Assembly (NCBI GenBank): GCA_016234115.1
Contig: JACRHD010000001.1
Location: 1-46,917, forward strand
Reading direction: 5' to 3'
From: Nitrospirota bacterium
Lineage (GTDB): Bacteria > Nitrospirota > Thermodesulfovibrionia > UBA6902
Length of the DNA: 46,917 bases
The notes beneath the pieces are model-generated. The model was not told where the DNA came from, did not search any database, and saw only the letters and a program-made list of their open reading frames with translations. Below are positions 1 to 46,917 of this stretch, in pieces (the first letter of the stretch is position 1; every line of letters begins with the position of its first letter). The position numbers and the translations under genes were made by a program.

Positions 1-1
1 G

Positions 2-220
2 CCCATTCACACATTTCGCTGTTGCGTCGCTCGCTATCAAGGAGACCGCAATGTCCGAAGCTTCACATGCCTCGATCAGTATCTCTGCATGGCCTTTGCT
101 CAACTGACATACCGGGAGAGCCTCCGCGATATCGAAGCCTGGATCAATAGAACTTTCTTCTGCCGTCCGGCAGGCCGGAAGCCGGAAAAAAATATCACTC
201 TTCGATTCAAGATATCTTGA
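2..220 (+). pseudogene. IS4-type (DUF4372) transposase, N-terminal fragment
   Basis: A frame open from the window edge to a TGA at 218-220 encodes LDQYLCMAFAQLTYRESLRD followed by IEAW. This matches the conserved N-terminal region of IS4-type transposases that carry a DUF4372 domain. The match ends near 145. The remaining residues are unrelated and run to a stop, and the DDE catalytic core is absent. It is therefore a truncated remnant whose 5' end lies outside the window. The family call rests on motif recognition. Confidence 0.75.
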
Positions 221-245
221 AGATTTCCGATAAGCTATCTATCAT
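217..245 (+). promoter_or_regulatory. possible sigma-70 promoter for the rhodanese-like gene
   Basis: TTGAAG (217-222), a 17-base spacer and TATCAT (240-245) lie about 100 bases upstream of the GTG start at 347. Recognised by eye only. The -35 box overlaps the last codons of the transposase remnant. Confidence 0.35.
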
Positions 246-346
246 TCAGGTTCATTTCATGAAACGGGAGGTGAGAAACTGACACAACTATTAAGAAACC
301 CGCTTCACAAAATTAAATAACATCTATTAAAAAAGGAGAATAAAAC

Positions 347-802
347 GTGAAGAAAATTTCATCAGCCTTACTTGTGCTGGCGTTCATGCTTGCGATGATA
401 TGTGTTGCCGTGGCGGACGATGCGGTGACCCCTGCAAAACTTGAGGGGGCAAAGATTGTAACCGCCGACGAGGTAAAAAAGATTTTAGGGCAAAAAGACG
501 TCCACGTGTACGATATGAGAAAGGCCTTGAACTTCGGCAAAGGGCACCTTCAGGGCGCGGTTTCACTTCCGTTTAAATGGACCGTAGAAAATGAGGACCC
601 GAGTAAACGCCAGGGTGAATTCAACATGTCTCAATTACCCCAGGACAAAAATGCAAAGATCGTCTTTCACAGCGACGGGCCCAGCGGCTGGAAGTCTTAT
701 TATGCGGCCAAAACAGCAAAAGAGGCGGGATATAAAAATGTCATGTGGTACAGGGAAGGTTTTGACGACTGGTCTAAAAAAGGATACCCTTTAGAACATT
801 AA
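347..802 (+). CDS. periplasmic rhodanese-like protein lacking the active-site cysteine
   Basis: This 151-residue protein begins with GTG behind AAGGAG at 333-338. A signal peptide (K2-K3, hydrophobic to about residue 20, VAVADD) points to the periplasm. The rest is one rhodanese fold: [22 protein letters not shown] near 54-75 is the region before the active-site loop, and the C-terminal [11 protein letters not shown] is typical. Rhodaneses of this type normally have Cys in the loop. Here it reads [12 protein letters not shown] (about 106-117), with Ser109 and Gly114 where relatives with a CNGPxCW-type loop have Cys. Classical sulfur transfer is therefore unlikely and a binding or structural role is more plausible. 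A strong hairpin follows at 810-844. Confidence 0.85.
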
Positions 803-809
803 TGACATC

Positions 810-844
810 GGGACTGGGGGACAGGCTTCATGTCCCTCAGTCCC
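810..844. repeat. 14-bp-stem hairpin, REP-like or factor-independent terminator without T-run
   Basis: GGGACTGGGGGACA (810-823), a 7-base loop and TGTCCCTCAGTCCC (831-844) pair over all 14 positions with one G-U pair. No T-run follows. It separates the rhodanese-like gene from the chemoreceptor, so it is more likely a palindromic repeat or an mRNA-processing structure than a canonical terminator. Confidence 0.7.
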
Positions 845-864
845 ATAACAACCAGGGGCGATAC

Positions 865-2532
865 ATGACAATTCGGAACAGAATAATCTACTCCTCGGCA
901 ATACTGTTTGCGCTGTTTATGACAATGGTGCTGGTAAACTGGTTCGGGAACAAGTCGGTCACGAAAAAAACCGATCTTGCGTATCTGCTTGAAAACGAAA
1001 CAATGCACCTTCAGGGATTATTCAGAGGAATAAATGAGTTCATTATTGATGAAGGGGAGCCCCTTTCAAGACAATTAACACAAGAACACCTTAAGGGCTT
1101 TGAAGATTTGCATGATGAACTTATGGCAAAGTTCGATGACCCGGAATTGCGCAAGACACTCGATGAGAAAATAGCCCCACAGTGGAAGAAGGTCAAAGAC
1201 GGCGTTGATTCATTTCTGAAGATCAAACTCATAAAGGTGACAAATGACGATGCCATGCTGCAATACGGTCAGCTCACTACTGAAGCCAAGACATTATTAA
1301 AGGAAGTCGATGCCCTTGCCGCAAAATCGCTTGAAGATGCGAAATCAACTGCAAAGAAAGTAGAGCTCATCATCAATATAGGCGCCACTGCAATCATAAT
1401 TTTAATGTGCCTGATTTTGCTCACCCTTTATCGCACCATCATCTCCCCGATCAAGGAACTTAATACCATAGCGGAGGGCTTTGAAAAAGGAGATTTGAGC
1501 ATCGTCATGGATGAGTCGAAAAAGGATGAGTTCGGCAAGCTGGCTTTCACCTTCAATCATGCGCTAAGCCGGCTCAGCGAGTTTGTAAGCAAGCTGAGAA
1601 ATGTCATAAACACCGTGGCGTCAAATGCGGAAGCCTTTGCCGCAGATACGGCCAGGATCGCCTCCGACTCCCAGAGCCAGTCATCGCAGACCACGAGCTC
1701 GGTTGCCGCAATAGAGGAGTTGTCGGCCACGTTTTCAGATATAGGTCAAAATACTGAAAACGTATCCTCCTTCTCCAGGGAAGCTTTCGAACTGGCCATG
1801 CAGAGCAAGGATGTGGTCCTCGACGCCATGGACAGAATGAATATCATAGCAAACGCGGTGAAAGACGCCGCGAAAACCGTTGAGAGCCTGTCTCACAGGT
1901 CAAAACAGATAGGAGAAATCATCAAGGTGATTGATGAAATAGCCGATCAGACCAATCTTCTGGCGCTCAACGCAAACATTGAGGCGGCGCGGGCAGGCGA
2001 GCAGGGAAGAGGTTTTTCAGTGGTTGCAAATGAAGTTAGAAAATTGGCGGAGAGCACCACAGCGGCGACAAATGAGATAGCCGATATGATAAAAGGCATC
2101 CAGGATGACACCTGCAGGGCCGTAAGTTCCATGCATGCCTGTACTAAAGAAGTGGAAAGCGGGGCCGGGTTGGCCGGTAAGGCCGGCAGCTCTTTGCAGA
2201 TGATAGTCGTGTCGTCACAAAACGTCTCCGACATGATTCAAAGAATCGCCGCCGCTGTCGATGAGCAGTCCGCTGCGGCCAGTGAGATAACCGCGAATCT
2301 CTCCGCAATCGCCAATATTTCCCGTCAAACCAACGACAGCGCTCAAAAGGCCTCCGATGCCGGAACGGAGCTCCGACAGATGGCCTCGGAGATGCAGGCT
2401 TTGGCCAAGGAATTTAAACTCAAGAACGGAGTTTCCGATTATACAAAGGGGGACCATCAACCGTTATCCGCCGACATCAAAGCCGATGGCCCGTGTTATT
2501 CATTGCGGCGAGGCGCGCCTCGCCCTACTTGA
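865..2532 (+). CDS. methyl-accepting chemotaxis protein
   Basis: This 555-residue chemoreceptor senses a periplasmic signal and controls the CheA kinase. TM1 spans about residues 7-27, a small helical periplasmic domain about 28-165, TM2 about 168-189 and a HAMP domain about 190-242. A long coiled-coil signalling domain has its conserved tip at about 356-395 ([20 protein letters not shown], then [16 protein letters not shown]). The ATG at 865 is preferred over one at 802 because AGGGG lies just upstream and because the longer form would translate the hairpin at 810-844. The last residues (LRRGAPRPT) are encoded by a palindromic repeat at 2507-2524, so the tail looks acquired. The stop overlaps the convergent gene by 8 bases. 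No che genes are nearby. Confidence 0.93.
2507..2524. repeat. perfect 18-bp palindrome at the end of the chemoreceptor gene
   Basis: GGCGAGGCGCGCCTCGCC is a perfect palindrome followed by CTAC. It sits inside the last codons of the chemoreceptor and touches the stop of the convergent hydrolase gene. It resembles other GC-rich palindromes in this window that border GTAG/CTAC. Confidence 0.7.
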
Positions 2533-3076
2533 TTCTTCTGACTATCTCTTTGAATTCCAGCGTGCCTGCTCTTTCAAGCAACTGAAACAATACGGTCTCC
2601 GTGCCGGTTATCACGGCGCCGGCGTCCCGCATCAGTTCCCTGCCGGTCAGATAATCATCTTTCTTCCGCGAACACACCGCGTCGCCCACTACGTGGACTG
2701 AATAATTTTCTCTCATCAGACCCAGACACGTCTGCAGGACGCATACATGCGCCTCCATGCCGGCGAGAATGATGTGGGTCCTTTTCAGTGAGGCTATTTT
2801 CCTGAGGAAACCTTCGCCCCTGCAGCAGTCGAAGTCCGTTTTCTCAAGAGGCTGGTATACGGGAAGGGCCTCCTTAACGTCATAGATTGTCGGACCGAGC
2901 CCCTGCGGATACTGTTCGGTGACAACAATCGGAACATAAAGCATTTTGGCCGTCTCTATAAGATGAAGACAGTTGACCGTCACCTTTTGCTTTTCGCCCA
3001 TAGCGGCGGCGAGTTTTTCCTGGATGTCCACGATAAGGAGCACGGCGTTGTCTTTAGTGAGGATGAATTTGTTCAT
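2525..3076 (-). CDS. isochorismatase-family cysteine hydrolase
   Basis: This 183-residue cytosolic hydrolase has the isochorismatase-like fold. The expected Asp-Lys-Cys triad is visible: D17 in [10 protein letters not shown]79 in [10 protein letters not shown] and C112 in [11 protein letters not shown]. The GMEAHVCV motif with its preceding cis-peptide region is typical. Members hydrolyse isochorismate, nicotinamide or related amides, and the substrate cannot be read from the sequence. It lies 53 bases downstream of lipA on the same strand. There is no Shine-Dalgarno sequence. TATGAT lies 8 bases before the ATG, so the gene may have its own near-leaderless promoter. It converges on the chemoreceptor gene with an 8-base overlap. 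Confidence 0.88.
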
Positions 3077-3129
3077 TACGGAATATCATATCAAATCAGG
3101 GGCGGAAAATTGAAACAGACCCGGACATT

Positions 3130-3975
3130 TCATCTCCGGTCTTTCTCATACATCTCCCCGGCGTTCATCGAGCTGCGCGTCAGAGGAGATGATGCGACGG
3201 CGGCGAAGCCCATCTCAAGTCCCTTTACCCGATATTGCTCAAACACCTCCGGCCTTATATATTCGACGACCGGGACATTGTTTCTTCCCGGCTGCAGGTA
3301 TTGCCCGATCGTCAAATAATCGCACCCCGCGTCTTTAAGGTCTCTCATTACCGACAATACTTCTTCTTCACTCTCTCCCAGTCCCGTCATGATGCCGGAC
3401 TTGGTCTTTATCCCGGGACAAAGTCTTTTTGCGGTCCTCAGGACATTGACCGACGTCTCGTAACCGGCCTGCGGTCTGACAGCCGGATAAAGGCGTGGGA
3501 CGGTTTCCACGTTATGATTAAAGACATCGGGACGGGCGCCTAATACTATTTTCAGGGCCTCTTCATTTCCCTTAAAATCCGGCGTTAACACTTCTATCTT
3601 TAACGAGTTATTTTTCGCCCTGACAGCCCGAACAGTCTTTGCAAACTGCCCGGCCCCGCCGTCGGAAAGGTCATCCCTCGTCACAGAGGTTATGACAACG
3701 AATTTCAGTTTTAAGGCCACTGCCGCTTCGGCAACACGTTCCGGCTCGCCGGGGTCCGGCGGCAGCGGTTTGGAAGATTCGACAGCGCAGAAAGAGCAGT
3801 TCCTTGTGCACCTGTCTCCCAAAATCATAAAGGTCGCCGTACTCTCTGAAAAACATTTCCCCTGGTTGGGACACCGGGCCTCTTCACAGACCGTGGACAC
3901 CCCGTGACGCCTCAGAACACTTTTTGTCGCGTGAGTGCCGGTCGCTTTTACCTTTATCCATTCAGGATGACGCAT
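3130..3975 (-). CDS. lipA: lipoyl synthase LipA
   Basis: LipA is a radical SAM enzyme that inserts two sulfurs into protein-bound octanoyl groups to make lipoate. This 281-residue protein has both diagnostic clusters. The auxiliary cluster is C30-C35-C41 (VCEEARCPNQGKC) and the SAM cluster is C56-C60-C63 (CTRNCSFC). The C-terminal RSS serine motif at 267-269 (TRSSMNA) supplies the serine ligand. VFNHNVETV and LTIGQYLQPG are further family motifs. The ATG at 3975 has no Shine-Dalgarno sequence because a degenerate 7-bp array lies directly upstream. PEWIKVK right after the start matches the family N-terminus, so the start is probably correct. No lipB is seen nearby. Confidence 0.96.
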   Translation of the reverse strand: MRHPEWIKVKATGTHATKSVLRRHGVSTVCEEARCPNQGKCFSESTATFMILGDRCTRNCSFCAVESSKPLPPDPGEPERVAEAAVALKLKFVVITSVTRDDLSDGGAGQFAKTVRAVRAKNNSLKIEVLTPDFKGNEEALKIVLGARPDVFNHNVETVPRLYPAVRPQAGYETSVNVLRTAKRLCPGIKTKSGIMTGLGESEEEVLSVMRDLKDAGCDYLTIGQYLQPGRNNVPVVEYIRPEVFEQYRVKGLEMGFAAVASSPLTRSSMNAGEMYEKDRR

Positions 3976-3981
3976 TTGAAA

Positions 3982-4056
3982 ATCCGTGTTCCGAGTCCGT
4001 GACCCGTGTCCGATATTTTCTTCTGCCGTATACGGACACGGATTACGGGCACGGAC
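3982..4056. repeat. degenerate 7-bp array forming an imperfect inverted repeat
   Basis: TCCGTGT, TCCGAGT, CCGTGAC and CCGTGTC follow one another from 3983. A complementary GGACACGG...CGGGCACGGACT segment at 4033-4056 allows a hairpin. It fills the space directly upstream of lipA, where a ribosome-binding site would be expected. Positions 4057-4224 show no clear coding signal. Confidence 0.6.
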
Positions 4057-4224
4057 TGCGTTATAGACTGTTTGCCTCTTTCCACAAGTCTGATATACTT
4101 GTGCTTATTATACCTTCAAACCGTTTTGAGTTGCCAATTACAAAACAGCAAACGGCTTTGCAGCGAACCGGCAGGGGCGGGTTTAATACCCCCCTGCGCT
4201 TATTTCACAAACCATAATCTAAAT

Positions 4225-5652
4225 ATGAAAGTCCTCATCATAAACACAAACCGCAACAGGTTCCCCTTCCCTGTCGTCCCCATCGGCGCATGCATGGTTG
4301 CGGATGCCGCCCAAAAGGCCGGGCATGAAGTAAGCTTGCTGGACATGATGTTTGAGAAAGACCCTCATGGAGCGCTTCACCGTGAGATTATACGCCGGAA
4401 TGCGGACGTTATAGGCCTTTCGGTAAGGAATATCGACAACAACGATATGCGTTCTCCATATTTTTATCTCAACGACATCGTCTCTTACATAAATACAATC
4501 CGCGGCCTGTCGGCGGCGCCCGTCATATTGGGCGGGGCCGCGGTCTCTGTGATGCCTGAGGAGGTGCTCCGCCATACCGGGGCGACATGGGCGGTGACAG
4601 GCGATGGGGAGACAGCTTTCAGAGGGCTCCTTGACAGGCTTTCGCACGCCGAATCGCCGCGGGACGTTCCCGGAGTTGCGTGGCTTGAGGACGGAGTTTT
4701 TCATTCCAATCCATACTCATCGCCTGAAAATATATGTTCCTGCGTCTCCCCTGCCTTTTCACGCTGGATCGATATCGGGGCTTATCTCCGCAGGTTCGCG
4801 ACCATCCCCCTGCAGAGCAAACTCGGATGCCGTTTCAACTGCGTATATTGCACCTACCGTAAAATAGAAGGCGGCGCATACAGGCTCTCCGACCCGGATG
4901 AAGTCGCAGATACTGTAGCGGGATTGGCCGCGCGCGGGTCCCGTTGCATTGAATTTGTCGATAATGTGTTCAACTCCCCGTATGAACACGCGCTGGCGAT
5001 AAGCGATAAAATCGCCGGCGCCGGATGCGGGGCCGCGCTGATGAGCCTTGAGATGAATCCCCTTTTTATCGACGACGAACTGATCACGGTCATGGAGAGG
5101 GCCGGTTTCACGGGCATAGGAATTACCGTTGAGAGCGCGTCGGACCGGGTGCTTGAAGGGCTCAGAAAGGGCTTTTCCTCGCGGCATGTTCATAAGGCCG
5201 CCGACGTTGTCCGCCGCCACAATATCCCCTGTGTCTGGATATTCATGATGGGCGGACCGGGCGAAACGCAGGACACCGTAAAAGAGACCCTGAGGTTTGC
5301 CGAAAATTCCATACTGCCGAGGGACGTTGCCTTCTTCGGCACGGGCGTCCGTATCTATCCGGGTACGGAGCTTGAATTGATCGCCCGGGACCAGGGACTC
5401 CTCCGGATCGCGGCCGGCGAAATGCTTGAGCCTGTTTTTTATGTTTCTCCGTCAGTAGAATACGGGTGGATGCGGAAACGCGTAAAGGCATCGATGAACA
5501 GGCATATGAATTTCATTAATCCGGACTCGATCAGTCTTCCCGTCCTTCCGGCGATACACCGTCTCGGTTACAGCCTGGGATTAAGGCCCCCTCTGTGGAA
5601 ATACACCCGCTACATCCGCCGCACACTTAGGACCGTGGGGATGGACGCTTGA
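4225..5652 (+). CDS. B12-binding radical SAM enzyme paired with a type III PKS
   Basis: This 475-residue protein has an N-terminal cobalamin-binding Rossmann domain (about 1-150: PVVPIGACMVADAAQKAGHE, DVIGLSVRN, APVILGGAAVSVMPEE). A radical SAM core follows with C202-C206-C209 (GCRFNCVYC), then a C-terminal extension. No DXHXXG His ligand is obvious, so cobalamin may bind base-off. Such enzymes methylate unactivated carbons or rearrange rings. The ATG at 4225 is chosen because homology begins at MKVLIINTNRN; upstream in-frame codons to 4006 run through repeat DNA. Its TGA overlaps the TTG start of the polyketide synthase by 4 bases (5649-5652), so the two are translationally coupled. It may modify the polyketide product or its precursor. 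Substrate unknown. Confidence 0.87.
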   Translation: MKVLIINTNRNRFPFPVVPIGACMVADAAQKAGHEVSLLDMMFEKDPHGALHREIIRRNADVIGLSVRNIDNNDMRSPYFYLNDIVSYINTIRGLSAAPVILGGAAVSVMPEEVLRHTGATWAVTGDGETAFRGLLDRLSHAESPRDVPGVAWLEDGVFHSNPYSSPENICSCVSPAFSRWIDIGAYLRRFATIPLQSKLGCRFNCVYCTYRKIEGGAYRLSDPDEVADTVAGLAARGSRCIEFVDNVFNSPYEHALAISDKIAGAGCGAALMSLEMNPLFIDDELITVMERAGFTGIGITVESASDRVLEGLRKGFSSRHVHKAADVVRRHNIPCVWIFMMGGPGETQDTVKETLRFAENSILPRDVAFFGTGVRIYPGTELELIARDQGLLRIAAGEMLEPVFYVSPSVEYGWMRKRVKASMNRHMNFINPDSISLPVLPAIHRLGYSLGLRPPLWKYTRYIRRTLRTVGMDA

Positions 5653-6698
5653 AGCCGCATATTGCATCAATAGCGGTCGCGACCCCTCCCTTTGCGCTCG
5701 AACAGGCCCAGTCGATGGCACACCTTCTGAGACGCTACAGCGATAAACTGAAACCGAGGAGCCTTTCCCTCTTGCGCAAACTCTTCGCCCATCCGGGCAT
5801 CACGAAAAGGTATTTTGCCTTTGACGACGTGGACTCTTTTTTCAATGAAGACCCTGACAGCCGTATCTCCCGCTTCAATAAATGGTCTGTTGCTTTGTCT
5901 GAACAGGCGATACTGAAGGCGCTTTCAAATGCCGGTCTCACGACAGACTCGGTGTCGGGACTGGTGGTCAATACCTGCACCGGCTACATATGTCCGGGGA
6001 TTTCAACCTACCTCATAGAGAAACTGGGGCTGAGACGAGACACAAAAGTGTATGACCTTGTAGGCGGCGGGTGCGGAGGGGCAATCCCTAACCTGGAAGT
6101 AGCGGGAGCGCTGGCAGGAAATTCCTCGGAAGGCGCGGTCGTCAGCGTCTCTGTGGAGATATGCAGCGCCACGTTTCAGATGGGCGATGAGCTGAGCCTT
6201 CTTGTCTCCAACGCCCTCTTCGGCGACGGGGCCGCGGCTGCGGTGCTGCGGAACAGGCCGGAGGGATTCGAGCTTATCGAATCATCCGGTTGTTACGTCC
6301 CAGAAGACCGCGACGCAATCAGGTACGTTCATAAAAACGGTCAGCTCCATAACCAGCTTTCAACAAACCTCGACGACCTGGTAAGAAAGGCGGCCTCGCG
6401 GGTCGTCTCCAGGCTCCTCGAGCCGAGGTCGCTGAAAGTCCATGATGTAAAACACTGGGCGCTCCATACCGGGGGAGAGAAAATAATAAACTCGATCAGG
6501 GACGAGATAGGGCTTACGGAGCCGCAACTGTATTCGACCCGCAGGGTATTGGCCGAATACGGCAACATGTCCTCGCCTACCGTCTGGTTCGTGCTGAACG
6601 AGCTGATGAAGCAGGGCATTGAAAGCGGAGAATGGTGCATGATGGTGGCCTTCGGAGCAGGGCTTTCAGCGCACGCGTATCTCTTAAGAAAAGCCTGA
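5649..6698 (+). CDS. type III polyketide synthase (chalcone-synthase-like)
   Basis: This 349-residue thiolase-fold enzyme carries the complete type III PKS triad. C142 is in GGGCGGAIPN, H273 in LHTGGEKI (compare HPGG in plant enzymes) and N306 in YGNMSSPTVWFVL. VNTCTGYICPGIS near 108-119 and ALFGDGAAAAV near 189-199 are typical of the family. It should condense malonyl-CoA units on an acyl starter without an acyl carrier protein. The TTG start at 5649 overlaps the upstream gene. Type III enzymes fit better than FabH because of the YGNMSSP motif and the absence of a FabH-type active site. A hairpin at 6700-6718 lies right after the stop. No further tailoring genes adjoin, so the pathway may be just two genes or continue elsewhere. 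Confidence 0.88.
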   Translation: MKPHIASIAVATPPFALEQAQSMAHLLRRYSDKLKPRSLSLLRKLFAHPGITKRYFAFDDVDSFFNEDPDSRISRFNKWSVALSEQAILKALSNAGLTTDSVSGLVVNTCTGYICPGISTYLIEKLGLRRDTKVYDLVGGGCGGAIPNLEVAGALAGNSSEGAVVSVSVEICSATFQMGDELSLLVSNALFGDGAAAAVLRNRPEGFELIESSGCYVPEDRDAIRYVHKNGQLHNQLSTNLDDLVRKAASRVVSRLLEPRSLKVHDVKHWALHTGGEKIINSIRDEIGLTEPQLYSTRRVLAEYGNMSSPTVWFVLNELMKQGIESGEWCMMVAFGAGLSAHAYLLRKA

Positions 6699-6699
6699 G

Positions 6700-6718
6700 C
6701 CCGGCGATGCCTGCCGGG
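6700..6718 (+). terminator. short GC hairpin after the PKS gene
   Basis: CCCGGC (6700-6705) and GCCGGG (6713-6718) form a 6-bp stem around a 7-base loop directly after the PKS stop codon. No T-run follows, so termination is only possible. Confidence 0.4.
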
Positions 6719-6884
6719 AAAGGGGAGTCTGTGGAAAAATTTCTATACGACACCTTTAAAAAAAGAGTCAAGGTCAGGATTTAAGAGTTAAGAACAGGCA
6801 GAAAATACAATTAGCCCTGAAGCAAAAATGTCAAAATGGTGTTTGTCGATTATAGAAATTTTGGAACAGACTCCCTTTCCCGTG
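6715..6884. mobile_element. MITE-like element with about 33-bp imperfect terminal inverted repeats
   Basis: The left arm (6715-6747, containing GGAGTCTGTGGAAAAATTTC) and right arm (6851-6884, containing GAAATTTTGGAACAGACTCC) are near-perfect inverted copies. They differ by one extra G and a GGA/TCC block. Pairing continues more weakly inward (CGACACC against GGTGTTTGTCG). The interior, about 100 bases, has no convincing gene. Size and structure suggest a miniature inverted-repeat transposable element or a relic between the convergent PKS and DUF362 genes. No target duplication could be confirmed. Confidence 0.5.
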
Positions 6885-6909
6885 AAAAGATGCAAACCGG
6901 CTCCCCGGA

Positions 6910-8019
6910 TTACCGCATCTTCAAAACTCTTCTTGCGACTTTCCCGGTCAACGTCTCATGGGTGCGCAGTGCGCCGTGAGGGCACACCTCGGCGCAGCAG
7001 AAGCATCTTATGCATTTATCGTAATCGAACCGTATTTTCTTCTTTACCGGAGAGATCGCCTTTGCGGGACAATACTTCCAGCACTCGCCGCATAATCTGC
7101 AAAGCGATTCATCGCTTACCGGCCTTTGCACCAGGTGCCTTCGAAAATAACCCTGAAGTCTCTTCGGCCCGAATACGAGAGGCGCTATCTCAGGGAGCCT
7201 GAAATCCCCTACCGCCGGCGGGGCTCCGTCAACAATGATTTCTCCGTCACACAGGCCTGCCTCCCCGGCTATCCTGTTTGTCAATAAAGTATCCGGTTCC
7301 GCTCCTATCATCCTGCATACGACTATGTCGGCGGCGACCGTGTCTCTACTCCCTATAATTACATTCAACTCACGGGGTGTGCCGCTCCTTCCGGGGCCCT
7401 GCCCTTCCATTGCAAGTATCCCGTCGATGATTGTCGCCGCCGGTTTAATGGCCTGGAAATTTTTTACGAGGAGCGCTGCAAACTTCTCCCTGTCCACGCC
7501 CGTTCTGAAATGCCATTCCGGTTTCTTCATCCCGACGATGCACCCGAACAGGTTTTTAACGCCGAGGGTGAGCGTCATCTGCGCGTGTGTCTTCAGCTTC
7601 GCGAGATTAATCAGGACATCGCCGCACACCGCGTCCGCCGCGATCTCGATCTTTTTAAACGGCTCCCCTACGTCTATAAGGACGGATTCACTGAATTCCT
7701 TAAAAATAACATTCAGGCCGGCAAGGGCGTCCTTAATGCCGCCCTTCTTCAGGACCTCATGAAATGACCCCACCGCAGGGCTGTCTGAAATCTGGGGTAC
7801 GGCCCCTTTCTCAAGCACATATTCGACAGCGGCCTTAATGATCATGGGATGAGTGATTATGGCCCTTTCAGGAGGGGCGGCAGCGAGCAAGTTGGGCTTT
7901 ATGATGACGCGCTCTTTTTCGCGGACCCTGTGCCCGCAGGTCGAATCGAGGATTTCAAACACCACGGGCCGCAGCGTTTTGTAGTCGTAGGATGCTTTTC
8001 TGATGATTACCGTGGACAT
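6910..8019 (-). CDS. DUF362 protein with C-terminal 2x[4Fe-4S] ferredoxin domain
   Basis: This 369-residue protein has an N-terminal DUF362 domain (KPNLLAAAPPERAIITHP, INLAKLKTHAQMTLTLGVKNLFGC, RSGTPRELNVIIGSRDTVAAD) over about 1-290. The C-terminal ferredoxin module has two CxxCxxCxxxC sets, CRLCGECWKYCP and CIRCFCCAEVCP, for two [4Fe-4S] clusters. DUF362 proteins are cytosolic and are assumed to act in redox chemistry; no specific reaction is established. The ATG at 8019 follows AAGGG with 5-base spacing, while an in-frame ATG 21 bases upstream has no such site. It converges on the PKS operon across the MITE-like element. Confidence 0.9.
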   Translation of the reverse strand: MSTVIIRKASYDYKTLRPVVFEILDSTCGHRVREKERVIIKPNLLAAAPPERAIITHPMIIKAAVEYVLEKGAVPQISDSPAVGSFHEVLKKGGIKDALAGLNVIFKEFSESVLIDVGEPFKKIEIAADAVCGDVLINLAKLKTHAQMTLTLGVKNLFGCIVGMKKPEWHFRTGVDREKFAALLVKNFQAIKPAATIIDGILAMEGQGPGRSGTPRELNVIIGSRDTVAADIVVCRMIGAEPDTLLTNRIAGEAGLCDGEIIVDGAPPAVGDFRLPEIAPLVFGPKRLQGYFRRHLVQRPVSDESLCRLCGECWKYCPAKAISPVKKKIRFDYDKCIRCFCCAEVCPHGALRTHETLTGKVARRVLKMR

Positions 8020-8403
8020 TGTCGCCCTTGTAGTATACATTCACAGCGCATCATTCAGGCAAGGCAGTGTCCGGGAAGAATAAGGTTCGAATGAAAATTT
8101 TGCGGGGCCGCCGTATGCATTTTTTTAGTAGTTTTTTCATTCCCAATCGTGGTATTCGAATCATACGGGCCTTTTCTGATACGGACTTTCTAATCAATTT
8201 TAATTGAAGTCCCGGCGTAAATACCTCAACTTTCCGCTTCGGGCCCGGCAAAGGAAGAACAACTGTTTGATTCATCTGATCATGTTCGACAAGCGTTTGA
8301 CCGGGCCGACTGAGAAGGTCCGTCATGAGAGGTCAGCCCTTATACTTTTTCGTATTCAAACTCAGCGCAGAGTCATATATATCCCTAAAAGCAGGTGACA
8401 GAT
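8020..8403. other. intergenic region with no supported gene
   Basis: About 380 bases between divergent genes. A 91-codon open frame on the minus strand (8051-8326) has no ribosome-binding site or recognisable motif. T-rich stretches occur near 8122-8141. A weak TATATC lies near 8378, upstream of the PEP-CTERM gene. Nothing firm can be annotated. Confidence 0.5.
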
Positions 8404-9111
8404 ATGAAAAAAATATTTATCGCAGCAGTGATCATCGCAATGGTTTCAGGGTTTTCCCTGCAGGCGCATTCCGCTCTGTACAATCGCGGTACGGACAGTC
8501 TGGGCAACAGTCTGATCTATGACAGCGACCTCGATATTACATGGTATGACTATTCACATCCCCTGGCACTCTGGCAGGAGCAGGTGGACTGGGCTAATGC
8601 CCTGGATGTAGACTTCGACGGGACGCATTATACAGACTGGCGTTTGCCGACGACGGTAGATGGTCCATATGTCGGCGGGTATGACGGGACTACTACCGGC
8701 GGTTACAACGTAACAAGCAGCGAGATGGGTCATCTATTTTATACGGAGCTGGGAAATATTGCGTACTACGCGACAGACGGGACCTCCCCTCAACCGGGCT
8801 GGGGCTTGTCCAGCACAGGCGACTTTCAGAATCTGGAGCCGTACTACTACTGGGCGGGGCCGGAGAATGCAAACCCAAGGCCTGACAGCGCATGGAGCTT
8901 CAGCTTCAACTATGGCCTGCAGTACGCGCGTTATAAATCGTACAGTTACTATGCCCTTGCTGTGCGCCCCGGAGATGTGACCGCCGGGATGACAGCCGCA
9001 GGCGCAATTGCGCCGGAACCGGTAAGCTCTATCCTCTTTTTGACCGGTATATCAACGTTTGGAATCAGGCGGTTATGGAAGAAAAGGCATTTCCTGCCGC
9101 CTTCCTCCTGA
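8404..9111 (+). CDS. DUF1566-type PEP-CTERM exported protein
   Basis: This 235-residue secreted protein has a signal peptide (MKKIFIAAVIIAMVSGFSLQ, cleavage near AHSA). The DUF1566-like segment includes DSDLDITWYDYSHPLALWQE, DWANAL, HYTDWRLPT, and later YYYWAGPENANPRPDSAWSF and YALAVRPG. A C-terminal PEP-CTERM tag has APEP (near 208), then a hydrophobic helix SSILFLTGISTFG and basic RRLWKKR. PEP-CTERM proteins are cut by an exosortase and delivered to the cell surface or matrix, so the genome should encode exosortase elsewhere. The ATG at 8404 is preferred over one 9 bases upstream because of the GCAGGTGA spacing and the signal peptide start. It appears monocistronic. Confidence 0.88.
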   Translation: MKKIFIAAVIIAMVSGFSLQAHSALYNRGTDSLGNSLIYDSDLDITWYDYSHPLALWQEQVDWANALDVDFDGTHYTDWRLPTTVDGPYVGGYDGTTTGGYNVTSSEMGHLFYTELGNIAYYATDGTSPQPGWGLSSTGDFQNLEPYYYWAGPENANPRPDSAWSFSFNYGLQYARYKSYSYYALAVRPGDVTAGMTAAGAIAPEPVSSILFLTGISTFGIRRLWKKRHFLPPSS

Positions 9112-9157
9112 TCCTCGTCCTTCTCTCTTCCTCCGAAAAGACAGGCGCCCCTCCTAC

Positions 9158-9189
9158 ACCACCCGCATATAGACCACGTACCGGGTGGT
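9158..9189 (+). terminator. hairpin downstream of the PEP-CTERM gene
   Basis: ACCACCCG (9158-9165) and CGGGTGGT (9182-9189) form a perfect 8-bp stem with a 16-base loop. No T-run follows. The rest of 9112-9387 shows no supported gene. Confidence 0.35.
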
Positions 9190-9387
9190 CCGGTTTATTG
9201 AACTGCATCAACAATCAGTCTCGGAAGTCCATCAACTGCTGCCTCTCGACCGTTGAACAGTTAGCGGTCAGGGAGCTGACGGTTTTCTTTACACAAGCCG
9301 CCTAATATCCTAAGCTTTCTGTCGCCTTTCTTTACACATAATATAGGTGGCCTTTAAAATATCGCGTTGTTTCAAATGGTTTCAAGT

Positions 9388-9403
9388 CGGCACAGATATT
9401 GCA
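9388..9403 (+). promoter_or_regulatory. sigma-54-type (-24/-12) promoter for the small lipoprotein
   Basis: CGGCACAGATATTGCA has the GG at 9389-9390 and the GC at 9401-9402 separated by exactly 10 bases. It matches the TGGCAC-N5-TTGCA consensus except for the first base. Transcription would start near 9413, about 90 bases before the ATG at 9502. A sigma-54 promoter requires an enhancer-binding activator. No binding site for one was identified. Confidence 0.6.
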
Positions 9404-9448
9404 TTTTATAACTTAAAATCCCATCACTTTTAAGATGTCTATATTGTC

Positions 9449-9483
9449 ATGCCTGCCATCATGAATCACACACGTGCAGGCAT
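9449..9483 (+). promoter_or_regulatory. leader hairpin upstream of the small lipoprotein start
   Basis: ATGCCTGC (9449-9456) and GCAGGCAT (9476-9483) are a perfect 8-bp inverted repeat with a 19-base loop. The 3' arm ends just before the Shine-Dalgarno GGAGGGAGG. It could influence translation. Function is inferred only from its position. Confidence 0.4.
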
Positions 9484-9501
9484 TGTCAGGAGGGAGGAAC
9501 C

Positions 9502-9687
9502 ATGAAAATTCTATTGATAATCATGCTGGCGCTCATGACGTCAGGCTGCGGAGGGGTCTATTCCCTGTCGCAAGATGACCGGGAACTCATGATAAACGCC
9601 CTGCATGAAAACCAGCCGATAGTGCTGATGGTGCATGACGTAGATGAGAAGCAGAATTTGTACGGGTTGAAGCGTCCTTCCCCTTAA
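9502..9687 (+). CDS. small predicted lipoprotein
   Basis: This 61-residue protein has a short hydrophobic N-terminus (MKILLIIMLALMTSGC) ending in an acceptable lipobox (TSG-C16), which predicts lipid attachment. The mature part (GGVYSLSQDDRELMINALHE and beyond) has no domain I recognise. The ribosome-binding site GGAGGGAGGAACC is strong. It is one of the few genes here with a clear sigma-54-type promoter, so it is probably made in response to a specific signal. It converges on the FKBP gene. Confidence 0.7.
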   Translation: MKILLIIMLALMTSGCGGVYSLSQDDRELMINALHENQPIVLMVHDVDEKQNLYGLKRPSP

Positions 9688-9713
9688 CTACTGACTTCTT
9701 GCTGTCGTCTTTA

Positions 9714-10436
9714 TTACTTGCCCTCTGAAGCGGCGTCTTTAGCGGACTCTATTGAAATCAACTCCACTTCAAAAATCAGGGCCGAATTGGGACTTATATC
9801 GCGACCGGCCCCTTTTTCGCCGTAAGCGAGATTGGCCGGGATGAAAAGTTGCCATTTGGAGCCCGTCTTCATAAGCTGCAAGGCCTCCACCCAGCCAGGG
9901 ATCACTCCGCTCACCGGGAAAGTCACCGGGTCGCCGTGAGAGTGTTTGTGAGAATTGTCGAATTCGGTCCCGTTTACCAGAGTGCCGATATAGTGCACGG
10001 AAACCGTGTCGGTAGCCTTCGGCTTTTCACCCGTGCCTTCGGTTATTATCTTGTATTGTAATCCGCTCGGCAGGGTGACGACGCCCTCTTTCTTCTTGTT
10101 TTCGGCTAAGAAGTCTTCTCCCTCTTTTTTGTTTTTCTCAGAGAGTTCTTTTAACTGTGCAGTCTGCTTGGCCATCATTTCATTTCTGAAAATTGTCATC
10201 GCATCGCGCAGCTCCTGCTCGGTCATGAGCTGCGTGCCTCCGGTGTACGCGTCCTTGAGCCCCTTCATGAGCAGGTCGGTATCAACGTCTATGGACTGTT
10301 TTTTTAAACTGTTTCCTATATCCATGCCGATGCCGTAGCTCACCTTTTCCCTTTGTGTCTTCAGGGCGGCGTCATCCGCCGCATAAGCCGCGCCTGCCGC
10401 AAAAAGTATTGATATGACAGCCATACGAAATTTCAT
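9714..10436 (-). CDS. periplasmic FKBP-type peptidyl-prolyl isomerase (FkpA/Mip-like)
   Basis: This 240-residue protein has a signal peptide ending near AAYAADD. A helical N-terminal dimerisation domain spans about 25-115 (KVSYGIGMDIGNSLKKQ, DTDLLMKGLKDAY), a long charged helix follows, and an FKBP catalytic domain covers about 125-230 (LPSGLQYKIITEGTGEKP, VHYIGTLVNGTEFDNS, VIPGWVEALQLMKTGSKW, IPANLAYGEKGAG, LIFEVELISI). It catalyses proline isomerisation and acts as a folding chaperone in the periplasm. The order of domains and the length match the FkpA/Mip group. It appears monocistronic. Confidence 0.94.
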   Translation of the reverse strand: MKFRMAVISILFAAGAAYAADDAALKTQREKVSYGIGMDIGNSLKKQSIDVDTDLLMKGLKDAYTGGTQLMTEQELRDAMTIFRNEMMAKQTAQLKELSEKNKKEGEDFLAENKKKEGVVTLPSGLQYKIITEGTGEKPKATDTVSVHYIGTLVNGTEFDNSHKHSHGDPVTFPVSGVIPGWVEALQLMKTGSKWQLFIPANLAYGEKGAGRDISPNSALIFEVELISIESAKDAASEGK

Positions 10437-10578
10437 GAATCCTCCCGGTTTTTCAATAATGTATGCGGAATATTATAAACGCGCTGCCCCGAATTGTCCA
10501 TAGGCGATCTGGTCCCTGATTCACCATCAAGAGACAAGCCACAGAGGGCACAGCCAATGCGGCATGCTTTACATCGGG

Positions 10579-10776
10579 TTATAATATTTCTTTGGCTTTC
10601 CTGAAAAGGCCGTCCAGTTTCCTGGTCTCATCGGCGGCCAGCCTGAGCAGCCCGGCTATTTCTTTTTCTCCAAGAGACCCAGCCTTTTCAGCCCATTCCT
10701 CGTAAGTTTTTACATGGGCGCTGTTGTGCTCCATCCAGTGTTCAAGGAGATGTCTCAGTTTTTCCAGTTCAGTCAT
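10579..10776 (-). CDS. small conserved helical protein, DUF8180-like
   Basis: This 65-residue, wholly helical protein has HLLEHWMEHNSAHVKTYEEW, rich in His with regular spacing, then an acidic and basic helix ending KAKEIL. Similar short proteins with an HWxEHNxxH pattern occur in many anaerobes (DUF8180-like), function unknown. The ordered His residues suggest metal binding, which is inference. The ATG is preceded by GGAGGACAC on the minus strand. A His-rich metal permease lies about 600 bases away on the same strand, but the genes are separated by a pseudogene on the other strand. Confidence 0.65.
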   Translation of the reverse strand: MTELEKLRHLLEHWMEHNSAHVKTYEEWAEKAGSLGEKEIAGLLRLAADETRKLDGLFRKAKEIL

Positions 10777-10842
10777 ATATGTGTCCTCCGTGAATCATAA
10801 GCCTCAAGGCAGATACGAGAAAATTATACCACATGGAAAGAG

Positions 10843-10870
10843 CAGCGATCAGGAGTCAGCAGTCAGCGAT
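10843..10870. repeat. four-unit 7-bp tandem array
   Basis: CAGCGAT, CAGGAGT, CAGCAGT and CAGCGAT follow in exact 7-base register. The array directly precedes the multicopper oxidase remnant and may mark the break point where its 5' part was lost. Confidence 0.7.
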
Positions 10871-10872
10871 CG

Positions 10873-11275
10873 ATTGACAGAGGCAACGAGTCGGTCAATG
10901 ACGGAGTCAACCTGCGCTTCCCGAGCGGCTCAGCTCTTGCGTGGGGAAACCGGGACTATGATATCAACCTCCTGGTGGCCGACAAGGCATGGGGCCAGGC
11001 TGGAAATGGCCAGCTCTGGTTCAATACCCAGAACCTCGACGGCTTTCTGGGCGATCGGCGGACAGGTTGAGACCTGGAGCATTAAAGGCGGCGGAGGCTG
11101 GGACCATCCTGTCCACGCCCACTTCGAAGAGGGAGTGGTCCTCTCGCGAAATGGGAAAGAGCCTCCCGCGTGGGAGAAGTGGGACGCCCAGGACCCGACC
11201 AACCTCGTGCTTCTGCCTGCGGTTGAGCCCGGCTGGGATGGGGTCGAATTTAAACCGTCCTTTATGGACCATTGA
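10873..11275 (+). pseudogene. multicopper oxidase remnant with internal deletion and frame change
   Basis: Two frames encode separate pieces of one multicopper oxidase. Frame 1, ending at TGA 11068-11070, gives NDGVNLRFPSGSALAWGNRD, then LLVADKAWGQAGNGQLWFNT and NLDGFLGDRRT. Frame 2, from about 11062 to TGA 11273-11275, gives VETWSIKGGGGWDHPVHAHF and EEGVVLSRNGKEPPAWEKW. The HPVHAHFEEG segment is the C-terminal copper-binding block. The cupredoxin domain normally found between the two pieces is missing, and so is the N-terminus. The gene is a decayed copy of an exported laccase-like oxidase. The identification is by motif recognition. Confidence 0.75.
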
Positions 11276-11323
11276 TTCCTCCCGAAAGCGGTGGGATTAG
11301 AACATAGAGGAGTAGGCTAAAGA

Positions 11324-11354
11324 AAAGAGGGCTGCCTGAAGCAGCCCTCTTTTT
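11324..11354. terminator. strong bidirectional intrinsic terminator
   Basis: AAAGAGGGCTGC (11324-11335) pairs with GCAGCCCTCTTT (11341-11352) around a 5-base loop and runs into TTTT. On the minus strand the same stem ends in TTTTC-TTT. It separates the oxidase remnant from the convergent permease gene. Confidence 0.88.
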
Positions 11355-11390
11355 ATCTGTGCTTATCAGCGTTCATCTGCGTCCTGTTTA

Positions 11391-12104
11391 TTATAGCCCG
11401 AAAAGCAGGATCGATACCCCGCAGCAGCATATGATGGCCCCGGCTATGGCGTGAGTATATTTCTCCATTCTTCCGGATGGGAGGATATTGATCCCGAAAT
11501 ATGAAGTCAGGACGACCCCCAGCATGGTAAGGACCGTCATTATCCCGAAGACACCGGTAACCAGAGACAGGGCGAGGAAACTGTTTTTTGCAGCGGGATA
11601 CATGAGCATTGGGATCAATGGTTCACAGGGGCCGAGGATGAAAATTATAAAGAGCACCCACGGGGTCATATTCTTCCTTTCCTTCGCTTCATGAGCGTGC
11701 ATGTGTTCGTCGGCATGGCTATGGACGTGCGCGTGGTTGCCTTCCTCTTCGTGAGCGTGAACGTGCTCGTGGGTTTTGTTCTTGTAGGCCTTCCGCATTC
11801 CCCAGGCAAAATATATTAACCCGAACGTGATGAGTACCCACGTCGCCAGGCTGCCGCGAAAGGATTCGAAGGCCTCGACCTTTGATACCGCAAGTCCGAA
11901 CATTATCCCCAGCGCCCCCAGCAACACAGAGCCCAGCACATGCCCGACGCCGCAGAGGACGGTAACAAATGTCGTCTTGCGCAGCGACCATTTACCCGAG
12001 CGTGCCATTGCGATGAACGGCAGGTAATGGTCGGGGCCGAGGAGTGTATGGAAGAAGCCTATCGATGCCGCGGCTGTTAAAAGTACCAATAATTCTTCAG
12101 TCAT
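11391..12104 (-). CDS. NicO/RcnA-like divalent-metal permease with His-rich loop
   Basis: This 237-residue inner-membrane protein has about six hydrophobic segments. The first carries FFHTLLGPDHYLPF, where an HxxxGPDH-like motif resembles the metal-binding helix of nickel/cobalt transporters. A cytosolic loop at about 112-138 contains some fourteen histidines (THEHVHAHEEEGNHAHVHSH and onwards), as in RcnA-type exporters. A second half (FIIFILGPCEPLIPMLMYPA) adds a GPCEP motif. Transport of nickel, cobalt or another divalent metal is the likely role. Direction cannot be decided, and the UreH/TauE-like branch is an alternative family label. Confidence 0.7.
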   Translation of the reverse strand: MTEELLVLLTAAASIGFFHTLLGPDHYLPFIAMARSGKWSLRKTTFVTVLCGVGHVLGSVLLGALGIMFGLAVSKVEAFESFRGSLATWVLITFGLIYFAWGMRKAYKNKTHEHVHAHEEEGNHAHVHSHADEHMHAHEAKERKNMTPWVLFIIFILGPCEPLIPMLMYPAAKNSFLALSLVTGVFGIMTVLTMLGVVLTSYFGINILPSGRMEKYTHAIAGAIICCCGVSILLFGL

Positions 12105-12149
12105 TTGTACACCTCACGAAATTTATTAGCGATGACCCGTCACAAGATT

Positions 12150-12279
12150 CGTCATTCCCGAGGTCTTAATCGGGAATCCACCTTTCGACCCTTCGCAAGC
12201 TCAGGGGCTCAGGGTGTCACACTTGTCATGGTGAGCTTGTCGAACCATGGATTCCCGCTTACTGACTGCGGGAATGACG
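12150..12279. repeat. dispersed repeat of the GTCATTCCCG...CGGGAATGAC type
   Basis: GTCATTCCCG (12151-12160) and CGGGAATGAC (12269-12278) are the inverted ends. Inside are CGGGAATCCA, GGATTCCCG, and CAAGCTCAGGG/GAGCTTGTCGAACCATG segments common in intergenic repeats of many bacteria. A related element lies at 32329-32430. Confidence 0.65.
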
Positions 12280-12312
12280 ATGCTTATCTTAAGTCTTATT
12301 TTTTTGAACCAT

Positions 12313-12370
12313 AAAAAAAAAAGCCACGAATGCTTTTCGGCGTTCTCGCCGTTTAAGCCTTCGTGGCTTT
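12313..12370 (-). terminator. intrinsic terminator of ssrA
   Basis: On the minus strand AAAGCCACGAA pairs with TTCGTGGCTTT and is followed by a run of T. An inner CGGCG/CGCCG hairpin sits in the loop. It lies about 50 bases beyond the 3' end of tmRNA. Confidence 0.8.
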
Positions 12371-12416
12371 GCTACAAGATATAAATAACACAGGCAACAG
12401 CGCTGTGTCAAGAGAC

Positions 12417-12763
<347 letters not shown>

Positions 12764-12793
12764 TGACAAGTACATTATAACATAAGCAGTATA

Positions 12794-13026
12794 GTGACAA
12801 GTAACAAGTGACAGGTGACAAGTAAAAGGTAATTTTATAAGCCGCGTAAGCCTTCATCAGTTATGAGTTGTCTCTTTGCGCCGGAAAGAAACCCACCTCT
12901 TGCCCCTCCCATGAGGGGACCTTGTCTTTATTCCCCTCTTGAAGGGTGCAGGGGTGTGTTAAAACTCGTAAACTGAATGGATACTAAGCCGCTTGTCACT
13001 TGTCACTTGTTACCCGTTACTTTCTT
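12794..13026. repeat. inverted pair of 7-bp tandem arrays
   Basis: GTGACAA, GTAACAA, GTGACAG, GTGACAA and GTAAAAG run in exact register from 12794 to 12828. CTTGTCA, CTTGTCA, CTTGTTA, CCCGTTA and CTTTCTT run from 12992 to 13026 as the inverse. They face each other across about 160 bases that also contain GCCCCTCCCATGAGGGG and C/G-rich repeat pieces but no gene. The second array ends 20 bases before the rhomboid start. Confidence 0.75.
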
Positions 13027-13046
13027 TATGATATACTTCCCTTAAA

Positions 13047-13715
13047 ATGATCCCCCTGAAAGACGACAACCCCGTAAGCATATTTCCTTTTGTGACTATC
13101 GGCCTGATCGCAGCCAATGCCGCGGGGCTGGTCCTGCAAATTATCTCTCCTCTGGGTCCGCAGCGGGTCGCATTCGCTTACGGGGCAATTCCAAGCGTCC
13201 TTTTGACCTTCAGCTCCGCTCAGCCGATCCATCCAGTTCTCACCATATTCACGTCGATGTTCATGCACGGGGGGCTCCTGCATCTTGCGACAAATATGCT
13301 CTATCTCTGGATATTCGGGAACAATATTGAAGACAAACTCGGGCATGTGAGGTTTACGGTATTTTATCTTCTCTGCGGCGTCGCTGCATCCTACGCCCAC
13401 GCAATAACCGACCCCTCGTCCCGCATCCCCATGATAGGCGCCAGCGGCGCTGTCTCGGGGGTACTGGGAGCTTATCTGTATCTCTTTCCCCAGGCCCGCA
13501 TACACACCCTGATATTTTTCGGCTTCTTTGTACAGGTAGTAAAACTTCCCGCTATTTTCGTTATAGGCCTCTGGATATTATTCCAATTCCTGAACGGACT
13601 TATAAGCAGGGGGTTTGCGGGACAGAGCGGCGTGGCATGGTTTGCTCATATCGGCGGTTTTCTTGCCGGCCTTCTATTGATAATGCTTGTTTTCAGGGTC
13701 AAGAGGAGAAAATAA
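13047..13715 (+). CDS. rhomboid-family intramembrane serine protease
   Basis: This 222-residue inner-membrane protease has about six transmembrane helices. The catalytic Ser133 is in GASGAVSG and His201 in WFAHIGGFLAG. H79 and N83 in LLHLATNMLYLWIFG stabilise the oxyanion, and the HG segment before it (FMHGG) is typical. It cleaves membrane-anchored substrates within the bilayer; substrates are unknown. The start at 13047 has little ribosome-binding sequence because a heptamer array and a T-rich stretch lie immediately upstream. The gene runs toward groES but is separated by more than 100 bases and an independent promoter. Confidence 0.93.
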   Translation: MIPLKDDNPVSIFPFVTIGLIAANAAGLVLQIISPLGPQRVAFAYGAIPSVLLTFSSAQPIHPVLTIFTSMFMHGGLLHLATNMLYLWIFGNNIEDKLGHVRFTVFYLLCGVAASYAHAITDPSSRIPMIGASGAVSGVLGAYLYLFPQARIHTLIFFGFFVQVVKLPAIFVIGLWILFQFLNGLISRGFAGQSGVAWFAHIGGFLAGLLLIMLVFRVKRRK

Positions 13716-13794
13716 ATTTTGAGAAAAAGCCCTGTAACCGGAAATATTTTTCCGTATCTTTCAAAAATAATTATTTTTTTGTTAGAATATCGCC

Positions 13795-13822
13795 TTGTTT
13801 TATTGATGTGTTGTGCTATCAT
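13795..13822 (+). promoter_or_regulatory. sigma-70 promoter of groESL
   Basis: TTGTTT (13795-13800), a 16-base spacer and TATCAT (13817-13822) place the transcription start inside the CIRCE operator. That is the usual arrangement for HrcA repression. Confidence 0.6.
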
Positions 13823-13823
13823 A

Positions 13824-13850
13824 TTAGCACTCACGGTGTTAGAATGCTAA
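13824..13850 (+). promoter_or_regulatory. CIRCE operator (HrcA site)
   Basis: TTAGCACTC (13824-13832), a 9-base spacer and GAATGCTAA (13842-13850) match the CIRCE consensus TTAGCACTC-N9-GAGTGCTAA at 17 of 18 arm positions. HrcA should repress groESL here under non-stress conditions. hrcA itself is not in the window. Confidence 0.93.
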
Positions 13851-13915
13851 CATTGACGGTGTTTCGTCAATAATAAAAAAACAAATTCAACCTTAAAAAG
13901 AAAGGAGATACAATT

Positions 13916-14206
13916 ATGAAATTCAAACCGTTAAGAGACAGGGTGCTGGTGAAATACTCTGATGAGCCGGAAAAGAGTTCAGGGGGTCTTTATATTCCCG
14001 ATTCGGCAAAAGAGAAGCCGCAAAAAGGAGAAATCGTCGCGGTAGGACCGGGCAAGATTACCGAAGACGGCAAGCTGCAGAAAATGGAACTGAAGGTGGG
14101 AGATGTTGTGCTGTTCGAAAAATATTCAGGTTCCAAGATAAACATTGAGAACGAGGAATTTCTCATAATCAAGGAAGACGACGTCCTGGGGACGATAGAA
14201 AAATAA
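13916..14206 (+). CDS. groES: co-chaperonin GroES
   Basis: This 96-residue protein forms the heptameric lid of the GroEL cage. FKPLRDRVLVKYSDEPEKSS at the start, the mobile loop SSGGLYIPDSAKEKPQ (about 21-36), GEIVAVGPGKI and the end KEDDVLGTIEK all match the family, and the length is normal. A strong site AAAGAAAGGAGATACAATT precedes the ATG. groEL follows after 26 bases in the same CIRCE-controlled operon. Confidence 0.98.
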   Translation: MKFKPLRDRVLVKYSDEPEKSSGGLYIPDSAKEKPQKGEIVAVGPGKITEDGKLQKMELKVGDVVLFEKYSGSKINIENEEFLIIKEDDVLGTIEK

Positions 14207-14220
14207 ATACCTGTTTATAA

Positions 14221-15870
<1,650 letters not shown>

Positions 15871-15873
15871 AAA

Positions 15874-15908
15874 CAGAATTCAGAATACAGAATTCGGAAG
15901 TCGGAAGA
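15874..15908. repeat. five-unit 7-bp tandem array
   Basis: CAGAATT, CAGAATA, CAGAATT, CGGAAGT and CGGAAGA run in exact register between the groEL stop and its terminator. Confidence 0.75.
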
Positions 15909-15910
15909 GC

Positions 15911-15944
15911 AAAAAGGGTGAGGACAATTCCTCACCCTTTTTTT
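15911..15944 (+). terminator. intrinsic terminator of groESL
   Basis: AAAAAGGGTGAGG pairs with CCTCACCCTTTTT around ACAATT and is followed by further T. It is a textbook terminator. Confidence 0.92.
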
Positions 15945-15959
15945 GATGTTTTTTGTGTG

Positions 15960-16038
15960 TTTCGGGAGTCCCTCCCGAAACCGGTCCGGCTTATGCGTGC
16001 CGACAGCAGGATTTGATTTCGGGAAGGATTCCCGAAAT
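15960..16038. repeat. two related 9-10 bp-stem hairpins
   Basis: TTTCGGGAG-TCC-CTCCCGAAA (15960-15980) and ATTTCGGGAA-GGA-TTCCCGAAAT (16016-16038) are perfect hairpins sharing the TTTCGGGA arm. They look like REP units arranged as a pair. The rest of 15945-16186 shows no gene. Confidence 0.65.
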
Positions 16039-16186
16039 ACAGAAATTATTATCTTTCCCATTGCCCATGGCCTCTCGCCTTCTTTTTTTCAGTTGCGTTG
16101 TTATAAAAAATGTCCTATGATATCCTACAAAAGCAAAAATCATAGATAAAACCTGAAACAATTTATAAGGGCAAGGTGAGGAACAA

Positions 16187-18004
16187 ATGAAGAATATTTA
16201 TTTCATAGAAGCAAAATCACCGGGCGCTAATATATTCAGCAAATTCCCGATGCCGAGGATGGGCTCGATCCTGCTGGCGACCATTCTTAAAAATAAGGGC
16301 TATAACGCAAGGGCATTTATAGAGGACATTTCTGCCCCTGACTGGAAGCTGCTTGAGGACGCGGACCTCATCTGTATTTCTTCCATTACGTCCACCGCGC
16401 CGCGCGCCTTTCAGATTGCAGGAAAATTCAAAAAGTTGGGGATACCCGTCGCAATCGGCGGGCCGCATTCGACTTTTCTGCCGGAAGAGAGCCTTCAACA
16501 CGTCGATTACGTCGTCAGGGGGGAAGGCGAAGAGACTATTGTCGAGCTTGTTGAACATCTCGAAGCCGGCAAGCCGCTTGATTCGATAAAGGGTTTGTCC
16601 TTCAGGAGCAATGATCAGATAGTCCACAACCCGGACAGGGGCCTTATGAAGAATTTGGATGACGCGCCTGTCCCTGATTACGGCGTCGTATACAACTGGA
16701 ACAATCTGGTCGTGCCTGTTGCGACGTCGAGGGGATGCCCGTTTGCATGCAGGTTCTGTTCGGTCATCCAGATGTTCGGAAGACAATACAGGCATAAGAC
16801 AATAGACAGGATTATCGAAGAAATCAGGGCGGCGGCTTCATATAAACCACGGCATGTGTTTTTTATCGACGACAATTTTGCCGCAAACAAAAAGAGGACC
16901 AAAGAATTGCTGCGTACCATGATCGCGAACAATATAAAGATACAGTGGAGCGCGCAGGTGAGGACCGATATCACAAAGGACGTCGAGCTTGTCGAATTGA
17001 TGGCAAAGGCGGGATGCTTTGCGCTTTATATCGGATTTGAGTCGATCAACCCGAAGACATTGGCGCTTTACAACAAGGGACAGGGAATCGAAGACATCGA
17101 AAATTCCATCAGGCTGTTAAAAAAGCATTCCATAAATATTCACGGCATGTTCGTGTTAGGCTCCGACACTGATGATATCCAGACCATCAGGAAGACCCAG
17201 AGGTTTGCAAATAGGCTTGAGATAGAATCGATACAGTTCATGGTGCTTACCCCTCTGCCCGGAACCCCCGTGTTTGAAGAGATCAAGGAACAGGGGCGGC
17301 TCCTGCACACCGACTGGAGCAAGTACGACGCGCATCACGCGGTATTTGAGCCTAAACTGATGACCGCGGCCGAATTGCAGGTTGAGACGCTCAAGGCCAT
17401 GGGGAATTTTTATTCATGGTATTCCATCCTGCGCAATCTCTGGGAATGGGACTTCTTCTATTCATTCGTCGGTATATACGGGAAGAGATCGGTGAGAAAA
17501 TCGCTCTCCGACAGCAGGGACTATTTACAGAATGTGAAAGGTATCATATCGGTGAAGTTCGACGAGCAGACCGACAGGATCAGGCAGTACCTTGCACAAA
17601 AGAAGGGGACCAGGAGCATTGTTCTGAATACCTCCTCCCTTGAAAAAACAGAGTCAAGCTTTTTTTCAGCGTTTCTCAAGGAACTCGATAAGGAACTGGT
17701 CATCAGGAATGATGAATTCAGCATGCACAAGGACACGCTTGCCATCGCCCCTGTAGGTGAAAAACGGGAAGAGGGCCGCCTGAACGGACTCCTGTCGGAC
17801 ATCATCGAAAAATATAAAGACAGGCGAGATTCCGTAAAGGTGATAAATATAGAGTCGATATCGCTCTATAAGACATGCGTCAATATCGGGCTGCTGCTGA
17901 ACGTAAAATCCAGGAGGATCCGCAAGGCCTACGAGCATGCCCTCGAAAGCATCGGGGGGAACGAATTCGAGTGCAGCCAAGTGCTGGTGCTGGTGTCGCA
18001 GTAA
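16187..18004 (+). CDS. B12-binding radical SAM protein (stand-alone)
   Basis: This 605-residue protein has an N-terminal cobalamin-binding Rossmann domain (about 1-165: GSILLATILKNKGYNARAFI, DLICISSITSTAPRAFQIA, VAIGGPHSTFLPEE). A radical SAM core has C184-C188-C191 (SRGCPFACRFCSV) and HVFFIDDNFAANKKR. A C-terminal region of about 200 residues, partly charged, has no domain I recognise. Relatives act on lipids, tetrapyrroles or antibiotics. Here there is no operon partner, so no substrate can be inferred. AAGGTGAGGAACA precedes the ATG. It resembles the 4225-5652 enzyme only in domain plan. Confidence 0.87.
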   Translation: MKNIYFIEAKSPGANIFSKFPMPRMGSILLATILKNKGYNARAFIEDISAPDWKLLEDADLICISSITSTAPRAFQIAGKFKKLGIPVAIGGPHSTFLPEESLQHVDYVVRGEGEETIVELVEHLEAGKPLDSIKGLSFRSNDQIVHNPDRGLMKNLDDAPVPDYGVVYNWNNLVVPVATSRGCPFACRFCSVIQMFGRQYRHKTIDRIIEEIRAAASYKPRHVFFIDDNFAANKKRTKELLRTMIANNIKIQWSAQVRTDITKDVELVELMAKAGCFALYIGFESINPKTLALYNKGQGIEDIENSIRLLKKHSINIHGMFVLGSDTDDIQTIRKTQRFANRLEIESIQFMVLTPLPGTPVFEEIKEQGRLLHTDWSKYDAHHAVFEPKLMTAAELQVETLKAMGNFYSWYSILRNLWEWDFFYSFVGIYGKRSVRKSLSDSRDYLQNVKGIISVKFDEQTDRIRQYLAQKKGTRSIVLNTSSLEKTESSFFSAFLKELDKELVIRNDEFSMHKDTLAIAPVGEKREEGRLNGLLSDIIEKYKDRRDSVKVINIESISLYKTCVNIGLLLNVKSRRIRKAYEHALESIGGNEFECSQVLVLVSQ

Positions 18005-18019
18005 CAACGGGGTCTCTTG

Positions 18020-18087
18020 CCGGACGCTTTTCGGTTTCTTCGGAAAATCTCCCCTTCCCTCTCTGAAAAGAGGGGATTAATGTCCGG
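18020..18087. repeat. nested inverted repeat after the radical SAM gene
   Basis: Outer arms CCGGAC (18020-18025) and GTCCGG (18082-18087) enclose an imperfect inner stem, ATCTCCCCTT against AAGAGGGGAT. It may end the upstream transcript. It resembles the C-rich units at 18559 and 31836. Confidence 0.45.
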
Positions 18088-18286
18088 ACCCTATATTTGC
18101 GGGAGCAGACAATGTAACCGCTCAGAAGGTGTGAAAAAAATCATTTTCATTTAACACATGTCCATTTGATCGGTGAAAAACGACTCTCGATCACCGTTCA
18201 TTCGATGGAATGCAGTGATAACCCTTATGTTATTCAAACATCAGGGCAGTCTGAGCTTCCTTTTAGTTGTTTTATGTTCATTTTTT

Positions 18287-18505
18287 TTAATTTTCCACCC
18301 ATCGATCTCTCCATCGGAGGCGAATCCACTGTTGAACATTGTAAGTAAGACAAGCCCATAGTGTTTCCATTCCGACTTTTATCAATCCTCGCACACTGAA
18401 TTGACGAAGACATATCTTATTCTTTATCCATGCATTGGTAAATTCAGCCACTGCTCCTCTTTGTTTGTATATTCTTTTAGCCTCTTCCGTTTGCATCTTT
18501 TCATT
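18287..18505 (-). pseudogene. transposase C-terminal fragment (IS1182-like)
   Basis: A short frame encodes YKQRGAVAEFTNAWIKNK, CLRQFSVRGLIKVGMETLWA and CLTYNVQQWIRLRW, the conserved C-terminal end of IS1182-like DDE transposases. A TAA lies just upstream (about 18509), and the catalytic core is absent. It is a degraded insertion sequence in an 850-base gene-free stretch (18005-18856). Confidence 0.72.
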
Positions 18506-18541
18506 AACTTAGAAAAAGCAGTTAAACCACAGCAACTTCTC

Positions 18542-18688
18542 AGTTACGTGGATACAATCCCCCCCTTTGGCAAAGGGGGGCGAGGGGGGATTTTTCAATT
18601 CATTCTAGAATCTCCCCTAACCCCTGCTTAAGGCACCTACTGTTGGTCTTTACCAAAGAGGGGAATCGTTAAATCACCCCACGTAACT
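18542..18688. mobile_element. MITE-like C-rich dispersed element
   Basis: Perfect 10-bp ends AGTTACGTGG (18542-18551) and CCACGTAACT (18679-18688) bound a 147-bp unit. Inside is the C-rich unit CCCCCCTTTGGCAAAGGGGG (from about 18560), then GGCACCTACTGTTGGTC, also found near 32345, and TACCAAAGAGGGG. There is no gene. The composition suggests a miniature element built of nested repeats. Confidence 0.55.
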
Positions 18689-18856
18689 AAACGTTTACCA
18701 GGCAATTATGATTTTTCTTGACAAAAACCGCGCGGCATATGGTTTAATAATATTGCCTTAGCTGCAAATTTCATCATTGCCGAGACCTTTGAAGCTCATG
18801 TCAAATGAAACCATCATCAGGTTTTTTGCCCGGAATTCTATCTCAGGAGGGTAGGT

Positions 18857-20701
18857 ATGTATAACAAGACAGCAGTCCTGTTGCTTCTGACTCTGACCTT
18901 TTTTGCCGCAACCGCCTCTGCGACCGACAATGGCGGGACCATATCCGGAGTTGTTACTGCCGGCGACACCGGACAGCCTTTGCCTAACATTTGGGTAAGC
19001 GCATGTTCATACACCGGCAGCTACTATTGCAGCGCCGCCCTGACTGACACAAGCGGTAATTATTCCGTCGCCGGGCTGCCGCCCGATACTTATCACGTCA
19101 GCGCAAGCGGTAGTGATGCATATGCCGGTGAATATTACAACGACACTTATGGCTGGGTCTCGGCAAGTCCTGTTGCAGTCGCCCTGGGGTCGATTTCCGA
19201 AGGAATAAATTTCAGTCTTGCTCGTGCGGGCTCCATATCAGGCAGAATAACCGACGACGACACCGGGGGGGCGCTTGTCGATGTTCCGGCAAGCGCCTGC
19301 CCTTATGAGAGCGGTCAGTGCCGGAGCGCGTCAACGGACGCAGCCGGGAATTATACCATTGCGGGGCTTCCACCTGTCGCTTGCCAGGTCTGGACGCAGG
19401 GAAGAGACAATTATATCGGTGAATTCTATTATGATACGCACGAACCCTACGCGGCCTTGCCTGTAAGCGTGATATCGGGGGCCGATACAGGAGGGATTAA
19501 TTTCAGTCTTGAGTTGGGAGGCTCGATATCCGGGGTCATAGTTTCCGATGATACAGGGCTGCCTCTGCCGGGCGCGAGTGTAAACGCATGCACTTATCAG
19601 GATTATTCTTATTGCTTCGGCGCAATGACGGATGACGACGGGAGCTATATCATTTCCGGTCTGCAGGCCGGCCCTTACCGTCTTCATGCAAACGGAAATG
19701 ACGGGCGCCTCGGGGAATATTACGACAATACCTTTGACTGGGCCTCGGCAGCGGCTGTGTCGGTTACCGCCGGACAGACTACCGACAGGATTGATTTCGG
19801 TCTTGCAAGGGGCGGCTCTATTTCCGGCAGGGTAGTTGCAGACGACACCGGACAGCCTGTTGAAGGACTGAACCTGAGCGCGTGTATGGATAATGAAGAC
19901 AGAACTTTTTGCGTGACACCCTTTCCATTTGCGCATGTAACCGATGCCGACGGGAATTATACAATTACCGGTCTGATGCCGGGCTTATATCGTGTCAACG
20001 TAAACGGCAACAGCGCTTACGCGGGTGAATATTATGACAATACCTGTGACTGGAATGCCGCTTCTGCTGTTGCCGTTGCTGCCGGGCTTGATACCCTGGG
20101 AATCAATTTCAGCCTTGATAAAAGCGAGACCCTTTATTGTGATGATGACGGCGACGGTCATATGAGCGGCGTTATATATTCAGGCGAGATATGCCGGACG
20201 GGATGCATGACGCAGCCCGGAGACGACTGCAATGACCATGACGCCCTGATTTATCCCGGCTCGTCCGAAGGACCTGATGGCGACCCCACGTGCGGCGACG
20301 CGCTGGACAACGATTGCGATGGAGCGACTGACGCGGCGGATCCCGGCTGTCGGATTCCCCCGGTGACTGTTACGCTTGTGCCTGATGACGGCATTGTCCC
20401 TCGCGGCGGTGTGCTGGGCTATAAGGCAGGGTTTACAAACAACTCTTCATCCGAACGGACTTTCATGTTCTGGACATATATGACTCTCCCGAATGGAGAC
20501 CGTTTTCCTGCTGCCGGAGAGCTGTCGCGACCGGTGGCCGTTACCCTGTCCGCGGGACAAAGCAGGCGCTTCCATCTGACCCATAATATTCCGGCAATGG
20601 CCCGGGCAGGCAGTTATACTTACCACTGCAACGCCGGCCCGTATCCGGTTGTTTGGGAAACGGACAGTTTCCAATTCACGGTAACGCTTGCTCCGGAATA
20701 A
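18857..20701 (+). CDS. secreted protein with four carboxypeptidase-regulatory-like repeats and a MopE-like metal-binding motif
   Basis: This 614-residue exported protein (signal peptide about 1-22, cleavage near ASA-TD) has four tandem repeats of about 93 residues. Each runs GGSISGVVxxDDTGxPL ... GxYxIxGLxPGxYRV ... GEYYDNTxDW ... GINFSLxxG, the pattern of transthyretin-like/CarboxypepD_reg domains (about 27-410). A DxDxDG/CNDxD region follows (DDDGDGHMSG, DDCNDHDALIYPG, ALDNDCDGATDAADPGC; about 417-500), a cysteine-rich calcium- or copper-binding motif seen in MopE-like proteins. The last 115 residues look Ig-like. It is probably a cell-surface or matrix protein. GGAGGGTAGGT precedes the ATG. 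No sorting tag was found. Confidence 0.83.
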   Translation: MYNKTAVLLLLTLTFFAATASATDNGGTISGVVTAGDTGQPLPNIWVSACSYTGSYYCSAALTDTSGNYSVAGLPPDTYHVSASGSDAYAGEYYNDTYGWVSASPVAVALGSISEGINFSLARAGSISGRITDDDTGGALVDVPASACPYESGQCRSASTDAAGNYTIAGLPPVACQVWTQGRDNYIGEFYYDTHEPYAALPVSVISGADTGGINFSLELGGSISGVIVSDDTGLPLPGASVNACTYQDYSYCFGAMTDDDGSYIISGLQAGPYRLHANGNDGRLGEYYDNTFDWASAAAVSVTAGQTTDRIDFGLARGGSISGRVVADDTGQPVEGLNLSACMDNEDRTFCVTPFPFAHVTDADGNYTITGLMPGLYRVNVNGNSAYAGEYYDNTCDWNAASAVAVAAGLDTLGINFSLDKSETLYCDDDGDGHMSGVIYSGEICRTGCMTQPGDDCNDHDALIYPGSSEGPDGDPTCGDALDNDCDGATDAADPGCRIPPVTVTLVPDDGIVPRGGVLGYKAGFTNNSSSERTFMFWTYMTLPNGDRFPAAGELSRPVAVTLSAGQSRRFHLTHNIPAMARAGSYTYHCNAGPYPVVWETDSFQFTVTLAPE

Positions 20702-20760
20702 ACGGGCCTCGGGTAAAGCCGAAATTGACAGCCGGGTTTGCGAAGCGGGATGTCGCAGGC

Positions 20761-21246
20761 TTACGACCTGTTTTGCCGCGCGTAATGCTCCATCTCAAGC
20801 AGTCTTTTTTTCACATTGACCCCGGAGGAATATCCGCCCAAGGAGCCGTCCGATTCAATCACCCTGTGACAGGGGATGACGATGGGAATGGGATTTTTCG
20901 AGAGCGCCCCCCCGACGGCCCTTGCCGCGGCAGGTTTCCCAATCTTTCCGGCAAGCCATTTATATGACCTGGTTTCGCCGAAGGGAATTTTATTCAGCGC
21001 GGACCATACCTTCTTTTCAAAGTCCGTCCCGGCCAGGAACCTGATCTGCTGGGTGAAGCTGCTGTTTTCGCCATTGAAATACGCGGAAAGCTCTCTGATA
21101 AAACTCTCCGGCGCGGAACCCTTTTTAAATGGGACGCCGGAAGGCTTGCTAAATGATACAGCGGTAAGAAAGCTGTCTGAAAATGTCAGATACAGCGTGC
21201 CCAGAGGCGAATCGAAGGTGTCGTAAACGCTTTGAGATGTATTCAT
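20761..21246 (-). CDS. ogt: methylated-DNA--protein-cysteine methyltransferase
   Basis: This 161-residue repair protein moves the alkyl group from O6-alkylguanine to its own Cys126 in PIVIPCHRVI, a single-use reaction. FEKKVWSALNKIPFGETRSY is the helix-turn-helix DNA-reading segment. SLGGYSSGVNVKKRLLEME is the typical C-terminal end. The length fits the Ogt type without an Ada domain. It lies 75 bases downstream of rel on the same strand, with a hairpin-forming G/C array between them. Confidence 0.95.
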   Translation of the reverse strand: MNTSQSVYDTFDSPLGTLYLTFSDSFLTAVSFSKPSGVPFKKGSAPESFIRELSAYFNGENSSFTQQIRFLAGTDFEKKVWSALNKIPFGETRSYKWLAGKIGKPAAARAVGGALSKNPIPIVIPCHRVIESDGSLGGYSSGVNVKKRLLEMEHYARQNRS

Positions 21247-21256
21247 ATTGCATAAA

Positions 21257-21302
21257 GGGGTCGAGGGTTCAAGGGGAGAGTTTCCCTTGGCCCTTGACCC
21301 CT
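21257..21302. repeat. G/C-rich array forming an inverted repeat between rel and ogt
   Basis: GGGGTCGAGGGTTCAAGGGG pairs with CCCTTGGCCCTTGACCCC. AACCCTT/AAACCCT units continue to 21316. The spacing is about 7 bases, like the other arrays. It may act as a transcription end for rel or simply be another repeat insertion. Confidence 0.5.
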
Positions 21303-21321
21303 AAACCCTTAAACCCTGTTT

Positions 21322-23478
21322 TTACGTCTTGACCCTCATCACCTCGATAACGCCGCTGATCTGGGCGAGCTTTTTAAAAACTTCGTCAAGGTGGCGTTTG
21401 TCCCTGATGTCGATAATAAAATTGAACAGCGCCTGCATATCATGCGTTATGGAGGCGTCGAGGTGATTAATATTTACATTGTTTGTCGACAGGACCGCGC
21501 TCAGCTCGGCGAGCAGGCCCTTTTTATCGACGGTAAGCACCTGGATCTTGACCGCATACGCGCCTTCGTCTCCTGCCGACCATTCCACCTCTACGAGCCG
21601 GTCAGAGTCGACGGTCTGACTTTCAAGTGTGGGACAATCTGTTGTGTGTATGGATATGCCCCTTCCCCTGGTGACAAAGCCGGTGACCTTTTCGCCGGGG
21701 AGGGGATAACAGCATTTGGAGCGGTGAAACATGATGTTGTCCACACCCTTGATCTTTATCCCCTTCCCTTCCTCGGGCCTCTTTTCATCTTTCTTTAAGG
21801 CAAGTTTTTCCGCCTCGGCTTTTTCCGGCTCGGGCATGAGCTTCCTGACGATTTTATGCACCGATAATCTTCCGTACCCGATGGCCACAAGGAGGTCCTC
21901 GTGGGTCTGTATTTTGTAGGCCTTTGCGGCATCGAGTATTTCTTTCGACTTTGCCAGGGCGGGACTCAGGTTATACCTTCTCAGCGCCTTTTCCAGCAGT
22001 TCCCCGCCCAATATCAGCCCCTTCTTCCTTTCTTCGACCTTGAGCCACTGTTTTATCCTCGACTTCGCCCTTTGAGATTTTACGAACTTGAGCCAGTCCC
22101 TGCTCGGCGCGTGACCCTGAGAAGTTATGATTTCCACGGTGTCGCCGTTTTGAAGTTTGTATCTTAACGGGACAATCCTGCTGTTGACCTTTGCGCCTAT
22201 GCATTGATGCCCTACTTCAGTATGGATGCTGTAGGCGAAATCGACAGGGGTGGCGTCCTGGGGGAGCTCAACGATATCGCCCCCCGGGGTGAACACATAA
22301 ACGACCCCCGGCGATATATTGCCCTTCACCTCTTCGAGGAATTCTTTTGCGTCACCCGACTCTTTCTGCGATTTTACGAGTTCCCTGAGCCAGGTAAAAT
22401 ACTTCTCGTCAAGCTTTTCCGCATGGTCCGCTTCTTTATACTTCCAGTGGGCCGCGATGCCTTCCTCGGCGATCCTGTTCATTTCCTCGGTCCGTATCTG
22501 GATTTCCACCTTTTCGCCGCGAGGCCCTATTACCGTTGTATGCAGGGACTGGTAAAGGTTGGACTTCGGGGCGCCGATGAAGTCTTTGAACCTGCCCGGC
22601 ACGGGAGTCCAGAGTGAATGTATAAGTCCCAGGATTGCGTAACAGTTGGAAGGGGTGTCCGTGATAATCCTTATGGCTGTAACGTCATACACCTGCTCAA
22701 AGGGGATCCTCTGCTTCTGCATTTTAAGGAAAATACCATAGTTGTGTTTTATCCTGCCGAATACATCTCCGGGAATTGAAGCGGCCCTGATGTGGGCCTC
22801 TATGATTTTCATTACCTCGTCAAGATAGCCCTCCTGTTCCTCTTTCTTCTTGGCGACCTTATGCACAAGCTGGTCGTACATCTCCGGCATCAGGAACTTG
22901 AAACTCAGGTCTTCCAGCTCCGATTTCAGCCATCCTATGCCGAGCCGGTTGGCAAGGGGCGCGTATATTTCCATCGTCTCGCGGGCTATGGCTTCACGTT
23001 TTTCAGGGGAGAGGTACTCAAGGGTGCGCATGTTGTGGAGCCTGTCGGCGAATTTGATCAATATCACCCTCATGTCTTCGGCCATGGCGAGAAGCATCTT
23101 CCTGAAATTCTCGGCCTGGGCCTCTTCGCTCGTTTTGAATTCCATCCTGCTCAGTTTTGTAAGGCTTTCGACAAGGAAGGCGATATCTTCCCCGAAAAGA
23201 CCTCTTATGTCTTCAACGGTCGTGTCGGTGTCTTCGATGGTGTCGTGCAGGAGACCCGCAGCGATGGTGTTCATATCCATCTTCATGTTGCACAGGATCG
23301 CGGCCACGGCAAGGGGGTGCTCAATAAACGGCTCTCCCCCCTTTCGCTTCTGCTTATAGTGCGCCTCATTGGAAAAGGCGTACGCCCTGCGAAGGAGGTC
23401 CGCGTCGGAATCGGGGTTGTACGAAAAAACCCTGTCTATAAGGGCGTCCACCGTATTTATGTCTCTGAGTACGGCCAT
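21322..23478 (-). CDS. rel: bifunctional (p)ppGpp synthetase/hydrolase Rel (RSH)
   Basis: This 718-residue protein makes and degrades the stringent-response alarmone. The HD hydrolase domain (about 25-175) has H54 (IEHPLAVA) and H78-D79 (LLHDTIEDT). The synthetase (about 230-340) has RFKDFIGAPKSNLYQSLHTT; the RFKD form is typical of bifunctional Rel/SpoT rather than RelA. TGS (GVVYVFTPGGDIVELPQDAT), helical, zinc-finger-like (FHRSKCCYPLPGE, ISIHTTDCP) and ACT (AVKIQVLTVDKKGLLAELSA) domains follow in order. No Shine-Dalgarno sequence precedes the ATG. TATAAT lies 6 bases upstream, so the mRNA is probably leaderless. Confidence 0.97.
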   Translation of the reverse strand: MAVLRDINTVDALIDRVFSYNPDSDADLLRRAYAFSNEAHYKQKRKGGEPFIEHPLAVAAILCNMKMDMNTIAAGLLHDTIEDTDTTVEDIRGLFGEDIAFLVESLTKLSRMEFKTSEEAQAENFRKMLLAMAEDMRVILIKFADRLHNMRTLEYLSPEKREAIARETMEIYAPLANRLGIGWLKSELEDLSFKFLMPEMYDQLVHKVAKKKEEQEGYLDEVMKIIEAHIRAASIPGDVFGRIKHNYGIFLKMQKQRIPFEQVYDVTAIRIITDTPSNCYAILGLIHSLWTPVPGRFKDFIGAPKSNLYQSLHTTVIGPRGEKVEIQIRTEEMNRIAEEGIAAHWKYKEADHAEKLDEKYFTWLRELVKSQKESGDAKEFLEEVKGNISPGVVYVFTPGGDIVELPQDATPVDFAYSIHTEVGHQCIGAKVNSRIVPLRYKLQNGDTVEIITSQGHAPSRDWLKFVKSQRAKSRIKQWLKVEERKKGLILGGELLEKALRRYNLSPALAKSKEILDAAKAYKIQTHEDLLVAIGYGRLSVHKIVRKLMPEPEKAEAEKLALKKDEKRPEEGKGIKIKGVDNIMFHRSKCCYPLPGEKVTGFVTRGRGISIHTTDCPTLESQTVDSDRLVEVEWSAGDEGAYAVKIQVLTVDKKGLLAELSAVLSTNNVNINHLDASITHDMQALFNFIIDIRDKRHLDEVFKKLAQISGVIEVMRVKT

Positions 23479-23484
23479 AGTTCT

Positions 23485-23490
23485 ATTATA
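23485..23490 (-). promoter_or_regulatory. -10 element giving a leaderless rel transcript
   Basis: On the minus strand TATAAT is followed by AGAACT and then the ATG of rel, so the start site would coincide with the A of the start codon. A weak -35 candidate (TGTGAC) lies 17 bases upstream. Confidence 0.5.
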
Positions 23491-23566
23491 AATGAAAATG
23501 TTAATTCGTCACAGAATCCATATTCTATTCCCGGCTGTCACAAAACTCAATAAAAATAATTTTCCC

Positions 23567-23594
23567 TTGCATTATGAAAATTATGAGATATAAT
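23567..23594 (+). promoter_or_regulatory. sigma-70 promoter of the dioxygenase gene
   Basis: TTGCAT (23567-23572), a 16-base spacer and TATAAT (23589-23594) lie 25 bases upstream of the start codon, back to back with the rel promoter. Confidence 0.65.
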
Positions 23595-23619
23595 TTTTTC
23601 ATGAAAAGCCGAGGTGATT

Positions 23620-24270
23620 ATGGAACTTTCCCGAAGACAACTTCTGACAGCATCTCTCTTTCTCTACGGCGTCCTTTGGGCCGGACCACTTAAATCATTG
23701 CGCGCACAACCTGAAAGGAGACCGACCCCGGAACAGGTCATGGGCCCTTTTTATCCTGTGATAAAGCCTTCCGACCTGGACGCCGACCTGACCGTTATCA
23801 GCGGAAGACCCGGAAAAGCGCGTGGGCAGGTTATTTATGTCTCAGGCCTGGTACTTGATCTGAAAGACGACCCGGTGGCAGGCGCGCGGGTGGAGATCTG
23901 GCAGGCCAACACCTACGGAAGATATCGCCATCCGGGTGATAAAAATCCGGCGTCTCTCGATCCGGACTTCGAAGGTTACGGCGTTCAAATTACGGATGCG
24001 GAAGGGAGGTACAGGTTCAAGACAATCAAACCGGGCGCGTATCCGGCCACTAAAGAATGGACGAGACCGCCCCACATCCATTTCATTGTCACGGGCAAGT
24101 CGAACAGGCTTGTGACCCAGATGTATTTTGACGGAGAGCCTTTGAATAAAACGGACATGCTGCTGAAGGACACCCCGAACAAAGAGCTTCTCATAACAAA
24201 ACTGACGCCTCCTTCAAAGGACATGGAGCCCGGGGCGCTTGCAGCACTCTGGGACATTGTGCTTCCGTAG
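23620..24270 (+). CDS. exported intradiol ring-cleavage dioxygenase-like protein
   Basis: This 216-residue protein resembles the catalytic half of protocatechuate 3,4-dioxygenase, which opens catechol rings using Fe(III). The four iron ligands are present in order: Tyr in YGRYRHPGD, Tyr in PGAYPA, and two His in RPPHIHFIV. GPFYPVIKPSDLDADLT and VAGARVEIWQANTYGRY are family motifs. The N-terminus SRRQLLTASLFLYGVLWAG looks like a Tat-type or plain export signal, so the enzyme may work outside the cytoplasm, unlike classical PcaH. The ATG at 23620 is preferred over GTG 23614 because GAGGTG serves as its ribosome-binding site. It stands alone, without pca genes. Confidence 0.88.
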   Translation: MELSRRQLLTASLFLYGVLWAGPLKSLRAQPERRPTPEQVMGPFYPVIKPSDLDADLTVISGRPGKARGQVIYVSGLVLDLKDDPVAGARVEIWQANTYGRYRHPGDKNPASLDPDFEGYGVQITDAEGRYRFKTIKPGAYPATKEWTRPPHIHFIVTGKSNRLVTQMYFDGEPLNKTDMLLKDTPNKELLITKLTPPSKDMEPGALAALWDIVLP

Positions 24271-24284
24271 CCGCTGACGGTCTA

Positions 24285-24479
24285 TTAATAATGCGGCGGT
24301 TTTTCGTCTTTAATGTCTTCTCCGGGAGATACGATGATCCGGTCAATAAGGCGCTTCACTGTTTCTTTGAGAGTAGTTATCTGTTTTTGCTGATCGTAGA
24401 CAGCGTCGCTCAGGTCTTTTATTGTGTTTTCCTGAAAGGCTATTTTTGCTTCGATATTTGATAGACGGTCTTCATTCAT
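24285..24479 (-). CDS. slyX: SlyX-like coiled-coil protein
   Basis: This 64-residue protein is one amphipathic coiled coil (DRLSNIEAKIAFQENTIKDL and following QQKQITTLKETVKRLIDRI) ending in the conserved KPPHY. This is the SlyX family, whose function is unknown. The ATG at 24479 is chosen because GGAG lies 9 bases upstream; an in-frame ATG at 24494 has no site. It converges on the dioxygenase gene. TATAAT on the minus strand near 24529 may be its -10 box. Confidence 0.85.
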   Translation of the reverse strand: MNEDRLSNIEAKIAFQENTIKDLSDAVYDQQKQITTLKETVKRLIDRIIVSPGEDIKDEKPPHY

Positions 24480-24585
24480 CCTTTCACGCTCCATCTTTTG
24501 GATTTAACTTGTCCGGGAATTACTTAATTATACCGGAATCGCGGGGCGAGTGCGGGGTCCTGAAAACTTTTTGAAATAAAACGGG

Positions 24586-24591
24586 TATAAT
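24586..24591 (+). promoter_or_regulatory. -10 element upstream of the SWIB gene
   Basis: TATAAT at 24586-24591 lies 54 bases before the ATG. No good -35 box is seen at the right distance. Confidence 0.4.
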
Positions 24592-24644
24592 ATCGGGCCT
24601 CGAATATAATTCTATTTAAATCCAAATATGAAGGAGTTGAAAAG

Positions 24645-24971
24645 ATGACAGAAGCAAAAGGATTGAATAAACCGGTAAAGCTGAAAAAAGAGCTGGCTGA
24701 GTTTCTCGGAGCGACTGAACTTCCCAGGACAGAGATCACCAAAAAACTGTGGGACTACATTAAAGCGAATAAACTTCAGACAAAGACTGAAAACGGAAGG
24801 CCCGAGAACGCGGGCAAGTTCATTGTGGCGGACGCCAAACTGCTCCCGATCTTCAGGAACACAAGCTCCACAAGCAAATCAGGCGCGGTCACTGATCTTA
24901 CAAATCTCAATGAAGGCCGGACGATCAACATGATGCAGATGGCCGCTGTTGTCGCCGCTAACATAGAATAA
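24645..24971 (+). CDS. SWIB/MDM2-domain protein
   Basis: This 108-residue protein is mostly one SWIB domain, here KPVKLKKELAEFLGATELPR then TEITKKLWDYIKANKLQ and GKFIVADAKLLPIF. The domain is best known from eukaryotic chromatin remodellers. Stand-alone bacterial versions occur in chlamydiae and scattered other phyla, with proposed roles in DNA binding or topoisomerase partnership. The C-terminal NLNEGRTINMMQMAAVVAAN is an extra helix. AAGGAGTTG precedes the ATG. It is followed, 77 bases on, by a gene of unknown function. Confidence 0.88.
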   Translation: MTEAKGLNKPVKLKKELAEFLGATELPRTEITKKLWDYIKANKLQTKTENGRPENAGKFIVADAKLLPIFRNTSSTSKSGAVTDLTNLNEGRTINMMQMAAVVAANIE

Positions 24972-25048
24972 GCTGAAAGCGCCGTCCTGCATCGGCAGCG
25001 CCGGCGCTTTGTCGTCATGTCACAATATATCCGGAGGAGAACACTAAA

Positions 25049-25408
25049 ATGAATCCACACGCGATCCCTGCGGAGGTAATATGTAATCTTTGCACAGCGG
25101 TCCTTCCCGGTTTCCGCAAGATCATGAAGAACCTTGAAGGACTTGACCACAAGCTGTCTTCCCATGATTTTGCCATGCACCTTATGGAGCTTGGGAGGGT
25201 GCAGATGTCCGAGGTCGCCGACCCGGGCGAGAAGGATGTCGAGCTGATGGCAGGGTATGTTGAGTCACTGGATTATGATAATGCGGAGAAGGCTTTTTTT
25301 AACGCCTTTGCCGGCGGCTGCGTGCTGGGGCTGGTGATGATAAATGAAGTGGCCCGTGAGGATTTCGGCAGGGCGCTCCTTCTGATAGAGGATTTTACTC
25401 TTCAATAA
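25049..25408 (+). CDS. uncharacterised 119-residue protein
   Basis: I do not recognise the family. The protein is predicted mainly helical, with two Cys (C12, C15 in VICNLCTAVLPG), an acidic middle (SEVADPGEKDVELMAGYVES) and a hydrophobic C-terminal helix (AGGCVLGLVMINEVA). No signal peptide is seen. A good ribosome-binding site (CCGGAGGAGAACAC) supports the ATG. The stop overlaps the convergent gene by 14 bases. Confidence 0.65.
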   Translation: MNPHAIPAEVICNLCTAVLPGFRKIMKNLEGLDHKLSSHDFAMHLMELGRVQMSEVADPGEKDVELMAGYVESLDYDNAEKAFFNAFAGGCVLGLVMINEVAREDFGRALLLIEDFTLQ

Positions 25409-25772
25409 TCCTGACCTCGGTGATGAAGTACTCGGTTTCGCCGAAACAGCTCGTGGGAAGGCCTACATGCTGCTCATAGATAAGGACGACCTTCTTGCCT
25501 GCCGCCCTGCTGATCTGGCCGGCGACAGCATCGCTGCGCACGCTGAACAGAAATTTTTCAGACATTGTCCCCGGCATCGATACCATAACGAGTTCGCCCT
25601 CCCAGGTCTTGCAGACCCAGCCTTTTTTCGAAAACTTCTGCACATACCCCGCCCGTTCACCGGTTGAGTAACTCCATTTCAGGGCAGCCATGGTGTAAAG
25701 GACAAATCCCCCGATGAGCAGCAACATGAAGAGCAACATCCAAGCCTTTGCGCGTGATCCCTTCTTTTCCAT
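25395..25772 (-). CDS. conserved membrane-anchored protein of unknown function
   Basis: This 125-residue protein has one N-terminal transmembrane helix (about 11-31, AWMLLFMLLLIGGFVLYTM). An extracytoplasmic domain follows with TGERAGYVQKFSKKGWVCKT then WEGELVMVSMPG and a C-terminal GLPTSCFGETEYFITEV. The TGERxGYVxKFSxKGWxCKTWEG pattern recurs in many proteobacterial proteins without a proven function. Some databases mislabel it as 6-phosphogluconate dehydrogenase. C57 and C111 could form a disulfide. GAAAGGAGAAAATC precedes the ATG. Confidence 0.78.
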   Translation of the reverse strand: MEKKGSRAKAWMLLFMLLLIGGFVLYTMAALKWSYSTGERAGYVQKFSKKGWVCKTWEGELVMVSMPGTMSEKFLFSVRSDAVAGQISRAAGKKVVLIYEQHVGLPTSCFGETEYFITEVRIIEE

Positions 25773-25911
25773 CCGGATTTTCTCCTTTCTTCAGGGACGA
25801 GTCCCGGCCTCATAAAATTGAAAATATCATACGCAATAACGGTGAGAAAGCGCAACAGGTTTGTAGTGAAATAGTGATCGTGGTCAGTCCGGCGTAAGCC
25901 TCCCAAACGCT

Positions 25912-25939
25912 TGACATATTACGCGGAGCGTCATAGACT
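25912..25939 (+). promoter_or_regulatory. sigma-70 promoter of higBA, leaderless geometry
   Basis: TTGACA (25912-25917), a 16-base spacer and TAGACT (25934-25939) place the transcription start at about the ATG of higB (25947). No Shine-Dalgarno sequence lies between. Confidence 0.65.
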
Positions 25940-25946
25940 ATGTCTG

Positions 25947-26225
25947 ATGATCCGGTCCTTCCGTGATAAGAAAACCGAGATGCTGTTCAATGACCGGGAT
26001 GTGCCGGGGTTTCGTTCGATCGAACGGTCTGCTCGGCGTAAGCTTCTGTACCTCAACCGGGCCAGGCATATAGAGGACCTCAGAATTCCGCCGGGCAACC
26101 GGCTGGAGGCCCTGAAGGGAGACCGCAAAGGGCAGTATAGTATCAGGATCAATGATCAGTGGCGACTCTGTTTTTACTGGAAAGATGGAGATGCCAATGA
26201 TGTTGAAATAACAGACTACCATTAG
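25947..26225 (+). CDS. higB: HigB-type toxin (RelE superfamily)
   Basis: This 92-residue toxin is a ribosome-dependent mRNA endonuclease in known members. MIRSFRDKKTEMLFND is the usual HigB start; further motifs are RKLLYLNRARHIEDLRIPPG, NRLEALKGDRKGQYSIRIN and QWRLCFYW. The ATG at 25947 is chosen from this homology. An in-frame start 36 bases upstream lies in the promoter. The mRNA is probably leaderless. higA follows after 9 bases, with toxin first, as is typical of higBA. Confidence 0.93.
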   Translation: MIRSFRDKKTEMLFNDRDVPGFRSIERSARRKLLYLNRARHIEDLRIPPGNRLEALKGDRKGQYSIRINDQWRLCFYWKDGDANDVEITDYH

Positions 26226-26234
26226 AGGTGTGAT

Positions 26235-26540
26235 ATGACTGCAAAACGGAAACTTCTTGAACCTATTCACCCTGGAGAGATCCTCTTTGAGGAATTTATG
26301 AAGCCGTTGGGGATCAGTATCAATAAACTCGCCCGTGACATCGCGGTGCCTCCCGGCCGCGTTAGCGCCATCGTCAACGGTAAGCGTGCGATAACTGCCG
26401 ACACGGCACTCAGGCTTGGCCGGTACTTTGGCACGTCGGCGGAGGTCTGGATGGGCCTGCAGGCGGATTATGAACTTCGAGTTGCGCAGCGCACAATCGG
26501 GCCTGAGGTAGAGAAGCGCGTACACCACCACGCGGCGTAG
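26235..26540 (+). CDS. higA: HigA-type antitoxin, XRE-family HTH
   Basis: This 101-residue antitoxin binds HigB and represses the operon. IHPGEILFEEFMKPLGISIN and KLARDIAVPPGRVSAIVNGK form the HTH, followed by RAITADTALRLGRYFGTSAE and WMGLQADYELR, all characteristic of HigA. The C-terminus is His-rich (RVHHHAA). It is co-transcribed with higB. Confidence 0.95.
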   Translation: MTAKRKLLEPIHPGEILFEEFMKPLGISINKLARDIAVPPGRVSAIVNGKRAITADTALRLGRYFGTSAEVWMGLQADYELRVAQRTIGPEVEKRVHHHAA

Positions 26541-26589
26541 GAGAAATATTGTACGCAATAATAGCCTGGATTAATCAATAAGGTCTTTC

Positions 26590-26994
26590 ATGAAACATAT
26601 TGAAGTCGCTTGCGCCATTATTGAAAGAGAGGGGAAAGTGCTGTGCACACAGCGGAGTGAGACCATGAGTCTTCCCCTGAAATGGGAGTTTCCGGGGGGG
26701 AAGATCAATGAAGGGGAGAGCCCTGAAGAATGTCTGAAGCGGGAGTTGGCGGAGGAACTGGGAATCGAGGTAACTATAGGAGCGCCGCTGCCTGTATCGT
26801 CACATCGTTATCCGGAGTTCAGTATTACTCTCTACCCGTTCATTTGCAAAATCACATCAGGCGAGATCGTTCTCCATGAACATGCAGATGTGTCATGGTT
26901 GCCGCCGGAGGAACTGCAGGATCTTGATTGGGCGGAGGCGGATGGGCCGGTTATTGAGGAGTATCAAAGGGAGTTTGACAGGAAAAACGGATGA
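26590..26994 (+). CDS. mutT: MutT-like Nudix hydrolase
   Basis: This 134-residue protein has a complete Nudix box, GGKINEGESPEECLKRELAE then ELGI (about 37-59), that coordinates Mg2+ to cleave nucleoside diphosphate linkages. VACAIIEREGKVLCTQRS and KWEFPGGK match MutT, so removal of 8-oxo-dGTP is likely. The C-terminal HEHADVSWLPPEELQDLDWA is typical of the subgroup. It sits 49 bases after higA but is a housekeeping-type gene; the link is probably accidental. Confidence 0.9.
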   Translation: MKHIEVACAIIEREGKVLCTQRSETMSLPLKWEFPGGKINEGESPEECLKRELAEELGIEVTIGAPLPVSSHRYPEFSITLYPFICKITSGEIVLHEHADVSWLPPEELQDLDWAEADGPVIEEYQREFDRKNG

Positions 26995-27024
26995 TTCTGA
27001 AGAATATGGACTTGACACCCCGAC

Positions 27025-27267
27025 TTATTTATGAAAACTACTATCACTTTGATATTCAATTTTTTTTATGATCTCTCGTAAGTGGTCGGCTATTGCTTGT
27101 GCTTCTGAATGATCACGGCATATTTCGATTGTAGCGAATTCATTTCTTTCATGATTCCCCATTAAATAGCGAGCCGTTTGTTCATATGATTCAGCTCTCG
27201 ATCTTAAGGCATCGATAGTTTGAAAAATATCAACAGAGGAAAGAATCATTGTATGTATCGATTTCAT
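27025..27267 (-). CDS. small AT-rich protein divergent from the HTH/SRA-HNH operon
   Basis: I do not recognise this 80-residue, mainly helical protein (ILSSVDIFQTIDALRSRAES, then HSEAQAIADHLREIIKKIEY). The site AAGGAGGTTATTGCA before the ATG is near-perfect, so it is a real gene. It diverges from the controller gene at 27417 across a 150-base space holding the palindrome GTCGATAATCGAC, and shares the low GC of that operon. It may belong to the same transferred unit, as an antitoxin-like or modulator protein. That is inference. Confidence 0.65.
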   Translation of the reverse strand: MKSIHTMILSSVDIFQTIDALRSRAESYEQTARYLMGNHERNEFATIEICRDHSEAQAIADHLREIIKKIEYQSDSSFHK

Positions 27268-27311
27268 TGCAATAACCTCCTTCTTTAAAATAAATTCGTT
27301 TGATAATAGTC

Positions 27312-27324
27312 GTCGATAATCGAC
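27312..27324. promoter_or_regulatory. 13-bp palindrome in the divergent promoter region
   Basis: GTCGATAATCGAC is a perfect palindrome around a central A, between the divergent starts at 27267 and 27417. A site for the adjacent HTH protein is plausible but unproven. Confidence 0.4.
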
Positions 27325-27373
27325 AATGATAAAGCTTTATTCCAATATATGCTTGCCACCTAAAGACGCCCCA

Positions 27374-27418
27374 TTGTGCCGTGTTTAGAAGTTTATATTA
27401 TACGCCATAATAGGGCGT
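27374..27418 (+). promoter_or_regulatory. promoter with overlapping palindrome at the controller gene start
   Basis: TTGTGC (27374-27379), a 16-base spacer and TATTAT (27396-27401) are followed by ACGCC-N7-GGCGT (27402-27418), which covers the expected start site and reaches the GTG start codon. This is a suitable autorepression operator. Confidence 0.5.
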
Positions 27419-27644
27419 GCCAGCAAGGAACAACATACAGAAAGAGTTATATCAGTTTGGGACTAATCTACAGCGTGAAAGGACTGCGCGCAAGATCACT
27501 CAAGAGAAACTATCAGAGCTCGCCGATTTAAATGTAAGAACTGTTCAGAAGATTGAAGCTGGGCAGACAAATATTTTAATCACGACAGCGAAAAGACTCC
27601 AGAAGGCTTTAGGGTGTTCTTGGGATAAGTTGATGCAAAGCTAA
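27417..27644 (+). CDS. controller-type XRE-family HTH protein
   Basis: This 75-residue protein is almost only an HTH: QFGTNLQRERTARKITQEKL then SELADLNVRTVQKIEAGQTN. The size and form match the C-proteins of restriction systems and small Cro/CI repressors. The GTG start has no ribosome-binding site and lies about 9 bases from the predicted transcription start. Its TAA overlaps the ATG of the nuclease gene (27644), so the two are coupled. It probably delays or limits nuclease expression. Confidence 0.85.
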   Translation: MPARNNIQKELYQFGTNLQRERTARKITQEKLSELADLNVRTVQKIEAGQTNILITTAKRLQKALGCSWDKLMQS

Positions 27645-28339
27645 TGATCAATCAAGGAGATGTAATTTCTTATCTCGAAATGTGTCGTGTCGAAGGGGTG
27701 AACCTTCAACGAGGAATGAATTTCCGATTGAAAGGTGGCTTCAGTGTCATTTTGATGAGCCTTCGTTCTGGTGCACCTTATGCCGATCGAATTGAGAATA
27801 ATGGTAGAGTGTTGATTTATGAAGGTCACGATATTCCGCAAAGGAAGGGTGGCTCTGATCCTAAACACGTTAATCAAGAAAAATATAACCCAGGAGGAAG
27901 CCGAACACAAAATGGCTTATTTTATGATGCAGCTAAGAAATACGGAAACAATAGTAGTGAACCTGAATTAGTGAAAGTTTATGAAAAAATCAAAACAGGT
28001 ATCTGGGTTTATAATGGGATCTTTCGACTCATTGACGCTTGGGTAGAGCATAGTAAAGCCCGTAAGGTGTTTAAATTTAAACTAGAGTTAGTTGACGATG
28101 TAGACTCTCCGAACGATTTTACGTTCCGGGACATTGACCATAATCGCCTTATACCATCACAAGTAAAACTGGAAGTATGGAAACGAGATAAGGGTAAATG
28201 CATCAAATGTGGAAGTCAAGACAATCTTCACTTCGATCATATCATCCCGTATTCAAAAGGGGGGTCTTCTCTTGTTGCCGAAAATATTCAGATTCTTTGT
28301 GCGAGGCATAATTTGAGGAAGAGGGACAGAATTGAATAA
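27644..28339 (+). CDS. SRA-HNH endonuclease (type IV restriction-like)
   Basis: This 231-residue protein joins an SRA/YDG-like domain (about 18-150) to a C-terminal HNH nuclease (about 180-230). The N-terminal part has GFSVILMSLRSGAPYADRI, VLIYEGHD, TQNGLFYDAAKKY and VYEKIKTGIWVYNGIFRLID, which follow the SRA order (GxxxSGxYxD, YxG, NxxL, VRVxR, YxGxYRV). The HNH has CIKCG (186-190), HFDHIIPYSKGG (H199), N214 and CARHN (219-223), with a zinc-binding CxxC. SRA domains read modified cytosines, so cleavage of modified foreign DNA is the best prediction. No methylase is adjacent, as expected of type IV. Its AT-rich sequence, unlike its neighbours, indicates transfer. Confidence 0.8.
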   Translation: MINQGDVISYLEMCRVEGVNLQRGMNFRLKGGFSVILMSLRSGAPYADRIENNGRVLIYEGHDIPQRKGGSDPKHVNQEKYNPGGSRTQNGLFYDAAKKYGNNSSEPELVKVYEKIKTGIWVYNGIFRLIDAWVEHSKARKVFKFKLELVDDVDSPNDFTFRDIDHNRLIPSQVKLEVWKRDKGKCIKCGSQDNLHFDHIIPYSKGGSSLVAENIQILCARHNLRKRDRIE

Positions 28340-28442
28340 ACTTACACTCCACCCCGCAAGGCAATTAGGGTCTTGATTTTTGCAACTGTGTCAGTCTTTT
28401 CTCATTGACATTCAAAACCTCCTTTGATAACGTGCTGCTAAG

Positions 28443-28790
28443 ATGACCATGCGCATCGACAATTACACTTTCGGAAAAATAGTCATCAATAACAAAACCT
28501 ACTCCTCCGATGTCATCACATACCCCGACAAGGTCGATCCATCGTGGTGGAGGAAGGAGGGTCATTATCTCGATAAGGAAGATCTTTCCGAAGTTGTTAT
28601 GGCAAAACCGGACATTGTAATAATCGGGACAGGCCAATTAGGCATCATGAAGGTGCCGAAGGGCACGGTCGATTTTCTTGAATCGCAGGGGTTTAGAGTG
28701 TACATCGGGAAGACCGGCGAGGCAGTGGAACTTTTCAATGATCAGCCTGAGGACAAGGTCGTGATCGGCGCCTTTCATCTGACGTGTTAG
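28443..28790 (+). CDS. Mth938/NDUFAF3-like (DUF498) protein
   Basis: This 115-residue protein is a Mth938-like fold: IDNYTFGKIVINNKTYSSDV, then WWRKEGHYLDKEDLSEVV, PDIVIIGTGQLGIMKVP and GKTGEAVELFN. The mitochondrial relative NDUFAF3 assists complex I assembly, while the bacterial role is unsettled. The start may be this ATG or the one 6 bases later (MRIDNY). Its 3' end from 28721 is duplicated at 29462-29571. The left copy is the intact gene. Confidence 0.88.
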   Translation: MTMRIDNYTFGKIVINNKTYSSDVITYPDKVDPSWWRKEGHYLDKEDLSEVVMAKPDIVIIGTGQLGIMKVPKGTVDFLESQGFRVYIGKTGEAVELFNDQPEDKVVIGAFHLTC

Positions 28791-28830
28791 TGCAAGAGAG
28801 CAACAGTGCCACAGGTAATAGGGCAAAAGT
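28721..28830 (+). repeat. left copy of the duplicated Mth938-like gene 3' end
   Basis: This segment spans the last 70 bases of the gene and about 40 bases beyond. A 44-base core (28752-28795) is identical to 29494-29537. The flanks are similar but diverged. Confidence 0.9.
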
Positions 28831-28928
28831 TTAAAAGAACAAAAGTTCAATAGTTCCAAAGAGCGGAAGTGCGAAAGGGAAAAAGAGCATAAGCTCGAAC
28901 GTAAGGCTGAAAGCACTAAAGGGGGGTA

Positions 28929-29189
28929 TTATCTGTAACTCAATGGATACTCAGCAGGTTTTTCGAGTGCGTCAATCTCTATGTCACAATCAAGGTTTTC
29001 CCATCTGAGCTGTCCGGGCGCGATTACCTTCATCGAATAAATTTCCTGAACGGTAGCTTTTTTAAAAGCAGGATAATCCTTAAAAGAAATAAAATATTCC
29101 CTGCCTTCATATAGGATCCAGAAACCATTTTTACCTATGTTGGTAACCTCACTGTGAAAAATGCTTTTTCCACGAGTTTTTAAACTCAT
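28929..29189 (-). CDS. DUF2442-type protein
   Basis: This 86-residue protein has NGFWILYEGREYFISFKDYP then FKKATVQEIYSMKVIAPGQL and RWENLDCDIEIDALEKP, the typical DUF2442 layout. Such genes are commonly paired with DUF4160 genes and are predicted, not proven, to be toxin-antitoxin-like. It overlaps the upstream DUF4160 gene by 41 bases. GAGGAGAAACAAA precedes the ATG. Confidence 0.85.
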   Translation of the reverse strand: MSLKTRGKSIFHSEVTNIGKNGFWILYEGREYFISFKDYPAFKKATVQEIYSMKVIAPGQLRWENLDCDIEIDALEKPAEYPLSYR

Positions 29190-29388
29190 TTTGTTTCTCC
29201 TCTATTATAGTTGATACTTCTTTTAACTCTTTGGTTGAAAGAGTACAGTAACTTTCAAGTGCAATAATAGGCTCTAACCAGAATTTGGCTGTTCCATCAG
29301 CGGTCTGAACATGGACATGCATCCGTTTTTCTTCACGACTGTTAAAGAAGAATCTGTATTTTCCATAAATTAATACTGTTGGTGACAT
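29149..29388 (-). CDS. DUF4160-type protein
   Basis: This 79-residue protein has IYGKYRFFFNSREEKRMHVH and VQTADGTAKFWLEP, the DUF4160 signature with its conserved HVHV. It lies upstream of DUF2442 and overlaps it by 41 bases, so the two form an operon. The pair lies between direct repeats of the Mth938-like gene 3' end. Confidence 0.87.
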   Translation of the reverse strand: MSPTVLIYGKYRFFFNSREEKRMHVHVQTADGTAKFWLEPIIALESYCTLSTKELKEVSTIIEEKQNEFKNSWKKHFSQ

Positions 29389-29461
29389 TAGTAATTATAT
29401 CAGAATGAAGGCGGCATTTACTAAATCATGTTGTAAGTATGCTCCCTATTTATATTTGTAG

Positions 29462-29571
29462 GGCAGTGAACTTTTCAATGACCAGCCACCTCTGACAAGG
29501 TCGTGATCGGCGCCTTTCATCTGACGTGTTAGTGCAAAAGAGCAACATTACCGCAGAACAATAGAACAAAA
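29462..29571 (+). repeat. right copy of the duplicated Mth938-like gene 3' end
   Basis: It repeats the last 70 bases of the gene at 28443-28790 and the bases after it, in the same orientation. The 44-base core 29494-29537 is identical, including the stop codon. The upstream coding part is missing, and an added CACCTCT shifts the frame, so this copy is not translated. Confidence 0.9.
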
Positions 29572-29647
29572 GTTCGGAAGTTCAAATATCAGATAAGACA
29601 ATGTAAAGAAATAATAAATCGTTTATAATGTACTAACGCGAGGATAA

Positions 29648-29941
29648 ATGAAAACATTTAATGACATAAAGACAATACTGCAGCAACACAAGAAATTCAT
29701 ACGAGACAAGTATGGAGTGCGGGAGATAGGGGTTTTCGGTTCATATATACGAGGCGAGCAGGTTGAAGACAGCGACGTAGATATACTTGTTGAGTTTGAA
29801 AAACCAGTCGGCTTTTTCCGGTTTCTTGAATTGGAGGAGTATCTTGAAAGCATATTGAGCCTGAAGGTTGACCTTGTCACTAAGAAGGCATTGAAACCGA
29901 CGATAGGCAAGTATATTCTCGACGAATTAGTCAATGTATGA
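29648..29941 (+). CDS. mntA: MntA-type minimal nucleotidyltransferase antitoxin
   Basis: This 97-residue protein is a minimal nucleotidyltransferase: GVFGSYIRGEQVEDSDVDIL contains G31-S32 and D43-x-D45, which bind metal and ATP. In characterised MntA-HepT systems this antitoxin adds AMP to a tyrosine of HepT and so blocks its RNase activity. The stop overlaps hepT by 4 bases. Confidence 0.93.
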   Translation: MKTFNDIKTILQQHKKFIRDKYGVREIGVFGSYIRGEQVEDSDVDILVEFEKPVGFFRFLELEEYLESILSLKVDLVTKKALKPTIGKYILDELVNV

Positions 29942-30282
29942 AAGACAGGAATTACACAGATTACATAAATGATATCTTAACCTCCATCAAAGAAGTGGAC
30001 GAATTCACAAAAGGAATGACGCCTGATGATTTTTACAAAGATAGAAAGACTATTAATGCCGTAATCAGAAGTCTTGAAGTGCTTGGAGAAGCGTCCGGTA
30101 AAATATCTGATGACATAAAAAGTAAGGCCCCGAATATCCCGTGGGGAAAGATGACAGGAATGAGGAACAAACTCATACATGAATATTTTGGCGTTGATCT
30201 TGAGATTGTCTGGACGGTCATCAAAGAGGACTTACCACCCATAAAGCCACTTATTGAACAGCTTGCCGGAGAGATTCAATAA
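29938..30282 (+). CDS. hepT: HepT-type HEPN toxin
   Basis: This 114-residue all-helical HEPN protein has the RX4HXY motif, R76-NKLI-H81-E-Y83, which cleaves RNA and carries the tyrosine that MntA modifies. INAVIRSLEVLGEASGKIS and IPWGKMTGMRNKLIHEYFGV are family motifs. It directly overlaps mntA. Confidence 0.93.
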   Translation: MKDRNYTDYINDILTSIKEVDEFTKGMTPDDFYKDRKTINAVIRSLEVLGEASGKISDDIKSKAPNIPWGKMTGMRNKLIHEYFGVDLEIVWTVIKEDLPPIKPLIEQLAGEIQ

Positions 30283-30415
30283 TTATAAAGTCTCATACCT
30301 GATTTTCTGCCCTGGAGCGCACCTCTGCAATCGAAAGTACAACGACTTCTTTAGGCGTGAACTGAAAGTCTGATACTTTTGCACTATCACCTAAATCTGT
30401 TAACATGAATCTCTC
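30283..30415. other. gap after hepT with one unsupported 37-codon minus-strand frame
   Basis: A frame at 30293-30406 (minus) encodes MLTDLGDSAKVSDFQFTPKE and continues to AENQV. It has no ribosome-binding site and no domain I know. It may be a gene fragment. No terminator is evident. Confidence 0.25.
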
Positions 30416-30883
30416 ATGGAATCTCTGCTTGCCGTCGATTTAGGATTAAAGACCGGTCTTGCGCTATACGGACGCGACGGACGGTTGTGCTGGTATCGTT
30501 CCAAAAACTTCGGCTCAGCCGCAAGCCTGAGGCGCGGGGTAAATACTCTGCTTAACAGTCTTCCTGACCTCTTATTCCTTGTACTGGAAGGATCGGGACC
30601 ACTCGCATTGATATGGCAGCGTGAAGCCGGCCGGAGGAAGATTCCCGTAATACAGATCAATGCCGAAAAGTGGCGGCAGAAGCTGTTGTATCCCCGTGAA
30701 CAGGTGACAGGGCCTAAGGCCAAGCATCATGCCGATGACCCGGCGCGCAGGATAATTATATGGTCCGGGTTGTCCCGGCCTACGTCTGTCAGACACGATA
30801 CAGCAGAGGCAATTCTCGTTGGTTTTTGGGCTGTAATGGATGTGAGATGGCTGAAAAATATACCTCGTGAATTAAGACGTTAG
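30416..30883 (+). CDS. RuvC/RNase H-fold predicted nuclease
   Basis: This 155-residue protein has the RNase H-like order of acidic residues: D8 in LLAVDLGLKTGLALYG, E58 in LFLVLEGSGPLALIW, and D128 with E131 in RHDTAEAILVGFWA. This resembles RuvC-type resolvases or YqgF-like proteins, but no exact family could be assigned. It ends the accessory island. Association with the preceding toxin-antitoxin genes is positional only. No ribosome-binding site is seen. Confidence 0.65.
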   Translation: MESLLAVDLGLKTGLALYGRDGRLCWYRSKNFGSAASLRRGVNTLLNSLPDLLFLVLEGSGPLALIWQREAGRRKIPVIQINAEKWRQKLLYPREQVTGPKAKHHADDPARRIIIWSGLSRPTSVRHDTAEAILVGFWAVMDVRWLKNIPRELRR

Positions 30884-31216
30884 AGATCAGGCAAGAAGGG
30901 CGCATATCATCTGTTTCCCAAAATGGGGCTCTGCCCCAAACCCCGGCTACTTATTTGCGCGGCCAAATAAGTAACCAACAAAGGCCGCCCCGGATTGTTT
31001 CTAAACGGGATAATTCAGGCCTGAACGCTAAATTCAAAAAACTCGCTCCGCTCAGACACTTTTGAATTTTTAACGCGTTCAGTCCTGAATTATCCCTAAA
31101 ACAATCAATGGGGATTTTTGAACCCCATTACCTTTCAAAAAAACATCCCGTTTATGTTAAAGTTTTACGGAAATGTTCGCTGACGATTGTAAACAGGAAG
31201 GCAGGTAAAGAATTGC
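30884..31216. other. gene-free stretch of stacked palindromes
   Basis: It contains GGGGCTCTGCCCC-like and CTTATTTG/CAAATAAG (about 30950-30973) hairpins, the 47-bp-arm palindrome at 30993-31106, and GGGGATTTTTGAACCCC. No gene is seen. Confidence 0.6.
30993..31106. repeat. long palindromic repeat with 47-base arms
   Basis: Arm 30993-31039 (including GGGATAATTCAGGCCTGAAC) and arm 31060-31106 (including GTTCAGTCCTGAATTATCCC) are imperfect inverted copies. They surround a 20-base centre, CTCGCTCCGCTCAGAC. It is probably a dispersed element, not a terminator, since no T-run follows. Confidence 0.7.
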
Positions 31217-32284
31217 GTGGCTGACACAGACAAACAGGCAACAGGCGTCGTCCTGCTCAACCTCGGCGGGCCGGACTCGCTGCAGGCGGTCAGACCGTTT
31301 CTCTTCAATCTCTTTTCCGACAGGGAAATCATCAGGCTCGGGCCGGCTTTTCTCCAGACGCCGATAGCGTGGCTGATTTCGACCCTCCGCTCGAAGAAGA
31401 CAGAAGCGATGTACAGGCAGATCGGGGGCAAGTCCCCTATACTCGACATTACGAAGGCCCAGGCGGAGGCGCTGGAGAAGGCGCTGAATGGAGAGTCAGG
31501 AGTCAAGAGTCAAGAGTTAAGTTCCAAACTCCAAACTCCGGACTCTAAACTCCACTTCAAGGTTTACATCGGCATGCGTTACTGGCATCCGTATTTTGAA
31601 GATATGGTAAAGAACATCATCTCTGACGGGGTAAAAAACCTTATCGTCCTCAGCATGTATCCCCACTATTCAAAAGCTACAACCGGATCATCCATCGATG
31701 AGTTCAACAAGGCAGTCTCCAAACTCCAAACTCCAAACTCCAAACTCCAAACGCAGTACATCGACCGGTGGTATGATTTCCCTCCCTACATAGACGCTCT
31801 TGCGGAAATTATAAGCGAGGGATTATCTGAATTTTCACCCCCCTTTGGTGAAGAGGGGCAGGGGGGGGGTACCGTCCTTTACAGCGCCCACAGCCTGCCG
31901 CAGTCTTTTATCGACGAGGGAGATCCTTATCTTGAACATATCAAAGCTACCATTTCGGCAGTGAACTCGTCACTCGTCACTCGTCACTCGTTACTGTTTA
32001 AATGGCGGCTTTCTTTCCAGAGCAAGACAGGGCCTGTCAAGTGGCTGGAGCCTTCAACGGAGGAGGCGATAATGGAGCTTGCGCGTGAGGGATGCAAAAA
32101 CCTGTTTGTCGTCCCCATCAGCTTTGTGTCGGACCATATTGAAACGCTGTATGAGATTGACATCCTCTATAAAAATCTTGCTCAGAAACATGGTATTATT
32201 CTAAGTAGATGCCGGGCGTTGAATACGACTGAGAAATTCATACATGCCATGAGGGAGCTTGTTATGGGGAAGACAGAATCATAG
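31217..32284 (+). CDS. hemH: ferrochelatase HemH with repeat-derived insertions
   Basis: HemH inserts iron into the porphyrin at the end of haem synthesis. This 355-residue protein has VVLLNLGGPDSLQAVRPFLF, the active-site His in LYSAHSLPQSFIDEGDPY and the Glu in VPISFVSDHIETLYEID. GTG 31217 is the start. Four repeat elements are translated in frame: a nine-unit heptamer array at 31493-31555 (21 residues, ESGVKSQELSSKLQTPDSKL), a five-unit array at 31717-31751, a C-rich unit at 31836-31872 (SPPFGEEGQGGG) and a five-unit array at 31961-31995. All fall between conserved blocks, probably in surface loops, and the frame is kept. hemG/hemY follows after about 200 bases. Confidence 0.95.
   Translation: MADTDKQATGVVLLNLGGPDSLQAVRPFLFNLFSDREIIRLGPAFLQTPIAWLISTLRSKKTEAMYRQIGGKSPILDITKAQAEALEKALNGESGVKSQELSSKLQTPDSKLHFKVYIGMRYWHPYFEDMVKNIISDGVKNLIVLSMYPHYSKATTGSSIDEFNKAVSKLQTPNSKLQTQYIDRWYDFPPYIDALAEIISEGLSEFSPPFGEEGQGGGTVLYSAHSLPQSFIDEGDPYLEHIKATISAVNSSLVTRHSLLFKWRLSFQSKTGPVKWLEPSTEEAIMELAREGCKNLFVVPISFVSDHIETLYEIDILYKNLAQKHGIILSRCRALNTTEKFIHAMRELVMGKTES
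31493..31555. repeat. nine-unit 7-bp array inside hemH
   Basis: GAGTCAG, GAGTCAA, GAGTCAA, GAGTTAA, GTTCCAA, ACTCCAA, ACTCCGG, ACTCTAA and ACTCCAC run in exact register for 63 bases, a multiple of three, so 21 residues are added in frame. Confidence 0.88.
31717..31751. repeat. five-unit 7-bp array inside hemH
   Basis: CTCCAAA is repeated five times perfectly (35 bases). It encodes part of SKLQTPNSKLQTQ, the same peptide type as the first array. Confidence 0.9.
31836..31872. repeat. C-rich dispersed unit inside hemH
   Basis: CACCCCCCTTTGGTGAAGAG and GGGCAGGGGGGGGG match the unit at 18559-18592 in order and spacing. Here it is translated as SPPFGEEGQGGG. Confidence 0.75.
31961..31995. repeat. 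five-unit 7-bp array inside hemH, third site
   Basis: GTGAACT, CGTCACT, CGTCACT, CGTCACT and CGTTACT run in register (35 bases) and encode VNSSLVTRHSLL. Confidence 0.88.
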
Positions 32285-32328
32285 CTGAGGAATATCAGAT
32301 GATTTGTGAGGGAGTAATCACGTTGGTT

Positions 32329-32430
32329 GTCATTCCCGTGCCTAAAGCACCTACTGTTGGCAGTCAGTAAGCGGGAATCCAGACTTTTAAAGAGGAACTG
32401 GATGCCCGATTAAGGACTTCGGGCATGACG
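32329..32430. repeat. dispersed repeat between hemH and hemG
   Basis: GTCATTCCCG (32329-32338) and CGGGCATGAC (32420-32429) form the inverted ends. The unit includes GCACCTACTGTTGG, shared with 18632-18645, and GTCAGTAAGCGGGAATCCA. It is related to the unit at 12150-12279. Confidence 0.65.
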
Positions 32431-32480
32431 GATTAGTTTCATGACGCATTTAAAATGACAGCACTATTTAAGGAGTTACC

Positions 32481-33881
32481 ATGAAACGAATTGCGATTGT
32501 CGGCGGAGGACTGTCAGGCCTTACGACCGCGTATGCGCTTCTCGGCAGGAAAAATGATCTGGATATTACTGTTCTTGAGTCCGACAGCAGGCTCGGCGGA
32601 AAGATTTGGACGGACAGGGCCGACGGCTTCCTCTGCGAAAAAGGCGCCAACGGCTTTCTTGACAACAAGCCGCGCACTCTCGAATTATGCAAAAGCCTCG
32701 GCATCGAGCCTTTACGCGCCAATGAGAATGCCGCGAAGCGGTATATATTTGTCAACGGAAAGCTCAACTCCCTGCCGGAGTCGCCTCCCGCTTTTATTAA
32801 ATCCGACCTCCTTTCATGGAAGGGTAAGCTCAGGATGTTGTTTGAATACAACGCCCCGAAAGGGCCTGATGATGAAACCGTTGCCGATTTTATAATCAGG
32901 CGGCTTGGAAAGGAGGCCCTTGATAAGCTTATCGACCCTATGACCTCGGGGATTTACGCGGGCGACCCTTACACCATGAGCATCACAAGCTGCTTCCCTC
33001 GCATTAAGGAGCTTGAGCAGCAGTACGGCGGATTATTCAAGGGTTTATTGAAAATAAGAAAGGAAAAGAAGCGTAGGGGCGGGGTGACCCCGCCCTTACA
33101 GGATGGAGGGTCAGGTAATGACAAAGTCTCGGTGGCGCCGGGCGGCAAACTTACGTCATTCTATAATGGGGCGCAGACAATGACGGACGCGCTGGCGACG
33201 GAACTTGGAGACAGGTTACGTACCGGGGTTTCAGTCCAGGGAATTGTAAAGAACGGGAACCGGTATCAACTCCACACCTCAGGAAATACCGTTGAAGCCG
33301 ACATAGTGATACTTGCCTCTCCGGCTTATGCATCTGCCGAAATACTGAGAGATTTTGACGGAGACATTTCAAAGGCGCTCTCCGACATTCCATATCCCCA
33401 CGTAGCGGTTGTGTGCTTCGGATATAAAAAAGAAAAGGTAGGTCATCTCCTGGACGGCTTCGGATTTCTTGTTCCTCATATCGAAGGGCGGAAGATACTC
33501 GGCACGCTCTGGGATTCAAGCATATTCCCCAACAGGGCGACGGAAGGACACGCCCTGTTGAGGACCATGGTCGGCGGCGCCAAGGCGCCGGACATGGCGA
33601 TGCTTGCCGACAACAGGATTATAAGCGCTGTCTTTGACGAGCTCAAACCGATTCTCACCTTGAAATCAGACCCTGACATGGTAAAGATTTACAGGTGGGA
33701 CAAGGCAATTCCCCAGTATGTTCTCGGGCATGCGGACAAATTGAAACTGCTTGATGATAAATTAAGGGCCTGGCCCGGACTGTACCTGACAGGTAATTCA
33801 TACAGAGGCATCGGCATGAATGACTGCGTGGAGAGCGGGTACAGGCTTGCGGATGAGATCATCGCCGGACTCGCAGTATAG
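32481..33881 (+). CDS. hemG: protoporphyrinogen/coproporphyrinogen oxidase (HemG/HemY, FAD)
   Basis: This 466-residue flavoprotein oxidises a porphyrinogen just before iron insertion. The FAD-binding GxGxxG is IAIVGGGLSGLTTAYALL (5-22), then VLESDSRLGGKIWTDRADGF. The C-terminal WPGLYLTGNSYRGIGMNDCVESG closes the FAD site. An oxygen-dependent type of enzyme is suggested; whether it uses proto- or coproporphyrinogen cannot be told. A loop near 195-210 (RRGGVTPPLQDGG) is encoded by the palindromic repeat at 33073-33099. AAGGAGTTACC precedes the ATG. It is probably in one transcription unit with hemH. Confidence 0.94.
   Translation: MKRIAIVGGGLSGLTTAYALLGRKNDLDITVLESDSRLGGKIWTDRADGFLCEKGANGFLDNKPRTLELCKSLGIEPLRANENAAKRYIFVNGKLNSLPESPPAFIKSDLLSWKGKLRMLFEYNAPKGPDDETVADFIIRRLGKEALDKLIDPMTSGIYAGDPYTMSITSCFPRIKELEQQYGGLFKGLLKIRKEKKRRGGVTPPLQDGGSGNDKVSVAPGGKLTSFYNGAQTMTDALATELGDRLRTGVSVQGIVKNGNRYQLHTSGNTVEADIVILASPAYASAEILRDFDGDISKALSDIPYPHVAVVCFGYKKEKVGHLLDGFGFLVPHIEGRKILGTLWDSSIFPNRATEGHALLRTMVGGAKAPDMAMLADNRIISAVFDELKPILTLKSDPDMVKIYRWDKAIPQYVLGHADKLKLLDDKLRAWPGLYLTGNSYRGIGMNDCVESGYRLADEIIAGLAV
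33073..33099. repeat. GTAGGGGCGGGG palindrome inside hemG
   Basis: GTAGGGGCGGGGT and ACCCCGCCCTTAC form a near-perfect hairpin. The intergenic copy at 44945-44973 has the same arms with a different loop. Here it is translated. Confidence 0.75.
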
Positions 33882-33887
33882 TTTCGC

Positions 33888-33944
33888 GTAGCGTCGGGGT
33901 TTATCCCCGACGAAAAGGCCACCCCCAGTGAATGAGGGCGCTAC
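33888..33944. repeat. 57-bp cloverleaf-like repeat, copy A
   Basis: The unit starts GTAGCGTCGGGG and ends GAGGGCGCTAC. Outer GTAGCG/CGCTAC and inner CGTCGGGG/CCCCGACG stems are perfect. An inverted copy lies at 36816-36872. Hand alignment gives 54 of 57 identical bases. Confidence 0.92.
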
Positions 33945-34009
33945 GGGGATCCTTCCGATATTCTTGCCCCATCCTTCCATCCCATCTCGGGCAATATGAC
34001 ATAAATTAT

Positions 34010-34023
34010 TTGACATAAGTCAT
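34010..34023 (+). promoter_or_regulatory. possible FNR/CRP-family site upstream of the nitrite reductase
   Basis: TTGACATAAGTCAT matches the DNR/FNR-type pattern TTGAC-N4-GTCAA except for the last base. TGACATAA is also repeated at 33997-34004 and 34011-34018. Its centre lies about 54 bases before the predicted start site, which is not a standard class I or II position. Confidence 0.4.
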
Positions 34024-34034
34024 TTTATGATGTA

Positions 34035-34063
34035 TTGAACTCGTATAACATACAGATTATAAA
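34035..34063 (+). promoter_or_regulatory. sigma-70 promoter of the octaheme nitrite reductase gene
   Basis: TTGAAC (34035-34040), a 17-base spacer and TATAAA (34058-34063) lie about 130 bases upstream of the ATG. The leader holds a GGTCGG/CCGACC hairpin at 34080-34099. Confidence 0.6.
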
Positions 34064-34194
34064 TTGATATTTTCAGGCGGGTCGGGTTTTAATCCGACCT
34101 CGATCAATCGGAGGTGATGCTTATTGAAAACGCATTGACCATTGTTTTCAAACGTTGACCAGAAGATCGTTATCAATCGTAAAGGAGATGCCGA

Positions 34195-35880
34195 ATGAAG
34201 AGAAAATCGTACATAACGGCTGCTGTTTTTTTTGCGTTCGTTCTTACAATCGGTGTTTATTATTCAATCGCGGACGCCCAATACGAAGGCGCGTCCGCAA
34301 AGAAGACTGCTCAGAAGGAAAAAGATGTAAAGGTCGCCACGTGCTACGGATGTCATTCACCAATCAAAGAGCTTCACACAATGGGCAAACACGCGAAGGT
34401 CAATTGTGTAAACTGCCACAGGGGACTTGACGCTCACCTAAAGGGGCCCGGTCCGGATACAAGACCCATGACGGACACATCCTGGGAGTCATGCGGGAAA
34501 TGTCATAAGGAACAATATGAGAGCTTCATGAAGGTGACCTGGCACAGACCGGCGCGCGATGAAAAGTCACAGCTTACCAATAGGGCGCCGAACCCCTTCT
34601 GGGACAAGCTCATGGCAGGGCACGGCTTTACGAAAGAACATAACCTTACGAGGAGCCATAACTGGATGCTGATCGACCATCTGGTTGTGGACAGGGCCTA
34701 CGGCGGGAGGTTCCAGGGAAAAAACGGCTGGCAGTATATACTTGAAAAAGGCGAGGCATGGGACGTACTGAAGGACAACTATCCTGACAACAACGAGCAT
34801 AAACCGTTTATGCCGCAGAGCGCCGCGGCGTCAAACCCTGTCTGCCTGCAGTGCAAGTCGCAGGACCATATCCTCGACTGGGCTTACATGGGCGACCCGG
34901 ACAAGGGCGCGAAATGGTCCAGGGCATCAAATGTTGTTGACCTGGCAAGGTCTCTTCCGCACGGTCTGAACTGTTTCCACTGTCATGATCCTCATGCCGC
35001 GAAACCTAGGATCGTGAGAGACGGCATGATCGAGGCCTTTTCAAGGCCTGAGGCTGACACTCTCTGGCACAAGGACCCGAAGAGGACCGGCATCAGGGTA
35101 ATCGAAATGGGCACAAGAGGATATACCAGGAAGATCGCCCTGTTAGACAAATATGACACGAGGATCCAGTGCGGGCAGTGCCATGTGGAATACAACTGCA
35201 ACCCCGGTTTCGACCCGAAGAACCCCGATACCTCGAAGTACTCGGTGACAATGGCGGACAGGAGGACCAACCACTTCCCTTACAAGGACGTATTTGAACT
35301 CTACGATCATTATATGAACAAGGTAAGTTTCCTCGATTTCAAACACTCCCTGACCGGCGGTCTTCTCTGGAAGGCGCAGCATCCCGAATCCGAGACATTT
35401 TACAATTCGAAACACGCAAAGGCCGGAGCAGGGTGCGACAGTTGTCATACGCCGAAAGTGAAAGACGCGAAGACAGGAAAGGTCTACACATCGCATTTCG
35501 CGGTGACCCCGAGGGTCCAGCTCAAAGAAACCTGTCTCAAGTGCCATCCGAAATGGACGGAAGAGCAGGCGAGGTACACCATCGATTCCATCAAGGCGCA
35601 TATAAAAGGGAAGATGAGGAAGGCGGAGTTCTGGCTTTCGTCCCTCATAGACAAGATAGTGGAAGGAAAGAAGGCGGGCCTCGACCCGGAGATAATAAAG
35701 AAGGCCCAGGACCAGCATCTGAGGGCCCATATATTATGGGAGTTCTGGACAGCAGAGAATTCGGACGGCTTCCACAACCCGGAGATGGCAAGAGAATCAC
35801 TTACAAAGTCCGTGGATGAATCGCAGAAAGGCATTAAAATAATTACCGACGCGCTGGCGGAAAAGACAGCGGCGAAATGA
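34195..35880 (+). CDS. octaheme cytochrome c nitrite reductase (ONR-type)
   Basis: This 561-residue exported protein (signal about 1-28, cleavage near ADAQ) has eight haem motifs. Seven are CxxCH at 50, 71, 100, 260, 326, 414 and 447, and one is CLQCK at 217-221. The fourth, CxxCK, is the lysine-ligated catalytic haem of nitrite reductases. CGQCHVEYNC (326-335) places Tyr333 and Cys335 as the Tyr-x-Cys pair that forms a thioether in the octaheme enzyme of Thioalkalivibrio. NHFPY follows with the catalytic His. The pentahaem NrfA would have only five motifs. It should reduce nitrite to ammonium (and sulfite in vitro) in the periplasm. AAAGGAGATGCC precedes the ATG. No nrfH or quinol partner adjoins, so its electron donor is unknown. 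Confidence 0.92.
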   Translation: MKRKSYITAAVFFAFVLTIGVYYSIADAQYEGASAKKTAQKEKDVKVATCYGCHSPIKELHTMGKHAKVNCVNCHRGLDAHLKGPGPDTRPMTDTSWESCGKCHKEQYESFMKVTWHRPARDEKSQLTNRAPNPFWDKLMAGHGFTKEHNLTRSHNWMLIDHLVVDRAYGGRFQGKNGWQYILEKGEAWDVLKDNYPDNNEHKPFMPQSAAASNPVCLQCKSQDHILDWAYMGDPDKGAKWSRASNVVDLARSLPHGLNCFHCHDPHAAKPRIVRDGMIEAFSRPEADTLWHKDPKRTGIRVIEMGTRGYTRKIALLDKYDTRIQCGQCHVEYNCNPGFDPKNPDTSKYSVTMADRRTNHFPYKDVFELYDHYMNKVSFLDFKHSLTGGLLWKAQHPESETFYNSKHAKAGAGCDSCHTPKVKDAKTGKVYTSHFAVTPRVQLKETCLKCHPKWTEEQARYTIDSIKAHIKGKMRKAEFWLSSLIDKIVEGKKAGLDPEIIKKAQDQHLRAHILWEFWTAENSDGFHNPEMARESLTKSVDESQKGIKIITDALAEKTAAK

Positions 35881-35897
35881 AGGCAACTAAGAAATAA

Positions 35898-35990
35898 CAG
35901 TAGACAGTAGCAAGTAGTTAAGTAGTTAAGGGCATCTCTTTAGAAGTTATTCTTCCTTAACTACTAACTACTTAGCTACTTACTACTTTT
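35898..35990. repeat. inverted 7-8 bp arrays after the nitrite reductase gene
   Basis: CAGTAGA, CAGTAGC, AAGTAGT and TAAGTAG units (from 35898) face CTTAACTACTAACTACTTAGC and TTACTAC units (35955-35990). The stem could form and it ends in CTTTTTGCTTTTT, so it may serve as the terminator. Confidence 0.6.
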
Positions 35991-36045
35991 TGCTTTTTCC
36001 TCACTATGGATTTTTCTTTTTTTATGTCATAAACTATTAACACTT

Positions 36046-36783
36046 ATGTTTGCTGTCGTACTGTTTTTATCTATTCTGCTGGTCCCATCGCTGGCCCATG
36101 CATGGGGGCCGCTTACGCATATTTACCTGGGATATCAGGTCCTGGAGGTCGGGGCCGCGTTGTTGCCCGTCGGTATATACCGCATCCTGAAGAAATACAA
36201 AAATGATTTCCTGTACGGCAACGTAAGCGCCGACATCATATTAGGCAGGAGATTCCAGGGGCATGATAAAAATACCCATGACTGGCATATAGCCTGGAAA
36301 ATACTCGACGCCGCAAAGACAGACAGGCAGAAGGCCTTCGCCTACGGCTACCTGACGCACCTTTGCGCCGATACTGTTGTGCATAATCTCAAAAAGAGCA
36401 GGATGCCTTTCGGCCACCCCATACTCGAAGTCAAGGCCGACAGCATAGTCGAGAAGAAATACCGCACAGCAATGATGAACCTCGACAAGATGATGCAGAA
36501 GAGGCACGACGTTTTCCTGGAAGACAACCTTGAGAGCCTCCTCTTTTCTTTCAAAACCAACAAGCGGATATTCAAGGGCGTCCTGATGCTGTCGAGGATA
36601 CCGAATTACGCCCCGTTGTCCAATTTCATCGACGACCGTTTCCCCTATGAAATCCCGGTCATCAGCATTTACAATTTCCGTCAGGAATCCCTGACGAGGA
36701 TGCTCGAGCTGCTGACCAATGGAAAGGAATCGGCAGTGCTGCTGGAACATCCGCTGGGCAGATTCAAGAGAAAAGCATCATAA
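36046..36783 (+). CDS. zinc-dependent phospholipase C-like protein
   Basis: This 245-residue exported protein has a signal peptide cleaved at about AHA-W20, leaving a mature N-terminus WGPLTHIYLG. In zinc phospholipases C the N-terminal Trp and nearby His bind zinc, and this arrangement is kept. THDWHIAWKIL and YGYLTHLCADTVVHN supply further His/Asp ligands. The C-terminal half is helical and not well matched. A membrane-lipid or phosphoester hydrolase is likely; the substrate is unknown. The start has no strong ribosome-binding site. Confidence 0.82.
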   Translation: MFAVVLFLSILLVPSLAHAWGPLTHIYLGYQVLEVGAALLPVGIYRILKKYKNDFLYGNVSADIILGRRFQGHDKNTHDWHIAWKILDAAKTDRQKAFAYGYLTHLCADTVVHNLKKSRMPFGHPILEVKADSIVEKKYRTAMMNLDKMMQKRHDVFLEDNLESLLFSFKTNKRIFKGVLMLSRIPNYAPLSNFIDDRFPYEIPVISIYNFRQESLTRMLELLTNGKESAVLLEHPLGRFKRKAS

Positions 36784-36815
36784 GCCATGCCCAATGTTTC
36801 GTGAGGGGTTCGAAG

Positions 36816-36872
36816 GTAGCGCCCTCATTTACTGGGGGCGGCTTTTTCGTCGGGGATAAACCCCGACGCTAC
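36816..36872. repeat. 57-bp cloverleaf-like repeat, copy B (inverted)
   Basis: This is the reverse complement of 33888-33944 with three mismatches. The two copies bracket the nitrite reductase and phospholipase genes. Confidence 0.92.
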
Positions 36873-36976
36873 AGAAATCTGTGTAACTCCGTGTATAGCT
36901 AAATAGGATTGAAAATCTGTAAACGGCATTGTTTTTTTGGGCGATTTTTGTTACGATTTACCTCGATTGAAAAATT

Positions 36977-37004
36977 ACAAATTTCAAATTTCAAATCTCA
37001 AATT
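36977..37004. repeat. four-unit 7-bp array upstream of scpB
   Basis: ACAAATT, TCAAATT, TCAAATC and TCAAATT run in register and end 8 bases before the scpB ATG, occupying the ribosome-binding region. Confidence 0.8.
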
Positions 37005-37012
37005 TACGTTCC

Positions 37013-37783
37013 ATGGAAGACAAAGAAGCCAAATCGATACTTGAAGCAGTCCTCTTTATATCCGGAGATCCGATATCGCCTGACTCACTCAGCAGTATTC
37101 TGGAGGTAGACAGGGGAGAGCTGGACAGGCTTGTAAAGGAGCTGGTCAATGATTATACGATAAACAATACGGGCCTTCTCGTGGCTGAAGTTGCCGGCGG
37201 CGTGCAGATGGTCACCAATCCCGCCTGCGCCCCCTGGATCAGGAAGCTCCTCGCTACCTCTGTGCCCGCGAAATTGTCCCAGCAGTCGTTGGAGACCCTC
37301 GCCATCATTGCGTACAAACAGCCGATCATCAAGGCCGAGATCGAGGCCATCAGGGGCGTGAATTCAGACGGGGTAGTCAAAACACTCCTCGACAGGAAAC
37401 TGGTTAAAATCCTTGGCAGGAAGGAAGTCCCCGGCAGGCCGCTTATGTACGGCACGACAAAGGAGTTTCTCCAGCACTTCGGCTTAAAAGACCTCTCCGA
37501 GCTGCCGACACTGAAAGAGTTCCAGGAGTTTGAAACCCCCGAGGCGCCTGAGCAGGTCCCTTCTGAACAGGAGATGCCGGAATACGCCGGGACAGATCAG
37601 CAGCCGGCGGAGGAGTCTGTCGAAACTTCACAGGATGAAGTCCATGCCGAGGATGAAGGTGAAGCCGCAATTACTGAAAATGCAGACCCGGCAGAGGAAG
37701 AAACAATTGAGGATTCTGTTCACAGGGAAAATGATGATTCTGGTGAACACGATGAAGAAGAGCGTTCAGGGCAGTTGCCGTAA
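37013..37783 (+). CDS. scpB: chromosome segregation and condensation protein ScpB
   Basis: ScpB binds ScpA as part of the SMC complex that compacts chromosomes. The 256-residue protein has the two winged-helix domains (SILEAVLFISGDPISPDSLS; SQQSLETLAIIAYKQPIIKA, EIEAIRGVNSDGVVKTLLDR) and RPLMYGTTKEFLQHFGL. The family usually ends near here. An acidic tail of about 85 residues (from about 172) follows, rich in Glu. Its last 25 residues are duplicated at 42870-42940. A heptamer array replaces the usual ribosome-binding site. scpA is not in the window. Confidence 0.93.
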   Translation: MEDKEAKSILEAVLFISGDPISPDSLSSILEVDRGELDRLVKELVNDYTINNTGLLVAEVAGGVQMVTNPACAPWIRKLLATSVPAKLSQQSLETLAIIAYKQPIIKAEIEAIRGVNSDGVVKTLLDRKLVKILGRKEVPGRPLMYGTTKEFLQHFGLKDLSELPTLKEFQEFETPEAPEQVPSEQEMPEYAGTDQQPAEESVETSQDEVHAEDEGEAAITENADPAEEETIEDSVHRENDDSGEHDEEERSGQLP

Positions 37784-37831
37784 GAGGGAGAAGGCTCACG
37801 GAATGACACGTGACACTATTTTCGTCCATTC

Positions 37832-38554
37832 TTATGGTTCCGTGTTTTCCTGGTCTATAGGCCGTTTCGTCAGCTCCCTGATTGCATTTACAGCCTGACG
37901 GCACTTCTCTAACTCCAGCATCAGATCAGGCATCTGAATTAATAGCTCGGGATGCTGTTCAATAAGCTCTTCGAGATGTGCCAGCGCCCGGGGGTCTGAT
38001 GCGTTTGATCTGGTCGCTCTGACAAAGTTCTCCGCTGCGGCCTTAAAATCTCCCAGTCCCGCGCGCGATACCCCAAGATTTTTGTAAGCATTGTGGCGGG
38101 CAGGATTGATCTCTATAGCGGCCCGGCAGTATTTTTCAGCCTCTTTATATCTGCCTGACTGGTTTAGGCAATAACCAAGGTTATTGTTGATTAAATACCA
38201 ATCGTAGGCAGCACCTGTTTTCATAGAGAGCGCCTGTGAATAGAATTTTATTGCATTTTCAAAGTCATTCATTTTTTCCATAAGCTGACCCATGGAAAGA
38301 TAACATCGAACCTTGATTTCCGGATCATCGGATATATCAGAAAGTTTCCTTATGTATACCAATGCTTGCACCGGTTGGCCGGAATCCCAATAACACCCCG
38401 CCAATTCCCATAAAGCATCCTGATAGACGGCTTCAAGCCGGGTAAATTCCAGAAGAAGTTTTCTCTCTTCTTCCTCATGTGAGGGCACATTTCCTATTTT
38501 TCTTTTTCGCAAGCGGAAGGCAAAGCCCTCAGGAATATTTAAATCTTCCAACAT
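37832..38554 (-). CDS. TPR-repeat protein
   Basis: This 240-residue protein has several tetratricopeptide-like repeats, for example LWELAGCYWDSGQPVQALVY, CYLSMGQLMEKMNDFENAIK, NNNLGYCLNQSGRYKEAEKY and AYKNLGVSRAGLGDFKAAAE. TPRs mediate protein-protein contact, and no catalytic domain is present. Neither a signal peptide nor a membrane anchor is seen. It lies 18 bases downstream of the ParE-like toxin gene on the same strand, and may be co-transcribed with the toxin-antitoxin pair. Confidence 0.85.
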   Translation of the reverse strand: MLEDLNIPEGFAFRLRKRKIGNVPSHEEEERKLLLEFTRLEAVYQDALWELAGCYWDSGQPVQALVYIRKLSDISDDPEIKVRCYLSMGQLMEKMNDFENAIKFYSQALSMKTGAAYDWYLINNNLGYCLNQSGRYKEAEKYCRAAIEINPARHNAYKNLGVSRAGLGDFKAAAENFVRATRSNASDPRALAHLEELIEQHPELLIQMPDLMLELEKCRQAVNAIRELTKRPIDQENTEP

Positions 38555-38572
38555 ATTATATTATCTTCATAA

Positions 38573-38884
38573 TTACATTGATGTTTTTTGTTCAAGTAAC
38601 CTGTCGATCCAATATCGAGGTTCTCTGTGCAAATGAGCAACTGCAACAATGATGACCGTGCCGGAATCAATACCATATATGATCCCATACGGAAAGCGTG
38701 AAAGGAGACAACGCCTTATATCTTGTTCGATTTCCGCACTTGATAGAGGGAATGTCACTATTCTTCTGATAGACCGGTCAACCTCATCCAGGAATTGTGT
38801 CCCGAGTCCAAACGACTGGGAATTATACCAGACGACCGCATCATCAACTTCTAATTGCGCAGGCTTTAAGAAGCGGACTTTCAT
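38573..38884 (-). CDS. ParE/RelE-family toxin
   Basis: This 103-residue protein matches ParE-like toxins: VRFLKPAQLEVDDAVVWYNS, GLGTQFLDEVDRSIRRIVTF then RCLLSRFPYGIIYGID and VIIVAVAHLHREPRYW. Members act on gyrase or ribosome-bound mRNA, and which applies cannot be seen. The start overlaps the antitoxin gene by 4 bases, antitoxin first. Confidence 0.9.
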   Translation of the reverse strand: MKVRFLKPAQLEVDDAVVWYNSQSFGLGTQFLDEVDRSIRRIVTFPLSSAEIEQDIRRCLLSRFPYGIIYGIDSGTVIIVAVAHLHREPRYWIDRLLEQKTSM

Positions 38885-39102
38885 TTAGCGCGATACTTCT
38901 CCATTACCTGTTCATAGGGTACTGTTTCCAGTTTACCTGCTTTATAAGCCTGCCAACGTTTACGCGCTTCGTCCGCCCAGATGCTGTCAATTTCCGGATC
39001 CGGCTTGTCAAGCTGCATTAAGATAGAATCTACCAACTCGATCTTGTCGGTGTCCGGTAAAGATTTGATTTTTTCTGCAAGCTCGTTACTTATTGTTCTC
39101 AT
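38881..39102 (-). CDS. addiction-module antitoxin
   Basis: This 73-residue protein matches the putative addiction-module antitoxin family: KIKSLPDTDKIELVDSILMQ followed by LDKPDPEIDSIWADEARKRW and QAYKAGKLETVPYEQVM. It should neutralise the ParE-like protein. AAAGGAGACAACATC precedes the ATG. The short space from 39103 to 39156 separates it from the helicase gene. Confidence 0.88.
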   Translation of the reverse strand: MRTISNELAEKIKSLPDTDKIELVDSILMQLDKPDPEIDSIWADEARKRWQAYKAGKLETVPYEQVMEKYRAK

Positions 39103-39156
39103 GATGTTGTCTCCTTTCTTCTATATTTTACAGATTATTTGTTCCGAATGCCGCCC

Positions 39157-42100
39157 CTATTTACTTTTGCAATTGAAACATACATTATCGCCTGGAATCG
39201 CCGGTAAACCACAACTGCATCTTCGTAACCTCGGCCCGGTTGTTGTTATAGGAAGGAATATCCGAGCGGTTGTCCCCTGTGCAGGTTCATCAATTGCTTC
39301 AAATAATTCCTCAGTAATTCTATGCCAGACTTGAACTTTATTTATGCATTCATCGATATCGTCTCTCACTTCATAAACCCAAAATCTTATCACATCCCAG
39401 CCTAACTCAATCAATCGCATATTTCTGATCTGGTCACGTCTGCATAACTCGCCATCCCAGCTTCTATGATATTTTTCTCCATCGACTTCAATATCTAACT
39501 TTCTTTTGTCCTGGAATAAGGCCAGATCCAGGGCATATTGTTCGACCTGATACTGAGGCATCGTCCTAATACCCTTTTTGTATAACTCAATATACAATAT
39601 CTTTTCCCACTCGGAAACAACAGCAGACGATGAGACAGGTGGATATATAGGTCCGTAATCTTTTTCTTCAGCTTCACTGACAATATCTTCAGGCTTAAGT
39701 TGATTAACATATTTCACAAATCGCTCCATATATTTAACCCCACAGGAGCTACAAGCGCTTTTGTCACCGACCACGATTAAAGCTGCCCTTGCCCGCGTTA
39801 TGGCAACATTGAATAAATTCCCGGTTCTTGCAAGAAATAGTTTAGAGCCCTCTCTTATGCCGGACGAAACCACAGGCGAAAATATCATTATGTCTCTTTC
39901 ATCGCCCTGAAATCTATTGATTGTGTTAACTAAAAAAGCGCGTCTAATAAGTTGTTCAGACAGCGTTTGATCCATATTCACTAAGTCTCTGATTCTATTT
40001 ACCTGTGGTATGAAAGGAGTGACCACCCCGATAGTTCCTTCATAATTTGTATTTATCAATCTTCTTAATTCATTAACAACAGCATCTGCTTCTGTTGGAT
40101 TTATGGAGCTTCCGGTGCTTGGACTTATAACATTACCTGTAATATCTATCCATCTGACAGCCGGCTCGGCCGGGATGCGCTTCAGCCGTTCATATTTAGT
40201 TGCAATTCTCAAACTGCCATCATAAAACTCCTTGTTTGAGAAATTAATAATATCGGCATGAGAGCGATGATGATCTCTCAAAACAACAATATCGGCTGAA
40301 GAACAAATGCCCTGACTCGTAGCCAATCCAAACAATGAATTTCCGGTATAACTCCAGCTTAAGAAGTCCTCATGAAGACCATATTTTTCGAGAAGTTGAA
40401 TGTCCTGATGTGTGTCAATAGAGCAGATATGCGTCAACTGTTTGCTGTCCCCAATAATTACTGCCCTTTTGGCTCTGTACAATAACGGCAAAGCTGACGC
40501 TATATCGCACTGACTCGCTTCATCTATAATGACCAAGTCAAAAAAGTTTGGCTCAAATGGTACCCTTCCTTTAACGGACAATGACGTTATGGCCCAACAT
40601 GAAAGAATGTTTGTCACTTTTTTCTGTAATTTATCAAACTGATTCCGGATATTTTGGCCAGGGTATCTATTCTCTGCTCTTGCCGTAACCATAATATTTA
40701 ACAGCGCGGTGTAATCACCTATTGCCTTACGCTGGTCTTTGGTCAGCCTGTCAGGCAAAAGACGGAGCCATGTTTCCCATAGCTCCTGTGAGTTGTCTGC
40801 TAATTCGTCCTCAATAGCTTTTGCTTCCTTTGATAATTGAAATAAGCTTTTGTGATCTTGCAGCTCTTTGAGTGACTTGAAATAGGTCGATATAGCAATT
40901 GCTTTCTGGAGACGATCATTGAGTTGATTAAGAATCGTGTAATAAGCGCCCAGTGAATTTTCGGATATGGCAACCTCCGTATCCTTAAGTTTAAAAGAAA
41001 AAATGTATTTCCTTAGATTTTCATAGGAAGAAGATGCCTTCTTACATCGGAAGCTTTTGAAAATAAACCATAGCAAACGCACAAAAAGAGGTTGTTTATT
41101 TTTATCGGAAGATTCAAGCGCTTTTGAAAATCCCTTTATGAGGGCTTCTATATTCTGAAATACTTTTTCATCCCAATTCCTAATCTGTGCAAATAACTCT
41201 TCCCCAAATAATTCTCTCAATTTCTCTACGTCTTGTTCAAGTTTGTCGGTGATATTCCTGATTCTCAAAAAGTTATCCTGCGAGTGTCTTATCTCTTCCA
41301 TTCTTTTTACAAGTTCATTATGCTTCTGTTTCAAAGTTTCATATTGATCTTTGTTCGCTTTTGATGAACTTGACGAAAGAAGTCCTGATAAGTATTGGGC
41401 CAATTCGGCCTGCAGCTCATTACTGCCTAAGCGTAACATTACCGGCTTTGAAGTAAGACCGTTTACTCTTTCTCCTACAACATCAACGGCTTTATTATTC
41501 TTGCTTGCAAACAGCACTGTTTGTCCTTGATAAACTGCATTAATAATTATGCTCGTCACCACCTGGCTTTTCCCTGTGCCTGGCGGCCCTGTCACGACTG
41601 TTAAGGAAGACTGCAGAGCCTTTCTGACAGCTTCTCTTTGTTCATCATTTAATGGCAATGGTTCTATTAACGGTATATTTTTCTGTTCGGGTGCGGGAAA
41701 TTCTCGGGGGATCAAGTGACCTAATGCGCTTGATTTATATCTTTCAACACTTAATTGCTTGAAATCGGTCAGCTCTTTTTCCAACCCTTGTGTAAATTTT
41801 GACCGTTCAGAGAAAAATATCGCTGCAGCATTATATATCCCCTGCGTTTTGGCGTCATTTAATTTCATTGTAGTGAGGTTATCAGGCATTATCGTTTCAA
41901 CCCATCGCCATTGGGGACGTATCTGTTGCAGGCGAATTGCGATTTCATCGAAATCCGGCTGGTCTTCCAGAGGATTATTCAATCCAAGTTCATCTGATAT
42001 AATCATTATTTCTTCAAGCAATACATTCTTTTTTAAACCGGATACATTTTCTAATGCTGTAAAGTTAAATCTTGGCACTTCATCTATTAAAAACGGCGTC

Positions 42101-42663
42101 CCTCCATATAAAAACGATGGGGTATCAAAAGGAATGAGCATAAGCGGGTCAACAAAGAAAGTCGAACCCGATCTGGCTTTTCGTAAATAAATGGGATAGC
42201 CAAGCTGTAAAACGAGCCGATGTTTATCTTGACGAACTTTATTGATTGCTCTCTTGCAGTTGTCTGATGAATATAGATTTGTTATGTCATCTAAAAGCTG
42301 CGGCAAAGCTGTTAGTTGTCCATAATCCAGGGGTTCATATTTACTGGAAGCAAAAGCCCACAGTTCAGTGTCCATATCCCGCGACAGGCAGTCTAAATAA
42401 TAGGACGATAGTCTTGATAATGGTGTGTCAGCATATTTCTTTGTTTCCCTCGGTTGTTGCGATGGTATCTCACCCGTACTTAAACTCCAATAATATTCTT
42501 TGTCCTGATAAACTTTTCCCTTTAATTGATAATAAAGAATTTTATTTACTGATCGAACATCGATGTTATCACTGAACTTCTCATTAATCTTAAACGCAAT
42601 CTCTTTTGCTTTTAATTTCCCTTGATCTTTTAGAATGGCGATTATTCTATCTTCAATTTCCAT
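39157..42663 (-). CDS. winged-helix / SF1 helicase / Vsr-like nuclease / zinc-ribbon fusion, candidate defence protein
   Basis: This 1168-residue protein combines four parts. A winged helix (about 1-62) has EDRIIAILKDQGKLKAKEIA. An SF1 UPF1/DNA2-like helicase (about 335-965) has Walker A GPPGTGKS (359-366), DEASQ (714-718), GDSKQL (738-743), RDHHRSH (796-802), NTINRFQGDERD (913-924) and NVAITRAR (952-959), with a coiled-coil insertion about 430-620. A Vsr/DUF559-like nuclease (about 1018-1112) has E1020, D1046, E1059-x-D1061 and RRDQIRNMRLIELGWDVIRF. A zinc ribbon closes (C1149, C1151, C1162, C1165). Single-protein helicase-Vsr fusions are known or suspected antiphage systems. This domain set is close to Hhe-type proteins but without an obvious DUF4011. 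It is AT-richer than its neighbours. No ribosome-binding site precedes the ATG. Confidence 0.88.
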   Translation of the reverse strand: MEIEDRIIAILKDQGKLKAKEIAFKINEKFSDNIDVRSVNKILYYQLKGKVYQDKEYYWSLSTGEIPSQQPRETKKYADTPLSRLSSYYLDCLSRDMDTELWAFASSKYEPLDYGQLTALPQLLDDITNLYSSDNCKRAINKVRQDKHRLVLQLGYPIYLRKARSGSTFFVDPLMLIPFDTPSFLYGGTPFLIDEVPRFNFTALENVSGLKKNVLLEEIMIISDELGLNNPLEDQPDFDEIAIRLQQIRPQWRWVETIMPDNLTTMKLNDAKTQGIYNAAAIFFSERSKFTQGLEKELTDFKQLSVERYKSSALGHLIPREFPAPEQKNIPLIEPLPLNDEQREAVRKALQSSLTVVTGPPGTGKSQVVTSIIINAVYQGQTVLFASKNNKAVDVVGERVNGLTSKPVMLRLGSNELQAELAQYLSGLLSSSSSKANKDQYETLKQKHNELVKRMEEIRHSQDNFLRIRNITDKLEQDVEKLRELFGEELFAQIRNWDEKVFQNIEALIKGFSKALESSDKNKQPLFVRLLWFIFKSFRCKKASSSYENLRKYIFSFKLKDTEVAISENSLGAYYTILNQLNDRLQKAIAISTYFKSLKELQDHKSLFQLSKEAKAIEDELADNSQELWETWLRLLPDRLTKDQRKAIGDYTALLNIMVTARAENRYPGQNIRNQFDKLQKKVTNILSCWAITSLSVKGRVPFEPNFFDLVIIDEASQCDIASALPLLYRAKRAVIIGDSKQLTHICSIDTHQDIQLLEKYGLHEDFLSWSYTGNSLFGLATSQGICSSADIVVLRDHHRSHADIINFSNKEFYDGSLRIATKYERLKRIPAEPAVRWIDITGNVISPSTGSSINPTEADAVVNELRRLINTNYEGTIGVVTPFIPQVNRIRDLVNMDQTLSEQLIRRAFLVNTINRFQGDERDIMIFSPVVSSGIREGSKLFLARTGNLFNVAITRARAALIVVGDKSACSSCGVKYMERFVKYVNQLKPEDIVSEAEEKDYGPIYPPVSSSAVVSEWEKILYIELYKKGIRTMPQYQVEQYALDLALFQDKRKLDIEVDGEKYHRSWDGELCRRDQIRNMRLIELGWDVIRFWVYEVRDDIDECINKVQVWHRITEELFEAIDEPAQGTTARIFLPITTTGPRLRRCSCGLPAIPGDNVCFNCKSK

Positions 42664-42692
42664 GATAGTTGCATTTTAACAAAGGAAGTTCG

Positions 42693-42842
42693 ATGCCCCC
42701 TCCAAATTCCAACTTTTCAACAAATCCGGCATCCGGCGGGATAAATATTGAATTCTGCGCCGCCCGGTACAACGGGGACTCAAATCCCTCTTACTATGAC
42801 GATATCATAAGCAACGATGGCAGTAAATACAAGGAAATTTAG
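42693..42842 (+). CDS. 49-codon frame divergent from the helicase gene
   Basis: It encodes MPPPNSNFSTNPASGGINIE and later FCAARYNGDSNPSYYDDIIS. AAAGGAAG lies 4 bases before the ATG, so translation is possible. I recognise no family, and the Tyr/Asn-rich composition suggests a fragment of a larger protein. Just after its stop begins the scpB-tail copy in another frame. Confidence 0.3.
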   Translation: MPPPNSNFSTNPASGGINIEFCAARYNGDSNPSYYDDIISNDGSKYKEI

Positions 42843-42961
42843 AGGGCGCAGTTGAAGATGCCGTATTCACAGAGGAAGAAACAATTGAGGAACCTGTTCA
42901 CCGGGAAATTGATGATCCCGGAGAACCCGATGAAGAAAATAGGGCGGGGCACCCGCTTTAA
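42842..42961 (+). pseudogene. detached copy of the scpB acidic tail
   Basis: The frame encodes TEEETIEEPVHREIDDPGEP then DEENRAGHPL and stops at TAA 42959-42961. It parallels the ScpB end EEETIEDSVHRENDDSGEHD. A 22-base block (42870-42891) is identical to 37692-37713, and about 61 of 71 bases match overall by hand count. No ScpB core precedes it. It overlaps the asnS stop. It forms the right-hand direct repeat around the 37784-42840 block. Confidence 0.82.
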
Positions 42962-44346
42962 AACTTTATCTCCCTCGGCGCCCTTGGGCAGGGGATGACG
43001 TCGCGGATATTCTGCATTCCGGTGATATATTGAACAAGCCTCTCAAACCCTAAGCCGAACCCAGCGTGCGGCGCTGAGCCGAACCTGCGGAGGTCGAGAT
43101 ACCATTGCATATTTTCAACCGGTATCCCCGACTTACTCATTCTCTCTGTCAGGACATCAACCCTTTCCTCGCGCTGGCTTCCGCCGATGATCTCACCTAT
43201 CTTAGGGACGAGGACGTCCATTGCCGCTACGGTCCTGCCGTCGTCGTTCATCTTCATGTAGAACGCCTTTATCTCCTTTGGATAATCGGTGACGATTACC
43301 GTACCTTTGAAAACCTTGTCTGTCAGATAGCGCTCATGCTCCGACTGGAGGTCGAGTCCCCACTTCACGGGAAATTCAAACTTCTCCCCGGATTTCTCCA
43401 GCTCCCTGACCGCGTCGGTGTAGGTGATGTGGACAAAGGATTTTTCAGCGAGGTCTTTCAGCCCTGCTACCGACGTGTTCTTGTAGAACTTTTCGAGGAA
43501 GGCGATCTCGCTCTCGCCTTTTTCCAGGGCCCTCCGGCAGAGGAAGCGGAAGAAATCTTCCGCAAGCAGCATGTCGTCTTTAAGGTCCGCAAAGGCCATT
43601 TCAGGCTCGATCATCCAGAACTCGGACAGGTGTCGCGAGGTGTTTGAATTCTCCGCCCTGAACGTGGGGCCGAACGTGTAAACGTCTCCTAAGGACATCG
43701 CCAAAAACTCCGCCTCGAGCTGACCGCTTACAGTCAGGTAGGCGTGTTTGCCGAAAAAATCCTGCGAAAAATCGACGACCCCGCCGGCTGCCCGCGGCAG
43801 GCTTTCCAGGGGCAGAGACGTGACGGTAAACATGTCGCCCGCGCCCTCGCAGTCGCTGGCGGTAATGACCGGCGTGTGGACCCAGATGAAGCCCCGGCCC
43901 TGAAAGAATTCATGCACGGCCTCCGCAAGAATATTCCTGACCCTGAATATCGCTCCAAAGGTATTGGTCCTCGGCCTGAGATGCCCTATTTCCCGCAGGA
44001 ATTCCAGGGTGTGCCCTTTTTTCTGCAGGGGGTATGAAGCAGGGTCGGCGTCTCCGAAGATCTCTATTTCCGAGACTTCAATTTCAAACTTCTGCCCTTG
44101 CGCGGGAGATTCTTTCAGTGAGCCGGCCGCCTTGATGGCCGCTCCCGTATTGCAGCGGGCCAGTATCTGAAAGGCCGGGGAAGTTTCAGAGACGACAAGC
44201 TGCAGGGTGTCCTGAGTCGAGCCGTCGCTGAGTGCGATAAACGCGATGCCCTTTGACTCGCGCTTTGTCCTCACCCATCCGCAGACAGTAACCGGCTGCC
44301 CGGCGTGTCCTTCAGAGAGAACGTTTTTTATCCTGAGTCGTTGCAT
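42958..44346 (-). CDS. asnS: asparaginyl-tRNA synthetase
   Basis: This 462-residue class II synthetase charges tRNA-Asn. An N-terminal OB-fold anticodon-binding domain (VTVCGWVRTKRESKGIAFIA) precedes the catalytic core with motif 2 (FGPTFRAENSNTSRHLSEFW) and motif 3 (GFGLGFERLVQYITG). The C-terminus RDVIPCPRAPREIKF is typical. The ATG at 44346 is preferred because GGAGGT lies 6 bases upstream. A longer in-frame reading to 44406 would translate the heptamer array. Confidence 0.97.
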   Translation of the reverse strand: MQRLRIKNVLSEGHAGQPVTVCGWVRTKRESKGIAFIALSDGSTQDTLQLVVSETSPAFQILARCNTGAAIKAAGSLKESPAQGQKFEIEVSEIEIFGDADPASYPLQKKGHTLEFLREIGHLRPRTNTFGAIFRVRNILAEAVHEFFQGRGFIWVHTPVITASDCEGAGDMFTVTSLPLESLPRAAGGVVDFSQDFFGKHAYLTVSGQLEAEFLAMSLGDVYTFGPTFRAENSNTSRHLSEFWMIEPEMAFADLKDDMLLAEDFFRFLCRRALEKGESEIAFLEKFYKNTSVAGLKDLAEKSFVHITYTDAVRELEKSGEKFEFPVKWGLDLQSEHERYLTDKVFKGTVIVTDYPKEIKAFYMKMNDDGRTVAAMDVLVPKIGEIIGGSQREERVDVLTERMSKSGIPVENMQWYLDLRRFGSAPHAGFGLGFERLVQYITGMQNIRDVIPCPRAPREIKF

Positions 44347-44366
44347 GATTACCTCCGGGACAATGT

Positions 44367-44408
44367 GTATAGAGTATAGAGTAAAGAGTTTGGAGATCGG
44401 AGTCAACT
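44367..44408. repeat. six-unit 7-bp array upstream of asnS
   Basis: GTATAGA, GTATAGA, GTAAAGA, GTTTGGA, GATCGGA and GTCAACT run in register just upstream of the asnS ribosome-binding site. Confidence 0.78.
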
Positions 44409-44445
44409 ATTCTTCAAAACACTGTTTCATTCTCTCTTCATTTCC

Positions 44446-44474
44446 TTGACAGTCTCCGGATTTAGTGATATAAG
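44446..44474 (+). promoter_or_regulatory. sigma-70 promoter of the small periplasmic protein gene
   Basis: TTGACA (44446-44451), a 17-base spacer and TATAAG (44469-44474) lie about 70 bases before the ATG at 44547. Confidence 0.7.
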
Positions 44475-44546
44475 AATCCCACACGCCCTGGGGCGAAGCG
44501 AAGGAAAGCTGTTTAATAATAACACCAAGAACAAAAGGAGAATGAA

Positions 44547-44909
44547 ATGAAAAAAATTGTGATTATCGGGGTCCTGGTTGGTTTTGTACTGGTCCTGGGC
44601 GGGCTTAATCAGGTGTACTCGGCTGATACGGTTACGGTCAAAGGTGAAATCATCGACACCTACTGCTATGCCCTGAAGGGAGTAAAAGGGGAAGGACATC
44701 GCCAGTGCGCTATCGACTGCGTCAAGAAGGGCATACCCGCAGGACTGCTCGAAGACGGCACAAACAAGGTCTATGTATTGTTGCCGAACGCGCCCAAGTC
44801 CGCGCTTCCTGACGAAGTTATTGAGAAGATGGCCATGAAAGTGACCGTTACCGGCAAGACCTACACAAGCGGCGGAAGCCAGTTCCTTACGATTGAATCA
44901 ATTAAATAA
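44547..44909 (+). CDS. small periplasmic protein of unknown function
   Basis: This 120-residue protein has a signal peptide cleaved near YSA-DT. The mature part (TVKGEIIDTYCYALKGVKGE, then HRQCAIDCVKKGIPAGLL and VYVLLPNAPKS) contains three Cys (C39, C54, C58) and one conserved His next to them. The VTVTGKTYTSGGSQFLTIES end looks like an OB-type beta structure. Metal or haem binding is possible but unproven. AAAGGAGAATGAA precedes the ATG. It precedes msrB on the same strand, separated by palindromic repeats. Confidence 0.75.
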   Translation: MKKIVIIGVLVGFVLVLGGLNQVYSADTVTVKGEIIDTYCYALKGVKGEGHRQCAIDCVKKGIPAGLLEDGTNKVYVLLPNAPKSALPDEVIEKMAMKVTVTGKTYTSGGSQFLTIESIK

Positions 44910-44912
44910 CAT

Positions 44913-44973
44913 GTAGGGGCAAACGCCCTGTGGTTGCCCTCATTGTAGGGGCGGGGTTCAAACCCGCCCTTGC
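44913..44973. repeat. two GTAGGGGC palindromes between the periplasmic gene and msrB
   Basis: GTAGGGGCAA...TTGCCCT (44913-44940) and GTAGGGGCGGGGTT-CA-AACCCGCCCTTGC (44945-44973) are adjacent hairpins of the family also found inside hemG. Confidence 0.75.
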
Positions 44974-45077
44974 AATATACCCCCAAGAGATGAAAATTGA
45001 AAAATACATTTAACTGGAAAATCATTTTAGCGGAGTTTGTTATATTCATTTTTACTATCGGCATGGAGGAAGGTCTG

Positions 45078-45551
45078 ATGGCGGAAACCGCTCAAAAAAA
45101 AGATCTCAGCAAATACACGAAACCACCCAGGCAGGAGCTGAAGAAAAAATTGACCCCCCTTCAGTACAAGGTGACCCAGGAAGAGGGCACTGAAGCGGCC
45201 TTTGACAATGAATATCACGACAACAAAAAAGAAGGCATTTATGTCGATATCGTCTCAGGCGAGCCGCTCTTCAGTTCACTCGACAAATATGACTCGGGCA
45301 CGGGATGGCCGAGCTTCACAAGGCCGCTTGAGAAGGGAAACATCACGGAGCGGTCGGACAGGAGTTTCTTCATGAAAAGGACGGAGGTGCGGAGCAGACA
45401 CGCCGACTCGCATCTCGGCCACGTATTCGACGACGGCCCGCCCCCCACGGGTCTGCGATACTGCATGAATTCCGCGGCCCTGCGCTTTATTCCCAAAGAG
45501 GACCTTGAAAAAGAAGGGTATGGGGAGTATTTGAAGCTGTTTAATAAATAA
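45078..45551 (+). CDS. msrB: peptide-methionine (R)-S-oxide reductase MsrB
   Basis: MsrB reduces the R form of methionine sulfoxide in proteins. This 157-residue protein has [55 protein letters not shown] and the catalytic C129 in [12 protein letters not shown]. The zinc-binding CxxC pairs of many MsrBs are missing: the first site reads [12 protein letters not shown], with Asp and Ser where Cys occur. The ATG at 45078 follows GGAGGAAGG at 4-base spacing. A TTG at 44997 would add a hydrophobic segment (membrane anchor), so a longer form cannot be excluded. The ISL3 element begins directly after the TAA. Confidence 0.92.
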
Positions 45552-46917
45552 GGCGCATCCGGGTTCTTCATGGGTCTACACAAGATATAGGGGTTGAAGG
45601 TATTCTATGAGGTATGGACGAAAAAGCACTGTTTACAAGAATATTGAGAATCAAGCTTCCGTGGTTTGTGAAGCAGGTGGTAATGGACGAAGTGGCACAG
45701 CGGATCGACATTTATGTAGATCACGAAAAGGACATACGGGTAAGGTGTCCGGAATGTGGAGAATTTTACGGCATGTATGATCACTCGCCGGAGCGAGTAT
45801 ATCGTCATTTGAATACCTGTCAGATGGAGACGTACATTCATGTGAGGCCGCCGAGGGTGAATTGCCCGAAACATGGAATAAAGCAGATCAACTCGGAAGT
45901 AGGGGAGAACGGCTCGGACATGACGTATGCCTTTGAGAGCCATGTGATCCGTGTGGCTCAGGAGTGCAGTATTGAGGCAACGGCCCGGCTCTGCGGATTG
46001 AGCTGGGACAGGAGTTGGAATGCCCTGGAGCGGGCAGTCAACCGTGGCTTGGGGCGCAAGGCGCATCGAGTACCCAGCCGCATTGGCGTGGATGAGAAGT
46101 CGATAGCCAAAGGGCACAAATATGAATCGTTGGTGTATGACATAGATGGCGGCACGGTTGAGTTTGTATGGGACGATCGCGGGCAGGAAAGCCTTGAAAG
46201 CTATTATAGGCAGTTTACCGAAGAGGAGCTTGCCGGCATTGAGGCAGTAGCTATGGACATGTGGGATCCGTATATTGCTGCGACGAAGGCGCATGTGCCT
46301 GAGGCTGAGAAGAAGATCGTATTTGATCGCTTTCACGTAATGAAGCATGTCCTGACTGCGGTTGACGAGGTCCGAAAGAGCGAGCACCGCGAGCTTTCCG
46401 AAGGAGGCAAGGAAACGCTGAAAGGGACCAGGTATCTGTGGCTGTGGAGCCGGGAGAATATTCCGCAGTGGAGGCAGGAAGAATTCGACGTATTACGGGC
46501 AAAAGACCTGAAGGTGTGCCGGGCTTGGGCAATCAAGGAAAACCTTCGGCATCTGTGGGATTATCGATATGCGGCCTCTATGAGAAAATACTTCAGTCGG
46601 TGGTATTTCTGGGCTGCTCATTCGCGCCTGGAGCCCATCAAGAAGGCCGCAAAGACGGTCAAGGCACATATAGACAACATTGTGACCTATGCGCGGCATC
46701 GCATCACCAATGCTTTGGGCGAGGCGATCAACGGCAAGATCGAGAAGATCAAGAGAATGGCTTGTGGTTTCCGTAATCGTTATCATTATCGAACCGCTAT
46801 CTACTTTCACTGCGGCGGTCTGGATTTATTCCCGAAACCACCGACCGATCCAATACTAAAATTCAGGTCCTTCTGACACAATATGTTGGGGCTACCCATG
46901 AGAAAGTCTGATGCGGC
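45552..46917 (+). mobile_element. ISL3-family insertion sequence
   Basis: The left end GGCGCATCCGGGTTCTTCAT (45552-45571) and the right end, reading inward GCCGCATCAGACTTTCTCAT (46917-46898), are imperfect inverted repeats. Both continue into GGGT, and weak pairing continues to about 28 bases. They bound one transposase gene. The element begins immediately after the msrB stop. Its right end coincides with the window edge, so it may extend slightly further, and the 8-bp target duplication of ISL3 elements cannot be checked. Confidence 0.85.
45614..46876 (+). CDS. ISL3-family transposase
   Basis: This 420-residue transposase has an N-terminal zinc-finger-like region (RCPECGEF, CQMETYIHVRPPRVNCPKHG) and an HTH. 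The DDE catalytic domain has D160 (IGVDEKSIAKGHKY), D215 (AVAMDMWDPY) and the Glu near ALGEAINGKIEKIKRMACGF. DRFHVMKHV is a further family motif. The frame is intact, so the element may be active. No ribosome-binding site at a proper distance was found. Confidence 0.95.
   Translation: MDEKALFTRILRIKLPWFVKQVVMDEVAQRIDIYVDHEKDIRVRCPECGEFYGMYDHSPERVYRHLNTCQMETYIHVRPPRVNCPKHGIKQINSEVGENGSDMTYAFESHVIRVAQECSIEATARLCGLSWDRSWNALERAVNRGLGRKAHRVPSRIGVDEKSIAKGHKYESLVYDIDGGTVEFVWDDRGQESLESYYRQFTEEELAGIEAVAMDMWDPYIAATKAHVPEAEKKIVFDRFHVMKHVLTAVDEVRKSEHRELSEGGKETLKGTRYLWLWSRENIPQWRQEEFDVLRAKDLKVCRAWAIKENLRHLWDYRYAASMRKYFSRWYFWAAHSRLEPIKKAAKTVKAHIDNIVTYARHRITNALGEAINGKIEKIKRMACGFRNRYHYRTAIYFHCGGLDLFPKPPTDPILKFRSF

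Follow-up and report, generated by a model that had tools for sequence, protein, structure and literature searches.

Heptamer-built inverted repeats in frame within hemH and other core genes of a Nitrospirota bacterium, and a second repeat family in hemH

Essential bacterial genes are commonly regarded as free of repeat DNA. The ferrochelatase gene hemH of a Nitrospirota bacterium (assembly GCA_016234115.1) carries four repeat-derived segments, and its 355-codon frame continues uninterrupted across all of them. The gene lies in the stretch of 46,917 nucleotides of contig JACRHD010000001.1 that was analysed as a whole (the window). The explanation that we favour, with a probability of roughly two in three, is that hemH has been hit repeatedly by two unrelated dispersed repeat families, the heptamer element entering as a unit and the surviving copies being translated. 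The main family would be a small inverted-repeat element that behaves as a non-autonomous mobile or copied element, unlike a slipping microsatellite. Direct observations cover the element itself, the constancy of its size, its spread through the genome, the in-frame copies in hemH and in other core genes, and the sites common to relatives; from them we infer its movement as one piece and the filtering by selection.

Repeat-derived segments in hemH

Repeats were located in the gene and its translation, and the following features were assigned:

31217-32284, + strand: hemH, ferrochelatase, 355 amino acids, GTG start, uninterrupted frame
31493-31552, + strand: site 1, complete inverted-repeat element (GAGTNNN)4-gttc-(NNNACTC)4, residues about 93-112
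31717-31752, + strand: site 2, single arm (CTCCAAA)5.1 with four ACTC cores, residues about 167-179
31838-31869, + strand: site 3, C/G-rich palindromic repeat CCCCCCTTTGGTGAAGAGGGGCAGGGGGGGGG of another repeat family, residues about 208-218
31965-31995, + strand: site 4, single arm (ACTCGTC)4.4 with four ACTC cores, residues about 250-260

HemH is a ferrochelatase by its full-length family match and its chelatase fold. In a Pfam search PF00762 spanned residues 9-350 (E 1e-106), and an AlphaFold2 model made from 30 input sequences (mean pLDDT 88) matched human ferrochelatase 1hrk with a Z of 40.8 and an rmsd of 1.8 over 323 residues (VIA-align). The catalytic residues His225 and Glu309 were invariant in 30 aligned HemH sequences and correspond in alignment to the SAHSLP and SDHIETLYE motifs of the human enzyme; judging from secondary structure, they probably sit on strand-to-helix connections, after strands 218-224 and 295-300, respectively. 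Sequence, frame and the 30-row alignment agree with the first-pass annotation, which had described four in-frame repeat segments in an essential enzyme with its catalytic His and Glu kept. One intact hemH was the only ferrochelatase gene found in the 3.5 Mb assembly, and on this ground both a pseudogene and a second hemH were rejected.

Period-7 arrays were detected in hemH by TRF at 31492-31521, 31523-31554, 31717-31752 and 31965-31995. The pattern ACTCNNNACTCNNNACTC occurs nine times in the window, eight of them within hemH, against an expectation of 0.00 from shuffles. At site 1 the arms (GAGTNNN)4 (31493-31520) and (NNNACTC)4 (31525-31552) stand in opposite orientation across a 4-base joint. 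This site is one of 25 perfect facing pairs in the genome, with the shortest loop of them all, and what had been read as a nine-copy array of 63 bases is therefore one complete inverted-repeat element made of two opposed four-unit arms; as RNA it folds into a hairpin (z -3.5). All repeat segments of the original description are present in the sequence, and of its three 7-bp arrays (given there as 9, 5 and 5 copies) the other two hold exactly four ACTC cores each. Their arms, at sites 2 and 4, can also be written as ACTCCAA and ACTCGTC units, respectively. Site 3 belongs to a family in which a C run and a G run flank T3-N-A3, followed by an extra G run, with 13 copies in a 780-kb sample of the genome and none in shuffled sequence. 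A second copy of this family lies in the window at 18559-18589. Upstream of hemH, at 31010-31100, there is also an imperfect inverted repeat (GGGATAATTCAGGCCTGAAC... GTTCAGTCCTGAATTATCCC) that spans about 90 bases.

The repeats had been placed between conserved blocks, and the predicted structure agrees in putting them in loops: all four sites are modelled as helix-to-strand connections. Site 1 falls between helix 75-91 and strand 113-120, site 2 between helix 153-170 and strand 178-182, site 3 between helix 189-203 and strand 218-224, and site 4 between helix 238-257, the end of which it encodes, and strand 262-267. Site 1 is a low-confidence loop, with pLDDT below 50 for residues 95-109. Site 4 had been counted as a net insertion; it is a replacement, with 18 residues in place of a native stretch that has 20 in most of the family. 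An example of a HemH region with repeat-segment junctions is SQELSSKLQTPDSKL.

The same loops in relatives

To compare hemH across relatives, 49 genes were used, the named relatives being Nitrospirota metagenome-assembled genomes, and the same four places were variable. The insertions had been expected to be absent elsewhere, a view contradicted by other members of its genus, family and order, which carry repeat-derived segments at these four places, usually with other units. The length of site 1 varied between 3 and 41 residues. Site 2 has 16 residues in most of the family and exactly 21 (63 bases), the form of most repeat-bearing relatives, in 13 genomes, 11 of which showed lag-7 identities of 0.59-0.91 with species-specific units; the units seen were CTCCAAA, GCTCAAC, TTCCAAG, TTTCAAA, GGTCAGG and ATTCAAG. 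The heptamer form of site 4 was found at 18 residues in 13 genomes and at 26 in a fourteenth, where a REP-like palindrome lies within the heptamers. In-frame REP-like palindromes of the CCTGCCCTGAGCTTGTCGAAGGGTC type, translated as EPALSLSKGH, were seen nested in the heptamer segments of L013 (site 4) and L023 (site 1).

In a tree computed with the repeat columns left out, deep branches were often weakly supported, but a single clade of site-4 carriers was rejected (AU p 0.0005) and at least seven changes were needed; a single ancestral gain of this form is thereby rejected. G043, with the repeat, and G038, with the native stretch, belong to one genus and differ wholly at site 4, and their flanking DNA agrees at 82-93% in most blocks. 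Since the flanks agree on either side, relatives did not swap a long stretch of hemH here. Genomes whose hemH has the heptamer form at site 4 carry the element more densely (median 12.5 versus 0.95 per Mb, Mann-Whitney p 1e-4, kinship uncorrected).

A comparable pattern was found in the interdomain linker of CarA, where the heptamers differ by species (AGAAGTC; GAGTCAA facing ACTCAAA; many-fold AAGATTC-type) and still other species have C-rich palindromes. In a separate observation, the gene after hemH (32481-33881), which encodes a protoporphyrinogen-oxidase-like flavoenzyme, contains a C/G palindrome at 33072-33105 translated as RRGGVTPPLQ, and the motif RGGVTPPLQ recurs in the CarA linker of the relative G026 (L104).

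Recurrent gain in tolerant places explains the patterns of both hemH and carA. Because hemH would offer four tolerant helix-to-strand connections, repeats would build up there, and these places would be filled independently in related species. An alternative that we regard as rather unlikely is that the arrays at sites 2 and 4 are old and inherited, and that their units turn over in concert by conversion between units or from other arrays; all units in an array then change together, and relatives therefore keep the place and the length and not the unit. This would account for the exact 63 bases of site 2 in 13 genomes despite their differing units, and for the near-single peptide at site 4, which in most of the 14 carriers reads NS(S/L)L, then R or H and SL. 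It is also consistent with the ten clearest site-2 arrays, in which unit identity was 0.76 within an array and 0.47 between species at the same position, against 0.74 in the flanks. The scatter of the site-4 carriers over the tree and the complete difference between G043 and G038 at this site speak against it, and the common register at site 2 may stem from a beta-strand that the segment must encode. At site 2 taken alone, inheritance with concerted turnover is possible. Conversion of site 2 to the commonest unit of the genome was ruled out, as CTCCAAACTCCAAACTCC occurs at one other genomic place only.

More tentatively, and at clearly less than even odds, the same few core-enzyme loops may have been rewritten repeatedly across an order of the Nitrospirota by species-specific heptamers, at constant length and at one site, through an undescribed form of copying in 7-base quanta. 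If so, hemH and carA would document translated repeat DNA that is still being turned over, species by species.

The heptamer element in the genome and in other core genes

Genome statistics were obtained from 780 kb of sampled stretches and from pattern searches of the whole genome. Four-fold tetramer recurrences in the 780 kb numbered 356 at a spacing of 7, compared with 28, 10, 3, 0 and 0 at spacings of 8, 9, 6, 5 and 10, and period 7 is the sole strongly enriched unit length in the sampled genome. The main family has the core GAGT/ACTC and the arm consensus TA-(GAGTYAA)4-G; the inner position +4 was G in 40 of 44 arms, and TA stood immediately outside 16 of the 44, against a background of 4.5%. 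Exactly four units were present in 39 of 51 arms, others having 3, 5, 6 or 11. Arms occur singly or paired across a short loop, the paired elements being about 60-85 bases long, and adjacent arms of opposite orientation faced inward in 14 of 15 cases and outward in one. Four-core matches numbered 292 genome-wide and four for the reversed control pattern; for perfect facing pairs, (GAGTNNN)4-loop-(NNNACTC)4, the counts were 25 and zero. Like site 1, three further copies folded as hairpins at the RNA level, and z lay between -3.5 and -9.5 over the four.

The element has several traits of a MITE, namely terminal inverted repeats, small size and many dispersed copies. Because no target-site duplication was visible at 12 paired elements (2-bp identity in two of 12, three bp in one of 12), it is called MITE-like here and not classed as a MITE. 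The search for a mover covered reverse transcriptase (RVT_1) and DDE_Tnp_1 profiles, neither of which matched this genome (G000), the one with the highest element density among 61; six Y1 transposase matches were obtained in it. Across the 61 genomes, with kinship uncorrected, element density was unrelated to reverse transcriptases (rho 0.04) and DDE_Tnp_1 (rho -0.12), and both were rejected as movers on their absence from the genome and the lack of correlation. Density did correlate with that of Y1 transposases (rho 0.44, p 0.0004). This correlation is a lead only, because kinship was uncorrected and no heptamer array lay within 1 kb of the Y1 genes at the five loci examined; no autonomous partner of the element was thus found there, and arrays as flanks of Y1 transposase genes were set aside.

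Heptamer arrays were found in both intergenic and coding DNA, which the element would continually enter. In the 780 kb, 35 of 103 arrays (16 of 51 and 19 of 52 in the two sets) lay inside long open frames, a few of which may be spurious. Array-bearing genes were named from Pfam domains and from reading of the sequence. Many were assigned to core enzymes, with HisF, PyrC, CarA, CarB, FtsK, Tgt, MnmA, ThyX, PriA, EtfA, an IspE-like GHMP kinase, a menaquinone enzyme, a heptosyltransferase, two P-type ATPases, a histidine kinase and an MMPL exporter among the products; Tgt and MnmA have three arrays apiece. The heptamer-bearing set thus includes core metabolic and replication genes, at odds with the earlier view that an essential enzyme with so many insertions is rare. 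As the heptamer repeat is scattered by hundreds and lies inside many core genes, essential proteins would keep taking up repeat DNA in loops, and the survivors within genes would be stop-free, frame-keeping copies in tolerant places. Further arrays were noted in the window: AAGTGAC-family heptamers at 12793-12820 and 12992-13020, in opposite orientation with about 170 bases between them, and an AAATTTC array at 36972-37003, which stops about 10 bases short of the start codon at 37013, where an open frame begins.

The fixed number of units, the facing pairs and the sharp ends speak for unit-wise insertion or copying over slippage. Plain polymerase slippage on 7-base units, with in-frame lengths surviving, is improbable. 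In many bacteria no long repeat unit is more common than the heptamer, and slippage tied to a 7-nt polymerase contact has been put forward, as reported in PMC4679880; slippage could also explain the arms of 3, 5, 6 and 11 units, which, together with the absent target-site duplication and the lack of an autonomous partner at the Y1 loci examined, count against insertion as a unit. Slippage does not, however, produce inverted partners, and it leaves the four-unit arms, their facing arrangement and their sharp ends with TA outside to be explained. That ferrochelatase benefits from the inserted peptides, or that the arrays are phase-variation switches of heme synthesis, is very improbable: the intact frame in almost all relatives examined speaks for it, but site 1 varies freely in sequence and length and is disordered in the model, the same element lies in unrelated genes, and switching by seven bases would come at a high cost in a core gene present once.

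A set of core metabolic and replication genes here carries one small, defined element in frame, and the same loops hold different copies in several species. This constitutes a natural experiment on the tolerance of folded proteins for foreign peptides. It also bears on why bacterial repeat units so often have seven bases, a question raised in the literature with the mechanism unsettled.

Comparison with known repeat systems

In the literature searched, no relevant paper on in-frame repeats in Nitrospirota was found. Among other heptamer systems, the Beggiatoaceae TAACTGA repeats are likewise arrays dispersed across the genome, but they are mostly intergenic, upstream of start codons, and are direct repeats, with only one indirect (PMC4679880). 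The Xanthomonas GGGAATC and Nostoc GGGGA(C/T)T repeats also have four units; unlike the element described here they are over-represented in non-coding DNA and form G-quadruplexes, and the accessible part of that report describes no facing arms (PMC4692102). REP elements with Y1 (RAYT) transposases (PMC3733652) are, like the heptamer element, small dispersed hairpins, and the density of the heptamer element rises with that of Y1 genes. They differ in that the heptamer element lacks a GTAG or CGTC tag and that no array was found within 1 kb of the examined Y1 genes.

The nearest precedents are the heptamer elements of Geobacter and, in Rickettsia, the palindromic element RPE. According to the accessible part of its description, Geobacter metallireducens has dispersed four-heptamer elements (Gmet_H4), both intragenic and intergenic, and another class in which five heptamers are paired on opposite strands; regulatory elements were proposed (PMC2700814). 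The element described here likewise consists of four tandem heptamers within and between genes, but its unit is GAGTYAA and not GGACCGG or MTYCTGA, giving the same architecture in another family. Translated copies across a set of essential enzymes are not described in the accessible part of the Geobacter report (PMC2700814). RPE is the classic example of an in-frame inverted-repeat element in conserved protein genes, and a gmk product with an insert was enzymatically active (reviewed in PMC2229807). The likeness is one of description, both being small inverted-repeat elements in frame inside conserved genes; RPE, however, has 105-146 bp and comes from another phylum. To our knowledge it is not built of heptamers. 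As far as the literature searched shows, what is new is how many core genes are hit and that common loops differ in content from species to species. By these comparisons the heptamer element combines an architecture of the Geobacter type with the lifestyle of RPE, in a unit of its own.

Follow-up and report, generated by a model that had tools for sequence, protein, structure and literature searches.

A CnuH-like helicase–nuclease from a Nitrospirota bacterium, probably a phage-defence enzyme, whose clade carries a winged helix resembling Z-alpha by profile

The window (the whole stretch of DNA analyzed here, 46,917 nt from a Nitrospirota bacterium) encodes a helicase–nuclease that is probably a phage-defence enzyme, because its relatives sit within known anti-virus gene clusters. 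The protein and its relatives define a clade of CnuH-like helicase–nucleases that lie outside CoCoNuTs and are inserted in Type I restriction–modification (R-M), DrmD and Zorya-type operons; new here is the apparent resemblance of the clade's N-terminal domain, taken as a profile, to Z-alpha. The best reading is that of a single-protein or modular defence nuclease, and we lean slightly toward a horizontally acquired, one-polypeptide anti-phage enzyme that would operate by the mechanism proposed below.

The open reading frame was confirmed as real, and its product is laid out as follows (all on the minus strand).

39157..42663 (−), helicase–nuclease gene, 1168 aa from an ATG start
42481..42663 (−), N-terminal winged helix, residues 1–61 (AlphaFold, α-α-α-β-β at residues 3–61)
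41806..42216 (−), β-rich region ahead of the motor, residues 150–286 (AlphaFold secondary structure)
41566..41589 (−), Walker A GPPGTGKS, residues 359–366
40606..41421 (−), long helical insertion following Walker A, residues 415–686 (AlphaFold)
39745..40605 (−), remaining SF1 core, residues 687–973
39331..39615 (−), Vsr/MTES_1575-type PD-(D/E)xK nuclease, residues 1017–1111 (Pfam, AlphaFold, family alignment)
39169..39219 (−), C-x-C-x10-C-x2-C tail, residues 1149–1165 (window member only)

A first-pass annotation of this DNA had described a single 1168-residue helicase–nuclease, and the reading frame and Pfam matches bear this out (AAA_12, 1.5e-31; AAA_11, 1.3e-29; MTES_1575, 1.3e-11, 44.8 bits against a cut-off of 38.2; DUF559, 2.3e-7), as does the Pfam search the absence of DUF4011 from the protein. 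The main motifs of the SF1 helicase that it had reported could be located in the sequence (DEAS 714–717, GDxxQL 738–743, QGxE 919–922 and NVAxxRA 952–958), the full-length model returned senataxin, IGHMBP2 and UPF1 as its top Foldseek rows, and by analogy with UPF1 we infer that residues 150–286 may be OB/1B-like. Its assignment of a Vsr/DUF559-like nuclease with E1020, D1046 and E1059-x-D1061 agrees both with the Pfam matches and with the alignment, in which all four residues are identical in the 13 of 13 family rows covering the nuclease region; the winged helix it had placed at the N-terminus likewise emerges in the AlphaFold fold. The four cysteines of its C-terminal zinc ribbon are present (Cys 1149, 1151, 1162 and 1165) in a part of the model with low confidence; as the window protein is the one member of 13 to carry this tail, we set it aside as part of the mechanism.

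Three clade members are integrated into defence operons. At one locus (L038), the helicase lies between HsdR and HsdS, separated from the former by 1 nt and overlapping the latter by 13 nt, with HsdM in the same gene run; at a second (L150), 4 nt are shared between the helicase gene and that of DrmD (E 1.5e-279), a ZacB-like gene lying farther along; at the third (L152), ZorA/ZorB/ZorC-like genes are followed by the helicase in the ZorD position. A SMODS/AGS_C cyclase is encoded ~1.3 kb upstream of a further member (L147). At 8 of the 13 loci, no defence gene was recognized in the examined stretch (several stretches being ended by contig limits), and at the window locus a toxin–antitoxin pair is the sole candidate defence neighbour. 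The spread of the clade over defence operons suggests an exchange of motor–nuclease modules between defence systems.

In the mechanism that we propose, the N-terminal domain would recognize an unusual duplex arising in phage replication or transcription; as the domain is Z-alpha-like in its clade, this could be DNA or RNA that is left-handed or under torsional stress. The motor would then load onto the neighbouring single strand and translocate, so that the nuclease fused to it reaches the invading nucleic acid. The enzyme may work alone in some lineages and serve in others as the motor–nuclease module of a larger system. Two members (L037 and G561) lack the N-terminal domain, which is therefore not essential to the family.

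The winged helix, overlooked in the first-pass annotation as the most unusual part of the protein, owes its Z-alpha likeness to the clade profile: searched against all PDB chains, the profile returned Z-alpha sequences as the top nine of 67 matches (best E 1.2e-5), despite MarR-type winged helices being far commoner than Z-alpha in the PDB, which argues against a likeness of generic fold and chance. The predicted structure of the window domain has the three-helix winged-helix fold with a two- to three-stranded wing, as in Z-alpha, and its N40, Y44 and W59 align with N173, Y177 and W195 of ADAR1. Of 11 members, 7 (the window's included) retain NxxxY in helix 3 and 4 have lost it; the wing Trp is retained by all 11. 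The clade thus has in common with the Z-alpha domains of ZBP1, PKZ, ADAR1, E3L, ORF112 and I73R the winged helix and, in most members, NxxxY with the wing Trp; it differs in being bacterial and in lacking the wing prolines of pPxW (absent from 11 of 11 members in the alignment). The Z-alpha family includes animals' sensors of left-handed DNA and RNA.

An evenly balanced alternative keeps the same defence enzyme and takes its winged helix for an ordinary reader of B-DNA or modified bases, its Z-alpha likeness arising from a generic fold plus chance. The incomplete set of Z-alpha features fits this, as do the Pfam matches, where HTH_24 (best 0.00044) and MarR perform as well on domain members as z-alpha, which matches 3 of 11 (best 0.0046) and gave no match listed at E up to 10 on the window domain. 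By fold, Z-alpha and MarR/Fur are not told apart, the VIA Z scores being tied (~9.5–8.7 for MarR/Fur-type rows, 10.4–8.7 for Z-alpha rows), and Foldseek of the domain gave no rows at E 0.001 or better. Bacterial Z-alpha-like domains tested elsewhere gave no Z-form binding, but those were without N173/Y177 (PMC11298590), and in Type IV systems 6mA is read by winged helices fused to endonucleases (PMC11037411). Single-domain searches of the PDB point in both directions: every match of the L116 domain, the nearest to Z-alpha, was Z-alpha (9 of 9, though each at E 0.04–1.3), as were three of five for G1031 (all E 0.3 or worse), and neither of the two matches of the window domain was. Z-alpha was also missing from the four matches of a similar-looking Citrobacter plasmid domain and from both matches of the III-B CnuH winged-helix region profile, the latter speaking against a likeness common to any winged helix of this kind. 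Compared with a phage collection, the N-terminal domain gave matches of E 2 or worse throughout.

Z-form binding by the N-terminal domain is put forward as a hypothesis; were it to hold, it would provide a prokaryotic counterpart to left-handed nucleic acid sensing in antiviral immunity. The fuller proposal, of a bacterial Z-nucleic-acid-sensing immune enzyme whose Z-alpha-kin winged helix, UPF1-like helicase and Vsr nuclease would detect left-handed DNA or RNA behind phage polymerases and direct cleavage, as a module common to Zorya, DrmD and Type I R-M operons, seems to us rather unlikely. Among open-licence PMC papers, none was found to describe an anti-phage helicase with a Z-alpha-like domain, which is a weak absence.

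The overall architecture, which the first-pass annotation had thought possibly undescribed, is already published: PMC11090510 describes, for CnuH of Type III-B CoCoNuTs, a wHTH, a UPF1-like SF1 helicase interrupted by a long helical insertion, and a fused Vsr nuclease. The window protein shares with III-B CnuH the N-terminal winged helix, the UPF1-like SF1 helicase with a large insertion after Walker A (helices 415–686) and the helicase-fused, C-terminal Vsr-like PD-(D/E)xK nuclease; it differs in its extra Cys tail and perhaps in the kind of its winged helix, Z-alpha-like by profile in the window clade and described as Sul7s-like for III-B. This domain order and insertion, together with 32% identity to Rhizobium CnuH-like proteins found in five-gene clusters, would suit a stranded III-B CnuH whose CnuA–D partners are encoded elsewhere or lost. 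We consider this decidedly unlikely, since 12 family tips form one clade of the tree (support 0.998; 0.835 for the family node with G561 included) and eight III-B-like tips another (1.0), and since family relatives score 673–1135 bits (G561, 466; G1438 split into 380 and 307) against at most 349 for III-B-like relatives. CnuA, CnuB, CnuC and CnuD are absent at the window, where the neighbours are antitoxin, toxin, TPR and asnS genes, and no CoCoNuT gene set was seen at family loci; with the separate tree clade, this led us to reject III-B membership. A III-B CnuB query found no match in the window's own genome (a search without a positive control), and the blank for a DUF2357 model there carries no weight because the model also matched 0 of 14 controls.

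Other known systems were also set against the helicase–nuclease. The Pfam and PADLOC searches suggested earlier matched helicase and nuclease models, the best PADLOC match being MkoC (2.4e-66). Mokosh (MkoA, MkoC) shares a UPF1-like SF1 helicase, and in type II Mokosh MkoC is a helicase with a C-terminal PLD nuclease; the MkoC match here, however, stops at residue 973, ahead of the nuclease, and membership was rejected as Pfam gave no PLD model, with MTES_1575 in its place. Hhe (DUF4011 helicase–Vsr; NF042953, PDLC02194), itself anti-phage, likewise joins an AAA_11/AAA_12-type helicase to an MTES/Vsr-type nuclease in one protein, but the window protein is shorter (1,168 aa, where the model spans 1,797), lacks DUF4011 and reaches 105.9 bits against the NF042953 cut-off of 2000, and so was not assigned to it. 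Anti-phage ProA (NF058533) was rejected at 224.3 bits against a curated cut-off of 1500, and open-licence PMC papers yielded nothing relevant on ProA. ZorA, ZorB and ZorC, present beside the relative at L152, are not among the window's neighbours; reports of stand-alone SF1–Vsr or Zorya variants were not found in open-licence PMC papers, again a weak absence.

The locus is an insert of low GC content flanked by scpB and asnS, with the following features around the helicase–nuclease gene.

38881..39102 (−), antitoxin-like ORF (Unstab_antitox, 1.3e-15), 54 nt downstream of the helicase–nuclease gene
38573..38884 (−), ParE-like toxin ORF (ParE_toxin, 8.7e-6; Pfam)
37832..38554 (−), TPR protein (Pfam)
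37675..37773 (+), left 99-nt repeat copy, the 3′ tail of intact scpB
42853..42951 (+), right 99-nt repeat copy, a remnant of a ScpB C-terminus at the other insert border

The helicase–nuclease gene is accessory and horizontally acquired, not housekeeping. Its GC content is 0.394 (against 0.534 for scpB and 0.549 for asnS), the scpB–asnS site is empty in a genus-mate (G001), none of nine genus-mate genomes holds a family member, and members occur sporadically, in 6 of 1,474 other sampled genomes (four phylum-level samples). A DNA-repair or RNA-surveillance housekeeping helicase, suggested by the UPF1/IGHMBP2/senataxin/Dna2-like motor and by the placing of two members (the window's and G262) among housekeeping genes, is highly improbable given this sporadic distribution, the empty genus-mate site and the relatives in defence operons. 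The accessory defence role proposed earlier gains from those three operons and from the absence in genus-mates, but not from the toxin–antitoxin and TPR neighbours cited in its support: both are present, but neither was seen beside other family loci (ORF lists read by eye), for which reason we set them aside as partners. The flanking direct repeats also noted earlier are present, 78% identical to each other, and correspond to the scpB 3′ tail and the remnant of such a tail.

The minus-strand ORF at 39157–42663 encodes 1168 residues, and the winged helix–helicase–nuclease arrangement read from it in the first-pass annotation stands: the Pfam matches are a helicase (AAA_11 and AAA_12) with MTES_1575 and DUF559, and in an AlphaFold model (17 sequences; mean pLDDT 81.9, pTM 0.72) winged helix, SF1 core and nuclease fold are all present; the catalytic residues are conserved. 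The nearest curated models all score well under their cut-offs (ProA, 224 of 1500 bits; an IGHMBP2-type model, 147 against 349; Hhe, 106 against 2000), and the PADLOC matches (MkoC, 2.4e-66; PDC-S37, 7.7e-63; also MkoA and Hhe) each cover chiefly the motor. Foldseek with the whole model returns senataxin, IGHMBP2 and UPF1, with Dna2 further down. UPF1 and senataxin move 5′–3′ on single-stranded RNA or DNA, and the kinship of the motor would, by analogy, suit such movement here. The C-x-C-G...C-x-x-C tail (39169–39219) looks like a lineage-local add-on, since the same tail terminates an unrelated 472-residue ORF in a same-order genome (L012:166–1584).

Features of the window protein (residue ranges from the AlphaFold model) and of its insertion site
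39157–42663, minus strand: helicase-nuclease gene
Residues 3–61: winged helix
Following the winged helix: beta-rich region
SF1 core, broken by helices 415–686
Nuclease: helix 1018–1029, three strands, helix 1072–1086, strand
C-terminal tail: disordered
37675–37773 and 42853–42951: two copies of the scpB 3′ tail, 78% identical over 99 nt

The window locus has the pattern of an acquired gene, because the site is empty in a genus-mate (G001, scpB–asnS gap of ~0.4 kb), the scpB tail is duplicated and the GC content of the helicase gene is low (0.394, against 0.534 and 0.549 in flanking genes). Between scpB and asnS the window carries the helicase gene, an Unstab_antitox/ParE pair and a gene for a TPR protein. 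The second tail copy bounds the insert on the asnS side and can be read as a remnant ScpB C-terminus; the scpB regions of genus-mates gave no alignment beyond chance with either copy. An ISL3-family transposase (45614–46876; DDE_Tnp_ISL3, 1.2e-71) lies close to the window end.

Profile scans yielded 80 loci in genome contigs and 11 in viral contigs. By blastp, seven contig loci (L036–L039 and L116–L118) match the window protein at 696–1064 bits and 38–49% identity over most of its length, above a gap to the next match at ≤349 bits; L037 and L117 lack the N-terminus, and L117, nearly identical to L118, was excluded from later counts. The distribution is that of an accessory gene: phylum-level sampling with a profile built here (A2) added one genome among 394 others of the window's phylum (G262) and, in further samples, two of 394 (G479, G561), one of 397 (G1031) and two of 289 (G1438, G1486), the centre of each sample not being counted and all counts being lower bounds because few candidates were scored per genome. 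Weak matches (G200, G270 and G363, 206–246 bits) were left out, and G741 passed the search (466 bits) yet falls outside the family clade.

In a FastTree phylogeny (653 helicase columns; 44 sequences hand-picked from the loci, rooted by choice on L079), 12 family tips group at support 0.998 and G561 joins them at 0.835, whereas eight III-B-like CnuH tips (Rhizobium, Rhodobacterales and L119) form another clade at support 1.0. A CNU label given to L046, L048, L049 and L050 proved too wide, all four being placed elsewhere on the tree. Adjoining the family is an Anaerolineales protein (L045:7033–10901, 1289 residues) with the same helicase type and, by eye, a WYL-like N-terminus.

The Rhizobium-type loci run helicase, coiled-coil protein, AAA_5 protein (PDC-M26A match), DUF2357 protein and a 785-residue protein. 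PMC11090510 describes Type III-B CoCoNuTs as mainly alphaproteobacterial, with a CnuH that has an N-terminal wHTH and a fused Vsr nuclease and is accompanied by CnuA, B, C and D; the Rhizobium-type loci are thus probably of Type III-B. The window protein differs from CnuH in clade and gene context but shares its architecture in outline; the earlier interpretation is thus partly right, its accessory and probable defence role being supported by the distribution and by the defence operons of relatives, while its suggestion of a possibly undescribed architecture is not supported.

Reading the neighbourhoods of all 13 family loci, the window included, placed recognized defence genes at four, or at five with L037, where the support is weak (a C5 cytosine methylase ~5.6 kb off). 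In L038 the helicase lies 1 nt after HsdR and overlaps HsdS by 13 nt, with an AAA ATPase and HsdM beyond; L147 has a SMODS/AGS_C cyclase among its neighbours. In L150 (1–13200) the helicase overlaps DrmD by 4 nt, and three more genes follow: the first product has what looks by eye like an Hsp70/actin-type motif at its N-terminus, the second is unknown and the third is ZacB/PLD-like (ZacB match, 3.3e-16). A further helicase-like ORF comes next; this combination may be undescribed. In L152, ZorA-like (7.9e-9), ZorB-like (1.5e-13) and ZorC-like (1.7e-21) genes precede the helicase, which is broken by the contig end and resumes at the start of L153 (L152:2–6561 with L153:3–1031). The family protein thereby occupies the position that ZorD takes after ZorC in type I Zorya, and no ZorD-like gene was seen on reading L153. 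Other neighbours are an integrase (L036), Fic (L116), DUF2779 (L151) and UvrD (L148); a more distant relative, L149, has DrmD-like and DruE-like neighbours. The window copy would act in phage defence, with invading nucleic acid as its presumed substrate and its winged helix as the putative sensor of the enzyme, perhaps recognizing the Z-form.

The surprising part of the protein is this N-terminal domain, whose Z-alpha likeness has moderate support from sequence at the level of the clade. Its model (pLDDT 93.0) retrieves Z-alpha/Z-beta domains of ZBP1 and PKZ at Foldseek ranks 1–7 (E 4.4e-3 to 2.3e-2), with BlaI at rank 8. Fold alone decides nothing, since in VIA-align a Bacillus regulator (Z 9.5, rmsd 1.7, 60 aligned) and many MarR/Fur-type rows (~9) score near I73R (Z 10.4, rmsd 1.7, 62 aligned) and PKZ (Z 9.7, rmsd 1.4, 55 aligned). 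Folds related to Z-alpha have also been proposed for some arsR proteins of prokaryotes and TFE proteins of archaea (PMC11293857).

The domain is present in 11 of the 13 members (two G1438 pieces counted as one; L037 and G561 lack it). When a profile of these 11 (A4) was compared with the sequences of all PDB chains, 67 matches reached E ≤10, the first nine all Z-alpha domains: 4hob (1.2e-5), 4wcg, PKZ 4kmf, 2rvc, 4lb5, 5j6x, ZBP1 9j8g and 1j75, and the E3L/ADAR chimera 7c0i (0.0063). We take 4hob to be ORF112; its aligned stretch is identical to that of 4wcg. The L116 domain by itself found nine PDB matches, every one Z-alpha (E 0.042 to 1.3), whereas the equivalent stretch from five CnuH proteins of Type III-B found two, neither of them Z-alpha.

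Window residues N40, Y44 and W59 fall at the positions of ADAR1 N173, Y177 and W195 (numbering from PMC11298590). Asparagine is found at the first position in 9/11 members, tyrosine at the second in seven (all of which also keep the asparagine) and tryptophan at the third in all 11; wing prolines occur in none. At the position of ADAR1 K169, eight of the 11 members are basic and the window protein has valine. The bacterial Z-alpha-like domains reported in PMC11298590 lack N173/Y177 and do not bind the Z-form, whereas most members here keep both residues.

Judged by sequence similarity, other defence genes may carry a domain of this kind. On a Citrobacter koseri plasmid (L158:6983–11611) a similar domain (E 5e-4) forms the N-terminus of an ATP-binding protein whose gene precedes a multiubiquitin/ThiF operon; searched by itself, this domain has no Z-alpha match; on a P. 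aeruginosa plasmid (L157:5885–10249) a similar winged-helix stretch is C-terminal in an EH-signature protein (E 5e-3). This end stretch carries NxxxY and a Trp, and a DEAD/DEAH helicase comes after the EH-signature protein.
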